From Tautonia plasticadhaerens (lineage in GTDB: Bacteria > Planctomycetota > Planctomycetia > Isosphaerales > Isosphaeraceae): a stretch of DNA of 64,000 nucleotides. The notes below the pieces were generated by a model that made no database searches, was not told where the DNA came from, and saw only the letters and a program-made list of their open reading frames with translations. The DNA is taken from contig NZ_CP036428.1 of NCBI RefSeq assembly GCF_007752535.1, positions 62,001 through 126,000 on the forward strand, read 5' to 3'. Every line of letters starts with the position of its first letter. Position 1 is the first letter of the stretch. The position numbers were made by a program, and so were the translations under genes. Positions 1 to 64,000 of the stretch are shown here, one piece after another.

Positions 1-2
1 GG

Positions 3-338
3 ACCAAGACCCCCCATTACTTCCGCCGGGAGGACGACGAGCCGTTCGCCTTCGCCGGCTTGTGGGAACGCTGGTCGAAGGGCCCGGCGCCGGTCGAGAG
101 CGTCGCCATCATCACCACCGAGCCCAACGACCTGGTCGCCCCGGTCCACGACCGGATGCCGGCGATCCTCCGCCCCGAGGACTACGCCCAGAGGCTCGAC
201 CCGGAGGAGCAGGCGTCGGACCTGCACGCGCTCCTGGCCCCATTCCCGGCCGGGCTGATGGCGGCCCATCCGGTCGGCACGCTCGTCGGCAGCCCGAGGG
301 TCGACCGGCCCGAGTGCATCGAGCCGGTCGCCTCGTGA
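3..338 (+). CDS. SOS response-associated peptidase family (SRAP/YedK/HMCES-like), C-terminal part
   Basis: The frame is already open at the window edge, so only the last 111 residues are present and the start lies outside. The residues match the C-terminal half of SRAP proteins: FAFAGLWERW, then VAIITTEPN, then HDRMPAIL, followed by a short helical tail. Family members shield abasic sites in single-stranded DNA by forming a covalent thiazolidine link through Cys2; the His of HDRMP belongs to the active site. The gene converges on a compact relative at 372-842 and lies close to a translesion polymerase, which fits a DNA-damage tolerance group. The catalytic Cys2 cannot be seen because the 5' end is missing. 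Confidence 0.88.
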   Translation, partial: TKTPHYFRREDDEPFAFAGLWERWSKGPAPVESVAIITTEPNDLVAPVHDRMPAILRPEDYAQRLDPEEQASDLHALLAPFPAGLMAAHPVGTLVGSPRVDRPECIEPVAS

Positions 339-371
339 GCCGGCCGCGCCGCCTCCCGGCCCCGTCCGGGC

Positions 372-842
372 TCAGATCCGCTGGTCGATCAGCACCGGCA
401 TCCGGTCCGAGCCGGTCATGATCCTGTAGTAGTGGCTGGCCGGCTCGCACAGCATGTAGGCGACCGCCCAGCCCCGCTCGTCCGGCACCACCAGCCCCCG
501 GAACCCCGTCTCGATCAGATACCACACCCCCCGACGCTCCAGGCCGAACGACGCCGGGATCTCCACCGGCACCGACTCGATCCCCCGCCAGCCCCCCTCC
601 TCGATCGTCCGCAGCCACGTCCAGCCCGTCCGGGGCAGGGATCGGCTCTGGCCCCGCCCGTTCCCCCAGCGGACGACCTGGAGCCGGCCGTCCCGCCAGA
701 TCGGCAGCGCCGGCCACCGCTCCCGGTACAGGAAGCGGTACTCGTCCCGCTCGCCGCGGAGGTAGCGGCGATGGGCCATGCCGGGCCGCCCGATCAATTC
801 CGTGGGCAACTCGCTCCCCGCGACGGCGATCCCCTGGCACAC
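372..842 (-). CDS. Compact SRAP-like protein, 156 aa, with Met-Cys N-terminus
   Basis: The start is GTG (842-840) and the protein begins Met-Cys-Gln. Two regions line up by eye with SRAP proteins: VVRWGNGRG resembles their RWGL block, and the C-terminal TGSDRMPVLID resembles PVHDRMPAILRP of the neighbour at 3-338. The protein is much shorter than the roughly 200-230 residues usual for the family and lacks a clear middle part. The His of HDRMP is replaced by Ser, while Cys2, the residue that bonds to abasic DNA in SRAP, is present if initiator Met is removed. It is convergent with the SRAP gene and divergent from the Y-family polymerase, with a 59-bp gap to that gene's preferred start. The assignment to SRAP is inference from these short matches; it may instead be an unrelated conserved family. 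Confidence 0.6.
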   Translation of the reverse strand: MCQGIAVAGSELPTELIGRPGMAHRRYLRGERDEYRFLYRERWPALPIWRDGRLQVVRWGNGRGQSRSLPRTGWTWLRTIEEGGWRGIESVPVEIPASFGLERRGVWYLIETGFRGLVVPDERGWAVAYMLCEPASHYYRIMTGSDRMPVLIDQRI

Positions 843-866
843 GGCCCGACGGTCCGACTCCCCGGT

Positions 867-894
867 TTGACTGATCCTATGTGCAGAGTATGCT
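867..894 (+). promoter_or_regulatory. Possible promoter for the Y-family polymerase gene
   Basis: TTGACT (867-872) is followed after 16 bases by TATGCT (889-894). If this works as -35/-10, transcription would begin near 901-902, exactly at the ATG preferred for the polymerase, giving a nearly leaderless mRNA. No Shine-Dalgarno sequence is visible before that ATG, which is consistent. The site lies between divergent genes. I recognise no LexA-type operator here. Confidence 0.3.
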
Positions 895-901
895 TCCGTC
901 C

Positions 902-2125
902 ATGAAGCGCCAAGGGCCGATCGGGCACGTCGACGCCGATTGTTATTACGTCGCCGCCGAGCGGGTGCGCCACGCGCACCTCGCCGGCTTGCCCGTCGGC
1001 GTGCTCGGCAACCAGGGCGCCTGCGTCATCGCCAAGAGCTACGAGATGAAGGCCGCCGGCGTCGGCACCGGCATGCCCATCTGGGACGCCATGGCCCTCT
1101 GCCCCGAAGGGGTCTACGTCAAGCGCGACTTCCGCTGGTACGAGGTCCTCTCCCGGCTGATGCTGGAGACGATGCGGGAGCTGTCCCCGAAGGTTGAATA
1201 CTATAGCATAGATGAATTCTACTTCGAGGTCGTCTCGCCCCGGGGGGGCGACGACCAGGAGGCCGCCCGGCTGGTCCGCGACCGGATCATGGAGCGGGTG
1301 CGGGTGCCGGTCACCGTCGGCATCGCCCGGACCCGCACCCTCGCCAAGCTCATCTCCGACGCCGCCAAGCCGTTCGGCGCCCGCGCCGTCCTCGACCCGG
1401 CCGCCGAGCACGCCCTGCTGGCCGCCCGCCCGGTCACCGACGTCACCGGCATCGCCGGCCGCCGGGAACGCCTGCTGCTCCCCCGGGGCATCCGCACCTG
1501 CCTCGACCTCGCACGGGCCGACCGCCGGATCATCCGGCGGGTCCTGACCGCCAGCGGCGAGGCCCTCTGGTGGGAACTCAACGGCGACCCCGTGATCCCG
1601 ATCAACGCCCAGCGGACCCCCCACAAGGTTCTCTCCCGCGGCGGCAGCTTCGGCGCGCCGACCGGCCGGCCGGAGGTCCTCTGGGCGTGGCTGGTCCGCA
1701 ACCTGGAGCGGCTCGTCGAGGAGCTGGCCTTCCATCGCGTCCTGGCCGGTCGGGTCGCCTTCTGGGTCGGCTATCGCGACGGGCACGCCAGCGAGGGGCG
1801 GGCGACGCCCGGGGTCCCGACCGACCGCTTCGACGTCCTGCTCGACGCGCTGCGGCCCTGCCTGCGGCGGGCCTGGGTGCCGGGGGCGATGGCGGCGCGG
1901 ATGCACCTCTTCGCCGAGGACCTGCGGCCCCACCTCCCCCGGCATCTCGGCCTCTTCGACGGCACGGGGCCGGGCGACGCGGCGACGGCGGTGAAGCGGG
2001 CGGTCAACGACCGGCACGGCCGCTTCGCCCTCCGCAGCGGCGCGACGCTGCCGCTGGGGCCGATCTACGCCGACCGGGCCAACGGCCACGACATCTGCGA
2101 CGTCCGGGGCAAGACCTGCTTCTGA
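902..2125 (+). CDS. Y-family DNA polymerase (UmuC/DinB-like translesion polymerase)
   Basis: The product copies past damaged template bases. Motifs of the palm domain are clear: VDADCYYVAAE near the N-terminus carries the first metal-binding Asp residues, VIAKSYEMKAAGVGTGMP matches the finger/palm region, and YSIDEFYFE holds the catalytic Asp-Glu pair. A helix-hairpin region follows (VTDVTGIAGRRERLLLPRGI) and then the little-finger domain. The length of about 407 residues is normal for UmuC-like enzymes. GTG 881 and ATG 890 are also in frame; ATG 902 is preferred because conservation begins just after it and a possible promoter overlaps the earlier codons. Neighbouring SRAP-type genes suggest a shared role in lesion handling. 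UmuC-like versus ImuB-like cannot be settled by eye, but the catalytic acids are intact, unlike in ImuB. Confidence 0.93.
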   Translation: MKRQGPIGHVDADCYYVAAERVRHAHLAGLPVGVLGNQGACVIAKSYEMKAAGVGTGMPIWDAMALCPEGVYVKRDFRWYEVLSRLMLETMRELSPKVEYYSIDEFYFEVVSPRGGDDQEAARLVRDRIMERVRVPVTVGIARTRTLAKLISDAAKPFGARAVLDPAAEHALLAARPVTDVTGIAGRRERLLLPRGIRTCLDLARADRRIIRRVLTASGEALWWELNGDPVIPINAQRTPHKVLSRGGSFGAPTGRPEVLWAWLVRNLERLVEELAFHRVLAGRVAFWVGYRDGHASEGRATPGVPTDRFDVLLDALRPCLRRAWVPGAMAARMHLFAEDLRPHLPRHLGLFDGTGPGDAATAVKRAVNDRHGRFALRSGATLPLGPIYADRANGHDICDVRGKTCF

Positions 2126-2298
2126 CCCCGGTCGGGGCGGCCCTGCCGGCCTCCGGGGCTCCTCCCCGGGCGATCGTGCCGTCGGGGTCGATGGGGCGGC
2201 CGACGGCGGGGCCCAGGCCCTCGTGCGGCTGGCCTGCGGCCTGGGGCGTACCGAAAAAACCGGGCAGGGGAGGTCCGCCCCCCGGGGGAGCGACGACC

Positions 2299-2526
2299 AT
2301 GACGACCAATGCGCCGATCCGGCCCGGCGACCACCGGGACGACGACTCCTGGTCCTTCGTCGCCTCGTCGGGCGACGTCGGCCTCGTGGCCGAGGGCGGC
2401 GAGCCCGAGCCCCGCTGGAGCCGCGTCGGCCCGCCGCTGTCGGAGGACGCCGAGCCGAAGGTGCCCGATCCGGAGGACCTCGACGCATTCGCGTCGGTGC
2501 GGCGGTCCTACGGCATCCCGGCGTGA
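2299..2526 (+). CDS. Small acidic hypothetical protein, 75 aa
   Basis: ATG 2299 follows a GGGGGAG ribosome-binding sequence (2284-2290) at good distance. The predicted product is acidic and rich in Asp, Glu and Pro, with no membrane segment, cysteine or recognisable domain; it ends FASVRRSYGIPA. It is on the same strand as the polymerase gene, 173 bases downstream, so co-transcription is possible. I do not recognise the family. Support comes from the ribosome-binding site and host-like codon use rather than homology. Confidence 0.5.
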   Translation: MTTNAPIRPGDHRDDDSWSFVASSGDVGLVAEGGEPEPRWSRVGPPLSEDAEPKVPDPEDLDAFASVRRSYGIPA

Positions 2527-2786
2527 GGGCAGGGGCCCTCCCCGGGCTGGCCGGGGCGGGCCGCCTCGGCGAGAATGGGGCCCGAGCCCGGTCGGGTGGA
2601 TTCGGGGTGGAGTGCCCGGCCGGTCGGACGACGGCCTCCACGTCATCGTCGAGGCCCGCGTCTGCAACCCCGCCCGCCGGGGCGCCGGCCGCACCACGAC
2701 CGCCGGCAGCCCCGGCATCCGCCCCCTCCGGCGGGCGGCGGCTCGTCGGCCGCATCGCCCCAGGCACCTCCACCGAGACCGACCGC

Positions 2787-4029
2787 ATGGGGCATCTCGG
2801 CATCCTCTGCCCGAACACTCCCGGTCACCTCGACCCCATGACCGCCCTGGCCGACGCCCTCCGGCGGCGCGGCCACCGCGTCACCTTCTTCCTCCTGGGC
2901 GAGCCGACCGCCTCCGTCGCCCAGGCCGGCTTCGACGTCATCCCCATCGACAGCCCGCTCCTCCCGGTCCACGAGTACCGCGACCAGTTGCAGCGCCTCG
3001 GCTCCCTCGCCGGCCGGCCCGCCCTCCGCCACACCATCCGCCTGGGCGCACGCGCCGCCGAGGCCATCCTCGACGCCGGGCCCGCCCTCGTCGGGCGCGC
3101 CGGCGTCTCCGCACTGCTCGTCGACCAGGCCTCCCCGGCCGGCGGCACCGTCGCCGACCGCCTCGGCCTCCCCTTCGCCACCCCCTGCAACGCGCTCCCG
3201 CTGCACCCCGACCCCGACGTGCCCCCCTTCTTCACCCCCTGGGGCCCCCTGGGCCCGCGCCCGCAACCGCCTCGCCTGGGCGGCCCTGGACCGCCTCTAC
3301 GCCCCGATCCTCGCCCCGATCCGCCGCCATCGCGCCCGGCACCGCCTCCCCGCCCCGCGACGCCTCGCCGACACCTGGTCCGACCGCCTCCAGCTCAGCC
3401 AGCTCCCCGGGGCCCTGGACTTCCCCCGCCGGCGCCGCCCCCGCCGGCTCCGCCTCGTCGGCCCCCTGCGACGGCCGGCCGGCACGCCCACGGTCCCCTT
3501 CCCCTGGGGGTGCCTCGACGGCCGCCCGCTGATCTACGCCTCCTTCGGCACCCTCCAGAATCGCCGCCCCGATTCCTTCCGCATGGTCGCCGAGGCCTGC
3601 GCCGGCACCGGCCACCAGGTGGTCATCTCCACCGGCCACGGGGTCGCCCCCGGGGCCCTGGCCGGCCTGCCGGGCGGCCCGATCGTCGTGGGCTACGCCC
3701 CCCAGCGCGAGCTGCTGGCCCGGGCCGCCCTGGCGGTTACGCACGCCGGGCTGAACACCGTGCTCGACGCCCTGGGCGCCGGCGTGCCGCTGGTCGCCGT
3801 GCCGGTGACCAACGAGCAGCCCGGGATCGCCGCCCGGGTCGCCTGGGCCGGGGCCGGGGAGGTGCTGCCGCCGGGCCGGGCCACGGCGGGGCGCCTGCGG
3901 GACCTGGTCGGGCGGGTCGGCCGGGAGGGATCCTACCGGGCCGCGGCCGTGCGGGTCGCCGATTCGATCCGGTCGGGCGGCGGGGCGGAACGGGCCGCCG
4001 AGCTGGTCGAGAAGGACCTGCTGGCCTGA
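2787..4029 (+). pseudogene. MGT-type glycosyltransferase (UGT-like), frameshifted
   Basis: The first 150 or so codons from ATG 2787 read MGHLGILCPNTPGHLDPM, the glycine-rich N-terminal fold of macrolide/UDP-glycosyltransferases. At about 3236-3250 the coding frame moves by one base: before it the frame gives PPFFTPWG, after it RNRLAWAALDRLYAP. The C-terminal half carries LIYASFGTL and VTHAGLNTVLDALGAGVPLV, the nucleotide-sugar binding signature of the family, ending in ELVEKDLLA at 4029. Joined together the two frames give a full-length protein of about 410 residues, so the gene differs from an intact one by a single extra base in a G/C run. It may be a real inactivating mutation or a sequence error. 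No neighbour suggests the acceptor substrate. Confidence 0.8.
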
Positions 4030-4335
4030 GATCGACCGAAGGGAGGCCGGGGCGATTGGCAGAGAGTCCGCCGCCCGTCCTGCTCGGCGAGAGCCTGCGT
4101 CTTCGGATCGGGAAGGGGCAATGGTTGCACCTCCCGGCGTCCCTCGATGCGTCCCCCTGACGTCCGGGGCCGCCGGCCGACCGGGCATCGGGACAGGACA
4201 GGCCCTCGGCCAACAGCGGGCAGGGCCAGGCAGGCTGCGTTTTTCAGGGCGGGACACGCAGGTGCCCGGGCTCCATCCCGTGGTGTCTCTTTTCCATGAC
4301 CGATGACGACGCAGGGCGGGTCGTCCGCGGGGTGG
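4030..4335. other. Intergenic stretch, no gene seen
   Basis: About 300 bases between the convergent ends of the glycosyltransferase and the efflux operon. The open frames through it are shadows of flanking genes. I see no convincing hairpin terminator. Confidence 0.5.
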
Positions 4336-4689
4336 TTACCGTGCGATGCCGCCGGCCGGATGAGGCGTTCCCTGCCCCGGCGGCACCCAGATGTAGTAGG
4401 GGGGGTAGGGCGGCCAGCACACCTGGGGGGGCGGCTTGCGGCGGTAGTCGTCCGGGGCACCACCGCGGGGGAAACAGTGCGGGTCCCACCAGTGCAGCAA
4501 GCCGCCGTCGTCCGGGTGCCAGCCGCCGGCCGGGCGCAGTCGCTGGAGCAGGTGGGGACGCCTCGGGCCGTCACGCCCACCTTCGCCACCGATCGCGTCG
4601 CCGCACGACCCCAGCACGAGCAGCAGCGCCCAGCCCAGTCGCCTCCGCCGCGTGCTGCGTGCATCCCCGTCCACTTCGGTCGTCATCAT
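4336..4689 (-). CDS. Small predicted lipoprotein with aromatic/proline-rich tail, 117 aa
   Basis: After a basic N-terminus comes a hydrophobic stretch ending LLLVLGSC, a plausible lipobox with Cys29 as the lipidated residue. The mature part is short and ends in an unusual Trp, Tyr, Pro and Cys rich tail (LLHWWDPHCFP, CWPPYPPYYIWVPPG). Its ATG overlaps the stop of the outer-membrane channel gene by four bases (4686-4689), which suggests translational coupling and a place in the efflux operon. The family is not recognised. A role as an accessory lipoprotein of the pump is inference from position only. Confidence 0.65.
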   Translation of the reverse strand: MMTTEVDGDARSTRRRRLGWALLLVLGSCGDAIGGEGGRDGPRRPHLLQRLRPAGGWHPDDGGLLHWWDPHCFPRGGAPDDYRRKPPPQVCWPPYPPYYIWVPPGQGTPHPAGGIAR

Positions 4690-6383
4690 CCTCCGGCTCC
4701 TTGGTCCATTGCGTCGGGGACGGCCGCCGGGTCGGGGGCACGCATCGGCAGCGCCTCCGGCAAGCCGCTGGGGTCAGCGGCGGCCGGCTCTTCCCCACGT
4801 ACGTCGGGAGGGGCGGTGACGGGGGGCGCCTCGCCCAGGGTCAAGGGGTCCGAGTGGCTCGCGATCGGCCCCTCGTAGTGGCGATCGTCCCGGAGGCGGA
4901 GATCCCAGCCCCCTCCCAGGGCGCGATAGACGCCGATCAGGTTCAGCGCGATGTTGCCCCGGGCGACGGCGAGCTGGTCCTGCGCCTGCAGGCGCGCGTT
5001 CGCCAGGGTGAACAGGCGGTTGACGTCGGCCTCGATCTCGCTGAAGTTGCGCCCCTCGATCGCCGTGGCCGATGCGGCCGCGGCCGCGCTGCGCGCCAGC
5101 GCGTCGGCCTGCTCCTGCGACCGGAGGAAGCCGCGCAGCGCCGTCTGGACCTCCCGGGCCGCCGTCAGGACCCTGCCCTGATAGGTCGCGACCAGCTCCT
5201 GGGTCCGGGCATCCTGGAGGTGGACGTTGTTCGCGAGGCGGCCGTAGTTCAGGACGTCCCACGAGAACTGGGGGATGACCAGCGCCAGGCCGCCGCCGGA
5301 TCCCGCCAACGGGCCCAGTTTGACGTCGGAATGGCCGAGCGCCGTGCCGATGGAGATGCTGGGGAACAGCCCGGCCACGGCCACGCCGATCTGGGCGCTC
5401 TGGGCCGCCACCCGGCGCTCGGCGCCGCGGACGTCGGGGCGGCGGCGCACCAGGTCGGCCGGGATGCCCGCGGCCACGGCGGCCGGGATCGTCGGCATCG
5501 GCAGGCCTCCCGGGGCCGGCCCGAGGCCCGGCTCCAGGTCGCGGGGCGGCTCGCCGAGGAGGATGGAGAGCTGATCGTTGGCCTGCCCCCGCGCGATCTC
5601 CAGGGCCGGGATCGTGGAGCGGGTCTGCTCCATGAGCGTCCGGAGTTGCGCCACGTCCAGGGCCGTCGCTGTGCCGACCTGCACCTGCCGCTCGGCGACG
5701 GCCACCAGCCCCTCCTGCAGCCGGAGGTTGTCGCGCGCGATCGCGATCCGCTGCTGGGCCACCCGGTACTGCACGTAGTTCGTCGCCACGTCGGCCAGCA
5801 GGGTCACCAGGGCGGCGTCGTAGTCCTCGACCGAGGCATCGAGCCGGGCGTTGGCCGACTCCACCTGCCGGCGACATCGGCCCCAGAAGTCGAGCTCCCA
5901 GCTGAGGTTGAAGGCCGTGATATCGATGTGCGTCGGGTTCCCGCCCGCCTCGCCGTTGGAGTACAGCCCCAGCAATCGCTGGCTCTGGGGGAGGACGTTG
6001 CCCACGGCGATGGCCTGCTGCGCCCGCGCCTGGAGGACCCGGGTCCCGACGGAGCGGAGGTCCGGGTTCTGGCGATACGCCCGGGCGACCAGGACGTCGA
6101 GCGTGGGGTCCTGGAAGGCGCGCCACCAGTCGCCGTCGCGCGGCATCGGGCCGCGGACGCGGGGGTCGTCCGCCTGGATCCAGGTCGGGGCCACGGGCAC
6201 CGGCGGCCGGTGGTAATTGGGCCCGACCTTGAAGCCGTTTCGGACGTACTGGCGGAGGCCGTCGGTGACGCACCCGCAGGGGAGCAAGGCGGCGATCAGC
6301 AGGCATGCCAGGGTGGCCCGGCGCCCCAAGCAAAGGCGGAGACCTGGGAGGGTCCTCGCGGGGCGGAAACGGCGCCGATCCAT
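4686..6383 (-). CDS. Outer-membrane efflux channel lipoprotein (NodT/TolC family)
   Basis: The protein has 565 residues. A hydrophobic signal ends at a CGC motif near residues 36-38 and is followed by VGPNYHRPPVPVAPTW, the typical start of NodT-type outer-membrane factors. Two repeated channel domains follow, with family phrases such as LSWELDFWGRCRRQVESA and RRRPDVRGAERRVAAQ. It would form the outer-membrane exit duct for the inner-membrane transporter and adaptor encoded just upstream on the same strand. The gap to the transporter gene is 244 bases; the gene downstream overlaps by four bases. Confidence 0.93.
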   Translation of the reverse strand: MDRRRFRPARTLPGLRLCLGRRATLACLLIAALLPCGCVTDGLRQYVRNGFKVGPNYHRPPVPVAPTWIQADDPRVRGPMPRDGDWWRAFQDPTLDVLVARAYRQNPDLRSVGTRVLQARAQQAIAVGNVLPQSQRLLGLYSNGEAGGNPTHIDITAFNLSWELDFWGRCRRQVESANARLDASVEDYDAALVTLLADVATNYVQYRVAQQRIAIARDNLRLQEGLVAVAERQVQVGTATALDVAQLRTLMEQTRSTIPALEIARGQANDQLSILLGEPPRDLEPGLGPAPGGLPMPTIPAAVAAGIPADLVRRRPDVRGAERRVAAQSAQIGVAVAGLFPSISIGTALGHSDVKLGPLAGSGGGLALVIPQFSWDVLNYGRLANNVHLQDARTQELVATYQGRVLTAAREVQTALRGFLRSQEQADALARSAAAAASATAIEGRNFSEIEADVNRLFTLANARLQAQDQLAVARGNIALNLIGVYRALGGGWDLRLRDDRHYEGPIASHSDPLTLGEAPPVTAPPDVRGEEPAAADPSGLPEALPMRAPDPAAVPDAMDQGAGG

Positions 6384-6627
6384 GGCTCAGGCCCCGTCGT
6401 ACGAACCCACCCGCCGCCGAAGTTGGCACGCCTGGCAGATCGAGCACGATCTGCACGGTTGGGAATATCGGACGGTCTCCACGCCTCCCTGACGAAAACC
6501 CGGCGAAGTTGCCGTCGACTCGATGCCCGGCTCGGCCTGCGCCTCGAGGCCGACAGCACCGGGGGCGCCGGACAAGGCTCGCTGGGCGTGCATCGTACTG
6601 CATCGGGGGGGCTCCCATCCTCCTGGT

Positions 6628-8238
6628 TTACTCCGCCCCGATGTGCTCTCCCGCCTCGACCACCGAGCGCTTCATGAGCGGGACCAAGGCGACCAGCCCC
6701 ACGGCCAAGACGGCGAACAGCCAGAAGACGTCGAAGTAGGCGAGCGACGCCGCCTGCTGCGCGCGGAGGTTCGCCAGCGTCTCCCAGGTCATCTCCGCCG
6801 CCGCCGCCGGGTCGCCGGTCTGCCGGAGGAAGAACGCCCGGCCCTCCTCGGCGTAGGCGTGCACGTACGGGTTGAGGGGGTCGAGGAACTCGCCCACCCG
6901 CGCCGTGTGGAGCTGCTCGCGCCGCGTCACGAGGGTCTGGGCCATCGACGTGCCGACGCTGCCCCCCTCGTTGCGGAGCAGGGCCAGGAGGCCGACCGCG
7001 GCGCCGCGGAGATGCGTCGGCGTGTACTTGAAGGCGGCCACGTTGAGCGGGGCGAAGACCATCGACAGGCCGCAGATCAGCAGCACCCGGGGCCAGATCA
7101 CTTGCGGAGGGCTGATCTCGAGGTTCATCCGCGCCATCCAGTAGTTCGCGGCCGCCATGACGAGGAGGCCGGCCGCGATCAGCCGGCGCGCGTCGGTGCC
7201 CCGGCGTAGCAGGACGCCGACGACCAGCATCGTCAGGATGGAGAAGATCCCCGACGGCGACATCACCAGGCCGGAGACGAAGGCGTCGTAGCCGAAGAGG
7301 CCCTGGAGCAGGGCCGGCAGCGTCGTGCTGGCGCCGTAGAGCACGCCGTAGGCGCAGAAGACGATGAGGCAGCAGGCCGCGAAGTTGCGCTCGGCGAGCG
7401 GCCGGAAGTCGACCACCGGGTTGGCGATCCGCAGCTCCCGGGCGATCAGGCCGCCCAGGCCCAGCACGAAGAGGATGAACAGCGTCTGCACCCGCCCGAA
7501 CGGGTCGTTGTACCAGTCCCACTGCTGCCCCTTGCTGAGCAGGATCTCCCAGCAGGACATGATCAGGACCAGGAGCCCCAGGCCGATGGCGTCGAAGGGG
7601 ACCGGCCGCCTCCTCAACTCGGCGCGCCCCTCCTTCAGGTAGTCCGGGTCGTCGACCACGAGCGAGCAGAACACCAGGGCCAGGACGCCCACCGGCAGGT
7701 TGATGTAGAAGATCCAGCGCCAGTTGTAGTTGACGGTCAGGTAGCCGCCCAGCGTCGGGCCGAGGACCGGCGCCAGCAGGGCCGCGACGCCGAATATCGT
7801 CTGGGCGGCGCCCTGCTTCTCGGCCGTGAAGGCGTCGAGCAGGATCCCCTGGCTGGAGGGCTGCAGCCCGCCGCCGGCCAGGCCCTGGAGCACGCGGAAG
7901 AGGATGATCTGCTCGAGGCTGGTGGCCAGGCCGCACAGCCCGGAGGCGAGGGTGAAGACGGCGATCGACAGCAGGAAGTAGTTGCGCCGCCCGAGTCGGG
8001 CCGCCAGCCAGCCTGAGATCGGCAGGATGGTGGCGTTGGCGGCCAGGTAGCTGGTCAGGACCCACTCGCTGTCGACCTCCGAGGCCGACAGGCCGCCGGC
8101 GATGTACCGCAGCGCGACGTTGGCGATCGTGGTGTCCAGCACCTCCATGAACGTGGGGATGACCACGGCGGCGGCCACGACCCAGGGGTTGATCGCCGGG
8201 CGGCGGGCCCCGGTCGGGGCGAGGTCCACGCGGCTCAT
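6628..8238 (-). CDS. DHA2-family MFS multidrug efflux permease (EmrB-like)
   Basis: The protein has 536 residues with many hydrophobic segments, in line with the 14-helix DHA2 group. Signature stretches include TFMEVLDTTIANVAL (first helix), SEWVLTSYLAANA, GWLAARLGRRNYFL (loop 2-3), and GPTLGGYLTVNYNWRWIF (motif C region). It would export toxic organic compounds by proton exchange, coupled to the adaptor at 8303-9952 and the channel at 4686-6383. GGAGG lies nine bases before ATG 8238. The substrate cannot be read from the sequence. Confidence 0.94.
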   Translation of the reverse strand: MSRVDLAPTGARRPAINPWVVAAAVVIPTFMEVLDTTIANVALRYIAGGLSASEVDSEWVLTSYLAANATILPISGWLAARLGRRNYFLLSIAVFTLASGLCGLATSLEQIILFRVLQGLAGGGLQPSSQGILLDAFTAEKQGAAQTIFGVAALLAPVLGPTLGGYLTVNYNWRWIFYINLPVGVLALVFCSLVVDDPDYLKEGRAELRRRPVPFDAIGLGLLVLIMSCWEILLSKGQQWDWYNDPFGRVQTLFILFVLGLGGLIARELRIANPVVDFRPLAERNFAACCLIVFCAYGVLYGASTTLPALLQGLFGYDAFVSGLVMSPSGIFSILTMLVVGVLLRRGTDARRLIAAGLLVMAAANYWMARMNLEISPPQVIWPRVLLICGLSMVFAPLNVAAFKYTPTHLRGAAVGLLALLRNEGGSVGTSMAQTLVTRREQLHTARVGEFLDPLNPYVHAYAEEGRAFFLRQTGDPAAAAEMTWETLANLRAQQAASLAYFDVFWLFAVLAVGLVALVPLMKRSVVEAGEHIGAE

Positions 8239-8302
8239 GCGGGGGCGCCTCCGGCAGGCGGGCGGGCAACCGAGGGGGCCGGGGGCGACCCCGGCCCGGC
8301 CT

Positions 8303-9952
8303 TCAGGGGGGGCCGACGCCTCCTGGCGGGGGGGCGACCGATTGCGAGGGCCCCGCGACTACGGGGGCGGTGGGGGCCTGCGGCAGCGCGTGGGGCGGCT
8401 GCAGGAACTCCCCGGCGTGGGGCCCCGTGGGCGGCTCCTTGTAGTACACGTAGGGGACGACCGACAGGCCGACGAACAGGGGGGCCTCGGCGGGGTCGTA
8501 GCCCGTCAGCTCGATCCGCACCGGCAGCCGCTGGACGATCTTCACGAAGTTGCCCGTGGCGTTCTGCGGCGGCAGCAGGGCCAGGGACTGGCCGGTCCCC
8601 ATGGTGAAGCCGGTGATGCGGCCCTCGAACTCCCGACGCTTGCCGTACATGTCCACCTCGCAGCGCACCCGCTGGCCGATGCGCAGGTCGGCCAGCTGCG
8701 TCTCCTTGAAGTTGGCGTCGACCCAGATCTCGGTGAGGGATCGCACCGCCATGAGGCCCTGCCCGGCCTGGACGTTGTTGCCCGGGTTGACGTTGCGTCG
8801 GGTGACAAGGCCGTCGATCTCGCTGACGACGTCGCAGTAGCGGAGGTCCAGCTCGGCCTGGGCCAGCTCGCGGCGGGCCCGGAGGAGCCGGGCCTCGGCC
8901 TGCTTGATGGGGGGCGCGTCGGGGATCAGCCGTGCGAGGATCTTGTCGAGGTCGCCGCCGGGGTCCTGCTTGTAGAACTCCGCGATGGCCTGGTCCGGCG
9001 TGACGTCCCACGACGTGGGGGCGTAGCCGAACTGGGCCGCGCTCTGGAGCAACTGCCCCAGGCCCTGGCGGACCGCGGAGAACTGCTGACCGAGGTCGGC
9101 CGGCACCTCGGCCAGGTCGTGGCCCTCGGGCGGCTCCTCCGGCAACCCCAGGCCGACGCGGCAGGCGTAGACCGCCTGGAGGGCCTGATTGACCGCCGCC
9201 TCATCCACCCGGACCTCCTGCCGACGCCGGTCGAGCTCCTCCTTGCTGATGCCCCCGGTCCGGGCGAGTTCCTCGCCCCGCTCGAGGTTGTGCCGCGCCA
9301 GCTCAAGGGTCGCGGTCCGGCTCTCCAGGGACGCCACATTCGCCCGCAGGTCGGCGACCCGGGCGTTCACGTCCTCGATGGCGTGCTGGAGCTGGAATCG
9401 ATTGGCCCGGGCCTGGGCCACCAGGCTGCGAACCTCCGCCCGGGCCGCCGCGAGGTCCGCCTCGGCCGCGGCCACGGCGGCCGCCTTGATGTCGAGCTGG
9501 ACCTGGTACGGCTCCCGGTCGAGCCGGACCAGCACGTCCCCCGCCCGCACGCGGTAGTTGTCATCCACCAGGACCTCGGCCACCTGGCCGGCGACCCGGG
9601 GGGCGACCAGGGTCACGTGGCCGTTGACGTAGGCGTCGTCGGTGGAGACGGTGTTGAGCATCGTCTCCACCCGCGGGAGCAGGAAGACGTACCCGCCGAC
9701 GGCCAGGCCGACCACGGCCGCGGCCAGCACGAGCCGCCTCCGCCAGGGATGCGCCGGCCGTCCCGACCGGGTCGGCGGAGGTGATGTGACGGCGGAGGGG
9801 CCGCCGCCCGGCGCGGCCATCCGAACCGAGCCGCCCCGATCCTCGGCCGAGGTGGCCGCGGGGGCGTCCTGCGCCTCACCCGGGCCCACGCCGCGACGGG
9901 TCGACCCGGCGGTCGCGGGCCCACAGGGCCGCTCGTCCTCCCGGTCCGTCAT
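8303..9952 (-). CDS. HlyD-family membrane fusion adaptor (EmrA-like)
   Basis: The protein has 549 residues. A long, low-complexity cytoplasmic N-terminus of about 70 residues precedes one membrane helix (LVLAAAVVGLAVGGYVFLL). The periplasmic part starts with TDDAYVNGHVTLVAPRVAG, the conserved lipoyl-like half motif, followed by a long helical hairpin (about residues 140-330), the second lipoyl half, and a beta-barrel domain (IWVDANFKETQLADLRIGQ). It bridges the EmrB-like permease and the outer-membrane channel. It is the first gene of the operon, with 64 bases to the permease gene. The Ala/Glu-rich insert after EELARTGGISKEELDRR makes it longer than the usual 350-400 residue EmrA. Confidence 0.93.
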   Translation of the reverse strand: MTDREDERPCGPATAGSTRRGVGPGEAQDAPAATSAEDRGGSVRMAAPGGGPSAVTSPPPTRSGRPAHPWRRRLVLAAAVVGLAVGGYVFLLPRVETMLNTVSTDDAYVNGHVTLVAPRVAGQVAEVLVDDNYRVRAGDVLVRLDREPYQVQLDIKAAAVAAAEADLAAARAEVRSLVAQARANRFQLQHAIEDVNARVADLRANVASLESRTATLELARHNLERGEELARTGGISKEELDRRRQEVRVDEAAVNQALQAVYACRVGLGLPEEPPEGHDLAEVPADLGQQFSAVRQGLGQLLQSAAQFGYAPTSWDVTPDQAIAEFYKQDPGGDLDKILARLIPDAPPIKQAEARLLRARRELAQAELDLRYCDVVSEIDGLVTRRNVNPGNNVQAGQGLMAVRSLTEIWVDANFKETQLADLRIGQRVRCEVDMYGKRREFEGRITGFTMGTGQSLALLPPQNATGNFVKIVQRLPVRIELTGYDPAEAPLFVGLSVVPYVYYKEPPTGPHAGEFLQPPHALPQAPTAPVVAGPSQSVAPPPGGVGPP

Positions 9953-10224
9953 GCTGCCACCGCTCCCTCCTGCCGCGGGGACCGAACGGCATTGGGTCGA
10001 ACGCTGGCCAGCTTACGGCTCTTGCCCGACTCAACGCAAGCTTATCAGGGCAAGGCCCTCGGCCGAACAGGCACCCCCGGCATCGGAGTCCGTTCGGAAT
10101 CTGTCGCCCCCTTCGAATTCGGCCGCCTGCGCCGCGACGCAGCAGAAGGCCCGGCCACGGCATGGCGGAGTCGATGTCCTCGCCCCGCCTTCCAGCCCGG
10201 ACGTCACGTCGGCCGTGACAAGGC
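9953..10224. other. Region upstream of the efflux operon, no gene seen
   Basis: About 270 bases. It should contain the efflux operon promoter reading leftward, but I found no convincing -35/-10 pair or palindrome, and no regulator gene next to it. Confidence 0.4.
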
Positions 10225-11124
10225 TCAGGACGGGGCACGGTCCCGTGGCCCGGAGGGCGAATGGCCTCCGGGCCGCCCGAACAGTTCGGTGACCAGGGCC
10301 GTCCAGCCGGTCTGATGGCTGGCCCCAAGTCCAGCCCCGTGCTCGCCGTGGAAGTATTCATGGAAGGGGACGAGGTCACTCCAGGCCGGGTCGGCCCGGA
10401 ACGGGTCCACGTCCCCGAAGACGGGGCGGTGGCCGCCCCGCCCCTCGTCCCGGAGGAAGAGCCGGACGAGGCGCCCCGACAGCTCGTCGGCGACCGCTCC
10501 CAGGCTCGCCGGCCGGGCCGATCCCCGGGGCAGCTCGGCCCGCAATGAATCCCCGAAGTAGCGGTGGTACTCGCGCAGCGCCTCGATCATCAGGAAGTTG
10601 AGCGGGAACCAGACCGGGCCCCGCCTGTTCGAGTTGCCGCCGTAAATCGGCGTCGTCGACCCCGCCGGCTCGTAGCCCACCACCCGGCCGTGGCACTCGT
10701 ACGGCTCGGCCGCCAGGCCCCGCGACATCGACCGCAGGCCGAAGTCCGAGAGGAATTGCCCCGGGTCGAGCATCCGGGGCAGGACCCGCTCCAGCTTCAC
10801 CCGGTCCGCGGCCGCCAGCAGCAGGCGCCCCTCGACGCCCGGCCGGGTCATCAGGCAGAGGTTCTGGAAGCGGTTGAAGAAACCGGCCAGGCCGTCCTCG
10901 TTCCAGCGATAGGCACGGCTGCGGGCGTGGTCGTGCGGGAAGGAGGCCCAGGCGTCGCCGGAGGGGGAATAGTCCTCGCAGACGGTGCCCCAGGCCCGCT
11001 CGGCGACGTAGGGCCCCCAGTGCTTCCAGTCGGCGCGGCGGGCGGCGCCGTCGGTCAGCCGGCGGTGCTCGGCGGTCGTGCCCCCGGCCCCGGCACGGCC
11101 ATCATCCACATTTCCAGGGGGCAT
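10225..11124 (-). pseudogene. GH63/MGH1-like glucosidase with large internal deletion
   Basis: The first 75 or so residues match the start of large glucosidase-like proteins ([47 protein letters not shown]). The sequence then jumps directly to the C-terminal region of the same family ([64 protein letters not shown]). From knowledge of the family the intact protein is around 850-900 residues; only 299 remain, so most of the catalytic (alpha/alpha)6 domain is missing while the reading frame is kept. The product is unlikely to be an active hydrolase. Confidence 0.8.
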
Positions 11125-11378
11125 CGATGACCTCCGGACGATCGATCACGCAGATGGCCGCGAAGGGTCACTTCGGCCCGGCCCGCATCGCCATGGCAGC
11201 CACCTTCCGCAACTCCTCGGCCGCCCCGCTCGAGGCCTGGGCCCCAGGCCGTTCAGGGCCATGGCGATGGACCGGGTCAGTGTCGCGCACTCCGTTTCCG
11301 GCGGCAAGTCGCCCCGCTGCACGGACCGCTCGGACCTCGCCTGTGACGCCCGCGGGCGTGGACCCCAGGATGCGGATC

Positions 11379-11813
11379 TCACCGACCAGGGAGTTCGGCG
11401 GCGCGCGTGATCTCCTCGGCGTCGCGGGGGTGCAGGATCACGGCGAGGAGGCGTGTCCTCTGCCTCGCGTTCGGGTTCCGCGTCTCCCGGTGGACGCAGC
11501 CGGACGGCTCGTAGAACGTGTCCCCGGCCCTGTACGTCGTGACGGGCTCGTCGTCAAGGGCGTGCTCGTACTCGCCCTCCAGGACGTACCCGAACACCGG
11601 CCCGGCATGGCGGTGCGGGGCGACCCGTCGGCCGGGTTCGATCACCACCTCCTCCACCGTCGCCGTGGCGTCCTTCCCGTCCAGCGTCTCGACGATGTCC
11701 CGCCGGGAGAGGCGGGTCACCTCGGCCCCGCCCTTCTCATCGTGCCGGGCCAGCGCCATCCCGCCGAACCCGATGGTGCAGATGGCCGCCAATGCGAGGA
11801 ATGTTCGATTCAT
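11379..11813 (-). CDS. Exported cupin-domain protein, 144 aa
   Basis: An N-terminal signal peptide (MNRTFLALAAICTIGFGGMA) is followed by a single cupin barrel. The metal-binding motif is visible as PGRRVAPHRHAGPVFGYVLEG, and the second half as AGDTFYEPSGCVHRE. Small exported cupins of this kind often have unknown substrates. It is the last gene of a minus-strand series of small redox and detoxification genes; it is separated from the oxidoreductase upstream by 65 bases. Confidence 0.85.
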   Translation of the reverse strand: MNRTFLALAAICTIGFGGMALARHDEKGGAEVTRLSRRDIVETLDGKDATATVEEVVIEPGRRVAPHRHAGPVFGYVLEGEYEHALDDEPVTTYRAGDTFYEPSGCVHRETRNPNARQRTRLLAVILHPRDAEEITRAAELPGR

Positions 11814-11878
11814 GGCTGACTCCCACGAGGGTGGAATAAGCAGGTTTGTTAAGGAGATTGAACGCAGGGCCGCATCCC

Positions 11879-12826
11879 TCAGGATAACGACCCGGGGTCG
11901 TCGACGCGGAGGACGATCTTCCCCCGGACGTGCCCGGCCAGCCCCCGCTCGAACGCCTCACGCGCCCGGGACAGCGGCAGCACCGCGTCCAGCACCGGAC
12001 GGATCTGGCCGGCGTCTATCAGCCGCGCGATCTCGACGAGCTGGGCCCGGCTCGGCTCCACGATGAAGAAGATGCCGCGGGCCCCGGCGTCCCGGGCCGG
12101 CTCGGGAGGGGGTGGGGCCGCGACGGAGACGAGCGTCCCGCCCCGCCGGAGGACGCGCCAGGATCGCTCCATCGTGTCCCCGCCGATGGTATCCAGCACG
12201 ACGTCCACGTCGCGGATCACCTCCTCGAACCGGGTCGTCCGGTAGTCGATCACCGTCTCGACCCCCAGCTCGCGCAGGAACTCGTGGTGGCGTGCCGAGG
12301 CCGTCGCGTCGACGCGGGCCCCCCGCCAGCGGGCGAGCTGGGCGGCGAACGCGCCGACGCCCCCTGCCGCGCCGTGGATCAGGATCCGCTGCCCGGCCTC
12401 GAGGCCGGCGTGGATGAAGAGCGCCTGCCAGGCGGTGAGCGCCGAGAGGGGGACCGCGGCGGCGTGGACGTGGTCGAGCGACCGCGGCCTGGGGGCCAGG
12501 TCCGCGGCCCGCACGGCGACGTACTCCGCGGCGCTCCCATCCCGCGGGAATGCGACCAGGCCATACACGGCGTCGTCGGGGGCGACCTCCGAGACGCCGG
12601 GGCCGAGCGCCTCCACGACGCCGGAGACGTCGTGGCCCGGGATCGTGGGGAGACGCTCGTGCCCGTCGGGTGCCTGGTAGGTCTCCGACCAGGTGAGTTC
12701 CGTCGGCGTGATGCCGGCGGCGTGCACGCGGAGCAGCGCCTCGCCCGCCGCCGGGGCGGGGAGCGGTGCCTCCTCATACACCAGCTGTTCCGGGCCACCG
12801 CGGGCGTGTAACCGGATCGCTCTCAC
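11879..12826 (-). CDS. NADP-dependent zinc-independent MDR oxidoreductase (quinone reductase-like)
   Basis: The protein has 315 residues from a GTG start at 12826, which is preceded by AAGGAG; the longer upstream frame lacks a site. The N-terminal GroES-like domain contains GHDVSGVVEALGPGVSEV, and the Rossmann domain contains IHGAAGGVGAFAAQLA for NADPH binding. The cysteines of the structural zinc site are absent, as in quinone reductases and enoyl reductases. Likely reaction: two-electron reduction of quinones or activated alkenes. Neighbouring cupins, AhpD-like and isochorismatase-like genes suggest a detoxification setting. Confidence 0.9.
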   Translation of the reverse strand: MRAIRLHARGGPEQLVYEEAPLPAPAAGEALLRVHAAGITPTELTWSETYQAPDGHERLPTIPGHDVSGVVEALGPGVSEVAPDDAVYGLVAFPRDGSAAEYVAVRAADLAPRPRSLDHVHAAAVPLSALTAWQALFIHAGLEAGQRILIHGAAGGVGAFAAQLARWRGARVDATASARHHEFLRELGVETVIDYRTTRFEEVIRDVDVVLDTIGGDTMERSWRVLRRGGTLVSVAAPPPPEPARDAGARGIFFIVEPSRAQLVEIARLIDAGQIRPVLDAVLPLSRAREAFERGLAGHVRGKIVLRVDDPGSLS

Positions 12827-12998
12827 GACAACTCCTTTCCGGGCCGCTCGGCCGCGTTGATGGGCCTGGAAGTCGTCAAGGCCCCCATCCGAATGGGCGA
12901 AATCGGGGGAACATCCCACCTCCCCGCCAGGCCGAGACTGCGAACGGCCGCGAGGTCCGGGGATACGCGACGGTCGGGGTGATGGAGGGCCTGGGCCA

Positions 12999-13637
12999 TC
13001 AACCCCCCAATGGGTTGGCCGCGATCAGGTCGCAGAAGTTCGGTCGGCGATAGCCGGGCTGCGTCCGCTCCAGGATGTCCGTATTCATCGTCCCGAACGC
13101 CGTCTCCGGCCGGTAACCGAAGCCGTCGGCGAACGCCCGGACGATCCCCGCCTTGAAGTCGACCCGCGGGTACGCGGCGAGGACGCTCGCCCGGTCCTCC
13201 GCGGCGATCTCGTCGAGGCCGTCGCCGAGGACGTCGGCCTCGACGCCGCCGGTGACCAGTGCGATCTCCGGGCGCTTGTGCCAGGGGATCTCCGGCGTCG
13301 TGTGCAGCGCGATGGCGTCCCACACCACCCCGGCCGACTCGTCGTCGATGCCGTTGGCCCGCAGGAAGTCGCGGGCCGCGTTGGCGCCGTCGACCTCGAA
13401 CCGGTGGTCCGGGCTGCGGTACCTCGCGGTCAGGCCCAGGTCGTGGAACACGGCCCCGACGTAGAACAGCTCGTGATCGACCGGCAGCCCTCGGTGACGG
13501 CCGCGGAGCGACCCGAAGAGGAAGACCCTGAGCGAGTGGGCGTACAGCAAGGGCGTGCCGTGCTCCCGGAGCAGGCCGGTCGCCTCGCGGGCCATCTTGC
13601 TGTCGGGGACCCGAATGCCGGCGATGATCTCGGACAT
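12999..13637 (-). CDS. HD-domain hydrolase, cyanamide-hydratase-like (copy A)
   Basis: The protein has 212 residues from ATG 13637, with GGAGG just upstream. HD-superfamily metal ligands are visible: HSLRVFLFGSLRGRHRG, YVGAVFHDLGLT (His-Asp pair) and DAIALHTTPEIP. The arrangement resembles cyanamide hydratase-like HD proteins rather than nucleotide phosphohydrolases, but this rests on short motifs. It is the downstream member of a tandem pair; the other copy starts at 14374 and has exactly the same length. A 220-bp block in the middle is identical between the two genes while both ends differ. Confidence 0.83.
   Translation of the reverse strand: MSEIIAGIRVPDSKMAREATGLLREHGTPLLYAHSLRVFLFGSLRGRHRGLPVDHELFYVGAVFHDLGLTARYRSPDHRFEVDGANAARDFLRANGIDDESAGVVWDAIALHTTPEIPWHKRPEIALVTGGVEADVLGDGLDEIAAEDRASVLAAYPRVDFKAGIVRAFADGFGYRPETAFGTMNTDILERTQPGYRRPNFCDLIAANPLGG
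13261..13480. repeat. 220-bp direct repeat, first copy (inside HD gene A)
   Basis: Bases 13261-13480 are identical to 13998-14217, checked base by base. Identity stops sharply at both ends: the preceding bases are T against C, and the following bases C against T. The block covers the HD metal-binding core of both genes. An exact block inside two otherwise diverged copies is the pattern left by gene conversion. Confidence 0.95.
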
Positions 13638-13735
13638 GAGCGGCCTCCGTCTCAGTGACCCTGGGCGGCTTCGATGAAGATGCATGGGCGAGGCTCGGCG
13701 GCGCCGGACGGCGTGGTCCGGCCGACCGGCGGCGG

Positions 13736-14374
13736 TCAACCTCCCAGCGGGTTGGCGTCGATCAGGTCGCAGAAGTTCGTCCGGCGGTAGCCGGGCAGCC
13801 CACGCTCCAGCAGGTCGGCGTTGAACGTCCCGAACGCGGTCGCGGGCCTGTCCGCGAGGCCGTCCACGAACGCGCGGACGATCCCGCACGCGAAGTCGAC
13901 GCGCGGGTACGCGGCGAGGATTGCCTCGCGGTCGGCGACCGGGATCTCGTCGAGCCCGCGGCCGATGACGTCCGCCGCGGTCCCGCCGTTCATGAGCGCG
14001 ATCTCCGGGCGCTTGTGCCAGGGGATCTCCGGCGTCGTGTGCAGCGCGATGGCGTCCCACACCACCCCGGCCGACTCGTCGTCGATGCCGTTGGCCCGCA
14101 GGAAGTCGCGGGCCGCGTTGGCGCCGTCGACCTCGAACCGGTGGTCCGGGCTGCGGTACCTCGCGGTCAGGCCCAGGTCGTGGAACACGGCCCCGACGTA
14201 GAACAGCTCGTGATCGATCGCCCAGCCCCGGTGTCGGCCCTGGATCGCCCCGAACAGGTAGACCCTCAGGGAGTGGGCGAGGAGCAAGGGGCCGCCGTGC
14301 TCCCGGAGCAGGCCGGTCGCCTCGCGGGCCAACGTGCTGTCGGGGACCCGGATCCCCGCGATGATCTCAGCCAT
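13736..14374 (-). CDS. HD-domain hydrolase, cyanamide-hydratase-like (copy B)
   Basis: The protein has 212 residues and is a close paralogue of the gene at 12999-13637. The same metal-binding residues are present (HSLRVYLFGAIQGRHRG, YVGAVFHDLGLT, DAIALHTTPEIP), so both copies could be active. The copies differ mainly in the first 60 and last 70 residues (for example RGLDEIPVADREAI here against DGLDEIAAEDRASV). The gene sits between its copy and a cupin gene on the same strand, with short gaps on each side. Confidence 0.83.
   Translation of the reverse strand: MAEIIAGIRVPDSTLAREATGLLREHGGPLLLAHSLRVYLFGAIQGRHRGWAIDHELFYVGAVFHDLGLTARYRSPDHRFEVDGANAARDFLRANGIDDESAGVVWDAIALHTTPEIPWHKRPEIALMNGGTAADVIGRGLDEIPVADREAILAAYPRVDFACGIVRAFVDGLADRPATAFGTFNADLLERGLPGYRRTNFCDLIDANPLGG
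13998..14217. repeat. 220-bp direct repeat, second copy (inside HD gene B)
   Basis: This is the partner of 13261-13480, in the same orientation 737 bases away. It lies in the central part of the copy-B HD gene. Confidence 0.95.
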
Positions 14375-14401
14375 GATGCGACTCCGAAGCGGGATCAGGG
14401 G

Positions 14402-14884
14402 TCAGTGACCGAGCAACTTCAGGTGGTATCGGGATATCAGCTCGGCGACCCACTCCGATGAGTAGGTCACGCCGTACTTCGCCGACAGCTCCTGCCGCCG
14501 GCCCGGGTCGCCGGCCTCGGCGAGCTCGGCGAAGTACGCCTCGAAGCCCGCCGGGGCGATCGCCTCCAGCAGCCGCGCCGGGCCGGGGCCGGCGTTCCAG
14601 AACGTGTGCATTAGCCCGCGGGGCTTGATCAGGTAGCTGCCCGGCCCCGCGACGAATTCGCGGTCGCCGACCCGCGCGCCGATCGTCCCCTCCAGGACGT
14701 AGGAATACTCGTCCTCATGGGTGTGCACGTGGGGCAGCACGAGCCGCCCCGGCTCGATCGGGTGCTCCACGACTGCGAAGGCCCCTCCGGTGTCTGCCCT
14801 GGAGAGCTTGAAGACCACTCCCATGCCGCCGAGCCAGACCGAACGGCCATCGCCCGGCTTCACGACGATCGTCGGTGCGTCCAT
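14402..14884 (-). CDS. Cupin-domain protein, 160 aa
   Basis: ATG 14884 is chosen because AAAGGA lies seven bases before it; an in-frame ATG at 14905 has no such site. One cupin fold is visible with the metal-binding motif LPHVHTHEDEYSYVLEG and the second motif AGPGSYLIKPRGLMHTFWN. There is no signal peptide, so it is probably cytoplasmic, unlike the cupin at 11379-11813. The C-terminal helical tail (AELAEAGDPGRRQELSAKY) is typical of small quercetinase-like or dioxygenase-like cupins of unknown substrate. Confidence 0.87.
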   Translation of the reverse strand: MDAPTIVVKPGDGRSVWLGGMGVVFKLSRADTGGAFAVVEHPIEPGRLVLPHVHTHEDEYSYVLEGTIGARVGDREFVAGPGSYLIKPRGLMHTFWNAGPGPARLLEAIAPAGFEAYFAELAEAGDPGRRQELSAKYGVTYSSEWVAELISRYHLKLLGH

Positions 14885-14906
14885 CTGCGGTCCTTTTCTA
14901 TTCATT

Positions 14907-15335
14907 TCAGGTCATTCCATGCCGATGCCCATGTTCTCCGGTCCCGAAGCCACGGTCGAGATCCGGGTCGGCGAGCCAGAAGGGTAACATCAAGTAGCGG
15001 CCACACCCGGTAGACTCATGGGTGAGTTCCGCCGCAAAGTCCTCCGGGAGGGCATCCCGGTTGTCGTTGGCGATGCGGCCACCGACGGCACGCGAAGGGT
15101 TAGTGCCGAGTACCGCCCGGTACTCGGGCACGGAGTTCTGCCAGCCATCGGGATGGCACACGAGGATGGATCGAAGCTCAGTGGATGTAGAGACCTCCAT
15201 CGCTCCGGACCCCTCGAAGACCCGCGAGAATATGAGACCGATCCGGCGCCCGATCGCGGAGTTCAGCTTCCACGCCGGTCCTAGGGCCACCGGCGTGAGG
15301 GCGATCATGAAGGACCAGAACACGAGCCAGATCAC
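14907..15335 (-). CDS. Hypothetical protein with N-terminal membrane helix, 142 aa
   Basis: The GTG start at 15335 has GGGAGG five bases upstream; the longer frame has none. The protein opens with a hydrophobic helix (VIWLVFWSFMIALTPVALG), then a basic stretch (RRIGLIFSRVFEG), then a soluble part without recognised motifs (CHPDGWQNSVPEYRAVLGT). The stop is 22 bases before the ATG of the cupin gene downstream, so the two may be co-transcribed. The family is not recognised. Confidence 0.5.
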   Translation of the reverse strand: MIWLVFWSFMIALTPVALGPAWKLNSAIGRRIGLIFSRVFEGSGAMEVSTSTELRSILVCHPDGWQNSVPEYRAVLGTNPSRAVGGRIANDNRDALPEDFAAELTHESTGCGRYLMLPFWLADPDLDRGFGTGEHGHRHGMT

Positions 15336-15522
15336 TGGATCCTCCCTCGATTCAGTTAGGCCTGGCTTTCGGCATCGCGATTCGGACCCAGGCAGCCCGG
15401 AATGAGGACGGTTCAGGGTCGAAAAGTGAAGATTATCGCCGGGGCGTGCGTCGGTCAGGTCGCCGCCCGGCCCACGGGGGCTCGTCACAACCGGGCGAGC
15501 GCGGACCGGGTGTGGCGGATGG

Positions 15523-16043
15523 CTACCGCGCCGCCGCCCGCCGGCGTCGGCCGCTGAGCAGGTAGATCTCGGATCGGACCTCGGTCAGCGGGTCGCCGGC
15601 CGGATCGATGCCGTCCACTCGCGGGACCGGGTCGAAGATGATCTTCCGGTTCTCCGGGGCGAGCTCGTCGATCCGTTCTGTGAAGGCGAGGGCCCCGAAC
15701 TCGGCCAGCTCGCGGGTTTCCGGCCACACGGCCGTCGCGTCGTCCACCACGTCGCCCGGCCCGGCTAGCTGGACGACGACCCGGAACCGGACCGGCCCCT
15801 TCGACAACCGCTCCGACATCTCGGCCGCCAGGAAGTCGGCCGTCTTCCCGGCCGCCTGCTCGGGGGTCAGGAACTCCGTCCCCGCTCCCGGCAGCAGGCG
15901 GAACCGGCCGAACCGGCTGACCCCGGCGGCGCCGGTGAACTTGAAGGCCGTGACGGCGAAGTACGCCTGCCGGGCGTAGCTCGCCGGGATCGGCTTCGGA
16001 GCCTCGACGAACGCCTTCGCCGCCGGGTGGGTCTCGAGGAACG
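15523..16043 (-). pseudogene. Catalase-family peroxidase (SrpA-like), 3' fragment cut by an IS element
   Basis: The frame reads FLETHPAAKAFVEAPKP, then VTAFKFTGAAGVSRFGRFR, IIFDPVPRVDGIDP and a C-terminal IYLLSGRRRR. These are the C-terminal two thirds of catalase-related, haem-dependent small peroxidases. The N-terminal part lies at 17391-17809, on the far side of the insertion sequence, and the two ends meet at the same point of the protein (LAAF against FLETHPAA). An open frame starting in the IS continues into this fragment, but the haem-pocket half is missing from it. Confidence 0.88.
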
Positions 16044-16084
16044 TGTATGGCCTTGAGGTTCTCTGGATGGGGACTTGATCGTAG

Positions 16085-17044
16085 TCACGCCGCCGCCTGG
16101 ACGCCACCGACGAGGTCCCGCCGCACCTGGCTCGGTGTCCGGTGACCATGGCGGCGGATCACCCACCGCTCGTTGTACGTCCTCTTGAACTCACCCAACG
16201 CCTCGGCCAACTCCACCACCGTGGCGAACGACCTCACCCGGAGCAACTGCTCCTTCAGCGTGCGGACGAATCGCTCGGCGCAGCCGTTGCCCTCCGGTTC
16301 CCGCACGAAGCTCGGCGAGCTGGCCATGCCGAGGAAGGTCAGCTCCCGCTGGAAGTCGTCGCTCATGTAGGCGCTGCCGTGGTCGTGGCGGATCGCCAGG
16401 CCACGGGCGATGCCCCGGTCGAAGCCGCCGAAGTGCTCCCGCACCCCCTGGCGCAGCGGCTCCAGCGCCTCGAAACGCTCGCCTCGCTCGGCCACGTGGA
16501 GGCCGACGCACTCGCAGGTGCAGTGGTCGACGGCCACGAAGACGTGGACCAGGCCCTCGCCGGTGGTGACCGTCGTGGTCATGTCCGTGCCCCACATCGA
16601 GTCCGGCTCCTCGGTCGTGATGGTGCCGTCGTGGGCCTTCGGCCCGTGCGGGTGGCCGCCCCGGCGGGGGGCCTGGAGGCGGTGCTCCCGCATCAGCCTC
16701 CGCACTCGCTCGGAGGCCGTGCGGATGCCCTGATGCCGCAGGCGGGCCCAGACCTTGCGGTAGCCCTCGCCGGTGAACGGCGACTCGGCCAGGACCCGAC
16801 GGATGTGGCCGACCAGCTCCTCGCCGGTGCCGGCCCCGACCGGCCCCCGCTTGTGCGGCACCGGCCGTTGCTCCGGCGGCACGGCCTCCCGGGCCTTGAG
16901 GTAGTAGGCGGTCGAGCGGGCGATCCCGAAGATGCGGCAGACCCGCTGCATGCCGTATCGCTTGCCGGTGCCGGGGGAGGCGGAGCGGGCTAACTGCTCC
17001 GCCTCCTCGCGACAAAAGGGCGGCCGCTCTCCAGGTGCTGGCAC
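16085..17044 (-). CDS. IS3-family transposase OrfB (DDE integrase domain)
   Basis: This 319-residue frame starts at a GTG inside orfA and carries the rve-type integrase core. The DDE acids can be placed: D in MWGTDMTTT, D in RHDHGSAYMSDD, and E in EGNGCAERFVRTLKEQ. The N-terminal part has the HTH_21 type region (YRKVWARLRHQGIRT). In this family OrfB is normally made as an OrfAB fusion by -1 frameshifting, and a suitable slippery heptamer lies at 17014-17020. Both frames are intact, so the element may still be active. Confidence 0.92.
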   Translation of the reverse strand: MPAPGERPPFCREEAEQLARSASPGTGKRYGMQRVCRIFGIARSTAYYLKAREAVPPEQRPVPHKRGPVGAGTGEELVGHIRRVLAESPFTGEGYRKVWARLRHQGIRTASERVRRLMREHRLQAPRRGGHPHGPKAHDGTITTEEPDSMWGTDMTTTVTTGEGLVHVFVAVDHCTCECVGLHVAERGERFEALEPLRQGVREHFGGFDRGIARGLAIRHDHGSAYMSDDFQRELTFLGMASSPSFVREPEGNGCAERFVRTLKEQLLRVRSFATVVELAEALGEFKRTYNERWVIRRHGHRTPSQVRRDLVGGVQAAA

Positions 17045-17328
17045 TTCTGCCCCAGCAGCTCATTGTCCATGGTGAGCTGGCCGACCTTCGCCTGGAGGCG
17101 GGCGATCACCTCGTCCCGGTCGTCGGTCGGTCGGCTCTTCAGGGCCGCCGTGCCGCCGTCGAGGAAGCCCTCCCGCCAGGAGGAGAGCGTGGCGGCGGTG
17201 ACGCCCAGCTCCCGGGAGAGGGAGTCGAGGTCCTCGCCCCGGAGCAGCCGGAGGACGGACTCGGTCTTCCGCCTGGCGGAGAACCGGCCACGATCCTGGG
17301 AGTCGGTCTTGGTGCTCTTCTTGGTCAT
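16990..17328 (-). CDS. IS3-family transposase OrfA (helix-turn-helix)
   Basis: The protein has 112 residues from ATG 17328, preceded by AAGGAG. The helix-turn-helix of the family is visible (LLRGEDLDSLSRELGVTAATLSSWREG), followed by a leucine-rich coiled coil (EVIARLQAKVGQLTMDNELL) that mediates oligomerisation. The 3' end overlaps orfB by 55 bases. Confidence 0.9.
   Translation of the reverse strand: MTKKSTKTDSQDRGRFSARRKTESVLRLLRGEDLDSLSRELGVTAATLSSWREGFLDGGTAALKSRPTDDRDEVIARLQAKVGQLTMDNELLGQKCQHLESGRPFVARRRSS
17014..17020 (-). promoter_or_regulatory. Slippery heptamer CCCTTTT for -1 frameshifting (OrfA to OrfAB)
   Basis: On the minus strand the overlap reads CGC CCT TTT GTC in the orfA frame. 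This is a C CCT TTT heptamer of the X XXY YYZ type; slipping back one base gives CCC TTT TGT in the orfB frame. It is placed after the start of orfB and before the orfA stop, as expected for programmed frameshifting in IS3 elements. Confidence 0.7.
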
Positions 17329-17390
17329 CTCGGGCACTCCTTCCAGGGCCATTATGGCCCATGAGAGTGTCCAGAGAAGCCCTCAGGCTA

Positions 17391-17809
17391 AGGAAACGCG
17401 GCGAGCGGCGGCGGATTCGGGCCGCCCGGCCCGCTGTCGGCGACGGCCGCGAGGGACTCCAGGAACTCTTCCCCGGTCCGGACGGCGAACCCGTTGTGGG
17501 AGTGGGCGACGATGTCCGTATGGACGTGCTCGCCCAGATGAAACCGGACTGCCATCCCCTGCGGGCTGGACGCCTTCGGGTCGTTGTCGGCCGCGGTCGG
17601 GACCAGGGCGCTCAACGAAAACCGGACGGTGACCGGGATGGCCGGCCGGAGCGCATTGGGCGCCCGGTCAGGTCCGCGACGCCGGGGGCGGGGGAGAAGG
17701 TCCCGGCGTACATGGTGCCCCTGGCGTGAGCCGGGCGGAACCCGGCGTGGACGCCGCCGGCCAGGCGGTCGAGGACGGCGAGCAGCCCGGGGATGAGTGT
17801 GGCGGACAT
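17391..17809 (-). pseudogene. Catalase-family peroxidase (SrpA-like), 5' fragment with a frameshift
   Basis: ATG 17809 begins MSATLIPGLLAVLDRLAG, then FRPAHARGTMYAGTFSP, the haem-pocket His region of catalase-like peroxidases. At about 17661-17667 one G appears to be missing from a G run: the first frame gives ADLTGRPM, while the next frame carries on with APNALRPAIPVTVRF, then MAVRFHLGEHVHTDIVAHS and ends LAAFP at the IS edge. The gene therefore has two independent lesions, a frameshift and the IS insertion; the rest is at 15523-16043. Confidence 0.85.
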
Positions 17810-17874
17810 GATCAATCTTCCGGTTCGGGGTTGCGGGGTATCGGCCCCGGGATTCCTGCGACTTCAAGGTCCGG

Positions 17875-18513
17875 TTACTGCATGGCGGCCACCGCCTCGT
17901 CCGTGGTGAGGACGGCGCCGGCGATGAACCCGTAGTTGATGAGTGCGGCCTGGTAGCCGTCCCCAAGCGTTGGGTGCCGGGGGGCGGCGGTGGCGTCCTT
18001 CACCACGGCCACCTCGAACCCCTGCTCGATCAGCTCCCGCAGGTGGCTCTCGACGCACAGGTTGGCCAGCATCCCAGCCAGCACGACCTTGGCGACCTTC
18101 CGCTTGCGGAGCTGGAACACGAGGTCGTTGGTCTGCGGACCCCATGCCTTGTGCGGGCCGGCCACGACCGTCTGGCCGTCCTCGATGAACGGCCGGAAGC
18201 GGGTGAGCCAATCGGCTCCGGCCTCGGCAGGGCTGAGCTGGTCGGGGCGGAAGAATTCCTTGCTATCCAGCATCATCTGTTCGACCGGTCCGCGGAACCG
18301 CCACCCCTGGTCGTGCGGGTAGAGGTAGTGCGGGGAGACGAACACCCCGTAACCGTGCCGCTTGGCGGCCCGGAACAGCCGGTCGAGGTTCTCGATGGTG
18401 TGGTTCTCGCGGACGCTGTCGCCGACCAGCGGCCAGGAGACGCCGGTCTCGCTCAGCACGTCGTTCTGCGGGTCGATGACGACCAGGGCGGTGTCGCTCC
18501 TCGTGATGTCCAT
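17875..18513 (-). CDS. Isochorismatase-like cysteine hydrolase
   Basis: The protein has 212 residues from ATG 18513, with GAGGAG seven bases upstream. The catalytic triad of the family is visible: Asp in VVIDPQNDV, Lys in VAGPHKAWGPQTNDLV, and Cys in LANLCVESHLREL. Members hydrolyse isochorismate or small amides such as nicotinamide or ureas; the substrate here is unknown. The gene belongs to the minus-strand redox group and overlaps, in another frame, the long 3' extension of the pyridoxamine-oxidase-like gene upstream. Confidence 0.9.
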   Translation of the reverse strand: MDITRSDTALVVIDPQNDVLSETGVSWPLVGDSVRENHTIENLDRLFRAAKRHGYGVFVSPHYLYPHDQGWRFRGPVEQMMLDSKEFFRPDQLSPAEAGADWLTRFRPFIEDGQTVVAGPHKAWGPQTNDLVFQLRKRKVAKVVLAGMLANLCVESHLRELIEQGFEVAVVKDATAAPRHPTLGDGYQAALINYGFIAGAVLTTDEAVAAMQ

Positions 18514-19159
18514 GGCTCGGCTCCTCACTTTGGGTTGGGTGAGCGTTGGGCTGGGGTTTTGCTTTCAATCGCTCGACCTCGGCCTCCAGCTCGGTGATCC
18601 GGGATTGAAGCTTCTCGACCACCGGGGCGATCTGCCGCTCGCTGAACCGCCGCTGAATGTGCTGCGGGCAGTTCACGTCCCACGCGGCGACGGTGAAGAC
18701 GATGGCCCGCTCCACCTTGCCCGGGTAGGCCGGGTCGGCCAGTCGAGCGAGCAACCCCGGGTCGTCCTCGACCACCCGGGCGGTACCCCATACCTTCACG
18801 CGCCGGCGGTTCGCGTAGTCCATCAGAAACAGGAAGGCCTTCGGGTTCTCCGACAGGTTCCCGACCGTGAGGTACTGCCGATTCCCGCCGAAGTCGGCGA
18901 ACGCCAGGGTGTGCTCGTCGAGCACCTTCAGGAATCCGGGCGGACCGCCGCGGTGCTGGACGTAGGGCTGGCCGTCGGCCGTGGCGGTCGCCAGGTAGAA
19001 TATGTCCAGGCCGGCGACATACCCGGCCAGCTTGGGGGTGATGGTGGTCTCCCTCCCGTCTCCATGCTCCATCCGGGCGTAGCCCCGCCGCGAGCCCTTA
19101 CGCGTCTGCACCGACTTAACCGCCGGGGTGAAGGCCACGCCACTCGGGAAAGTCGTCAT
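18263..19159 (-). CDS. Pyridoxamine 5'-phosphate oxidase family flavoprotein with overrunning 3' end
   Basis: ATG 19159 has GGAGGG seven bases upstream. The split-barrel FMN-binding domain spans about residues 35-190 (FYLATATADGQPYVQHRG, NLSENPKAFLFLMDYANRR, VKVWGTARVVEDDPGLL), followed by a coiled coil (LQSRITELEAEVERLKAKP). The recognisable protein ends near residue 215. The frame then continues without a stop for 251 bases across the start of the isochorismatase gene, where its translation is Arg/His/Pro rich and looks non-functional. A lost stop or a frameshift near 18520-18540 is likely. Members reduce or oxidise small molecules with FMN. Confidence 0.82.
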   Translation of the reverse strand: MTTFPSGVAFTPAVKSVQTRKGSRRGYARMEHGDGRETTITPKLAGYVAGLDIFYLATATADGQPYVQHRGGPPGFLKVLDEHTLAFADFGGNRQYLTVGNLSENPKAFLFLMDYANRRRVKVWGTARVVEDDPGLLARLADPAYPGKVERAIVFTVAAWDVNCPQHIQRRFSERQIAPVVEKLQSRITELEAEVERLKAKPQPNAHPTQSEEPSHGHHEERHRPGRHRPAERRAERDRRLLAAGRRQRPREPHHREPRPAVPGRQAARLRGVRLPALPLPARPGVAVPRTGRTDDAG

Positions 19160-19287
19160 GGTCAGGCCCTCCGAGGTAAGCGTCGTGGGGCGGGCGGCTT
19201 CCTCTGGATCGTGCGCGGTCCTCCCCCGTCCTCGCAGGCAACGGCCCGCGGGTCACCAGGTCACCGGCGTCGGGGGACGGATTGGGG

Positions 19288-19845
19288 TCAGGCGACCGCC
19301 GGCTCGGCGTGCAGCGGGGCAACGGCGGGGAAGTCGAGGTCGGTGCCGGCGGCGATGTTGAAGTAGTCGGTGAACACATGCAGCGCGACGTTCGCGACCA
19401 CCTCGGTGATCGTCCCGTCGTCCCATCCCGCCGCCCAGACGGCAGCCAGATCGGCGTCGGTCACCCGCCCGCGGACCTCCAATACCCGGCGGGCGAACCG
19501 GACCAACGTGTCCGCCTTCCGGTCCACGGCCGTGCCGAGCCGGGCGTCGCGGACCTCCTCGGCGGTCAGGCCAACCATCCGGCCGACGGCCGAATGCGCC
19601 GCCAGGCAGTAGTCGCACCCGTAGGGCTGGGCGACCACCAGGGCGATCTGCTCGCGGACCCTGGCCGGCAGGGCCCCCTTGCCCAGGGCCCCGCTGGGCT
19701 GCAGGTAGCCGTCCAGGGCGGCCGGGGAGTTGGCCATCGCCCGGGTCATGTTCGGGACGAGGCCGAACTTGTGCTTGACCGCGTCGAGCAGTTCCCGGGC
19801 CCGGCCGGACGCAGACTCGGGTGAAATCTGAGTGAGACGTGCCAC
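19288..19845 (-). CDS. Carboxymuconolactone decarboxylase / AhpD-like alkylhydroperoxidase
   Basis: The protein has 185 residues from a GTG start. The active-site signature is GCDYCLAAHSA, a CxxCxxxH motif as in AhpD, where the two cysteines reduce peroxides and the His activates them. The rest is helical (VREQIALVVAQPYGC, ITEVVANVALHVFTDYFN), as expected. It is the first gene of the minus-strand redox series and starts 217 bases from the divergent sigma-54 activator, which makes it the most likely target of that regulator. Confidence 0.92.
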   Translation of the reverse strand: MARLTQISPESASGRARELLDAVKHKFGLVPNMTRAMANSPAALDGYLQPSGALGKGALPARVREQIALVVAQPYGCDYCLAAHSAVGRMVGLTAEEVRDARLGTAVDRKADTLVRFARRVLEVRGRVTDADLAAVWAAGWDDGTITEVVANVALHVFTDYFNIAAGTDLDFPAVAPLHAEPAVA

Positions 19846-20062
19846 GATCGATGCTTCCTTTAGTCAGCGTTCGATTCCCCATCGCCGATTCCGATGCGGG
19901 TTGCGAAGGAGTCAATTCACGCCCCATGCCATCCGGTTTTGGATTCTGCAAGTCATTGATTTGCAAAGGCTTGCGAGAATATACTGTCTTCCAGGGGACT
20001 TGCGGAATCTCGTCGAATAACGATTCTTCGTAAGCAGGTCCCGAAATATCGTGAAGCGAGTG

Positions 20063-21673
20063 ATGACCTTGGAATCCACCACGCCGCTCTTCGCCGATCC
20101 CAGACGGCTCCTCCTGGAGATGGCGCGCGAGCACGCCCTGCCGGACTTGCTCCGCCTGGTCGTCGACCGGCTGGCCGAGTCCCCGCGCGTCGCCCTAGCC
20201 CGGGTCTGGCTGATCCGGCGCTCCGAGGACTGCGGCGGCTGCGTGCTGCCGGACGAGTGCCGCAAACCGCTCGGCGTGCCTGCACCTGGTCGCCAGCGCC
20301 GGCCGGTCGGCCGTCGACCCGGAGGTGGAGTGGGACCGGCTGGACGGCGCCTTCCGCCGCTTCCCGCTGGGGGTGCGGAAGATCGGGCGGATCGCGGCCA
20401 CGGGCGAGCCGATCGAGGCGCTCGACCTGCTGCCCGACCCGCCCGACTGGGCCGCCGACCCGGCCTGGATGCGGGCCGAGGGCGTGGCCGGGTTCGGGGC
20501 CAGCCGCTGGTCCATCGCGGCGAGGTGCTGGGGGTGCTCAGCGTCTTCGCCCGCGGGGCGGTCGGGCCGGACTGCATGGACTGGTTGCGGGCCATCGCCG
20601 ACGCCGCCGCCGCCGCCATCGCCACCGCGCGGGCCTTCGAGCGGATCGCGGAGCTGTCGCGGCGGCTGGAGCAGGAGAACGAGTACCTGCGCGAGGAGGT
20701 CACGCGGGCCGGCGCCTTCGGCGAGCTGATCGGCCGCGGCCCGGCCCTGGAGGCCCTCGCCCGGCAGATCGACCTGGTGGCGCCGACCGATGCAGCCGTG
20801 CTCATCCTCGTCGAGAGCGGCAGGGGCAAGGAGCTGGTCGCCCGCGAGGTCCACCGACGGAGCGACCGATCGGCACGGCCGCTGATCAAAGTCAACTGCG
20901 CGGCGGTGCCCCGCGAGCTGTACGAGAGCGAGTTCTTCGGCCACGCCCGCGGGGCGTTCACGGGGGCGCTGCGCGACCGGGCCGGGCGGTTCGAGCTGGC
21001 CGACGGCGGGACGTTGTTCCTCGACGAGGTGGGCGAGATCCCCCCGGAGCTGCAGGCCAAGCTGCTGCGGGTGCTCCAGGAGGGGGAGCTGGAGCGCGTC
21101 GGCGAGGAGCGGACCCGGCAGGTCGACGTGCGGCTGATCGCCGCGACCAACCGCGACCTGCGGGCGGAGGCCGAGGCCGGGCGGTTCCGCCAGGACCTGT
21201 ACTTCCGGCTAAGCGTCTTCCCGATCGAGCTGCCGCCGCTGCGGCGCCGCGTGGAGGACATCCCGGTGCTGGCCGAGCACTTCCTCGCGCTGGCCGCCCG
21301 CAAGCTCGGCAGGCCGAAGCCGCGGCTAACGCTGGCGGACGCCCAGCGGCTCCAGCGGTACCGATGGCCCGGGAACGTCCGGGAGTTGCAGCACGTCATC
21401 GAACGGGCCGTCATCCTCGCCGAGGGGGGCCGCCTGGTGATCGAGCTGCCCGCCGATCCCTCAGCGGCATCGCCCCAGCCCCGGCCGGCGCCCCCCCGGG
21501 ACCACGACGACCGGGTGCTGACCGACGCCGAGGTACGCCGGCTGGAGGCGGACAACATCCGCGCGGCGCTGCGGCGGGCGGCGGGCAAGGTGTCGGGCCC
21601 CGGGGGGGCGGCCGAGCTGCTCGGGATCAGGCCGACCACCCTCGCGTCCCGGATCAAGTCCTTGGGCCTCTAG
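20063..21673 (+). CDS. Sigma-54-dependent activator (GAF, AAA+, Fis HTH) with damaged GAF and Walker A
   Basis: The AAA+ core is full length, with the sigma-54 contact loop [20 protein letters not shown] (Walker B) and [17 protein letters not shown]; a Fis-type HTH ends the protein ([19 protein letters not shown]). Two oddities stand out. First, about 20278-20500 is read out of its natural frame: another frame gives [20 protein letters not shown] and [19 protein letters not shown], so two compensating frameshifts scramble some 74 residues of the GAF sensor. Second, the Walker A reads VESGRGKE where the family has GESGTGKE. Both suggest impaired function. GTG 20051 is an alternative start. It is divergent from the AhpD-like gene and likely regulated that series. 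Confidence 0.85.
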
Positions 21674-22012
21674 GGCCGGCCGGCAGGGGCGATGGGACGC
21701 CGGTCGGAGAGTGACTGCGATCCCGTGGCCGCACGTCTCGAACTCCTCGCGCGCTCCCCACCGCATGGGTCGCCGCGATCGTCGGCGCCGATGCCCGCGA
21801 GACCGCGCTTGCCAGTGTGGTCGACCGAATGAAGGCAGTCCAAGTCCTGTTGGCGGCTGCGTCATTTGGGGCAAAGGACGCAGACTCTGGGCCCTCTGCC
21901 TCCGAGGGCCGGGCTGAATCCCCCTGGCCGCCGCCGGATCGGCCGACTCCCCGACCGATGAGGAGCCGTCCTCCCGCGAGGCGGCCGGCGGCCCGGCCCG
22001 CCGGCCGGACCC
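21674..22012. other. Intergenic stretch between convergent genes
   Basis: No credible gene is seen. It contains one copy of the 18-base sequence TGCGTCATTTGGGGCAAA (21858-21875), which recurs at 50411-50428 in another intergenic stretch. Confidence 0.5.
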
Positions 22013-23977
22013 TCAGATCCCGGCATGGATCGCCGGCCGCCGGCCCGCCTCAGGCTCCGCCTGCCTCAGCACCTCGCGCGTCACCGGCGCGATGTCCCCA
22101 CGACCCGACAGCACGTACCGGATCAGGTACAGCAGCGGGTTGCCCTCCGTCCAGTTGAAGTACGCGTGCGGCCGGCTCCCCGTCGCGTCGCGCAGGTACA
22201 GCAGCAGCGCCGCGATCGCGTTGGGGATCGCCGTCGCCTCGGCCCGCAGCACCCGGTGCCCCCCCACCTCCACGCCCCGCACCGCCAGCACGCCCGAGAA
22301 GTCCGACGGGTCGCGGACGTAGACCTCCAGGAACAGCACCGCCTGCTCGGGCGGGATCAGGAAGTCCTCGCGCGTCTCCCGCTCCTTCCGCTCGTACTCG
22401 GCGAAGTCGCGCTCGTCGGGGTGGTTGGCGATCAGGTGCACCTCGCCCCCGTGGCCCGCCCCCTCGATGTACCTCCGGGCCGCCTCGTCCAGCTCCACCC
22501 GGTCGACCCGCAGCTCCAGCGTCCGCCACAGCCGCGAGGCCAGCGACACGGCCACGATGGCGGCGATGAAGCACGCGGCGATCCGCACGCCGTCGGGCCG
22601 CTCGACGACGTTGGCCGCCGTGGTATAGGCGAAGACCAGCGCGATGGCCGCGTACGCCGCCCCCGCGGCCCGGGCCCGCCGCCGCCAGGCCGAGAGCGTC
22701 ACGGCCACGGCCGCCGAGGTCATCAGGACCAGCACCCCGGTGGCGTACGCCCCGCCCTGGGCGTCCACGTCGGCCCGGAAGATCAGCGTGATGACGAAGG
22801 CCACCGCCGTGTAGATCAGCACCAGGGGGCGCGCCGCACGGGCCCACTCCGGCGCCATGCCGAAGCGCGGCAGGTAGCGCGGCACGATGTTGATCAGCCC
22901 GGCCATCGCCGAGGCGCCGGCGAACCAGAGGATCAGGATCGTCGCCAGGTCGTAGAGCGTGCCGAAGGCCTCGCCCAGGTCGCGGTGGGCCAGGTAGGCC
23001 AGCGCCCGGCCGTTGGCCCGGCCCCCCGGCTCGAACTCGGCGTGCGGGATCAGCAGCGTGGTGACCAGGCTGCTGCTCAGGAGGAAGACGCTCATGATCG
23101 TCGCCGCGGCCAGCAGCAGCCGGCGGGTGTTGCGGACCCGCCCCTCGGGCCGCTCCTCGGTGTCCGTGGCGTCGCCGCGGACCAGGGGCATGACGGCCAC
23201 GCCGGTCTCGAAGCCGGACAGCCCCAGGGCCAACTTGGGGAACAGCAGCAGGGCGACGCCGAGCATCATCAGCGGGTTGCCGTGGTGCTGCGTCACCAGG
23301 GCCGCCCGCCAATCGTCGACGGCCTGGGGGCGCGCCGCGATCCGGGCCAGGCCGTCGCCGATGACGACGGCGTTGAGCAGCAGGTAGGCCGCCACCAGGG
23401 CCACCGCCAGGCCGATGGCCTCGGAGAAGCCCTTGAGGAAGACCGCCCCCAGCAGGGCGATCAGGGCCAGCGTGACGGCGACCTCGTGGCCGTGGAGGCG
23501 GTCGTGGAGGTAGGGGTTCTCGACGAGGTGGGCGGTGGCGTCGGCGGCCGACAGCGTGATGGTGATGATGAAGTCGGTGGCGACGAAGCCCAGCAGGGCC
23601 AGGACGAAGAGCTTGCCCTGCCACCAGCGGAGCAGCCGCTCGAGCATGGCGATCGAGCCCTCGCCGTGCGGGCTCTCGCGCGCCACGCGGCCGTAGATCG
23701 GCAGGGCGCCGAGGAGCGTCAGCAGGACCAGGATCAGGGTGGCGAGGGGCGAGAGGGCGCCGGCGGCCAGGGCGGCGATGCCGGGCTGGTAGCCGAGGGT
23801 GGAGAAGTAGTCGACGCCGGTCAGGCACATGACGCGCCACCAGGGGTGGGGGCGGGGCGTCGCCTCCCCGGCCTCCGGCCCGGCCACCTCGCGGGTGTGG
23901 CCCGCCAGCAGCCAGCGGAGCAGGGGGCCGGCCGGGCGTCGATCGGGCCGCGGCCGGGGGGCGAGGGTCTGGGCCAT
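22013..23977 (-). CDS. APC-superfamily permease with cytoplasmic C-terminal domain
   Basis: The protein has 654 residues from ATG 23977, with GGGGAG upstream. Around twelve hydrophobic segments begin with [20 protein letters not shown], typical of APC amino-acid/polyamine permeases and similar to Kup-like proteins. Other helices include [19 protein letters not shown] and [18 protein letters not shown]. The last 150 residues are soluble ([35 protein letters not shown]). An amino acid or cation substrate is possible, but nothing in the sequence decides it. The gene is divergent from the AI-2E-like gene at 24190. Confidence 0.85.
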
Positions 23978-24189
23978 GGGCGGGGCTCCCCGGCGGGCAA
24001 GCGGGCCGGGGCGGCCGCGGCACCGCCCCGGTGCCGTCGGCCGCCCCGGCGCCGTCCGGCGATTCGCCGATGGTACTGCGGCGCTCGCCCGGACGCTATC
24101 GACGGGGGCTCCGGGCGGGGGCATGATGGTGCGGGCCGGCTGCCCGACGGCGCGGGCAGCGGCGCGGGCGCGGCTCAAGAGGGACGACG

Positions 24190-25320
24190 ATGGACGCGAC
24201 ATCGCGGCGGGCCGAGCCGGCCGGCGTGGCCACGACCGGCGAGCGACTCCGGCTGCTGGCCCTCGCCGCCCTCACCGCCGCCCTGCTCGGCCTCTGCGCC
24301 CTGCTGGCCGCCCCGCTGGTGCCGGCCCTGACCTGGGGCGTCGCCCTGGCCATCCTCGCCTGGCCGATGCACCGCCGACTCGCCCGACGCCTCGACCGCC
24401 CGGGCCTGGCCGCCGCCCTGAGCACGGCGGCCGTCGTGGCCGCCGTCCTGGGGCCGGGGACGCTCATCGGCGTCCGGCTCGCCCGCGAGGCGACCGCCCT
24501 CGCCCAGCGGCTGGACGCGCCGGCCGGCGGCGACACGCGGCCGGCGGCCGATGCCCCCGGCCCGGGCCGCCTCTCCGGGCGGCTCGAGCGCCTCGTCGCC
24601 GCCGCCCGCGCCGAGGCCGGCCGCTGGCTCCGCTCCTCCACCCGCGAGGCCGCCGCCCTGGCCCGCGGGTCGGCCGCGGCGGTCGTCCAGGCCCTGGTGG
24701 CGGTGTTCGTCCTCTACTACCTCCTGCGCGACCGCGCCGCGGCCCTGGACGCCCTGCGCCGCCTGCTGCCGCTGGCACGCGACGAGGCCGACCTGCTGGT
24801 GACCCGCGCCGCCGACTCGGTCCACGCCAACCTCTACGCCGCGGTCGTCACCGGCCTGGTCATCGCCGCCAGCGGCGGCCTGCTGTTCTGGGCCCTGGGC
24901 CTGCCGGCCCCGCTGCTGTGGGCCACGGTCATGTTCCTGCTGAGCGTCCTGCCCGTGGTCGGGCCGGTCGCCGTCTGGGCCCCGGCCGCGGCCTACCTGG
25001 CCGCCTCGGGCCGCTGGCTGGCGGCGGCGGCCCTGGTCGGCTGGGGGGTGGCGACGGCGGTGCTGGTGACCAACCTGCTCTACGCCCGGCTGCTCGGGGA
25101 TCGGCTGCGGATGCACGACGTGCCGACGCTGATCAGCTTCCTGGGCGGGCTGGCGGCCTTCGGCATCTCGGGGATGGTGCTGGGGCCGGCGATCCTGGCC
25201 GTGACGGCGGCGATGCTGGAGATCTGGAGGCGGCGGCTGGCCGGCGGGGGCGGATCGGGGCGTGTCGCGGTCCTCGACGGGGCCGGCGGGCCGGTGTCGC
25301 CGGAGGCCGACGCGCGTTGA
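24190..25320 (+). CDS. AI-2E family transporter (PerM-like membrane protein)
   Basis: The protein has 376 residues. Paired helices at the N-terminus ([35 protein letters not shown]) are followed by a helical soluble segment and four or five further helices, among them [18 protein letters not shown] and [20 protein letters not shown], the C-terminal signature of the AI-2E/PerM family. Members are exporters or ion antiporters in the inner membrane; the name does not prove AI-2 transport. It is divergent from the APC permease gene. Confidence 0.9.
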
Positions 25321-25430
25321 AGTGCCCCGCCTGCGGATGCAGGCGTGCCGGCTTGTCATTCCCCAAATCTTGGTAGCATGGTCGAAGCTTCTCCTCCGCG
25401 CTCTCGTCCCCTTGGTGAGGAGGCCCGGCG

Positions 25431-25986
25431 ATGGAGCGGCCGATTCCCCCCGAACCTGAGCCGACCCGTTGGGCCTCGGCCCACTTCGCGGGGGCCGACC
25501 TCGCCGATGTCCGCCGCGTCCGCAGGGTCGTCCGGATCGCCGGGGCCTGGGCCGACCGGCCCGGTCGCAGCATCCCGGCTCCGTTCGAGGACCGCTACGA
25601 CATCAAGGCGGCCTACCACCTGTTCGACCACGCCGACGCCACCCCCGAGCGCCTCCAGGCCGGGCACCGCGGGCTCGTGGCCGAGGCCCTTCGACAGCGG
25701 GGGACCTCCCTGCTGATCGAGGACACGACCGTCATCTCCTACCCCGGCCGCCGGCCGGTCCCCGGCCTGGGTACGGTCGGCTACTCCGGGCGGGGCCAGA
25801 CGGGATTCCACCTGCACACCGTCCTGGCGGCCCGTTGGCCGGGGCAGGTCCGCCCCGACGCGCACGGCCGGCGGCCCGCCCTGGAGGTCCTCGGCCTGGC
25901 CGACCAGCAGTCCGACGTCCGAGCACCCTTGCCGGCCGGCACGACCCGCCGTCGGCCGCCGGCCCGCAAGCCGACCGACCCGCCTA
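25431..25986 (+). pseudogene. IS4-family (Tn5-like) transposase, N-terminal fragment
   Basis: ATG 25431 follows GAGGAGG. The fragment has the transposase DNA-binding domain (FAGADLADVRRVRRVVRIAG, DRYDIKAAYHLFDH) and the first part of the DDE core with its first Asp (LLIEDTTVISYPG, then YSGRGQTGFHLHTVLA). It stops after about 185 residues at the left edge of the IS630 element; the remaining two thirds, including the other catalytic acids, are not found on the right side of that element, so it was already truncated. The open frame running on into the IS is not part of the gene. Confidence 0.82.
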
Positions 25987-27080
25987 CTGAACGGTGCGCA
26001 AAGAAGGTCAAGTTCCCCCGATCTCCAACCCGGCCTGAGCGAAGAAGGCTCGGACCAGATGTGACTTCTGGCGTAGGCGTCCGACGGCGAGGTGGAACTG
26101 CTCGTGCAACTCCTCCAGGTCTCGACATACGAGATTTCGCATCTCCACGTTCTTCAGGTGATGCCAGCCCCCCTCGTCCCACGGGTTGAGGTCAGGGGCG
26201 TACCCCGGAAGCGCTTCCAGCCAGACCCGGCCGCCCGTGCCCGACACGAAGTCCTTGACCGCAGCACGACGGTGGATGGGCGAGCCGTCCCCGATCACCA
26301 GCAGCCGCTCCCCCGCGACGCGGAGCAGGTGGATCAGGAACTCGACGCTGTGCAGCCCATTCAGCGACTCCTGCCGCACCAGCGTGTAGACCTTGCCTGT
26401 GGGCGTCAGCCCGCCCATGACGGACAGGTGGTCGCGCGTCACCTTCTCGCGGAGCACCGGCGTCAGCCCCTCGGGGGCGTAGGTCCGGACCAGGCCCGGC
26501 AGCAGGTAGAACCCCGCCTCGTCCACGAGGACCGGCACTCGACGCTCGCGTCTCGCCCGCCGTCGCAGTGCCGGCCAGCTCTCGTCCCGCCAGCGGCGGA
26601 TGGCCTCCTCATCTCGCTGGATCGCTCGCCGGATCGGCACCTGGGGCGTCCAGCCCAACTCGCTGAGCAACCGCCCGACGTGGGCCTTGTGGTAGCGGAC
26701 GCCGAACTCCTCCTCGATGACGAGGGCGATTCGGGCACGGGTCCAGACCTGGCCGCGGAAGCCGTAGGCCTCCTGCCCATGCCAGAGGAACTCGGGGATC
26801 AGCCGCTTCTGGACGCCCGAGAGCTTGGACGGATGGCCGGGCGCGGGGTGCGAGCGCAGCGCCTCTCGGCCGCCGTGTCGGGCACGGGCGAGCCAGCGGC
26901 TGATCGTCTCCTCGGAGGCGTCCAGGGCCTCAGCGATGACGCGCTGGCGCCCGCCCTGTTGCTTCAGGTCCAACGCCCGCAACCTCCGCCACTCACGCCA
27001 ATCATGAGGGATGAAGTTCGAGGCTTCCATCCCCTGATTCTACCGGAACGAAAACTTGACCGCCTTTGCGCACCGGTCAG
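25987..27080 (-). mobile_element. IS630-family insertion sequence, copy 1 (1094 bp)
   Basis: The ends were defined by comparison with the identical second copy at 57376-58469. Terminal inverted repeats: CTGAACGGTGCGCAAAG at the left end and, on the other strand, CTGACCGGTGCGCAAAG at the right end. It is flanked on both sides by TA (25985-25986 and 27081-27082), the target duplication expected for IS630/Tc1-type elements. Confidence 0.95.
26008..27030 (-). CDS. IS630-family transposase (copy 1)
   Basis: The protein has 340 residues. An N-terminal helix-turn-helix of the winged type (RQRVIAEALDASEETISRWL) is followed by a second DNA-binding region (YGFRGQVWTRARIALVIEEE) and a DDE domain: D in VLVDEAGFYL, D in LLVIGDGSPIHR, and the third acid in YAPDLNPWDEGGWHHLK. 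The family usually has NPIE at the last position; here it is NPWDE. The frame is intact and identical in the second copy, so the element is probably active or recently so. Confidence 0.95.
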   Translation of the reverse strand: MEASNFIPHDWREWRRLRALDLKQQGGRQRVIAEALDASEETISRWLARARHGGREALRSHPAPGHPSKLSGVQKRLIPEFLWHGQEAYGFRGQVWTRARIALVIEEEFGVRYHKAHVGRLLSELGWTPQVPIRRAIQRDEEAIRRWRDESWPALRRRARRERRVPVLVDEAGFYLLPGLVRTYAPEGLTPVLREKVTRDHLSVMGGLTPTGKVYTLVRQESLNGLHSVEFLIHLLRVAGERLLVIGDGSPIHRRAAVKDFVSGTGGRVWLEALPGYAPDLNPWDEGGWHHLKNVEMRNLVCRDLEELHEQFHLAVGRLRQKSHLVRAFFAQAGLEIGGT

Positions 27081-27595
27081 TAAGGGCATCTCACGAGGGT
27101 ATCCAGGGGACCCTCGACCAGTATCTAATTTCTATGGTTCATGCAAGCTTCTTTTGCAATCCGCCGGAAGCAAAGGTCGTGGGACCGAACCTCGAAGACG
27201 ACATCGAGCTGGCCTGGTATATGCGCTATATCCTTAACTTGGACTATATGGAGGGATTTACGCCCGGCAATAGAATGCCATTCGCGAATGATGATGGGTC
27301 GACTACGGTACGTGTCCCTTACACAAGGTCACCGTCCGACAAGTACTATGCGTCCCATAAGAATATTAAGTACGACGATGCGGGTGCCAAGATCGCGGAG
27401 AGGATCGAGGAGTTGTTCGACAAGAAGTTTAAAAAAAGGTTCTTCAAGGAGTCGAGGTGGCACGACGTCGGCTCCGACGAAGTCACGAGAGAGACGCTCA
27501 AGCGGGCCGAGCGCGTGCTGGCATCTCTGCAAAAGGATACGGCAACGCAAATTGAAGATCATATTGGTATTATCAGATCCAAGAAGCCCAGGTAA
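27081..27595 (+). CDS. Orphan hypothetical protein in low-GC DNA, possibly 5'-truncated
   Basis: The frame is open from inside the IS630 end through 27595 and gives about 170 residues beyond the IS edge. The first ATG outside the IS is 27134 (MVHASFFCNPPEAK), but no ribosome-binding site precedes it, so the true start was probably lost. The protein is Lys, Asp and Tyr rich (IAERIEELFDKKFKKRFFK, TLKRAERVLASLQKD). Two 60-base rows counted by hand (27181-27300) are 50-52% G+C, far below the surrounding DNA, which points to acquisition from another genome. I do not recognise the family. Confidence 0.5.
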
Positions 27596-28081
27596 CAACT
27601 GTCAATGGACCCGAACCCTCACGAGGTTGGTCCAGAGGTAGCGAAGCTGTCGCCGGGTACCAGCAATCCGCATCTCTTGAAAATCTCGGGGGCCTCGAGC
27701 GGGAGGGCCGCTCGTCGCCTGGAAGACGAGACACTCCTGAATTCGACCATTCTCGGGAGAGTCCCCGGCGTTCAGCACGGCGAAACGCGGGGTTGTGACC
27801 CATCCGCCGACCTCTCCCGAGCATCGTTTTCGGGAAAGTCGCCAGAAGGCTCTCGGTGACAGCTTCGTTACCTCCGGGCCTAACTGCCGCTTCCTGGCAG
27901 CTTGGCAGTGTCGGATGGTCGGTCCTCAGTCGTCCAGCGCCCTATCCCCAGAATCTGGTTGATCGACTGCGTCAATGGGGGCAGAAAGTGCAGCCGATCA
28001 CTGGAAGTGTCGGGAGGGCACCTTCCCGCGGCAGCCGGCCGGATCGTCCCGGGCGGCTCAACGCCGGGGCGGCGGCTCCGC
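27596..28081. other. Intergenic stretch, no gene seen
   Basis: About 490 bases between the low-GC ORF and the antitoxin gene. The open frames are short and not host-like. At 27968 there is TGCGTCAATGGGGGCAGA, an 18-base sequence with three differences from the repeat found at 21858 and 50411. Confidence 0.4.
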
Positions 28082-28525
28082 CTATCCGCCCGCGGGCCCT
28101 TCCTTCAGGTGGGCACGCACCGCTCGACGCCAGTGCTCCGGCTCCCGACGGATCTCCCCCAGGAACCGCCGCGCCAGCGGGCTCGGACCCCGCTTCCCCT
28201 GCTCCCACGCCCGCACCGTGCTCGGGCTCACCCCCAGGAACTCCGCGAACACCGACTGGCTCAGACCCAGCTCCGCCCGCGCCGCTCGTGCCTCCGCCGG
28301 GCCGACCTCCGGCGGCGGCTCCACCCCCAGCCGGTATGTCCGCACGGTCACCGCCGACGCCCCCGGGCCCTCCGACCGCAACGCCTCGATCCCCTCGCGC
28401 AGCGCCGCCACCAGCCGCGTCCCCGCCGTCGGCCCGCTCGACCCCGACGTCTTCCCCGGCCTCGGGGCGGATCGCCTCCTGGGCCCGGACGCCTCCTTCG
28501 CCTTCGACCCGCCGCCCCGGCTCAT
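28082..28525 (-). CDS. XRE-type HTH antitoxin (HigA-like)
   Basis: The protein has 147 residues from ATG 28525. A basic, low-complexity N-terminus is followed by a C-terminal Cro/CI-type helix-turn-helix (LGLSQSVFAEFLGVSPSTVR, AWEQGKRGPSPLARRFL). The ATG overlaps the stop of the upstream toxin gene by four bases (28522-28525), giving toxin-first order, as in higBA modules. The antitoxin would bind the toxin and repress the operon. Confidence 0.85.
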   Translation of the reverse strand: MSRGGGSKAKEASGPRRRSAPRPGKTSGSSGPTAGTRLVAALREGIEALRSEGPGASAVTVRTYRLGVEPPPEVGPAEARAARAELGLSQSVFAEFLGVSPSTVRAWEQGKRGPSPLARRFLGEIRREPEHWRRAVRAHLKEGPAGG

Positions 28526-28915
28526 CTGCCCCTCCCCGGCCGACCTCGGCCGCCGCCGAACTTCCTCGACACCACCTCGTCCAGCTCGCCCAGCAGCGTC
28601 GCCACCTCCTTGCGTTCGGCCGCGCTGAGGTTGGCCTTCTCCCCCTTGCCGAAGGCCAGGATCAGGACCACCACCCCGAAGCGGCTGTAGTAGGCGTAGC
28701 CGACGCGATAGGCCCCGCTCTTGCCCCGGGCCTCGCGGGCGGGGACGAAGCGGAGCTTGCGCGCCCGGCATGGGGATCGGGCCAGCCGGGTCCGCCATGA
28801 TCAGCAGCTCCAGCTCGCGCAGCGCCTCCTCATCGAGCCCCAGGTCACGCCAGGCGCGCTCGAAGGCGGGGAGGACGACGAAGTGCAGCAGCCGTTCCAG
28901 CTCCGGTCCCGCCAC
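28522..28915 (-). pseudogene. HigB/RelE-type toxin, frameshifted
   Basis: GTG 28915 has GGAGG five bases upstream. The first frame reads MAGPELERLLHFVVLPAFER and ELELLIMADPAGPIPMPGA. At about 28758-28772 the frame changes; the next frame carries on with RKLRFVPAREARGKSGAYRV and then YYSRFGVVVLILAFGKGEKA, ending in GRPGRGR at 28522. This is the core of RelE/HigB-like RNases, with the conserved KLRF and GKSGAYR stretches. As the sequence stands no intact toxin is made, while the antitoxin gene is whole. Confidence 0.8.
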
Positions 28916-29204
28916 GCCGCCCTCCGGGCCTCCGCCGATCGACCGGCGGATTGCAGTACTGAGTGCCACGCCTCGGCAATCAGGGACGACGATGGCTCGG
29001 TCGGCCGACGAGGCCGACGGGAGGCGCAGCGAGGCCCATCTTCGGTGCCGATGACGCAGTGGCCCGGGGGCTGCCCCATGGGCCTTGGAGCGCATCTCGT
29101 GATGGTTTCGTCAGTTCGGACGCCGTTTCGCCGGGATGGGGGACCGTGGTCGTGAGGAAGAGGCCCTCGATCCACCGAGAGTGACCGGTGCGGAGGCCGG
29201 GAGC

Positions 29205-29267
29205 CCGCGGTTTTTCCGCGGTCCAACTACAAGTGCGTGACTGGGGGCGGATCACGCAGCCGCACTT
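29205..29267. terminator. Stem-loop cluster downstream of the sulfate transport operon
   Basis: CCGCGG-TTTTT-CCGCGG occupies 29205-29221. A second structure follows: GCGTGA (29235-29240) pairs with TCACGC (29252-29257), and outside it AAGTGCG (29231-29237) pairs with CGCACTT (29261-29267). The position, just past the end of cysA, fits a transcription end, but no U-tract follows on the minus strand, so intrinsic termination is uncertain. Confidence 0.3.
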
Positions 29268-29319
29268 GCGGGCGATCCGATCATTCTCCGGGCGGGGCAC
29301 GTATGGGGATGCTGCGCCC

Positions 29320-30465
29320 TCAGATGACGTAGTCCGACGCGGTTGGCTCGGCGGCGAGGAACACCTTCAGCGCTCGGGGCGTCACGAAGACGTCGTCGCC
29401 CGGCACCAGGGCGAGATCCGCGTGGCGGTCGCGACCGAGCTGGACCAGGACGTCGGTGCCGTCGGGAAGCTCGACCTCCAGGCGGACGTGGCCACCGAGC
29501 GGGACGAGCCGGCGAACCTTGCCGGGCCAGCAGGGGTGGCCGTTGCGATGGCGATCGACGTCGAGGTCGTGCGGCCGGACGTAGACGGACACCAGGCCGT
29601 CGGCCTCGGTCGTGGAGTGGGGCACGACGGCCCCGTTGTCCAGCACGGCGACGCCTCCCCGGCTGCGGTCTCGCAACACGTTGACCGTGCCGAGGAACTC
29701 CGCGACGAAGGGCGAGGCCGGCCGCTCGTAAAGCTCCTGCGGCGGGCCCATCTGCTCGACCCGGCCGCCGCGAAGGACGATCACCTGGTCGGCCACCTCG
29801 AAGGCCTCCTGCTGGTCGTGCGTGACGAAGAGGCTCGTCACTTGGACCTCGTCGTGCAGGCGACGGAGCCAGGAGCGGAGCTCGTCGCGGACCCGGGCAT
29901 CCAGGGCGCCGAACGGCTCGTCGAGCAGCAGGACCTTCGGCCTGGGGGCGAGCGCGCGGGCCAGCGCGACACGTTGCCGCTGGCCGCCGGAGAGCTGCGA
30001 CGGGTAGCGGCCGGCGTATCCGGACATCTGGATCAGTTCCAGCAACTCGTCGACCCGCTCGGCGACATCGGGCCGGGGGAGCTTCTGGACCTCCAGGCCG
30101 AAGGCGATGTTCTGGCGGACGGTCATGTGCCGGAACAGGGCATAGTGCTGGAAGACGAAGCCGACGCCCCGCCGCTGCACGGGCAGGGCGGTGGCGTCCT
30201 CGCCGGTCAGCTCCACGCCGCCGCCATCGGCCGAATCCAGCCCCGCGATGATCCTGAGGATCGTGCTCTTGCCCGAGCCCGATGGCCCGAGCAGGGCCAC
30301 GAGTTGCCCGGCCGGCACCGCGAACGAGACGTTGTCGACGGCCCGGAACGAGCCGAAGTGTTTCGAGAGATCACGGACCAGGATGCCCACTTCAGTCTCC
30401 TCCTCGATCGACCACCGGGCCCGGCTCGGCTCGCGGCGGAGTTCGGATGCGGTCAGGACGCTCAT
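29320..30465 (-). CDS. cysA: Sulfate/thiosulfate ABC transporter, ATP-binding subunit
   Basis: The protein has 381 residues. Nucleotide-binding motifs are complete: Walker [10 protein letters not shown], signature [15 protein letters not shown], Walker [14 protein letters not shown], switch His in [12 protein letters not shown]-terminal TOBE-like regulatory domain follows ([20 protein letters not shown]). It powers the CysT/CysW permease encoded upstream with a three-base gap. An N-terminal extension of about 27 residues precedes the usual start ([13 protein letters not shown]), so a later start is possible. Confidence 0.95.
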
Positions 30466-30468
30466 GGG

Positions 30469-31341
30469 CTATCCCTCCTCGCGAGCGGCGAGCCGCTTGC
30501 GGATCAGTTCCATCCCCACCAGCAGGACGAAGGACATGATCGCCAGGATCAGGCTGGCGGCGTAGGCCCCCTCGGGCCGGAAGCTCTCGACCCCGTCGTG
30601 GATGTAGAGCGTGGCCGTCTGGGTGCGGCCGATCAGGTTGCCGGAGACGACCATCAAGGCGCCGAACTCGCCGAGCGAGCGGGCGATGGTCAGTGTCACG
30701 CCGTAAGCCAGGCCCCACCGGATCGACGGCAATGTGACGCGCCAGAAGGTGGTCCAGCGGTCGGCCCCGAGGATCGCGGCGGCCTCCTCCTGATCGATCC
30801 CGAACTCGCGGAGCACCGGGACGATCTCGCGGACGACGAAGGGGAGCGTCACGAAGGTCGTCGCGAGGATCATCCCCGGAAGGGCGTAGACGACCCGGAC
30901 GCCGCCGGCCTCGAACCAACGGCCGAGCCATCCGTCCGGGCCGTAGAGCACGACCAGCATCAGCCCGGCGACCACCGGAGAGACCGCGAAGGGCAAGTCG
31001 ACCAGACCATCGGCCACGCTCCGCCCCCAGAAGCGATGCCGGACCAGGACGATCGCGAAGCCGACGCCGAAGACGGTGTTCACCGCCGTTGCCGCCGCGG
31101 CGATCCCCAGCGACAGCCCGAACGCCCGCAGGACCTCGGCCGAGCCGAGCGCCTCGACGAACGGCTTCCAGCCACCGGCAAGAACCTGCTTGACCAGCGC
31201 GCCGGCCGGGACCAGCACGAGCAGGGCGAACCAGCCCAGGACGACGGCGATGAGCAGCCAGCGGCCCAGGGGCATCCTCGCCGACCGTGATCGGATCGAG
31301 GGGACCGCGACGAGCCGAGGGGTTGACGCCTCAGTGGCCAT
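30469..31341 (-). CDS. cysW: Sulfate ABC transporter permease CysW
   Basis: The protein has 290 residues with six predicted membrane helices. The EAA loop that contacts the ATPase is visible as EEAAAILGADRWTTFWRVTLP, and SLGEFGALMVVSGNLIG is the family's typical C-terminal stretch. It forms the inner-membrane channel with CysT; the two genes overlap by 11 bases (31331-31341). Confidence 0.95.
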   Translation of the reverse strand: MATEASTPRLVAVPSIRSRSARMPLGRWLLIAVVLGWFALLVLVPAGALVKQVLAGGWKPFVEALGSAEVLRAFGLSLGIAAAATAVNTVFGVGFAIVLVRHRFWGRSVADGLVDLPFAVSPVVAGLMLVVLYGPDGWLGRWFEAGGVRVVYALPGMILATTFVTLPFVVREIVPVLREFGIDQEEAAAILGADRWTTFWRVTLPSIRWGLAYGVTLTIARSLGEFGALMVVSGNLIGRTQTATLYIHDGVESFRPEGAYAASLILAIMSFVLLVGMELIRKRLAAREEG

Positions 31342-32164
31342 GTCCGGCCCCCTTCCCGCGCTGGATCAGGTTCAGGACGATGAGGATCCCGAGCGAGCTG
31401 GCCAGCAGGACGACCGAGACGACCATCGCCCCGTGGACGTTGCCTCCCTCGATCTCGCCGAAGATGTAGAGGGGCGCCGTCTTCGTCTCCATCGGCTTGT
31501 TGCCGGCCGCGAGCACGACGCTGCCGAACTCGCCCAGGGCCCGGCTGAAGGACAGGGCCGATCCGGTGACGATCGCCGGCCAGAGGGAGGGCAGGGTCAC
31601 GCGGAAGAAGGTCCGGATCGGGCCGGCGCCGAGCGTCGCGGCGGCCTCCTCCTCCGCCCGGTCGATCTCCAGCAGGACCGGCTGCACGCTTCGGACGACG
31701 AACGGGTAGCTGACGAACAGGAGCGCAAGGATGATCCCCGGCTTCTCGTAGATCACCGACCAGCCGAAGCGGCCGAGGATCGCCCCGGCGGCACTGTTCG
31801 GCCCGTAGAGGACGACCAGCATCACCCCCGTGACGACCGTCGGCACGGCGAAGGGCAGGTCGATCAGGGCGTTGACCAGGCCCTTGCCGGGGAACTCGTA
31901 ACGGACGAGGACCCATGCGGTGGCCGTGCCCATGACCGCGTTGACGACGACCATCGCCGCGGCGGTGAGGAACGTCAGCTTCAGCGCGTGCAGCGCAAAC
32001 GGGTCGCTCAGCGCCGCCAGGAACTCCGAGGCCCCCGGCCGAGCGGCCTGCGCGGCGAGGGCGAGCAGGGGGAGTGCGACCATCAGGCCGAGATACGACA
32101 GCGTCGCGCCCCGCAGCAGCAGGCGACCCGGATCGGGAGCGACGGCGGGGGAGGATCGGGCCAT
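31331..32164 (-). CDS. cysT: Sulfate ABC transporter permease CysT (CysU)
   Basis: The protein has 277 residues with about six membrane helices. The EAA loop reads EEEAAATLGAGPIRTFFRVT, followed by ALGEFGSVVLAAGNKPMETK, a sequence typical of CysT. It pairs with CysW. The gene begins five bases after the end of the binding-protein gene, so the four transport genes form one tight unit. Confidence 0.95.
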   Translation of the reverse strand: MARSSPAVAPDPGRLLLRGATLSYLGLMVALPLLALAAQAARPGASEFLAALSDPFALHALKLTFLTAAAMVVVNAVMGTATAWVLVRYEFPGKGLVNALIDLPFAVPTVVTGVMLVVLYGPNSAAGAILGRFGWSVIYEKPGIILALLFVSYPFVVRSVQPVLLEIDRAEEEAAATLGAGPIRTFFRVTLPSLWPAIVTGSALSFSRALGEFGSVVLAAGNKPMETKTAPLYIFGEIEGGNVHGAMVVSVVLLASSLGILIVLNLIQRGKGAGHGH

Positions 32165-32168
32165 GGCC

Positions 32169-33209
32169 TCAACGCCTCCCGGCCTGGGCCGTGAAGATCG
32201 ACGTCCAGAGCCCCTTCGGCCCGTAGACCTCCTCCTCGACCGTCTCCCATCCGCCGAGGCCGGCCATGGAGAAAAGCCCCGGAGGCAGCGTCTCGCCGAC
32301 GGTCGCCGAGACGCCTTCGGACGCCGGGCGGAAGCCGTAGTCGGCCAGGATGGCCTGGCCTCGTCCCGACCGGAGGAACGCGAGGAACGCCTCGGCCAGC
32401 TCGCGGTTGCCGTGCTGATCGACCGACCGATCGACGATCACGGCGGGCCCCTCGATCCGCAGTGTCGCCGGGGGAACGACGTAAGGGATCTCGAGCCCCT
32501 CGCGTTTCCTCAGGAGCAGTTCATTCTCGTAGGTGACGACCGCGTCGCCGGTGCCGCGCTCGAAGTTGGCCATGCTCTGGCGACCGGACGGGTCCATGTT
32601 GACCACGTTGGCCTGGACCTTCGCCAGCAGGTCGCGGATGGCGTCCTCGTCAGCCTGGCCGCCGTTGGCTTCGCGGGAGGCGAGCAGTGCCGAGCCGTAG
32701 ATGGCGTTGATGTTCCAGCGGGCGCCGCCGGAGGTCTTCGGATCAGGGTAAAGCACGCCGATCCCGGGGCGAGCGAGGTCGGCCCAGTCCCGGATGTCCT
32801 TCGGGTTGCCGGGGCGGACGCCGATGACGACCAGGCTGTTGGTGATGATGCCGCCGTCGGGGCCCTCGTCCCAGTCGGGACGGACGCGGCCGGCTTCCAC
32901 GAGGAGGTCGATGTCCCCGATGTGGGAGAGCACGGCCACGTCGGCGTCGAACCCGGCTGCGATCGCGCGGGCCTGGGCACCGGAGGCGTTGTACGACTCC
33001 TCGAACCGGACGTTGCGGCCAGTCTTCTCCTTCCACTCGGCGGAGAAGGCGGGGAGGATCCCCTCGTGGAAGACCTCGCGGACGACCGAGTAGGCGCCGA
33101 GCTTCAGGGTGTCGGTGCTCGGGTCCTCGGCCGTGCCGCATCCCTGGGCAACCAGGGAAGTCAGGGCGAGGGCCGCGGTCCCGAATCGTTTGATCGCATT
33201 AAGCGGCAT
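32169..33209 (-). CDS. Sulfate-binding lipoprotein of the ABC transporter
   Basis: The protein has 346 residues from ATG 33209, with AGGA upstream; the frame is open further but that part is a shadow of the DUF1559 gene. A signal sequence ends LTSLVAQGC, a lipobox. The mature protein matches CysP/Sbp: LGAYSVVREVFHEGILPAF, FEESYNASGAQARAIAAG, DVAVLSHIGDIDLLVEAG, and near the end LRSGRGQAILADYGFRP. It captures sulfate outside the inner membrane and delivers it to CysT/CysW. Confidence 0.94.
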   Translation of the reverse strand: MPLNAIKRFGTAALALTSLVAQGCGTAEDPSTDTLKLGAYSVVREVFHEGILPAFSAEWKEKTGRNVRFEESYNASGAQARAIAAGFDADVAVLSHIGDIDLLVEAGRVRPDWDEGPDGGIITNSLVVIGVRPGNPKDIRDWADLARPGIGVLYPDPKTSGGARWNINAIYGSALLASREANGGQADEDAIRDLLAKVQANVVNMDPSGRQSMANFERGTGDAVVTYENELLLRKREGLEIPYVVPPATLRIEGPAVIVDRSVDQHGNRELAEAFLAFLRSGRGQAILADYGFRPASEGVSATVGETLPPGLFSMAGLGGWETVEEEVYGPKGLWTSIFTAQAGRR

Positions 33210-33313
33210 GGATTGTATTCCTGGCTTGCGGAACGGAGTCGGCCCGGGATCGCCGCCGGGTCGGGGCGACCCCGAGCCGATTGGACCGTGATCGGTCGTC
33301 TCCGGGGCCCGAC

Positions 33314-34294
33314 TCAGTACTGGTCCGCCGAGAGCACCTCGCCGCCGTGGCGGGTCACCAGGGCGGCGAAGGTCCGGATGCCGACCGTCTCCTTGATGAA
33401 CCGGACCGAGCCGTCGCCGAGCAGGAAGTTCGCCCCGCGGGGGTGGAAGGCGAAGGCCTCGGAGGTGCCATCGGTGCCGTAGTACGGGTGGGGGAACTGG
33501 TCGCCGCCGACGTCCTCGCCGTTGGTGCAATTCAGCGGGCAGGGCCCGGGAAGCGGCGTGCCGCCGGCCGAGGAGCCGTCGACGCTGAAGTCGCTGGCCG
33601 GCCGCGACCAGCCCCCCGCATTGACCCGGTGCGCCACCAGGTCGGCGGAGATCTGGTTGCCCCCCTTGCGGTAGAGGTAGGGCCGCCCGGCCGACTCGGC
33701 GATCATGATCGTGTTGGAGAGTCCATCCTTCACGTCGGCGAAGCGGGGCTTCTCGTTCTTGACCATGATCCCCTTGCCATCGATGCCGACGAGCCCGGCG
33801 CTCACCAGCCGAGGATCGACGCCGATGGTCGGCGAGTAGTCGGTGGGCGTGCAGATGTTGGCGACGAACGGGGTGATCTCGGGGATGCCGTCGAGCCGGT
33901 CCGGGTCCGGCGAGGTCGGGCAGAGGAAGGTGTTGATCCGGGTCAGGACCGTCGTGGAGTTCTCGCGGGCCCCCCAGGAGTAGTCGAAATTCATGCTGTC
34001 GTAGACCGGGCGCTGCTCCATGAATTGCAGCAGCAGGGTCATGCCGGCGATGCGGGGCTTGGGCGTCAGGCCCGGCGGCCGGACACTGGAGGGGAGCTGG
34101 CCGTTGACGTCGTGGAAGTTGTGCGCGGCGATGCCAAGCTGCTTCAGGTTGTTGACGCACTGGGCGCGGCGGGCGGCCTCGCGGGCACTCTGCACGGCCG
34201 GGAGCAGGAGGGCGATCAGGATGCCGATGATCGCAATGACCACCAGCAGCTCGATCAGGGTGAACCCGGAACTCTTGGGCGAATTCTGTCGCAT
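33314..34294 (-). CDS. DUF1559 prepilin-like protein (H-X9-DG family), 326 aa
   Basis: ATG 34294 gives the usual start [17 protein letters not shown]. The N-terminus carries a type IV prepilin-like cleavage and methylation signal ([15 protein letters not shown]) and the conserved [17 protein letters not shown]; the C-terminal end has [12 protein letters not shown]. These proteins are expanded in planctomycetes and thought to be exported pseudopilin-like surface proteins; individual roles are unknown. Here it stands between small lipoprotein genes and a sulfate importer. Confidence 0.93.
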
Positions 34295-34354
34295 CGTTTG
34301 TTCTTTCAGATCCTGGCGGGGAGGGATGGAATGGCAGGTTCGAGGCCGCAATCC

Positions 34355-34861
34355 TCAGCGGCGTCGCGTCACATCGATCTGGAACTCGGCGGGCGGGTTC
34401 TCGCCCTCGACCACGGTGACCTTCAGCGGCGTGGACTCGGGCCGCCCATATTCGGCGGGCACGACGTTCGGGCCGGCGACGGCCTCAGCCCCGTTGTGGA
34501 TGAGCTTGCGCCACTCGACGGTGACCGCGTAGTCGCCGGCCGGGGCGCCGTCGGACTCGTCGAAGGTGGTCAGATCGAACGATCCGTCCGATCGGACCTG
34601 TGCCGCCGGTCGCCCCGCCTCGGCAGGCACCGATCCCGAGGTCGGGTGGAAAACGAGGAACGCCCCGGCGGCGGGCTCTCCCCCGACGACGACCCGCCCG
34701 CTGACCGGGTAGGTTGCCTCGCCATCGCCCGACGAACACCCGGCAACACCCAGCCCGACACAGACGGCGAGCGCCTGAAACCACCGCCCCCGGCAACTCG
34801 AGAGGCCGCTCCGAGTCAATCCCGGGCCCGGATCGCGCTGCTCGTTCGTCTCGATCTTCAC
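34355..34861 (-). CDS. Lipoprotein with carboxypeptidase-regulatory-like beta domain, 168 aa
   Basis: A hydrophobic segment ending VGLGVAGCSSG gives a lipobox. The mature part is one beta-sandwich of the carboxypeptidase-regulatory type (YPVSGRVVVGGEPAAGAFLV, then SDGAPAGDYAVTVEWRK), a domain that in planctomycetes usually accompanies DUF1559 genes. Its ATG overlaps the stop of the related gene upstream by four bases (34858-34861). Function unknown. Confidence 0.85.
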   Translation of the reverse strand: MKIETNEQRDPGPGLTRSGLSSCRGRWFQALAVCVGLGVAGCSSGDGEATYPVSGRVVVGGEPAAGAFLVFHPTSGSVPAEAGRPAAQVRSDGSFDLTTFDESDGAPAGDYAVTVEWRKLIHNGAEAVAGPNVVPAEYGRPESTPLKVTVVEGENPPAEFQIDVTRRR

Positions 34862-35436
34862 GGTCTCATGTTCCTCGATTCCGATGACGAGGCCGCCCTT
34901 CGGTTCCGACGCATCTCGATGCGGAAGGGTGGCAGCAGATTCATGCCTTCGAGCACTGTGGCTCGGAGCGGTGTTGAGGCCCGACGCGAGTAGAAATCCG
35001 GGATCAGGTTCGGCCCCCTCGCCCCCTCGTCCCCGGCGGCGAGAGGTTCTCTCCAGACGATGGTGACGGCGTAGGAACCCGCCGGCGCACCGCCCCGTTC
35101 CGCCCCGGTCGACAGTTCGAAGGAGCCGTCCTCGCGGACATCCCCCCTCGGTCGGGCCATCGTGATCCCGGGTTTCCCGATCGGGTGGAACTCGACGATC
35201 GCCCCACGAGCCGGCTCACCGGCCACCAGGACCCGGCCCTCGACCGGGTAAGTCGGTTCGAAGCTCAGCACTCGAGTGACGACGAGGAGAATCAGGACTG
35301 CGATCAGGGAGGCCCGGTACCGCCCGTCCCGATGGGCCGATCGCTCATGCGTCGCCGGGGCGGATCGATCGGATCGCTCATGCGTCGCCGGGGCGGATCG
35401 ATCGTCTTGACGGCTGTTCGCCCGCCAACCAAACAT
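34858..35436 (-). CDS. Membrane-anchored carboxypeptidase-regulatory-like protein, 192 aa
   Basis: ATG 35436 follows GGAGG by eight bases. A charged N-terminus with a duplicated 11-residue unit (SDRSAPATHER twice) precedes a hydrophobic anchor (YRASLIAVLILLVVTRVL) and the same beta-sandwich as in the next gene (YPVEGRVLVAGEPARGAIV, GGAPAGSYAVTIVWRE). The two neighbours are evidently paralogues. This one has no lipobox Cys and is probably held by the helix. It looks like the first gene of the DUF1559/sulfate operon. Confidence 0.8.
   Translation of the reverse strand: MFGWRANSRQDDRSAPATHERSDRSAPATHERSAHRDGRYRASLIAVLILLVVTRVLSFEPTYPVEGRVLVAGEPARGAIVEFHPIGKPGITMARPRGDVREDGSFELSTGAERGGAPAGSYAVTIVWREPLAAGDEGARGPNLIPDFYSRRASTPLRATVLEGMNLLPPFRIEMRRNRRAASSSESRNMRP
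35341..35404. repeat. 33-bp in-frame tandem duplication
   Basis: The unit beginning TCGCTCATGCGTCGCCGG at 35341 repeats directly from 35374. It adds one 11-residue copy to the N-terminal cytoplasmic part of the protein at 34858-35436 without breaking the frame. Confidence 0.85.
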
Positions 35437-36333
35437 GAGACGATCCTCCACCAAACGATCTCTCGATTCGGCCGCACCGTCCTGGCCTGCCTGCTCGGAC
35501 CCCGACCTTGGGGGGCGACGACACCCGTTGCAGGTCATCGCCGAGCCGGTAGGGTTGGCCCATGGCGCGGCACGGGGAGCGCCGGACCCGCCACGCGACC
35601 CACGCGGTCGCGAGAGGGTGGTGGGGATGGTCTCATACACAAACCCGCTGTTGCTTTCCGGTTCCTGAGCGTGAACCGGGCCGGTTTTCCGCCGGCAAGC
35701 CTCCGCAAAACGGAAAGTATCAGCGGGTTTGTGTATCAGAGGCGGGAGAGGGAGCCGTGATCACGGACAGCGGCGACATTGGCGATGGCACCTGCGGGGC
35801 GGCCGATGCCTGGAGTACCGCGGACACAGGCAGTGGGACATCATCACGCCGGGCACAAACACCATCTCCGAGTCCCTCGATCGCGTCCGGCTCGATCCGG
35901 CCGGACGCGGTAAGATGATCGATCCATTTGGTCCGATTGCGCTCAATCGGCAGAAGGTCCAGAGCATTCGTGATGCCATCACGCAAAACGAGGGAATCCA
36001 GCCGATAATCCGTGCCATTTCACAGAAACACCGCAATGCCAGGAAATGACACGGGGCTTAACCCTTGAAATATCGCGGCCTATGATTCATTCCAAGGAAT
36101 CGTGGAACCCTGTCCGACACGGAGCTGATGCCTCGGTGTCCGAGTTCGTCGAGGTTCGGTGACTTCCGATGGTGTCAGGTGTCGTCGCCTCGAACGCCAG
36201 CTCGGATCGGGAGTCGATCGCGCTGGCCGGACGTACCGACTCGAAGCCTCGGCGTACGAGCCGGAGGAGGACCCCGATGCCCCCCTCCGAGATGATCGAC
36301 CCCTGAGACGGCGGGTGCGGAATCCACCGGTCT
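35437..36333. other. Long intergenic region between two minus-strand blocks
   Basis: About 900 bases. It contains the MITE-like inverted repeat at 35631-35740. A frame on the plus strand, 35729-36049, ends in a plausible-looking stretch (MIDPFGPIALNRQKVQSIRD) but has no ribosome-binding site or known family, so no gene is called. The region should also hold the promoter of the operon starting at 35436. Confidence 0.45.
35631..35740. repeat. MITE-like 110-bp element with 30-bp inverted termini
   Basis: The left arm (35631-35660) and right arm (35711-35740) are inverted copies with three differences in 30 bases; both contain ATACACAAACCCGCTG (35635-35650 and, on the other strand, 35736-35721). 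The 50-base middle contains a smaller GCCGG/CCGGC hairpin and no coding frame of its own. It could be a miniature transposable element or a long mRNA hairpin. Confidence 0.6.
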
Positions 36334-37722
36334 TCATGCGAAGATTTCCTCGACCACCCGGCCGGCGACATCGGTCAGGCGGAAATCGCGACCGGCGTAG
36401 GGGTAGGTCAGCAGCTGGTGATCGACTCCCATCAGGGCCAGTAAGGTGGCGTGGAGGTCGTTGGTGTGCATCCGGCCCTCTTCGGCGCGAATGCCGTACT
36501 CGTCGGTCCCGCCGTAGGAGAAGCCGGGCTTGACTCCGGCGCCGGCGAGCCACTTCGGGTAGCCGGTGATGTTGTGGTCGCGACCGTCCTCCCCCTGGGC
36601 GGTCGGCAGCCGGCCGAATTCGCTGCCGAAGAGCACGAGCGTCTCGTCGAGCAGGCCGCGTTGCTTAAGGTCGGCCAGCAGCGCGGCGGTCGGCCGGTCG
36701 ACCGACGAGCAGCGGTCGATCAGCCCCTTGTGCAGGTTGTTGTGGTGGTCCCATCCCGGCTGGCAGACCTCGACGAACCGCACGCCGGCCTCCGAGAGTC
36801 GCCGAGCCATGAGGCACTGCCGGGCGAAGGCGCCGGCCGGCCCGGGGACGACGCCGTAGGCGTCGAGGACGTGCTGCGGCTCGTCGGAGAGGTCGAGCAG
36901 CTCGGGGACCTCCCCCTGCATCCGGAAGGCGAGCTCGTAGGACTGGATGATCCCGTCGACCTCGTCAGGCGCTCCGGGCTCCGCGGCGAGGTCGCGGTTC
37001 AGCTCCTGGATCAGCGCGAGCTGCCGCCGCTGCTGCTCGGCGGCAATCCGGGGCTGGAGGTTCGGCAGATGGCCCTGATCGTTGATCCGCGTCCCCTGGA
37101 AGTGGGCCGGGAGGAAGGCGCTGCCGTAGTTGACCGCCCCGCCGAGGTTCGGCGGCGGATTGATCGTCACGTAGCCGGGCAGATCCTGGTTCTCGCTGCC
37201 GAGGCCGTAGAGGAGCCACGACCCCATGCTCGGCCGGGTCAACGCGGCGTTGGCGCTGCCGGTGTGGAGCTGCACGACGGCCTGGGGATGGGCCGGCGTG
37301 TCGGTGTGGAGCCCCCGGATCCAGCAGAGGTCGTCGGCGTGGCCGGCCATGTGCGGGAGCAGTTCGGAGAACCAGGACCCCGACTCGCCGTATCGCCGGA
37401 ACTTGAATTTCGAGCCGGTCAGCGTCCCGCCGCCCGGGCCGGGCCGGCCGTCCTCCTCCTGGAGCTGGGGCTTGTATTCGAAGGTGTCGACCTGCGAGAT
37501 CGCCCCCTGCATGAACAGGAAGATGATCCGCTTGGCCTTCGGCGGGAAGTGGGGCGTTTTCGGGGCGAGGGGATCATCGGGTCGAACCGAGCTTGCGGCC
37601 CGTGCGCGTTCCTGCGCGAGCATCCCGGCCAGGGCGAGGTAGCCGAATCCGACCCCCGCCGACTTGAGCAACTGTCGGCGCGAGGCGCGAGCGATCGGAT
37701 GGTCGTGAGAAGTCATCATCAT
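36334..37722 (-). CDS. DUF1501 (exported sulfatase-like fold) protein with Tat signal
   Basis: The protein has 462 residues. The N-terminus has a twin-arginine signal (ASRRQLLKSAGVGFGYLAL) and the body has DUF1501 landmarks: AKRIIFLFMQGAISQVDTFE, PSMGSWLLYGLGSENQDLPG, GVRFVEVCQPGWDHHNN, LVLFGSEFGRLPTAQGE, HNITGYPKWLAGAGVKPG. The fold is related to alkaline phosphatases and sulfatases; substrates are unknown. In planctomycetes it is nearly always next to a DUF1549/DUF1553 gene, as here, 36 bases downstream of it. Confidence 0.93.
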   Translation of the reverse strand: MMMTSHDHPIARASRRQLLKSAGVGFGYLALAGMLAQERARAASSVRPDDPLAPKTPHFPPKAKRIIFLFMQGAISQVDTFEYKPQLQEEDGRPGPGGGTLTGSKFKFRRYGESGSWFSELLPHMAGHADDLCWIRGLHTDTPAHPQAVVQLHTGSANAALTRPSMGSWLLYGLGSENQDLPGYVTINPPPNLGGAVNYGSAFLPAHFQGTRINDQGHLPNLQPRIAAEQQRRQLALIQELNRDLAAEPGAPDEVDGIIQSYELAFRMQGEVPELLDLSDEPQHVLDAYGVVPGPAGAFARQCLMARRLSEAGVRFVEVCQPGWDHHNNLHKGLIDRCSSVDRPTAALLADLKQRGLLDETLVLFGSEFGRLPTAQGEDGRDHNITGYPKWLAGAGVKPGFSYGGTDEYGIRAEEGRMHTNDLHATLLALMGVDHQLLTYPYAGRDFRLTDVAGRVVEEIFA

Positions 37723-37758
37723 GCCTCAGAGTGATGGATATTGGATGAGGGGCCGGTG

Positions 37759-40362
37759 TCAGCGGATGTAGCGGAACTCGGCGGAGGCGAAGATCGCTTG
37801 GGCCAGGGCCATCCAGGCGGCCGATCGCGTGTCGTGGGGCCGGACATCGACCTCGGCGATCGCCACGGCCGACTGGTCCACCTGGTCGGGGTCGACGACC
37901 TCGACGGTCGCGCCGATCGCCGGTTCGGGCTCGTCGGCGACACGGACGAGCTCGACGTCATCGGTCGCGGAATCCGACCGCTCGTACTCCGCCAGGAAGC
38001 CGAGCGCCCGCCAGACCTCGCCGTCGCTCGGCGACCGCCCCAGGGTGAGTCGGTAGAGTTCCCGGACGCGGTCGTCGTCGTCACCATCCCGTCCGAGGAG
38101 CCGCTCGGCCACGGCCAATGCCTCCCGGCGGACGACCGTTGAATTGAGCAGGAACAGTGCCTGGGCGGGGACGGTCGTCTGCTCGCGACGGCCGGTCACG
38201 AGGGTCTGCTCGACCGGGTCGAAGGGTTCGAGCGCCTTCGGCGTGACCCCTCGGAGCGACGGCAGATAGACGCTCCGCGACCGGCTCGCGTCGGCGAACT
38301 CGTGGATCTCCTTCGCCTCGGGGCCGTTATCACGCATCTCGATCATCTTCAAGTGCCGGGCGGCCGAGCCCTCGGGCCGGTCGAGCGAGAGGGAGCCCCA
38401 GGCCGCGAGCATGGCGTCTCGGATCTGCTCGGCGTCGAGCCGACGGGGGGCGTGCCGCCAGACGAGCGTGTTGGCCGGGTCCGCGTCGAGGTGCTCGGGG
38501 GTCGCCTCGGAGGCGAGTTGATAGGACCGGCTCAGGGCGATCGCGCGGACGAGACGCTTGATCGACCAGCCGTCCCGGACGAATCGGGAGGCCAGGTGGT
38601 CGAGCAGCTCGGGGTGCGATGGCTCGTCGCCGGTGACGCCGAAGTTGTCGACCGTCGAGACGATGCCCCGGCCGTGGAGGTGGTGCCAGGCCCGGTTGAC
38701 GATCACGCGAGGGGTGAGCGGGTTGTGCTCGCTGGTCAACCACGCCGCCAGTTCTCGCCGCCCGCTCTGTGCGGGATTGATCGCCGGGGCGCCGGGCACC
38801 TCGAAGGCGGTCAGGAAGCCGCGGGGGACGGTCGGGCCGCGCTTCTCGGCCTCGCCCCGGATCCGGATCGGGGTATCTCCAACCTGCTCCGCGTCGCGGA
38901 CGCCGTGGACGGCGAACCCCTGGGCCGCCGGGTCGGTCAGCCCGAGCAGCTCGGCGTTGAGTTTCTCGAACCGATCGCGATAGCCACGCTGGACCGGACG
39001 CCCGTCGGGTCCCCGCGCCAGCCCTTCGCGGGTGCCCCGGATGGCATCCCAGGCAGCCTTGGCCTCGGCCACCTTGGCCTCCAGTTCCTTGAGTTCCTCT
39101 TCGGGCGGCGGAGGCGGGGTGCCCGAGAGCGGGATCAGCAACGAGGGAACATAATAGGCGAGGCCGCCGCCTCCCATCTGGTTCCTCAGCCCGGCGGCGT
39201 TGACCGTGCTGGTGAAGATGCCGGCCAAGGCGTAGTAGTCGGCCGTCGGGATCGGGTCGAACTTGTGGTCGTGGCAGCGGGAGCAACTGACCGTCAGCCC
39301 GAGGACAGAACGGGTGGCCGCGTCGATCTGGTCGTCGACGTTGTCCATCTCGAAGCGGACCTTGAACCGCTGGTTGACGTCCTTGACCCCCAGGGCGAGG
39401 AATCCGGTGGCGATCTTCAGGCGGTCGCGCTCCTCGTCCGAATCGGCCGGGAGCAGGTCGCCGGCAATCTGCTCGGTGACGAACCGATCGAAGGGGACAT
39501 CGGCGTTGACCGCGTCGATGACGTAGTCGCGATACCGCCAGGCATGCGGGTAGGGGATGTTCCGCGAGGGACCGGTCGATTCGGCGTAGCGGGCCACGTC
39601 GAGCCAGTGCCGCCCCCAACGCTCGCCGAACTGAGGGGAGTCGAGCAGCCGATCGACGACCCGCTCGAAGGCGTCCGGGGAGGAATCTTCGAGAAATGCG
39701 TCAAGTTCCTCGGGACGGGGGGGCAAGCCGGTCAGGTCGAAGGTCACACGGCGGAGCAGCGTTGCCCGATCGGCATCCCCCACCGGGGCCAGGCCGGCCT
39801 CGTCGAGGGCGGCGAGCAGGAAGCGGTCGATGTCGTCATTCGCCCAGGAATCGTCGGAGACCGGTGGCACCTCGGGATCGGTCAAGGGCTGCCAGGCCCA
39901 GTGCTCCTGGCGGAGCGCCTCATACCAGCCCCGGTCTTTCCCGAGGGACTCCGGCACCTTCAAGGCCGGCCAGAGTGCCCCCTGCTCGATCCAGAGGGTC
40001 AGGTCGGCCACCTGCTGATCGGTCAGCGGCTCCCCCTCCTTCGGCATCACCCGGTTCGAGTTCGAGTTGGTGACACGCTGAATCAACAGGCTCGCCCCCG
40101 GATCGCCAGGGACGATCGCCGGGCCCGAATTGCCGCCGTCGAGCAGCCCTTGGTGATCATCGACCCGCAGCCCTCCGGCCGGCTTCGTCTCGGCCGAGTG
40201 GCAGGTGTAGCAGTTCTCGACGAGGATCGGCCGGATCCTGGCTTCGAAGAACTCAAGGGAGGCCGGGTCGGGAGACTCATTGGCGGTCGCCGAGCCTCCG
40301 AAGATCGGATTGGCGGCAAGCAAGGCGGTCGCGATGGCGACGGATCGGGAAATCGAAATCAT
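37759..40362 (-). CDS. DUF1549/DUF1553 protein with planctomycete cytochrome c-type domain
   Basis: The protein has 867 residues from ATG 40362; a TTG at 40380 is an alternative. A signal peptide is followed by a haem-type site in RPILVENCYTCHSAETKPAG, then DUF1549 (ERWGRHWLDVARYAESTG, ITVSCSRCHDHKFDP-like VLGLTVSCSRCHDHK) and DUF1553 (ELAAWLTSEHNPLTPRVI, VNRAWHHLHGRGIVSTVDNF). It is exported and presumably works with the DUF1501 partner on a redox-linked degradation step; no activity is established for the pair. Confidence 0.93.
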   Translation of the reverse strand: MISISRSVAIATALLAANPIFGGSATANESPDPASLEFFEARIRPILVENCYTCHSAETKPAGGLRVDDHQGLLDGGNSGPAIVPGDPGASLLIQRVTNSNSNRVMPKEGEPLTDQQVADLTLWIEQGALWPALKVPESLGKDRGWYEALRQEHWAWQPLTDPEVPPVSDDSWANDDIDRFLLAALDEAGLAPVGDADRATLLRRVTFDLTGLPPRPEELDAFLEDSSPDAFERVVDRLLDSPQFGERWGRHWLDVARYAESTGPSRNIPYPHAWRYRDYVIDAVNADVPFDRFVTEQIAGDLLPADSDEERDRLKIATGFLALGVKDVNQRFKVRFEMDNVDDQIDAATRSVLGLTVSCSRCHDHKFDPIPTADYYALAGIFTSTVNAAGLRNQMGGGGLAYYVPSLLIPLSGTPPPPPEEELKELEAKVAEAKAAWDAIRGTREGLARGPDGRPVQRGYRDRFEKLNAELLGLTDPAAQGFAVHGVRDAEQVGDTPIRIRGEAEKRGPTVPRGFLTAFEVPGAPAINPAQSGRRELAAWLTSEHNPLTPRVIVNRAWHHLHGRGIVSTVDNFGVTGDEPSHPELLDHLASRFVRDGWSIKRLVRAIALSRSYQLASEATPEHLDADPANTLVWRHAPRRLDAEQIRDAMLAAWGSLSLDRPEGSAARHLKMIEMRDNGPEAKEIHEFADASRSRSVYLPSLRGVTPKALEPFDPVEQTLVTGRREQTTVPAQALFLLNSTVVRREALAVAERLLGRDGDDDDRVRELYRLTLGRSPSDGEVWRALGFLAEYERSDSATDDVELVRVADEPEPAIGATVEVVDPDQVDQSAVAIAEVDVRPHDTRSAAWMALAQAIFASAEFRYIR

Positions 40363-40376
40363 CGGATCGCGACCTT

Positions 40377-40616
40377 TCAAGAAACGTGCGCCGATTGGTG
40401 AATCAAACGACCATGCGACTGGGCGTGTGGCCTTGGGATGACGTGCCCCCCTCTCCGAGAGCCTCTCGGCTTCGGAAGGGTCAGGGCCTGGACGAATGCG
40501 ATCCAGGGAAGGACCACGGCCACCAGCAAGGCGACCGAGATCAGGTCCGCCAGCACGTCCGGGAGCCGGACGTGCTGCTCCTCCCCGTGCTCATCCCATT
40601 CGTGATTGAGGATCAT
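40377..40616 (-). CDS. Small membrane protein, 79 aa
   Basis: ATG 40616 has GGAGG seven bases before it. The protein has an acidic N-terminus (NHEWDEHGEEQHVRLPD), one hydrophobic helix (LISVALLVAVVLPWIAFVQA) and a basic, His-rich tail. It ends 14 bases before the DUF1549/1553 start, so it is likely in the same transcript. No family is recognised. Confidence 0.5.
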   Translation of the reverse strand: MILNHEWDEHGEEQHVRLPDVLADLISVALLVAVVLPWIAFVQALTLPKPRGSRRGGHVIPRPHAQSHGRLIHQSAHVS

Positions 40617-40885
40617 TGCCCAGCCTCCGTCGATCCGTTGAAGGTCTCGCGTCCCGAGCCAATCGAACCGGTTTGATCGACACATTTCGTCACGCGCAAG
40701 ACATCCGACACGGGGCCGGGAGGCGAGGTTGCCTTCGGGGCGTTCGAGGGAACGCAGCCCGATGGGGGTGGTGCTGCTCGGCAATGCGTCGATCAACCGG
40801 GACATGGTCATCAACTCGTTTGAGTTCTCGGGAAGGGCCGGGCCGTCGGGGTCGGGCGGCCCGGCCCGCGATGTTGGCGAACTGG

Positions 40886-42286
40886 TCAATTGGCCCGGGG
40901 GGCGTCTGGCGCGTCGGTCTTCGGCAGAGACTCGGCAAGCTCAGCTGTGACGGCCTGCCACCGGGGGTCGTCGGCGAGGTTCGTCCACTCGCGGGGGTCG
41001 GCCTCGTGGTCGTAAAGCTCCTCGGAGCCGTCGGCGTAGCGGATGTACCGCCAGCGCTCGGACCGGACGGCGTGGTTGCCCCGGCCGTGCGTGGTCACGA
41101 CGGGCCGGTCCCAGGAGGCGGCAGGATCCCGGAGCAGGGGGGTGAGGCCTTCTCCCTCCAGCCCGGGGCGGAGCGGGAGATCGCAGAGGTCGATCAAGGT
41201 CGGGTACAGGTCGAGCAGCGAGACGGTCCGCTCGCTCCGGCCGTTCGGCCCGGTCACGCCGGGGGCGACGACGATCAGGGGGACCCGGGTCGCTTCCTCC
41301 CAGAGCGCGAACTTCCGCCAGTGCTCCTTCTCGCCGAGATGCCAACCATGATCACCCCAGAAGACGATGATCGTGTCGTCGCGATGGCCGCTGGCGTCGA
41401 GGGCGTCGAGGAGTCGGCCGATCTGGGCGTCGGCGAATTCGATGCTGGCGAGATAACCCTGGACCGCCTCCTCCCACTGGCCGGCCTCGACGACCTTGCG
41501 GTGGTCGCCCTCGGGCTTGGCCATGGCGATCCCGGCCGGAGGGACGTCGTCGAGGTCGTCCGCGAGGGCCTCGGGGAGGGCGATCTCGCCGATCGGGTAG
41601 TGGTCGAAGTAAGGACGGGGGGCGTACCAAGGGAGGTGCGGACGGATAAGGCCGACGGCCAGGAAGAACGGCCGATCCCGGTCGGCATCGAGCCAGTCGA
41701 TCGCCCAGGAGACGGTCTTGTGGTCGCCCATCGCCTCGTCGGGCACGTCGACCGGCCCCCAGTCGAAGTGGGCCGTCCGGGGGATGTCGTTCGCCGGGAC
41801 CTGGTCGGGCTTCGGGTGATCCCGGCCCGAGAGTCCGAACCACTCGGGCCACGAGGCGCGGTCGTTGAAGCTGTTGTGGAAGATCTTCCCCCCGCCGGCG
41901 ACGTCGTAGCCGGCGGCCGTGAAGTGCTGGGGCAAGGTCACCGCGTCGGGCAAGACCGGGCGCCAGGGCTGGTTGTTGTGGTAGACCCCGGTCGTCGACG
42001 GCAGGAAGCCCGTCATCAGGCTGGTCCGCGACGGGTTGCACGCGGGGGCGGGGCAGTAGGCCCTCGTGAAGTGGACGCCCCGGGCCGCGAGGCGGTCCAG
42101 GTTGGGCGTCCGGGCCTGGGGGTGGCCGCCGAGGAATCCCGTCCAGTCGTTCAGGTCATCGACCGCGATGAACAGCACGTTCGGCCGCCTCGGCCCCTCG
42201 GCGGCCGTCGCGGGGACAGCTACGGCGAGCAGGGCGGCCGCGAGGGAGAGCCAGGCGAAGATGCGTCGGGATCCTGATCCGCTCAT
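40886..42286 (-). CDS. Exported type I sulfatase (iduronate-2-sulfatase-like)
   Basis: The protein has 466 residues with a signal peptide (WLSLAAALLAVAVPATAAE). Metal ligands appear in VLFIAVDDLNDW, and the formylglycine site is CNPSRTSLMTG, matching the CxPSR rule; the Cys is oxidised to formylglycine for catalysis. Further active-site parts are FWGDHGWHLGEKEHW and the C-terminal HEADPREWTNLADDP. It removes sulfate from a sulfated sugar or similar ester outside the cytoplasm. A sulfate importer lies 7.7 kb away on the same strand. Confidence 0.95.
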   Translation of the reverse strand: MSGSGSRRIFAWLSLAAALLAVAVPATAAEGPRRPNVLFIAVDDLNDWTGFLGGHPQARTPNLDRLAARGVHFTRAYCPAPACNPSRTSLMTGFLPSTTGVYHNNQPWRPVLPDAVTLPQHFTAAGYDVAGGGKIFHNSFNDRASWPEWFGLSGRDHPKPDQVPANDIPRTAHFDWGPVDVPDEAMGDHKTVSWAIDWLDADRDRPFFLAVGLIRPHLPWYAPRPYFDHYPIGEIALPEALADDLDDVPPAGIAMAKPEGDHRKVVEAGQWEEAVQGYLASIEFADAQIGRLLDALDASGHRDDTIIVFWGDHGWHLGEKEHWRKFALWEEATRVPLIVVAPGVTGPNGRSERTVSLLDLYPTLIDLCDLPLRPGLEGEGLTPLLRDPAASWDRPVVTTHGRGNHAVRSERWRYIRYADGSEELYDHEADPREWTNLADDPRWQAVTAELAESLPKTDAPDAPRAN

Positions 42287-42298
42287 GGGTCTCCTCGA

Positions 42299-42751
42299 TT
42301 ACCTCGTGGTCACGGCGAACTCGAAGCGATTGTCGCCGTCGGCGACCACCTCGACGCGGAGCGTGCTGTGCCGATTGAATTGAGGGGGGACGATGTTCGC
42401 GGTCTCCTCCGCCGTCTCGCCGAGGAGATCCGGGTGTTCGATGATCCGCCCGGTCGGGCGGACCGCGTCGATCTCAACCCGGTAGGGGCCGGGGGCGGGG
42501 CCCTCGGATCGGGGGATGCGGAACTCGCCGTCCTCGACCGGACCGGTCACGGCCGGGCCGCTCGCCTCGGGGATCAGGGTGACGTAGGCCTCGTCGAGCG
42601 GGCTGCCGTCGAGCAGGACCTGCCCCGTCACCGCGACCCGGCCGTCATCCCGGGCCGAGCCGCACCCCACGAGGCCCATCATCACCGCAGCCACGACGAC
42701 CCGCGTCACGATCGACGGGGAATCGTTTCGGAACGAGCGAACGCCTCGCAT
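42299..42751 (-). CDS. Lipoprotein with carboxypeptidase-regulatory-like domain, 150 aa
   Basis: ATG 42751 overlaps the last base of the DUF1559 stop upstream. A signal sequence ends VMMGLVGCGSA (lipobox). The mature domain is a beta-sandwich (VTGQVLLDGSPLDEAYVTL, GPAPGPYRVEIDAV) like the ones at 34355-35436. The pairing of DUF1559 with such a lipoprotein is repeated twice in this window, in opposite internal order relative to the neighbours. Function unknown. Confidence 0.82.
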   Translation of the reverse strand: MRGVRSFRNDSPSIVTRVVVAAVMMGLVGCGSARDDGRVAVTGQVLLDGSPLDEAYVTLIPEASGPAVTGPVEDGEFRIPRSEGPAPGPYRVEIDAVRPTGRIIEHPDLLGETAEETANIVPPQFNRHSTLRVEVVADGDNRFEFAVTTR

Positions 42752-43659
42752 CAGAACTGGTCCCCGCTGATGACCTCGCCGCCGGCCCGGCTGCTCAGCG
42801 CCCGCCAGACGAGCAGGTCGATCGAGTCCTTGATGAACCTCACCGAGCCGTCCCCGAAGAGCGTGTTGACGCCGCCGGGGTGGAAGCTGCGGGAGCCGAG
42901 GTAATGCGTCTGGCCTTGCCCGAGGTTGCGGATGCAGGGGGCCTTCAGGTCGGGCCGGTCCCAGCACGCGCCGTAGTCCCCGGCCAGGCTGTTGGGTCCA
43001 ATCCGGGTCGAGATCTGGTGCGACGACGGCTGCTCGCTCCAGATTCGGCCGCGGCGGTCGATGACATCGACCGGCTGGCCGAGCGGGTGGGGCGTCTGGA
43101 TCAACTCCGACATCAAGAACGTGTTGGTGGTGCCGTCGCGGATGTCGGCGAAGGTCGCCCCGTAGTTGATCGCGAAGGGAGCAGGCAGGCCCTGATCGCC
43201 GTAGGTGTTCTGGCCCCAGTTGACGCCATAGCTCCCCTTGACGTCCGTGACGTTGCCGCCGTTGTTCACGAAGGTCTGCTGCTCGTCGGACGGGCATGTG
43301 AACACGTTCACGATCGCGGCTCGCGTCGTGATCTGTTCCGGCCTCTGGAAGCTCAGGTCGTAGTTGTAGCTGTCGAACAGATTCCGCTGCTCCAGGAATG
43401 GGAGCATTGAGGCCAGAAAAGGTCTTCGATAGGGCCCGTTCGGCGTATCGACCCGGACCGATCCCATCGGGAAGCGGCCCCAGACGTCGTGGTAGTTGTG
43501 CAGGGCCAGGCCGATCTGCTTCAGGTTATTCGTGCACTGCGCCCGCCTGGCCGCCTCGCGGGCCGACTGCACCGCGGGCAAGAGCAGCGCGATCAGCACA
43601 CCGATGATGGCGATCACGACCAGCAATTCGATCAACGTGAAACCGCGCCGATCTCTCAT
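42751..43659 (-). CDS. DUF1559 prepilin-like protein (H-X9-DG family), 302 aa
   Basis: ATG 43659 gives [18 protein letters not shown], the usual prepilin-like N-terminus, followed by [17 protein letters not shown]. The C-terminal signature is present ([20 protein letters not shown]), ending [10 protein letters not shown]. It is the first gene of the minus-strand sulfatase block. It is a paralogue of the protein at 33314-34294, sharing the N-terminal 60 residues and the tail but not the middle. Confidence 0.93.
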
Positions 43660-43812
43660 CGTCCTCGGTCCTCTCTCTGTTCGGGAAGGGGTGCGTCCGT
43701 GCCGTGATCCGCGACGCCTCCCTCCCGGTGGGGAGACGCCTCGCGACACGTCGCTGTCCGCTCACGGGATAGGGCCCGGGACCGGCTCACCCCGAGGGTC
43801 GTTCCGGGGGAC

Positions 43813-43950
43813 TCAGGGCAGATCCTCGTCGGCGGGGAACTCGGCGATCAGGTTCTGCTCGACCCATCCCGCCAGGAGACAGCGCATCTCCTCGAACAGG
43901 TCGGCGAAACGCTGCGCGGCCCGGTCCGTCATGACGAGGATGGTGGTCAT
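43813..43950 (-). CDS. Small hypothetical protein, 45 aa
   Basis: ATG 43950 follows GGAGA by eight bases. The predicted peptide is helical and acidic (TDRAAQRFADLFEEMRCLLA), without a membrane segment. It is divergent from the sigma-54 activator at 44193. The ribosome-binding site and codon use support it, but no family is known to me and it could be spurious. Confidence 0.4.
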   Translation of the reverse strand: MTTILVMTDRAAQRFADLFEEMRCLLAGWVEQNLIAEFPADEDLP

Positions 43951-44074
43951 CGCCCTGCTCTCCAAGGCTTTGGGGATGGCCGTGTGTCCGCCGGTCCTCC
44001 CGGCCGTCGGCCTCTCCCGATCCGTCCCGGATCGCCGAACCGCCCGGGCCCGGCACGGCACGTGGAAGGAGCAA

Positions 44075-44117
44075 GGTGTGGACCACACCCCAAAAACGCG
44101 GAATCCCCGGGTATAAT
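44075..44117 (+). promoter_or_regulatory. Operator-like palindrome next to a TATAAT promoter
   Basis: GGTGTGGACCACACC (44075-44089) is a perfect 7-bp inverted repeat around one base. A consensus -10 TATAAT lies at 44112-44117, so the palindrome reaches the -35 position. A protein bound there would block or control transcription of the activator gene at 44193. The bound regulator is unknown. Confidence 0.5.
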
Positions 44118-44154
44118 CCGTGATATGCCATCATCCGACGGCATGAACCCGGGG
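44105..44154 (+). promoter_or_regulatory. Extended inverted repeat in the leader of the sigma-54 activator gene
   Basis: CCCCGGGT (44105-44112) pairs with ACCCGGGG (44147-44154); inside, ATGCC (44125-44129) pairs with GGCAT (44140-44144). The outer left arm overlaps the first base of the TATAAT box, so this is probably a DNA site rather than a mature RNA hairpin. Confidence 0.4.
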
Positions 44155-44192
44155 AAACCTCGAAATCAAACGGTTTCAGCCCGGGATATGTC

Positions 44193-45806
44193 ATGGAAGA
44201 ACCGTTTCATTTCACGGAAAAACGCCCCATGGAGCGTTACGCGACCCTGCTGCTGGAGATCTGGCGGGAGGTCTGCCGTCACATCGAGATCGCCGAGTCG
44301 GTCGAACGCCTGGCGCCCCTGCTGGCCCGGCGTGTGACCGCGGATCTCGTGCTCGTGCGACGCATCGACGTGCCGGGCGGTCATGTCGAGACGGTGGCGA
44401 TGGGCCATTGCCGCCCCGGCCACGCCGACCCGCGGGCCCGGAGCGAACTGACCTCCGAAGGCGTCCAGCGGCTGCTCGCGTGGTGCCATCGCCGACAGGT
44501 GCTCCGCCTGGCCCATCGTTCGAGGACGGCCGGCCCGCCTGGCCTGCTGCCCGAAGGGCTCTCCGGCGAGATCCTCGCCGGGCCGCTCCTCGCCGAGGAG
44601 GGCCCGGTGGGCATCCTGCTGCTGACCACATCGCCCCCCAGGCATTTCCGGGACGAGCATTCGGGTTTGCTCACCGCGTTGCTCGACCCCTTCACGGTCG
44701 CCCTGGAGAACGACCGGCGCCTCCGCGAACTGACGACCCTGCGCGAGGCGGTCGAGGCCGACAACCGTTCCTTGCTGACGAAGCTCGGCCGGCTCGACAT
44801 CAGCGACTCGATCGTCGGGGCCGAGGCGGGGCTCCGCGAGGTCATGGAGCAGGTCGCCCAGGTCGCCCCGTCCGATGCCCCGGTCCTGATCCTCGGCGAG
44901 ACGGGCTCGGGCAAGGAAGTCATCGCCCGGTCCGTGCACACCCGATCGCGGCGAGCCAGGGGGCCATTCCTGAGGGTCAACTGCGGGGCGATCCCGCCCG
45001 AGCTGGTCGATTCCGAGCTATTCGGCCACGAGGTCGGCAGCTTCACCGGGGCCGTCGGCCAGCGTAAGGGCTGGTTCGAGCGTGCCGACGGCGGGACGCT
45101 CTTCCTCGACGAGGTCGGCGAACTGACCCCGGCGGCCCAGGTCCGCCTGCTCAGGGTGCTGCAGGATGGCCTGATCGAGCGGGTCGGCGGGGAGCGATCG
45201 GTCCCGGTCGACGTCCGGATCGTCGCCGCGACCCACCGCGACCTGGAGGCGATGGTCGCCGACGGCCGGTTCCGCCAGGACCTCTGGTACCGGATCGCCG
45301 TCTTCCCGATCCGGCTGCCCGCGTTGCGCGACCGACCCTCGGACATCCCGGCCCTGGCGGCGCACTTCGCCATGCGCTCCTCGAAACGCCTGGGGATGCC
45401 GCCCCTGGCGCCGACGGCCGCGGACATCGGCCTCCTCGTGACCTACCCCTGGCCGGGCAACGTACGGGAGCTGGCCGCGGTGATCGAGCGCGCCGCGATC
45501 CTCGGAGACGGCGAGCGGCTGGAGATCGCCCGCGCCCTGGGCGCGCCCCGGCCACCCGCCCCGTCCCCCGGGCCGACGACCGCGCTCCCGTCGCGTCCCG
45601 ACGGCGAAGGGGACGGGTTCGTGTCCCTGGAGGCGGCGATGGCCCGGCACATCGAGGCGGCCCTGGTCCGGGCCCGGGGCCGGGTCGAGGGCCGGCACGG
45701 GGCGGCGGCCCTGCTGGGGATCAATCCGCACACGCTACGCTCGCGGATGCGCAAGCTCGGCGTGGACTGGAAGCGTCTCCGCCGCGAGGTCGGGGCGGCC
45801 GAGTGA
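44193..45806 (+). CDS. Sigma-54-dependent transcriptional activator (GAF, AAA+, Fis HTH)
   Basis: The protein has 537 residues. A GAF-like sensor spans about residues 20-180 (HRRQVLRLAHRSRTAG, GPVGILLLTT). The AAA+ domain is complete: Walker A LILGETGSGKEV, sigma-54 loop GSFTGA (the usual GAFTGA with Ala changed to Ser), Walker [13 protein letters not shown], and [20 protein letters not shown] Fis-type HTH closes it (AALLGINPHTLRSRMRKLGV). It activates sigma-54 promoters in response to a small ligand; the porin gene 270 bases downstream is a candidate target. No Shine-Dalgarno is visible, so the start is uncertain. Confidence 0.92.
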   Translation: MEEPFHFTEKRPMERYATLLLEIWREVCRHIEIAESVERLAPLLARRVTADLVLVRRIDVPGGHVETVAMGHCRPGHADPRARSELTSEGVQRLLAWCHRRQVLRLAHRSRTAGPPGLLPEGLSGEILAGPLLAEEGPVGILLLTTSPPRHFRDEHSGLLTALLDPFTVALENDRRLRELTTLREAVEADNRSLLTKLGRLDISDSIVGAEAGLREVMEQVAQVAPSDAPVLILGETGSGKEVIARSVHTRSRRARGPFLRVNCGAIPPELVDSELFGHEVGSFTGAVGQRKGWFERADGGTLFLDEVGELTPAAQVRLLRVLQDGLIERVGGERSVPVDVRIVAATHRDLEAMVADGRFRQDLWYRIAVFPIRLPALRDRPSDIPALAAHFAMRSSKRLGMPPLAPTAADIGLLVTYPWPGNVRELAAVIERAAILGDGERLEIARALGAPRPPAPSPGPTTALPSRPDGEGDGFVSLEAAMARHIEAALVRARGRVEGRHGAAALLGINPHTLRSRMRKLGVDWKRLRREVGAAE

Positions 45807-46075
45807 CGGGGGATCGCGCCCGGCGGCCCCGCCCCCGGAACGCCGAGGGCCCCGGGGTCTGCTCCGCGATCGCCCCCGGCCGAGGATCTGAGTCGATGGG
45901 CGCGGATCCTCGAGGCATCCCCCGGAATCGTCGGCGTCCACAGCCCCGTCGACCAGTCGGGCTGGAGGGGACGCGGCCGATTCGCCGGCTACCCTCAAGG
46001 GCACGACCCGCACATCCGATACTCCCCTTGGATTCCGGGCGGATCGGCTTGGACTGTCGGCGTCCGAGGACGAAC

Positions 46076-47734
46076 ATGAAGCGGCGATTCCGGGCGGTGT
46101 CGCTCGTCCTGGCGCTGGCGACGGTCCCCGTCGCCCCCGGGCAGGAGCCGACCCGCTCGGCGACCGCCCGGGGCACGATGCCGCCCCCCTCGCCCCCCCC
46201 GGTCGACCCGACCGCCCCGCCTCCTCCCCCGCCCCCCTCCGCGGATCCGAGTGATCGGCTGGCGGCCATCGAGGCGCGGCTCGAGGCGCTGGAGGAGCGG
46301 AACCGGCGGCTCGAGCAGGAGAACCGGGCGCTCCGCGAGCGGCTCGATGCTTCGCCAGTGAAGCCGGCCGAGGCCCCCCCGACGGACGGGGCAAGGGCGG
46401 CCGATCCGACAGACGCCGGCGAGTCGAGGCCCGGCACCTCGTTCTCGGCCAACGCCGATTCGCCGGTCCCCAGCTATGCCGGCGTGACGCCGAGTCGCCC
46501 GAGCGGGCGGATCCCGCTCCTCGGCGGCTTCGGCCAGGGCTTCGTCTTCGAGAGCGAGGACGAGGAGTTCCAGCTCCAGGTCCACATCGAGAGCCAGACC
46601 GACTACCGCGCCTTCGACCCCGGTGGCGAGCTGTTCGCCCGAGACGGCATCTACGCCCCCCGCAATCGCCTCTTCTTCGGCGGGAGGGCCACCCGGGGCG
46701 TCGAGTACCTCGTCTCGATCAACCGCGGGTTCGGCGCCCTGGACCTGCTCGACGCCTACCTCAACTTCCGCCGCGACGACCGCCTGCAGCTCAAGGTCGG
46801 CCGCTTCATGACGCCGTTCAACTACGAGCAGTTCGCCATCCAGAACATGTGGCTGATCGCCCCCGAGCGGTCCCTCTTCACCACGAACCTCGGCCTCAAC
46901 CGACAGCTCGGCGCCATGCTCTGGGGCTCCCTGCTGGACGAGCGGCTCGACTACGCCGTCGGCGTCTTCGACGGCCCCCGGAATTCGTACGAGGATTTCA
47001 ACGACTCCAAGGACGTGATGGCGTACCTCAACGCCCGACCCTTCCAGGAGACGGCCGAGGGCAACCCGCTCCGCCTCCTGAACCTCGGCGGCTCGTTCGC
47101 CTACGGGGCCCAGGACAACGCCGCGTTCCTCCCCCGCTCGTTCCGACTGGCGACCAACGCCTCGAACGCCGGCACGGCCGACCGCGCCGCGCCGCCGTTC
47201 CTGATCTTCGACGACGAGGTGATCGAGCGTGGCCAGCGCACCTTCTGGTCGGCCCACCTCGCGTATTTCTACCGGTCGCTCTCGCTCCTCGCCGAGTACA
47301 ACGGCTCGATCCAGCGCTACGCGCGCACCGTCGCCACGCCCGAATCGACGGTGCTCCCCGCCTCCGGCTACTCCGTCTCCGCCGGCTACTTCCTGACCGG
47401 CGAGCAGGTCGAGCGCCGAACCGTCGTCGAGCCGCTTCGACCCTTCCGGCTCCGCCGGGGCGAGTTCGGCCCGGGTGCCATCGAGCTGATCGGCCGCTAT
47501 AGCGCCTTCGACATCGACTCGGGGCTCTTCGACGCCGGGCTCGCCGACCGGGCCCTCTCGAGCAATCGCGCCTGGGTCACCAACCTCGGGGTGAACTGGT
47601 ACCCGAACAAGTTCGTCAAGGTCTATCTCGACTGGCAGCACGGCGAGTTCGGCGATCCCGTCTTCTTCGCATTGCCTGATCGCCATGCCCTGACCAACGA
47701 GATGCTCTGGCTTCGGGTCCAGTTCTACTACTGA
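46076..47734 (+). CDS. OprP/OprO-like porin with proline-rich and coiled-coil N-terminus
   Basis: ATG 46076 follows GAGGA. A signal peptide (AVSLVLALATVPVAPGQ) is followed by a proline tract (PPPSPPPVDPTAPPPPPPP), a coiled coil (RLAAIEARLEALEERNRRLE) as in trimeric planctomycete porins, and a beta-barrel of phosphate-selective porin type (FFGGRATRGVEYLVSINRGF, RLQLKVGRFMTPFNYEQFA, GVNWYPNKFVKVYLDWQHGE, ending in VQFYY). It lets anions cross the outer membrane; sulfate or phosphate would suit the locus, but selectivity cannot be read. The last seven bases overlap the convergent gene. Confidence 0.9.
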   Translation: MKRRFRAVSLVLALATVPVAPGQEPTRSATARGTMPPPSPPPVDPTAPPPPPPPSADPSDRLAAIEARLEALEERNRRLEQENRALRERLDASPVKPAEAPPTDGARAADPTDAGESRPGTSFSANADSPVPSYAGVTPSRPSGRIPLLGGFGQGFVFESEDEEFQLQVHIESQTDYRAFDPGGELFARDGIYAPRNRLFFGGRATRGVEYLVSINRGFGALDLLDAYLNFRRDDRLQLKVGRFMTPFNYEQFAIQNMWLIAPERSLFTTNLGLNRQLGAMLWGSLLDERLDYAVGVFDGPRNSYEDFNDSKDVMAYLNARPFQETAEGNPLRLLNLGGSFAYGAQDNAAFLPRSFRLATNASNAGTADRAAPPFLIFDDEVIERGQRTFWSAHLAYFYRSLSLLAEYNGSIQRYARTVATPESTVLPASGYSVSAGYFLTGEQVERRTVVEPLRPFRLRRGEFGPGAIELIGRYSAFDIDSGLFDAGLADRALSSNRAWVTNLGVNWYPNKFVKVYLDWQHGEFGDPVFFALPDRHALTNEMLWLRVQFYY

Positions 47735-48102
47735 GCCGCCGAAGGCCACCGGCCGCCGACCGCACGGGGATTGTCGGGCACGGCGGGGCCGTCGTCGGGC
47801 GTCCCGATCCGGAGCCGCTCGCCGCCGTCCTCGTCGAAAAGACGGGGCTCGGCCCCGACTCGTCCGGTGGGCATCGCCCGGAGGGCGACGCCCCGGTCGC
47901 GGAGGGTAATCCGGTCCCCATCCGGCGAGCGGGCACCCGTCCCCACGGCCCCGACGGCGACGAGCGTGGCCGAGCCGAGGAGGCACAAGACCACCAGGAT
48001 CCGCCTGTTGGACCGTTCGAGCCGGTCCAGTCGCTCCGCCGTCGCATCGCCCGCGGGCCGCGGGCCACCGATGCGGCCCCTCTCCGGGCGCCCCCGGCTC
48101 AT
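47728..48102 (-). CDS. Small single-helix membrane protein of the chromate operon, 124 aa
   Basis: ATG 48102 overlaps the stop of the preceding gene by four bases (48099-48102). A coiled stretch (TAERLDRLERSNRRI) leads into one membrane helix (LVVLCLLGSATLVAVGAVG) and a soluble tail (GDRITLRDRGVALRAMPTGR, DGGERLRIGTPDDGPAV). The family is not recognised. Tight overlap suggests co-translation with the chrB-like gene, though the link to chromate is only positional. Confidence 0.7.
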   Translation of the reverse strand: MSRGRPERGRIGGPRPAGDATAERLDRLERSNRRILVVLCLLGSATLVAVGAVGTGARSPDGDRITLRDRGVALRAMPTGRVGAEPRLFDEDGGERLRIGTPDDGPAVPDNPRAVGGRWPSAAQ

Positions 48103-48533
48103 CCACCCCATCGGGCGGCGTTCCCTTCGGCGGCAAGCCGGGCATACAGGGCGTCGTAGACCAAGGCCCCTCGTTCGAGGGCCGTCCGGTCGTCGGGGCT
48201 GATGAGCCTCAAGCCCTCGCAGATGAGGTCGAGCCCCGCGGCCGATGGCTCCACGGCCACCTCCTGCACCGTGTCGGCCTCGTCGATGATGCGGGCAATT
48301 CGCGTGAGGATCGGGTCCGTGAGCCCGTAATGCTTGAGCACCGCATGGAACGAGCAGTGCCCCCCGTGGTGGGAGAGCCTGACGCCCGGGATGTCGAACG
48401 GCTCGGCCTCGGGCGGGAGCGGGGACCCTTGCGGGATGAAGAGGAATTCGGCGGCCGGGTCGATGTGCTTGCGAATCAGCCACGCACAGCCCATGCGGTC
48501 CACCCCGACCCCTTCCCACGTGACCCATCTCAT
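48099..48533 (-). CDS. Chromate resistance protein ChrB, C-terminal domain as a separate protein
   Basis: The protein has 144 residues. It matches the second domain of ChrB (VGVDRMGCAWLIRKHIDPAA, EFLFIP, and GVRLSHHGGHCSFHAVLKHY). The Cys, His-His-Gly-Gly-His and Asp residues could bind metal. The start overlaps the stop of the N-terminal ChrB gene by four bases (48530-48533). In many bacteria both parts form one protein of about 300 residues; here they are separate but coupled. Confidence 0.87.
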   Translation of the reverse strand: MRWVTWEGVGVDRMGCAWLIRKHIDPAAEFLFIPQGSPLPPEAEPFDIPGVRLSHHGGHCSFHAVLKHYGLTDPILTRIARIIDEADTVQEVAVEPSAAGLDLICEGLRLISPDDRTALERGALVYDALYARLAAEGNAARWGG

Positions 48534-48982
48534 GACGCCGTCCCTCCCTGGGCCTTGAGTAGTCGCTCCCGAACCTTCGGCCCGAGTCCCGACGCGAAGT
48601 AGTCGCGCGCCTGCACCTGCTGGAATCGCTTCGACAGGGCGGAAAGGTCGCGGTCTTTCCCCGCTAGGGCCGCCAAGATTTCCCGGTACTCGGCCTCGAC
48701 GGGCTCGACGAACTGCCGCTTCATCGCCTCGGCGTCGGTGGCGTAGAGCTGCTCGGCCGAGAGCAGCGTCGCATCGCCCCCGAGTTCCGAAATCTCGGCC
48801 GCGAGCCATTGGAGTTGCTCCCGCGTCTTGGCCGACCCGGGCAGGACCCAGGCCGCGTCCTGGAGGGCGATGGCCCCGAGCTGCTTGAGCTTCCGCCAGA
48901 CGAAGACGCGGCCCGCGGCGGGCTCGCGGGGAATCTTGTAAATCAGGAGCAACCAAGGCTTCACGGGCGAGCCCCTTGTCAT
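48530..48982 (-). CDS. Chromate resistance protein ChrB, N-terminal domain as a separate protein
   Basis: The protein has 150 residues. It corresponds to the first domain of ChrB (PWLLLIYKIPREPAAGRVFV, WRKLKQLGAIALQDAAWVLP, EPVEAEYREILAAL). Members sense chromate and control the operon or help in resistance. It overlaps chrA by four bases (48979-48982) and the C-terminal chrB part by four bases, so the order chrA, chrB-N, chrB-C is translated as a chain. Confidence 0.87.
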   Translation of the reverse strand: MTRGSPVKPWLLLIYKIPREPAAGRVFVWRKLKQLGAIALQDAAWVLPGSAKTREQLQWLAAEISELGGDATLLSAEQLYATDAEAMKRQFVEPVEAEYREILAALAGKDRDLSALSKRFQQVQARDYFASGLGPKVRERLLKAQGGTAS

Positions 48983-50238
48983 GGCCGCACGAAGGGCCAG
49001 AGCACGAGCCCGACGACCGCGGCCCCCAGGATGACCACGGGCTCGGGCAGCTTCTTGAATCGCATGAGCAGCCCGAGCGAGACAACCAAGAGCACGAGCT
49101 TGGGGACCTCAAGCGTCCAGCCGTCGGCGAAGAGCGTGCGTCGCCCGAGCACGATGCATGCCCCGGCAATCGCGCCGATTGCGGCCGCGGTGACGCCGTC
49201 CACGAAGGCGACGATGCCGGGCCGCTTCCCGTACCTCTTGAAATAGGGGGCCGGGATGATGGTGAAGAAGTAGCAGGGCAGGAACGTCGCGAGGGCGGCC
49301 ACGGTAGCACCGAGCAGCCCCGACCACGGGTCGCCTACGCGGCCCGTGACGATGTAGCCGATGAACCCGGTGGTGATGACCACCGGCCCCGGCGTGATCA
49401 TCGCCACGGCCACCGCGTCCAAGAACTGGTGGTCATCGAGCCAGCCGTACTCCTTCACGACGCCCCCGTAGAGGAACGGCACGATGGCCAGGCCGCTCCC
49501 GAAGACGAAGGCCCCGGCCTTGGTGAAGAACAGGGCGATCTGAAGCAAGAGGTCGTTCAGGGGCACGGCGACCGGCGTCGTCATCGCCAGCGGCAGGGCA
49601 AAACATCCGGCCGTCGTCGCGGCCGGTGGCCGCAGCCGGGACGGCCGCCACCGGGCCGCGACGACGACCATCCCGGCACCCAGGAAGAAGAGGACGTTCT
49701 CCGTCTCGGTGATGATCGTGGCCGCGGCACTCACGAGGTAGAGGGCCCAGAGGAGCCGGTCCGTGCCGAGCGTCTTTCGGGTGAGCTTCACGGCGCTGAG
49801 CGTGATGATGGCGATGACGCTCGCCCCGACGCCGTAGAAGACGGCCTGCATCCAATCGAGGCCGCCGAAGCCGAGATAGGCCCACCCGAGGGCGAGGACC
49901 ATCAGGAACGAGGGCAGGACGAAGGCACCCCCGACGAGGGTCGCCCCGAGGAATCGGTAATGGACGTAACCGAGGTAAATCGCCAGCTGGGCCGCGAGCG
50001 GGCCCGGCATGAGCTGGGCGAGGGTGAGCCCCTCCTTGTAGTCGGCCTCGGAAATCCACCGCCGCCGCTCGACCAGGTCGCGGTGCATGTAGCCGACCAA
50101 GGCCACGGGCCCGCCGAACCCGAGGGCCCCGAGGCGGAGGATGTACGCCACGAGCTGGCCGAGCGTGTAGGCCGGGGCCGTGCCCGTCGGCGTCTCCGTC
50201 GTGGCCTGGACCGGGTCGATCTTCTCAATCGTGCTCAT
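48979..50238 (-). CDS. chrA: Chromate efflux transporter ChrA
   Basis: The protein has 419 residues from ATG 50238, with GGAAGG upstream; ATG 50256 is in frame but lies next to the palindromic operator and lacks a site. Two homologous CHR domains are visible: the first with FGGPVALVGYMHRDLVERRR and QLMPGPLAAQLAIYLGYVHY, the second with GSGLAIVPFLYGGVVKEYGW and MITPGPVVITTGFIGYIV. It exports chromate across the inner membrane. It is the first gene of the four-gene operon. Confidence 0.94.
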   Translation of the reverse strand: MSTIEKIDPVQATTETPTGTAPAYTLGQLVAYILRLGALGFGGPVALVGYMHRDLVERRRWISEADYKEGLTLAQLMPGPLAAQLAIYLGYVHYRFLGATLVGGAFVLPSFLMVLALGWAYLGFGGLDWMQAVFYGVGASVIAIITLSAVKLTRKTLGTDRLLWALYLVSAAATIITETENVLFFLGAGMVVVAARWRPSRLRPPAATTAGCFALPLAMTTPVAVPLNDLLLQIALFFTKAGAFVFGSGLAIVPFLYGGVVKEYGWLDDHQFLDAVAVAMITPGPVVITTGFIGYIVTGRVGDPWSGLLGATVAALATFLPCYFFTIIPAPYFKRYGKRPGIVAFVDGVTAAAIGAIAGACIVLGRRTLFADGWTLEVPKLVLLVVSLGLLMRFKKLPEPVVILGAAVVGLVLWPFVRP

Positions 50239-50257
50239 AAGGATGTGCCCTTCCATC

Positions 50258-50279
50258 TTTTGTAACCATGGTTACAAAA
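50258..50279. promoter_or_regulatory. Perfect 22-bp palindrome upstream of chrA
   Basis: TTTTGTAACCA (50258-50268) is followed directly by its exact reverse complement (50269-50279). It is the only strongly A+T-rich palindrome nearby and sits 20 bases before the chrA start, where a repressor would cover the promoter or leader. The bound protein may be the ChrB sensor or a regulator encoded elsewhere. Confidence 0.75.
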
Positions 50280-50744
50280 TGGCAAAGTAGCGTACCCGGC
50301 ACCCAAAAGGGAAGGGATCTTCCCCGCCAGTCCCCTCCTGCGGACCGACCCGCTGTCCCGGATCTGGGCTCGTGATCCATGACGGGCCCTTCTCGGACGG
50401 TTTGGCGGGGTGCGTCATTTGGGGCAAAAGGCGAAGCGATTCTCGGTGCCGGTCGTTCAATCAATTCTGGGGGCCGACTCGGGAGCGACGACGGGGCGTG
50501 GAGATCCACCGGGGGGCGGGGGTCCGGCGCGTCGGGCGCTTCGCCAACGACCCGGATGCCGGGTAAGTCTGCCGGAACTGCGGGCCCGCGCCTCTGGCGA
50601 AATGACGCGAACCTGCAAGAGTTGATCGATCGCCAGGACGAGGCCCCCGTCGGGAAGCTCCGAGGCATTCGGGGGCCGGGCGGGGCCGATGGACCGGACA
50701 TCCATGGCTTCGGGCCGATCTGGACGACATGAGGAGGATGGCCG
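50280..50744. other. Intergenic region between divergent chrA and SDR genes
   Basis: No credible gene is seen in about 465 bases. It contains the second copy of TGCGTCATTTGGGGCAAA (50411-50428). It must hold promoters for both directions, but none could be placed with confidence. Confidence 0.45.
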
Positions 50745-51866
50745 ATGCGTATCGATCGCCGCCGGTTCCTGCGGGCCTCCGCCGCCGGGCCGTGGTTGGC
50801 GGCCGGGGCGGGCGTCCCGCGCATCGCGGGCGCGGCCACGAACGACGCCAGGCCGAAAACGATCCTGATGCTGGGGGGGACCGGATTCCTCGGGCCGCAC
50901 ACCGTCGAGGCGGCGTTGCGGCGGGGGCACGAGGTCACGCTCTTCAACCGGGGCCGGACCCGGCCGGGACTCTTCCCCGACCTGGAGCAGCTCCGGGGGG
51001 ACCGCGACAACGACCTGAAGGCCCTCGAGGGGCGCCGGTGGGACGCGGTCGTGGACACCTCGGCCAACATCCCGCGCTGGGTGAGGTCGGCCGCGGCGGT
51101 GCTGGGGCCGAACATCGGGCATTACGTCTACATCTCCTCGATCTCGGCCTATGCCAGCCTCACGAAGCCGGGGACCGACGAGTCGGCCCCCCTGGCGGAG
51201 ATCGCGGACCCCACGGTCGAGCAGGTCGACGGCGAGACCTTCGGCGCCCTGAAGGCGCTCTCGGAGAAGGCCGCCGAGGAGGCGATGCCGGGCCGGGTCA
51301 CGGTCGTCCGGCCGGGGCTGATCGCGGGGCCGGACGACCCGAGCGATCGGTTCGCCTACTGGCCGGTGCGCGTCGCCCGCGGGGGGGAGGTGCTGGCGCC
51401 GGGCTCGGCCGAGGACCCGGTCCAGCTCATCGACGTGCGCGACCTGGGGGAGTTCCTCGTCACGCTCATCGAGGGCACGACCACGGGCGTCTTCAACGCC
51501 CTGGGCCCGGCCGGGGGGCTGACCATGGGGCGGATGCTCGACGCTTGCAAGGAGGCGGCCGGGTCCGATGCCACGTTCACCTTCGTCCCGGCGAGGTTCC
51601 TGGCCGAGCAGGGGGTGAGCGCCTGGAGCGACATGCCGGCCTGGGTCCCCGCCGAGGGGGACACGGCCGGGTTCGCCCGGGTGAGCAACGCGAAGGCGAT
51701 CGGGGTCGGCCTGGGTTTCCGCCCGATCGTCGAGACGGCGCGGGCGACCCTGGAATGGTTCGAGGCCCAGCCCGAGGAGCGTCGGTCGCGGCTGCGCGCC
51801 GGGCTGGCGCCTGGGCGCGAGGCGGAGGTTCTCGCCGCGTGGAAGGCCCGCGACGAGCAGGGGTGA
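50745..51866 (+). CDS. Exported NAD-dependent epimerase/dehydratase-like SDR protein
   Basis: The protein has 373 residues. A twin-arginine signal (IDRRRFLRASAAGPWLAAGA) precedes an extended-SDR Rossmann fold (TILMLGGTGFLGPHTVEAAL, YVYISSISAYAS). The usual YxxxK is not obvious: the matching part reads FGALKALSEKAAEE, with Phe in place of Tyr, so dehydrogenase activity is doubtful. Planctomycetes have many such Tat-exported SDR proteins with unknown substrates. It appears to be transcribed alone. Confidence 0.85.
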   Translation: MRIDRRRFLRASAAGPWLAAGAGVPRIAGAATNDARPKTILMLGGTGFLGPHTVEAALRRGHEVTLFNRGRTRPGLFPDLEQLRGDRDNDLKALEGRRWDAVVDTSANIPRWVRSAAAVLGPNIGHYVYISSISAYASLTKPGTDESAPLAEIADPTVEQVDGETFGALKALSEKAAEEAMPGRVTVVRPGLIAGPDDPSDRFAYWPVRVARGGEVLAPGSAEDPVQLIDVRDLGEFLVTLIEGTTTGVFNALGPAGGLTMGRMLDACKEAAGSDATFTFVPARFLAEQGVSAWSDMPAWVPAEGDTAGFARVSNAKAIGVGLGFRPIVETARATLEWFEAQPEERRSRLRAGLAPGREAEVLAAWKARDEQG

Positions 51867-52130
51867 GTGCCGGGTACGGGGATCGGGACGGCTCGACGGC
51901 GGCTGCCGAGGTCGCCCGCAAGGCCGTGGAGCCGGCGGCCGCGCCGTCCATCCTGCTGATGGAGCGGACGATCGCCGATGCGTCAATCGGTCCAGGAGAC
52001 GCAGCCCCGAACCGACGGACCCATGAGGCCCTGCCATCATCCAGGAGCCCGCGGCATTTCGTTTATTGCGATTGACGGGGCCCTATGTTATCCTCGATCG
52101 TGTCCCACGACACGCCAGGAGGACGCACCC
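51867..52130. other. Spacer before the PIN toxin-antitoxin operon
   Basis: About 260 bases without a gene. A TTGACG box at 52072-52077 may be the -35 of the toxin-antitoxin promoter; the -10 is unclear because the 17-base position is TCGATC. Confidence 0.35.
52099..52114. promoter_or_regulatory. Operator-like inverted repeat before the antitoxin gene
   Basis: CGTGTC-CCAC-GACACG is a perfect 6-bp inverted repeat around four bases, placed two bases before the AGGAGG ribosome-binding site. The antitoxin downstream has an excisionase-type HTH and is the likely binder, as antitoxins usually repress their own operons. Confidence 0.55.
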
Positions 52131-52598
52131 ATGCCCCAGCTCTGCAACGGCAACCAGGTCATCACCCCCACCAACGGCGAGGCTTCCCTCGCCAGGGAGA
52201 CCGGCGCCAAGCTGGCCTCCGTCCTGGAGAGCGACCAGAAGCAGGGCGTCCGCATCACGGTGACCTCCGGCTCCACGACCCAGGAGCTGGCCCTGCCACC
52301 TTCGGCCGTGCGCCTGCTGGCCGGCGCCCTCGCCGAGCTGGGCCAGGGCCACTCCGTCGCCCTGACCTCCCTGCAGGCCGAGCTGACCAGCCAGCAGGCG
52401 GCCGACCTGCTCAACGTCTCCCGCCCCCACCTGGTCAAGCTCCTCGACGAGGGGGCCATCCCCTGCCGCAAGGTCGGCACCCATCGCCGCGTGCCACTCG
52501 CCGACCTGCTCGCCTACAAGGCCGACCACCTGGCCCGGCGGCATGCCGCCCTGGATGAGCTCCAGGCGCTGAGCCAGGACCTCGGGATGGGCTACTGA
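52131..52598 (+). CDS. Excisionase-type HTH antitoxin
   Basis: The protein has 155 residues, with AGGAGG upstream. The N-terminal half is a small alpha/beta region (TITVTSG-like RITVTSGSTTQELALPPSAV). The C-terminal half is a MerR/excisionase-like winged helix (LTSQQAADLLNVSRPHLVKL, GAIPCRKVGTHRRVPLADLL). This domain pair is typical of antitoxins that accompany PIN toxins. The toxin gene starts three bases after its stop. Confidence 0.88.
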   Translation: MPQLCNGNQVITPTNGEASLARETGAKLASVLESDQKQGVRITVTSGSTTQELALPPSAVRLLAGALAELGQGHSVALTSLQAELTSQQAADLLNVSRPHLVKLLDEGAIPCRKVGTHRRVPLADLLAYKADHLARRHAALDELQALSQDLGMGY

Positions 52599-52601
52599 GC
52601 C

Positions 52602-53168
52602 GTGCCCCTGATCGTCCTCCTCGATGCCTGCGTCCTCTACCCCGCCCCGCTGCGCGACCTGCTCATGCGGCTGGCGACCGCGGACCTGTTCCAGGCCCGC
52701 TGGACCGACGAGATCCACGAGGAGTGGATCCGCAACGTCCTGGCCAACCGCCCGGACCTGACGCCGGCGAGCCTGGCCCGCTGCCGCCGGCTGATGGACG
52801 AGCACGTCCCCTACTGCCTGGTCACCGGCTACGAGCCGCTGATCCCCGGGCTGGGCCTGCCGGACCCCGACGACCGCCACGTGCTGGCGGCGGCGATCCA
52901 CGCCGGGGCCGGGCAGATCGTGACTTACAACCTGGGCGACTTCCCCGGGTCGGTGCTGGCTGCCTACGGGGTCGAGGCGATCGGCCCCGATGAGTTCGTC
53001 GTCGGGCTGCTGGACGAGTCGTGCGAGGCGGTCCTCGAGGCGGTGCGGCGGCAGCGGGCGGGCCTGCGGAGGCCGCCGAGGACGGCGGCCGAGTACCTGG
53101 CCACGCTGGAGCAGTGCCGGCTCGCCGAGACGGTGAACCGGCTGCGGCCGCATTCGTCGGAGATCTAA
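52602..53168 (+). CDS. PIN-domain toxin (RNase)
   Basis: The protein has 188 residues from a GTG start. The acidic active site of PIN nucleases is visible: Asp in VLLDACVLYPAPLRD, Glu in DEIHEEWIRNV, Asp in LPDPDDRHVLAAAIHAGAG, and the final Asp in VTYNLGDFPGSVL. It would cleave RNA when freed from the antitoxin. All four acids are present, so unlike the HigB-like toxin at 28522 this one looks functional. Confidence 0.9.
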   Translation: MPLIVLLDACVLYPAPLRDLLMRLATADLFQARWTDEIHEEWIRNVLANRPDLTPASLARCRRLMDEHVPYCLVTGYEPLIPGLGLPDPDDRHVLAAAIHAGAGQIVTYNLGDFPGSVLAAYGVEAIGPDEFVVGLLDESCEAVLEAVRRQRAGLRRPPRTAAEYLATLEQCRLAETVNRLRPHSSEI

Positions 53169-53475
53169 AGCGGACTCGGCGAGGGTCGCATCCCCTGGGT
53201 TCAAGACGACGGATCCGGCATCGGGTGCGCGAATCGCGGGAGGAGACGCAGCCTTCGGCGACTCGTCGGCGGGCGTGTTCGACGCATCCCGTTGCGGGGC
53301 CGGCGGATCCACGCCGACCGGCGACGGGTGCGCCCCCGTCGATCCGAGGCCGCTCCGGGCCGCGGACGATCCCCTGGGCAGCCGCGTGGGCGACGAACCC
53401 CCTGCGATTTCCGCGGGATCGGGGCCCGATGCGTGGATGGGGGCGGGAGGCGCAGTCGGGGCACGTCACCGGGAC
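53169..53475. other. Intergenic stretch, no gene seen
   Basis: About 300 bases downstream of the toxin gene. No gene, clear repeat or terminator was found. Confidence 0.4.
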
Positions 53476-53985
53476 CTAGCCCGTGACGACGATCTGGTCG
53501 ACGAGGGCCGTGTCCTCGCCCCGCTTGCGGTTGGTGCCGTTGATGGAGAGCAGGCGAGGCCTGGCATCGGGGACGGTGAATGCGTCGCTGGTGAACCGGA
53601 CGAAGCGGCCGTCGGCGGTGCTCGCGGGGGTGAAGTCGCCGATCAGCCTCGGGCCGATGCGGACCTGGAGGGCCTGGCGGTCGACGGTCCCGTCGTCGAG
53701 CAGGCGCTGGGCCACCAGGAAGCTGACGGCATACGCCCGGCCCGGCCGGAGGGACACCACCTGCCGGAGATGGCCCCGGTTGCGGATGAAGGCGACCCGG
53801 GAGCCGGCCGGCGTGGGGTTGTTCCGGGCGAAGGCGCCGTCCTCCCGGGCGATGCCCGCCGACCGGCCGAACCGCCAGGCGACGGCGCGGCCCCTCGGGG
53901 CGACGGCGAGGCCCAGGCGGCCCGAGGGGACCGGGCTCTCGAAGCTCGCGTTCGGGGGCGTCTCGGGGGAGGCGGGCGTCGCCGA
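53476..53985 (-). pseudogene. C-terminal beta-domain fragment of an exported planctomycete protein
   Basis: About 160 residues read as a jelly-roll or carbohydrate-binding-like domain: NASFESPVPSGRLGLAVAP, WRFGRSAGIAREDGAFARN, GSRVAFIRNRGHLRQVVSL, DGRFVRFTSDAFTVPDARP and DTALVDQIVVTG before TAG at 53476. No start with ribosome-binding site, signal peptide or other domain lies upstream, and the frame further upstream is the shadow of the plus-strand gene at 53996. It is therefore probably the remains of a larger secreted protein. Confidence 0.5.
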
Positions 53986-53995
53986 CGCGTCGATG

Positions 53996-54382
53996 ACGCC
54001 GCCCACCCCCGCAGCCCCGCCGCCCGACGCGCCCCCCCTGGAGGCGGTCCTCGAGGCCCTGGTCCGGGCCGACGCCGCCCGCCCCGTCGGCGGGGGCGAC
54101 AGCGGGGCCCCGCCGCCCGACGAGGCCGAGCTGGCCGGCCGGGCCCGGGGACTGGCCGAGGCCCTGCGGGCCCTGGCGCCGGCGGGGTCCGGCCCCGAGG
54201 CCCTGCGGGGGATGGCCGCCGTGCTCGGCTCCCTGCAGGCCGGGCAGCCCGCCGGCGGCCCGGTGCTGCCCCGCACCGTCGGCCGCTCGCTGGAGCGGGC
54301 CGGGTTGCACCGGCCGGACTGGCTGTGCGAGCCGTCCCCGACGCCGCAGGCGGGTGCGTCCGGGACGCGCGGTCGTTGGTAA
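53996..54382 (+). CDS. Hypothetical protein, 128 aa (possibly a fragment)
   Basis: This plus-strand frame has host-like codon use and helical, Ala/Leu/Glu-rich sequence (LEAVLEALVRADAARP, AELAGRARGLAEALRALAPA, VGRSLERAGLHRPDWLCE). The first ATG is 53996, but no ribosome-binding site is next to it, so the gene may be cut at its 5' end. It faces the beta-domain fragment across about 10 bases. Family not recognised. Confidence 0.4.
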   Translation, partial: TPPTPAAPPPDAPPLEAVLEALVRADAARPVGGGDSGAPPPDEAELAGRARGLAEALRALAPAGSGPEALRGMAAVLGSLQAGQPAGGPVLPRTVGRSLERAGLHRPDWLCEPSPTPQAGASGTRGRW

Positions 54383-54769
54383 GCGTATTGCGAACCACAC
54401 TCCTATCCGATTCGGCAGCCATCGTGGCCTCTTGGTGGTCATTCCCACGTGGATCGCATGAGTGCGGTTTACCACCGGGTATCCGACTGGGACCCAGACT
54501 CGCCGGGTCCATAGACACGGGTTGCTCTCCCTCATCCCGCCGGATCAGGTCAGCGGCTCGTGTTGGCGTATTCCTACCGAACCCTGGCAGCTACCCTGAG
54601 AATGATCACCCTCTGCCGCCGGCCCACCGAGGTGTCTCCACCCCAGCCCGGCGCTACCCGGCAGGCCCCGGGGATTTCTATTGGTTGACCGTGCTTCAGG
54701 ACCACCCTGTCCCTTCAGGTATTCAGGCAGCCGCTCGGCCCGTTCCTCAATCGGCGGGAGGGAATTGGC
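54383..54769. other. Intergenic stretch, no gene seen
   Basis: About 390 bases before the WD40 gene, less G+C rich than its surroundings. GGGTTGCTCTCCC near 54520 looks a little like a tRNA T-arm, but the T-loop is wrong. No gene is called. Confidence 0.4.
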
Positions 54770-56728
54770 ATGAACGCGCGATACACTGGCTCATCCGCCT
54801 CGCGGCCTTCGGGCTCCGAGTGGTCTGGTCGCAGGAGGGCGACCGCCCTCGCCACGATCTTCTGTCCGACCCTGCTGGCGGGGCACGGCGAACCGCTCGG
54901 GGCCGCGATCGAGGCCCCGAGCCGGATCGAGGCCCACGAGCGTCGGGTACACGAGGTGCTGTTCAGCCCCGATGGTGCCCGGATTGCCTCGGCGTCCGAG
55001 TCCGAGGTCAAGCTCTGCGAGGTCGGGTCCGGCCGGGAGCTGATGCGGCTGCCTGTGAGGCGGGGCCACCTGGCGTTCCGGCCCGACGGCGCACGCCTGG
55101 CCACCTCCGACTCCTCCGGGATGGTCAAGATCTGGGACGCCGCGAGCGGCCAGGATCTCTTCGGCTTCCGGGGCCACGAGGCCAACATCACCAGCCTCAC
55201 CTTCAGCCCGGACGGCGAGCGGCTCGCCGCGGCCCTGCTCTACGGCGAAGACCGCGTGGCCAAAGTCTGGGATGCGTCCGACGGCCGGGAACTGCTGGCC
55301 CTCGAGGGCCACGCCGATCACGTCCGTCACGTCGAGTTCAGCCCCGACGGGTCCCGGCTCCTCACGCAAGACGCGGGCCGTACGGTGAAGGTGTGGGACG
55401 CGTCGACGGGTCGGCAGCGGCTCTCGCTGGACGGCCTGGGCCGCGCCGCCTTCGATGCCGACGGCCGGCAGATCATCTCGGCGACCCAGGATGGCCTCGT
55501 CACGTTCCGCGACGCGACCACGGGTCGGCCGATCAGGAGCGTCCACCTCGAGGGCCTCTATCGCGGGGTGTTCCTGGACGTTCTCGGGCCCGAGAGCCAG
55601 CAAGAGCCCCTGGAGCTCGCGACGTTCAGCCGAGACCGGAAGCTCCTGGCCGGTCGGGTCACCGCGGGGTATCACTCGGCCGCCGTGTGGGAGCTGGAGG
55701 ATGGGATGACTCGGGTCGGGCTGTCGGTCGATGAGGGCGTCACTTGCGTCGCGTTCAGCCCCAACGGCCGGCACGCCGCCGCGGGCGGCAGCAAGGGAGG
55801 CGCTGGCGGCGGCGAGGGTAGCCTCTGGTCCTGGGACCTGGATGGGGCGCGGCTGGCTCTCGTCCTCGACGGGGCGGAACGGGCCGTGGCCTTCGATCCC
55901 GAGGGGAATCGAATCGCCGTCAAAGTCTCCGACCGGCGCGGTCGCGGCCAGGTCGCCATCCGCGACGCGACGACCGGCCGGGTCGAGCGGGTGATCCAGG
56001 CCGATCCCGGCTTCGTCAACGCCGTGGCCTTCAGCCCCGACGGCAACCAGCTCGCGACGCTCGGCAGCGAGGGGGTCGCGCTCTGGGATGCCGCCGAAGG
56101 CCGACGGCTCCGGACCTGGCCCGGGAAATTCAACGAAACCCTCGCCTTTCGGCCCGATGGTCAGCAATTGGTCGCGTCCAGCCTCGGCCTGATCACGGCC
56201 TGGGACCCGGCCACCGGACAGGAACAATTCAATGTCGTCGCATTTCCGCTTCTCCGGCGGTTCAATCGGGTCGCCTACAGCCCCGATGGCACGTGGCTTG
56301 CCGTGGGCACCCAGGAAGGGATCGAGCTCTTGGACACCGCCCGCGGCGAGTGGCAGCGGACGATCCCCGTCCCGCGCAGTGACCTCCTGGGAGTCGAAAA
56401 CTTCGCCTTCAGCCCCGACGGCGAGCGGATCGCCGCGAACAGCAACGGGGAAGAGATCGTCGTCCTGGACGTGGACTCCGGCCGGGTCGAGTTGACCTTC
56501 CCCGTCTCCCAGGGTGGCGCCCTGGCATACAGCCCGGATGGCCGCTGGATCGCGTCGGCATCGTCCGGAGCCGTCCGGATCTTCGACTCCGCGACCGGCC
56601 AGCAATGGCTGGCGCTCCTGCCTCACGCATTCCTCTGGGACCTGGCGTTCAGCCCCGACGGCCGGCGGCTGGCGGCAGCCGAGGAATCCGGCAAGGTGAA
56701 GATCTGGGAACTGGACCTCGAGGAGTGA
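54770..56728 (+). CDS. Stand-alone WD40 repeat protein, 652 aa
   Basis: GGGAGG precedes ATG 54770. About a dozen WD40-type blades follow one another, each marked by FSPDG or a near variant and a closing Trp-Asp (VKIWDAASGQDLFGFRGH, AKVWDASDGRELLALEGH, VALWDAAEGRRL, VKIWELDLEE). The N-terminus has a weak hydrophobic segment (ATALATIFCPTLLAGHGEP) and no kinase domain, although such repeats in planctomycetes often follow one. It may be exported or a cytoplasmic scaffold. It converges on the kinase genes. Confidence 0.85.
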   Translation: MNARYTGSSASRPSGSEWSGRRRATALATIFCPTLLAGHGEPLGAAIEAPSRIEAHERRVHEVLFSPDGARIASASESEVKLCEVGSGRELMRLPVRRGHLAFRPDGARLATSDSSGMVKIWDAASGQDLFGFRGHEANITSLTFSPDGERLAAALLYGEDRVAKVWDASDGRELLALEGHADHVRHVEFSPDGSRLLTQDAGRTVKVWDASTGRQRLSLDGLGRAAFDADGRQIISATQDGLVTFRDATTGRPIRSVHLEGLYRGVFLDVLGPESQQEPLELATFSRDRKLLAGRVTAGYHSAAVWELEDGMTRVGLSVDEGVTCVAFSPNGRHAAAGGSKGGAGGGEGSLWSWDLDGARLALVLDGAERAVAFDPEGNRIAVKVSDRRGRGQVAIRDATTGRVERVIQADPGFVNAVAFSPDGNQLATLGSEGVALWDAAEGRRLRTWPGKFNETLAFRPDGQQLVASSLGLITAWDPATGQEQFNVVAFPLLRRFNRVAYSPDGTWLAVGTQEGIELLDTARGEWQRTIPVPRSDLLGVENFAFSPDGERIAANSNGEEIVVLDVDSGRVELTFPVSQGGALAYSPDGRWIASASSGAVRIFDSATGQQWLALLPHAFLWDLAFSPDGRRLAAAEESGKVKIWELDLEE

Positions 56729-56761
56729 GGGCCATCCTGGAACCTGACCCCATGCTGGGCG

Positions 56762-57375
56762 TCAGTCCTGGTCGTTCCCGATGGATTGGAACCCATGGGC
56801 GACGATGAACTCGCGGGCCCCGACGGATCTTCCGATGTGGTTACCGTCGTCATCGTAGGCATCGACGCTCCAGTCGGCGCGCAAGCCGGGGACGAGGGCC
56901 TCGCTCAGGAGACTCAGCTGGTTGCGTGGCAACGGTTCCAGGATGCCGAGGCAAACGCGCGGGTCGGTCAGGTCGGCGGGCCCTCCGTACCCCATGCTGC
57001 CGCGGCCGTGGAGGGTCGAGAAATTGAGCCCGTAGCGGACCGGGCGGCCGACCTCCAGGTGATCCCAGCGGAAGAACTCCTCGCGGAGATCGACTGAGGC
57101 CCCCGGCTTCGGGCTGCGTAGGACGATCTCCTCAAGGAGCCGGAGCCGGATCGGCGGCAGCGCGACGGTGCCGTCGCGGACCTCCAGCGCCCGTGGCCAG
57201 AAATCGAGGTGTGCAGGGTGTGCCATCTCGATCTTCAGCAGGCTGCAGAAGCGGGCCAGGGCCTCGTGGGCTGACTCGTCTTCGGGATGGATGTAGCGGC
57301 AGTGGCCGGTGGTGAGGCTCACGCAGTAACGGCCAGGGGCGACGCCCACCCGCGCGGCCCGCCGCCCGTCGCTGA
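56762..57375 (-). pseudogene. Ser/Thr kinase with C-terminal sensor domain, 3' part cut by IS630
   Basis: The last 203 codons of the kinase gene whose 5' part is at 58470-60638. The frame resumes as SDGRRAARVGVAPGRYCVSL, continues with YIHPEDESAHEALARFCSLL and GLNFSTLHGRGSMGYGG, and ends GFQSIGNDQD. Removing the IS and one copy of the 2-bp duplication restores an open frame (VEF then SDGRR). A frame beginning in the IS runs into this part, but would not include the kinase domain. Confidence 0.85.
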
Positions 57376-58469
57376 CTGAACGGTGCGCAAAGAAGGTCAA
57401 GTTCCCCCGATCTCCAACCCGGCCTGAGCGAAGAAGGCTCGGACCAGATGTGACTTCTGGCGTAGGCGTCCGACGGCGAGGTGGAACTGCTCGTGCAACT
57501 CCTCCAGGTCTCGACATACGAGATTTCGCATCTCCACGTTCTTCAGGTGATGCCAGCCCCCCTCGTCCCACGGGTTGAGGTCAGGGGCGTACCCCGGAAG
57601 CGCTTCCAGCCAGACCCGGCCGCCCGTGCCCGACACGAAGTCCTTGACCGCAGCACGACGGTGGATGGGCGAGCCGTCCCCGATCACCAGCAGCCGCTCC
57701 CCCGCGACGCGGAGCAGGTGGATCAGGAACTCGACGCTGTGCAGCCCATTCAGCGACTCCTGCCGCACCAGCGTGTAGACCTTGCCTGTGGGCGTCAGCC
57801 CGCCCATGACGGACAGGTGGTCGCGCGTCACCTTCTCGCGGAGCACCGGCGTCAGCCCCTCGGGGGCGTAGGTCCGGACCAGGCCCGGCAGCAGGTAGAA
57901 CCCCGCCTCGTCCACGAGGACCGGCACTCGACGCTCGCGTCTCGCCCGCCGTCGCAGTGCCGGCCAGCTCTCGTCCCGCCAGCGGCGGATGGCCTCCTCA
58001 TCTCGCTGGATCGCTCGCCGGATCGGCACCTGGGGCGTCCAGCCCAACTCGCTGAGCAACCGCCCGACGTGGGCCTTGTGGTAGCGGACGCCGAACTCCT
58101 CCTCGATGACGAGGGCGATTCGGGCACGGGTCCAGACCTGGCCGCGGAAGCCGTAGGCCTCCTGCCCATGCCAGAGGAACTCGGGGATCAGCCGCTTCTG
58201 GACGCCCGAGAGCTTGGACGGATGGCCGGGCGCGGGGTGCGAGCGCAGCGCCTCTCGGCCGCCGTGTCGGGCACGGGCGAGCCAGCGGCTGATCGTCTCC
58301 TCGGAGGCGTCCAGGGCCTCAGCGATGACGCGCTGGCGCCCGCCCTGTTGCTTCAGGTCCAACGCCCGCAACCTCCGCCACTCACGCCAATCATGAGGGA
58401 TGAAGTTCGAGGCTTCCATCCCCTGATTCTACCGGAACGAAAACTTGACCGCCTTTGCGCACCGGTCAG
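57376..58469 (-). mobile_element. IS630-family insertion sequence, copy 2 (1094 bp)
   Basis: Same length, ends and transposase as the element at 25987-27080. The flanking dinucleotide is GA on both sides (57374-57375 and 58470-58471), not the TA typical of the family. It is inserted in the extracytoplasmic domain of a kinase gene. Confidence 0.95.
57397..58419 (-). CDS. IS630-family transposase (copy 2)
   Basis: The protein has 340 residues, identical to the product of 26008-27030, with the same DDE residues (VLVDEAGFYL, VIGDGSPIHR, NPWDEGGW). Complete identity of the two copies implies recent transposition or gene exchange between them. Confidence 0.95.
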   Translation of the reverse strand: MEASNFIPHDWREWRRLRALDLKQQGGRQRVIAEALDASEETISRWLARARHGGREALRSHPAPGHPSKLSGVQKRLIPEFLWHGQEAYGFRGQVWTRARIALVIEEEFGVRYHKAHVGRLLSELGWTPQVPIRRAIQRDEEAIRRWRDESWPALRRRARRERRVPVLVDEAGFYLLPGLVRTYAPEGLTPVLREKVTRDHLSVMGGLTPTGKVYTLVRQESLNGLHSVEFLIHLLRVAGERLLVIGDGSPIHRRAAVKDFVSGTGGRVWLEALPGYAPDLNPWDEGGWHHLKNVEMRNLVCRDLEELHEQFHLAVGRLRQKSHLVRAFFAQAGLEIGGT

Positions 58470-60638
58470 GAACTCGACGTCCCGGCCGAGCTGGCCAGCG
58501 GAGTGGCGATGGGCCTCGTTCCTGGAAAGGAGCGTCTTGGCCCGATCCGGTGGGATCTCGGCGTCGACCAGACGCAGCGTGAAAGACTGGCTGATCGGGT
58601 CGGGGATCGTGACCCCTTCGAGCCGCACGAGGACGCCGCCCTGGAGCGGGTCGGGGGCGTCTGGGTCCAGGGCGCAGATCGCCCCGACGATGATCGGCAG
58701 GAGCTGGAGGTTGCCCTCGTCGTCGAAGCGGGAGTCGTCACCTGTCCGGGGGTCGTCGGGGTCCTCGGCCTCCTCGGCGTAGAACGGGAAGACGGGGCGG
58801 ACAAGTTCGTAGGCGTCGCGGTAGGCGGTCAGGGCGTCGTCGGGCCGGCCGGCGGCCTCCAGCTCGGTGCCGAGGACGTAGGCGGCCTTGCCGCGGTCGA
58901 GCGGGTGGAGGTCGGGGTCGGCCGCCTCGGCGCGGAGCGTCTCGATCGTACCCTCGGGCAGGACCATCTCCCAGGGCAACGGGCCCTCGTGGCGACCGTA
59001 ATCGAGCGGCGCCCCGCGGAGCTTCCGCTCGATGCTCGCGAGGGCCTGCTCGGCCTCCTCCCGCTTCGCGGGGGTACCGGATGGGCCATCGAGGAACAGG
59101 CGGATCCGGTCAGATGCCAGTTGCAGGACAGGCCGATCCACGTCGCTCACGTCGGCGACTTCGTCGCCCTTCTCGGGATCGTAGATCGTACCGGTGCCGA
59201 TGCCGCTGGCGCGGTTCATCAGGATCCGCGCGATCAACTCGTCGTGGCGGCCGAAGGAGAGGTCGGGGGCCTGCTCGGCGGCGATCATGGCGACCTCCAG
59301 GGCGGCAGCCACGTCGTCGACCTCCCCGACGCAACGGGCGAGGCGTGCGAGGAGTTCAGGGCGGGCGTCGCCGCCGGATCGCTTGATGTCCTCGGTGTAG
59401 AACCGGGCGGCCAAGGCGTGGTCGCCGTGCTCGTGGTGCTCGTCGCCGGCGGCGACCAGCGTGCGGGCTTCGTCGGTCGACGTGGTCGCGGAGGGAGGGG
59501 TCGTCGGGCCGGGCATGAAGGCGGCCCAGGAGCCGAGGATCGCCGCGGTCAGAGAGACGGCGACGGCCGGCGTCTTCCAGTGACGGCGGGTGAGGCTCCA
59601 AGACCGCAGCAGCGGGCCCGGGCGGCGGGCCAGCGACGGCAGGCCGGTCTCGAAGCGGCGGAGGTCTCCCAGGAACGCGGCGGAGCCGTAGCGACGGGCG
59701 GGGTCCTTGGCCATCGCCTTCAGGCAGATCGTCTCCAGGTCGCGGGGAATGCGACGATCGATGCGACGGAGCGGCGTCGGCTCGGCGTCCAGGATGCGGG
59801 CGAGGACGCGGGCCGGGGTGTCGTTGCCGTAGGGGGGACGGCCGGCGAGCATCTCGTAGAGCACGGCGCCGAGGGCGTGGACGTCGGTGGCCTCGCCAAT
59901 GAGGTCGGCCTGGCCGAGGGCCTGCTCGGGGGCCATGTAGGCGGGGGTCCCCATCAGCTCGCCGGTGCCGGTCAGCCCGGCGGAGCCGGCGAGGTCGCGG
60001 GCGAGGCCGAAGTCGGTGACGCAGGCCCGGCCGTCGCGGTCGGCGAGGATGTTGCCCGGCTTGAGGTCGCGGTGGATCAGGCCCTGCTCGTGGGCGTGTC
60101 TCACCGCCTCGGCGGCTTGCCAGATCAGGGCAACGGCCCGGCCGGGCTGGAGCCTGCCCTCGCGGGCCAGCAGGGCTGTCAGAGGCTCGCCGTCGACGAA
60201 GTCCATCGTGAAGTAGGGCTCGCCGCGGGCGTCGCGCCCGACCTCGTGGACCGCGACGATGTGCGGGTGCCGAAGGCGGGCCAGATGGCGGGCCTCCTCC
60301 AGGAAGCGGCGGATTGCCGGACCAGCAGCCGGTTGGCCGCCCCGGAGGACCTTCACGGCGACCTCCCGGCCCAGCGACTTCTGCCACGCCAGGTAGACGA
60401 CCCCCATGCCGCCCCGGCCCAGTTCACGCCGGATTTCATAGTCGTCGGGCAACTCAGGGGGCCGTCGGTCGTTGCTGTGCTGTGAGTCGTGCTCGGCCGT
60501 CGAGGCACCGTGGGGGATGGTCTCGTCGAGGTCGTCGCGGACGGAGGAGTTGGGGGCGCCAGCATCGACTCCAATGGAACCTGACCGGCCCCGAACCTGT
60601 CGACGCCGCTCGCCGTCGTGGGTTCGGTCATCCATCAC
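58470..60638 (-). pseudogene. Transmembrane Ser/Thr protein kinase, 5' part cut by IS630
   Basis: The first 723 codons. The kinase domain (about residues 67-330) is complete: GRGGMGVVYLAW, VAVKVL with the ATP-binding Lys, HRDLKPGNIL, VTDFGLARD, GTPAYMAPEQ. A membrane helix follows (AVAVSLTAAILGSWAAFM), then an extracytoplasmic TPR-like and sensor region (AARFYTEDIKRSGGDARPEL, GKAAYVLGTELEAAGRPDDA). The IS interrupts after VEF; joined with 56762-57375 the original protein is about 926 residues. The truncated product keeps kinase and anchor but ends in IS-encoded residues, so signalling may be altered rather than absent. Confidence 0.88.
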
Positions 60639-60958
60639 GATCCCCTCCCCCGTCTGCTGGGGCCCGCGTCGGACTCCGTCTCTGTAGGATATCCACCGGG
60701 GCCGGGGAATGCGATTGAAACCCCGCTCCGATCACCGGCTACGCCACGCCCTTTCGGGGAGCATGCATCGGCCTGCGGGTAGCCCCCGGAAGCCCGCCGG
60801 GAACCGCTCAGGCCGTCGCGGCTCCGGCGGGGCGTGAAGCCGTGGATGCGTCACGGATGTCTCCATCAAGCAGACGCCATGTTGAGGCGATGAGCGACGC
60901 GGGGGGGGGCTCGCCCGTCCGGGCCGCCGCTCGAGTCAAACCGGACCTCGCTCCCTCG
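60639..60958. other. Intergenic region upstream of the split kinase gene
   Basis: About 320 bases between the end of one kinase gene and the start of the next on the same strand. No gene seen and no promoter placed. Confidence 0.4.
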
Positions 60959-63900
60959 TCATCGCGCCATCGGATGATCGGAATCGGTCGCATACCAGAG
61001 CGTGATCGACCCGTCCCGACATCCTGCGGCCAGGATCGTCCCGTCGGGGGAGAACCGCACATGGGTCACGACGTCCGGGAGCTCCTCGAAGACGAACCGG
61101 ACGTGGCGGAGGACCGGGTCCCAGAGCTTGACGAGCCCTTCCGCGGACCCGGTCGCGAGCGTCCCGTCGGGTCCGAGCGCCACCGAGGTGATGCGGTGCC
61201 GCTCGTCATCCTCGAAGACGGCCGATCCGGTCGTCTCGCCGGCCCAATCAATAAGGGTGACTCTACTTGATCCGTTACATGCTGCGATGAACGTGCCGTC
61301 GCTCGAGAATGCGGCAGAGTCGGGCGCCAGGATCGTCCCCATGTCGAAAGCATCGCTCGTCTCTGGCAGGCCCCGGATGGCCTTGTCTTTCCAGTCGCGC
61401 GTCGGTGCGGAGATGGGATGCAGGATGAGGAGGTTCCCCACCGCCGTCTGATAGGCAATCCTGGACTCGTCTCGTGAGAACGCAATCGCGTTCGCAGGAA
61501 GTGGGTTCGTGCCCTGGCTGACTCCATAGATGAGGTGCCCATTCGACGCATCGTAGAGAGCCAGCTGCGTCCCCCTCGCCGGCGACGGGCTGATCGTTGA
61601 GACTGCCAGGAATCGACCCCGAGGGGAAAACTTCATGAATCGAGTCGTGCCCTTCAGGTGTCGGACCCCTCGCAACGCCTCCCCGGGGCCGGCCAGGACG
61701 AGCTCCCCTTCGGCATCGAGGAGGGCGATCAAGTCGCCCTGCGGCGCGAAGAGGGTCAGGGGACGCCCGGGCGATGCGTCGCCTCCCGCACTCGATACCT
61801 TCCCCTGCGTCCCGGGACCACGCGTCTCGATCGGCCGTCCCGTCGACGTGTCCCAGAGCGTCGCCGTGCTGTCGATCGCGGCGGTCGACAACAGTGTGCC
61901 GTCTGCCGAGAACGCCATCGACCAGACGGCATCGGCGTGGCCGGCAAGCCGACGAGTCGCGTCCGGTCCGGGGTCGATCCTCCAGAGCTTCACCGTCCCG
62001 TCCCGGCTCGACGTCGCGAGGAGGGATCCGCTCGGGGAGAAGGCCATGTCGTCAATCCACGACGAGTGGCCCTCCAGCGTGCCCACGTCCCGGGCGCCGG
62101 CGATGTCCCAGAGCCTCACGGTGTGGTCCGAGCCTCCGACCGCCAGCATCCCGCCGTCCGGCGAGAAGGCGACCGGCCCCGACCAGTCCGCACCGAGATC
62201 GGCGATCAGATCGCCGATCGACGGGTCCAGGATGAGGAGCGATCGCTTCAGGACCGCCAGCATCCCTCCATCACGGGAGAACGTCAACGTGTCGCGATGC
62301 ACCGACGTGCGGCCGAGTTGCGATGTGCGGAACTCGACCCGATTCACATTCACCAGGTTCCCGTTCTCCGCATAGCGATGAACATCCGATTCGCCACTTA
62401 GCCCCTCGGGTTGGTACTCACCCGCGTCGTCGAAATCGGTCGAATACCAGTTGTCATCAAGGACGCTCGATGGCCCCGCCGGGATGGCCCAGAGCCGATC
62501 CCGATCCGGGATGCTCAGCGCCGTGATGGCGTCGGCGTCTTCGATGAGTAAACGCCCCCCATCCGGGGCGAAGATCAGCTTCTTCAAGGGCGGAGTCGGG
62601 ACGTCGATGGTCCAGACCTCACGCCCCGTGCTCGCCTCCCACAGCGTGATGGTCCATGCGAGGCCCGACTGGGTCTTGGATGTCCCTCGTCTGTGTCCCG
62701 TCGCCAGGTAATCGCCGTCGGGAGATGCGTCGAGGAACAGCCAGCCTTCCGGCCGGATCTCGCTCAGGCGGGCCCTCGCCCCCGTGTCCCATATCTCGAT
62801 TCGATCGTCAGCTGCCCTGATCCAGATCTTCCCCCCGGCGACGAAGAGCGATGCCCTCTGCCTTGACGTTGTCGTGGAGACCTCGAGCAGTTCGATCCGT
62901 TTCGCATGATGAGACCCGAAGCCCCAGACGAGCCGCCTGGTCTCTTGCCCGATGACGAGCGTCTCGACGTCCTGAGAGAAGGCAAGGTGGCGAATCTGCT
63001 CGTATGCGGCCCTCCGGGTCGAGGCCAGCTTGCGTCCGGTGCGGACCTCCCAGACGGAGACTTCGTCATGGCCCGCCGTTGCTAGCAATCGCCCGTCGGG
63101 CGAGAATGCGACGACCTCGGAACGATCGGGAGGTCTCCGCGAAGACTCCTCCGCCTCGGGGTCGAGGACCAGGGTCCGCAACTCCCGGAGGCACCCCCCG
63201 CGGAGGAAGTACCACTCGAAGCCGCGCAGGTCCGTTTCCCCTTCACGCGGGCGGAATCGATCGAGGATCCGGACCAATCCCGTCTTCCCCTCGCGCCTCA
63301 TCGCGCCGGCCAGCTGCATCTGGGATGCGTAGTACAGGCGGCCCACTCGGTCGCGTTCGACCTCGAGCGCTTCTCGACGTCGGTCCAGGCAGATGGAGAC
63401 CGCCGTCGAGCCGACGGAGATGATGATGAGGAGCAGGACCGTGACGGCGATCGAGCCCGCCGCAATCGGGTTACGCCGGCACCATCGCCAGAGGCGCTCC
63501 CCATTGCCGATGGGATGGGCCTCGATCGGCTCCCCTCGCAGCCACCGCTCCAGATCCTCCGCCAACGCCTCCGCCGAGCCGTACCTTCGGTACGGGTCCT
63601 TCTCCAGGGACTTCAGGGCGATCGTCTCCAGGTCGTGGTCGATCCCCGGATCGAGTGCCCGCGGCCGGGGTGGCTCCTGCTCGACGACCTTCCTCAGGGT
63701 CTCCATCACCGAGTCGCCTCGGAACGGCGGCCGGCCGGTCAGGAGCGCGAAGAGGACCGCTCCCAGGCTGTAGATGTCGACCGCCGTTGTCAGCTCCTTC
63801 GCCCGACCGGCAGCCTGCTCCGGCGCCATGTACTCGGGCGTGCCCATGATGGCGCCGGACTGGGTCAGGCCGCCGTCGGCCTCGATCCGCTTGGCCAGTC

Positions 63901-64000
63901 CGAAGTCGGCGACGTGCGGCTGGCCCTCGGCGTCGACCAGGATGTTGGCCGGCTTCAGATCGCGGTGCAGGATGCCCCGCCGGTGGGCCGCATCGATGGC
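60959..64000 (-). CDS. Ser/Thr protein kinase with transmembrane helix and WD40 repeats, 5' end beyond window
   Basis: The frame is open to the window edge, and the N-terminal kinase lobe lies outside. Visible kinase parts are [38 protein letters not shown] and [20 protein letters not shown] membrane helix follows ([20 protein letters not shown]), then an extracytoplasmic part with many WD40 blades ([72 protein letters not shown] at the end). The 1014 residues present make it a typical planctomycete Hanks-type receptor kinase. The gene is on the same strand as the split kinase, so the pair may be related. Confidence 0.93.

Follow-up and report, generated by a model that had tools for sequence, protein, structure and literature searches.

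What is the small protein encoded between a SRAP gene and the gene of a Y-family DNA polymerase, and does it still act on abasic sites in the manner of SRAP? The window, by which we mean the whole stretch of 64,000 nucleotides analysed here (G000:C3:62001-126000), belongs to a planctomycete genome of 9.4 Mb with Paludisphaera (Isosphaeraceae) among its near relatives. The gene, here called mini-SRAP, has a convergent canonical SRAP gene, represented by its 3' part, on one side and the divergent polymerase gene on the other (Table 1). An earlier note, written from the sequence alone, had taken its product for a possible miniature SRAP relative and had suggested that the three genes could form an undescribed lesion-handling module.

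Table 1. Features of the mini-SRAP locus (window coordinates)
Feature	Position	Strand	Basis
3' part of canonical SRAP gene, convergent	3..338	+	PF02586, E 5.2e-28; occasional neighbour
Mini-SRAP gene, putative SRAP-fold accessory protein, 156 aa	372..842	-	ORF; relatives in 59/99 genomes; fold match Z 8.9-10.4
Ser145 codon, in the position of catalytic His160	408..410	-	Structural register and hhalign; His in 3/61
Glu102 codon, aligned with YedK Glu105	537..539	-	Global profile alignment; Glu/Asp in 51/61
Cys2 codon (YedK Cys2 equivalent)	837..839	-	Sequence; Cys in 51/61 family members
Conserved promoter-like element of the polymerase gene (TTGAC...GTNCANANTA...GTCC-ATG), divergent intergenic region	867..901	+	Common to most Isosphaeraceae loci
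UmuC-like Y-family polymerase gene	902..2125	+	Pfam IMS, E 3.8e-35; IMS_C; GTYC-ATG context
RecA-NT-like stretch of the polymerase, including KRAVNDRHGRFALRSGATLPL	1976..2056	+	Kept in homologues; putative RecA-NT identity
Polymerase C-terminal tail HDICDVRGKTCF, candidate docking peptide	2087..2122	+	Near invariant in the polymerase group; putative docking

The small gene and its predicted fold

The 156-residue reading frame is present as the earlier note had described it, with a GTG-TGC start (Met-Cys) and the C-terminal end ...MTGSDRMPVLIDQRI, and it is a genuine gene on which purifying selection acts. Met-Cys is retained behind differing start codons (ATG or GTG) and differing upstream contexts, comparison with relatives gives a dN/dS of ~0.14-0.25, and all 10 substitutions that separate two copies of the gene in the window's own genome are synonymous. 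Homologues, forming a family of ~155 residues, turned up in 59 of the 99 related genomes examined, with 35-80% identity across planctomycete families, and the matches among 392 genomes sampled phylum-wide were confined to the same class. Residues E34, F37, P47, W59, G105, W107, Y139 and P149 are invariant in the 61 mini-SRAPs aligned.

The AlphaFold2 model obtained from this alignment (pLDDT 93.3, pTM 0.89) consists of a single SRAP-type domain, without a separate DNA-binding regulator domain. The best 15 structural matches given by VIA-align are all SRAP (2f20, 1zn6, HMCES, YedK and others), with Z of 8.9-10.4 versus 2.3 for the best unrelated chain, and SRAP entries also occupy the top ranks in Foldseek, with modest E-values (1.2e-2 and above). 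In the structural alignments, residue 2 of mini-SRAP falls on residue 2 in most SRAP entries, and residue 154 of the model corresponds to residue 169 of YedK and residue 219 of HMCES. Profile comparisons by hhalign matched mini-SRAP and SRAP only along the RMP strand in local mode, where SDRMPV is paired with HDRMPV, and gave the link a weak probability of ~20%; in global mode MC is paired with MC and GLE with FYE. No Pfam, NCBIfam or PHROG model matched the window protein at E up to 10, and the family profile recovered none of the SRAP genes of its own genome at E up to 1. As this direct profile-profile link is weak, the kinship rests on the fold, on the register and on a bridge through Methylophaga. 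The Methylophaga protein starts with MCGG and has IHSRWP close to the end. The small family to which it belongs matches the planctomycete mini-SRAP profile (E 2.7e-18) and, when aligned to SRAP, has FME under FYE and the histidine in place, and two Methylophaga proteins retrieved no Pfam or NCBIfam model above cut-off. Going by the predicted structure, mini-SRAP is a genuine SRAP-fold relative, as the note had supposed, whereas the Pfam family model fails to detect it.

The likeness to SRAP (PF02586; YedK, HMCES, YoqW) extends over the whole model and includes the Met-Cys N-terminus, the WG motif, a glutamate at the place of Glu105 and the RMP strand. Mini-SRAP differs in having 156 residues instead of 220-260, in lacking the part that follows YedK residue 169, in the serine that replaces His160 and in the dispensability of Cys2 across its family. 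UmuD is a LexA-type peptidase; a search of mini-SRAP for its S24 peptidase-type domain gave no match, and the predicted fold is that of SRAP instead. In a PDB sequence search the family profile found only the repeat protein BLIP-II, weakly and along a WG-rich stretch; we rejected this match as chance because the fold contradicts it. A viral or phage origin was likewise rejected, given that relatives were absent from phage records, that viral contigs yielded one short weak match and that viral structures yielded none of significance. Proteobacterial plasmid relatives annotated as hypothetical proteins (L158, L159, L160 and L161) have WGRR and FMEKD motifs, and an IHxRWP motif occurs in the plasmid relatives of Methylophaga and Pseudomonas.

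Neighbouring polymerase and SRAP genes

The polymerase encoded in the window has the catalytic motifs VDAD and SIDE, and its ATG at 902 seems a better start than the GTG at 881, because the GTYC-ATG at that point is common to homologues. A RecA-NT-like stretch, KxxINxRxGRFxLRS, is conserved in the homologues, and a DUF4113 search of the window polymerase gave no match. The polymerases neighbouring mini-SRAP belong to one group, in which the C-terminal tail follows the consensus YDICDVRGKxCF; by analogy with the UmuC tail, which binds UmuD' according to the main text of PMC12926913, this tail would be a candidate docking peptide for mini-SRAP.

With polymerase presence defined by E 1e-60, the 99 genomes comprise 54 with both genes, 39 with neither, 5 with mini-SRAP only and 1 with the polymerase only (Fisher p 7e-21, a value that overstates independence, the genomes being related), which bears out the tie to a Y-family polymerase gene suggested in the note. 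The polymerase-only genome has a truncated polymerase gene with a SRAP gene adjoining. Three of the mini-SRAP-only genomes (G039, G041 and G043) are fragmented assemblies, a fourth (G091) has a polymerase remnant alone beside the copy examined, and the fifth (G092, L098:6507-7067) has a stand-alone mini-SRAP with Cys, Glu and His that adjoins the gene of 30S ribosomal protein S9, with no polymerase. Among 64 mini-SRAP loci, the polymerase gene is present in 54 (co-directional and upstream in 45, divergent in 9) and absent from the fetched stretch in 10; in G002 and G003 it lies ~50-65 kb from mini-SRAP. Gaps are often -1 to 60 bp in the co-directional loci and 37-63 bp in the divergent ones, and in the window's clade the two genes diverge around one short intergenic region. 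The Methylophaga plasmid carries lexA, the polymerase gene and mini-SRAP in that order, with overlapping genes; no polymerase gene adjoins the plasmid relatives in Pseudomonas and Nitrosomonas.

In most Isosphaeraceae loci the polymerase gene is preceded by TTGAC-...-GTNCANANTA-...-GTYC-ATG, and the sequence farther upstream is unrelated (mean information 0.88 bits per column in the element, a figure inflated by anchoring, versus 0.19 farther upstream). Operator-like repeats upstream of the polymerase differ among clades (TGTYC-N4-GTNCA, GAAC-N4-GTTC or TACTGTNCAGTA-like), and for this reason we do not ascribe the operator-like element to LexA.

The canonical SRAP gene is a different kind of neighbour. 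Among 19 genomes with mini-SRAP, 12-13 have it, as do 14 among 20 genomes that lack mini-SRAP (Fisher p ~0.74-1), so that the two genes are independent at the genome level, and several genomes carry the polymerase/mini-SRAP pair without SRAP. It lies close by in ~6 of the 64 loci, which looks like more than chance for a gene of one or few copies, and in G067 (L097:5741-8118) one strand encodes, in succession, the polymerase, a Cys2-less mini-SRAP and a canonical SRAP, separated by 9 and 23 bp, an order that looks like a division of labour. We rejected SRAP as an obligate partner, and hence as the fixed third component that the note had envisaged, although the three genes form one operon in G067. 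The constant partner of mini-SRAP is the UmuC-like Y-family polymerase, not SRAP.

Active-site residues and possible roles

Cys2, as the note had observed, is kept: its TGC codon comes right after the start. It is found in 51 of the 61 family members and missing from 10. The note had also placed a serine where SRAP has the histidine before DRMP; Ser145 occupies this catalytic position in the register fixed by both structural end points, and hhalign gives the same pairing. The catalytic histidine of HMCES is His210. From the GLE/FYE pairing, Glu102 would match Glu105 of YedK. Arg4, Asn75 and Arg77 of SRAP have no apparent counterpart in mini-SRAP by alignment, and the NAR motif (Asn75, Arg77) was seen in no member of the family, the alignment being loose in that region. 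For Cys2, Glu102 and a histidine at 145, the 61 members divide into C/E/- (31), C/D/- (11), C/-/- (6), C/E/H (2), C/D/H (1) and those without the cysteine (10); one clade that keeps Cys2 has alanine or methionine in place of Glu102. The maximum-likelihood tree requires 7 changes of the Cys2 state, and well supported branches force no fewer than 5 of these.

In YedK, E105A and E105Q are the most damaging replacements for crosslinking and E105D is mild, while His160 mutants retain crosslinking at a reduced rate, the cost of H160A being at least 10-fold (PMC9436759). Since loss of His160 only slowed YedK and the glutamate is kept in the window protein, a slow crosslink by mini-SRAP would be possible; the irreversible binding to abasic sites proposed in the note finds no support in these data. 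Cys2 was lost repeatedly while the link with the polymerase was kept, which argues that crosslinking to abasic sites is not the whole of the conserved function, and the best reading of the residues is that the crosslinking chemistry may be weakened or optional.

As mini-SRAP lies beside the polymerase in nearly every genome having either, it is probably the helper subunit of this enzyme, and we hypothesize, with somewhat better than even confidence, that it is a SRAP-fold accessory subunit of the UmuC-like translesion polymerase. It would fill the place of UmuD' in Pol V, or of YolD/YqjX in Bacillus, and may bind the polymerase through the near-invariant tail; its SRAP groove may hold single-stranded DNA or a template with an abasic site, by which it would target or regulate lesion bypass. 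At abasic sites the window copy may yet be capable of slow crosslinking through Cys2 or of forming a Schiff base; the conserved role would not depend on this chemistry, given that Cys2 and the glutamate were lost several times from pairs that stayed linked. The loci without a polymerase in the fetched stretch and the solitary gene of G092 count against a subunit, and the retention of Cys2 in most members argues for some retained chemistry. More tentatively, and with the odds rather against it, the SRAP fold would have turned from a covalent shield of abasic sites into a lesion-targeting polymerase subunit, with the tail docking, the groove presenting an abasic or damaged template to the active site and several lineages left without any crosslinking residue.

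It is also conceivable, but in our view unlikely, that mini-SRAP acts next to the polymerase as a repair factor in its own right and not as a subunit, being a small but active SRAP whose Cys2 shields abasic sites through a thiazolidine crosslink. The frequency of Cys2 and of Glu/Asp102 (51 of 61 each) would fit such a factor, as would the histidine also kept in three planctomycete members and in Methylophaga and the greater weight of Glu105 than of His160 in YedK (PMC9436759), but Cys2 was lost again and again with the polymerase pairing mostly intact, a Cys2-keeping clade has Ala or Met for the glutamate, Arg4, Asn75 and Arg77 seem not to be kept by alignment, and a stand-alone shield would be expected to pair less tightly with one polymerase group. 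We regard as still less probable a catalytically dead SRAP serving as a decoy or as a transcriptional or SOS regulator, the role that the divergent genes around a single intergenic region in the window's clade and the Cys2-less member in an operon with SRAP (G067) might suggest: most members are co-directional with and downstream of the polymerase, mostly keep Cys2 and Glu/Asp, and the model lacks a separate regulator domain. A decaying fragment of a SRAP pseudogene was rejected and has next to no chance, even if mini-SRAP is shorter than SRAP and the adjoining SRAP is itself frame-broken, as the family is full-length, with invariant residues, the low dN/dS and a complete and confidently predicted fold.

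An accessory subunit of this sort has precedents. In Pol V (UmuC-UmuD'2) and YqjW-YqjX/YolD a small subunit is also encoded beside a Y-family polymerase, often under LexA control, but UmuD' and YqjX have an SH3-type barrel in common, according to the main text of PMC12926913, whereas the predicted fold of mini-SRAP is that of SRAP. The same 2026 main text states briefly, in one sentence and once in the discussion, with taxa and residues unnamed, that UmuC-like polymerases are specifically linked to SRAP-related proteins, and reports that each of its 11 module types is supported by AlphaFold complexes (PMC12926913). Like mini-SRAP, the protein in that module is small, SRAP-related and tied to a UmuC-like Y-family polymerase, and its SRAP-like group is likely the mini-SRAP family; the module can thus no longer be called undescribed. 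SRAP genes were also found beside mutagenic polymerases in SOS operons with DinB, UmuCD and ImuAB-DnaE2 (Aravind, 2013; PMC3765255), but those SRAPs are full-length (220-260 residues), while mini-SRAP constitutes a reduced family missed by SRAP models. With both precedents, as far as the main text of the 2026 study goes, the association is of a known kind, and the present analysis adds a planctomycete family that co-occurs with the polymerase and has lost His, Cys and Glu step by step. In humans, the SRAP protein HMCES guards abasic sites and acts as an inhibitor of mutagenic bypass (PMC9436759); if mini-SRAP is indeed tied to a translesion polymerase, the same fold would be seen to promote or direct bypass, and its natural variants (C/E/H, C/E/-, -/E/- and -/-/-) would allow DNA binding to be separated from crosslinking.

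Copies and reading-frame breaks

The host genome (G000) holds further copies of these genes. On C1 and C2, a 1749-bp block, 97% identical, spans mini-SRAP and the polymerase and stops at their ends, and a diverged mini-SRAP copy with Arg2 adjoins a broken polymerase. A 3.3-kb segment is duplicated with 98.8% identity between C3 (L043 9809-13116) and C4 (L044 4679-7986); it contains the SRAP and mini-SRAP genes but only some 78 codons from the start of the polymerase gene, so that on C4 the polymerase is cut off and mini-SRAP is intact. The SRAP gene, whose stop at 338 leaves a 33-bp gap to the convergent mini-SRAP, extends as a whole over G000:C3:61665-62338 and has one reading-frame break, located outside the window. 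The C4 copy (G000:C4:6535-7205) likewise has one break, so that the gene is a pseudogene unless both copies have an assembly error in common; two further SRAP genes, on C1, are intact. Within the window, at 2788-4029, a glycosyltransferase-like frame is seemingly split over two frames near 3240; together with the SRAP break, this may reflect frame errors where the contig has G+C-rich runs, or else gene decay.
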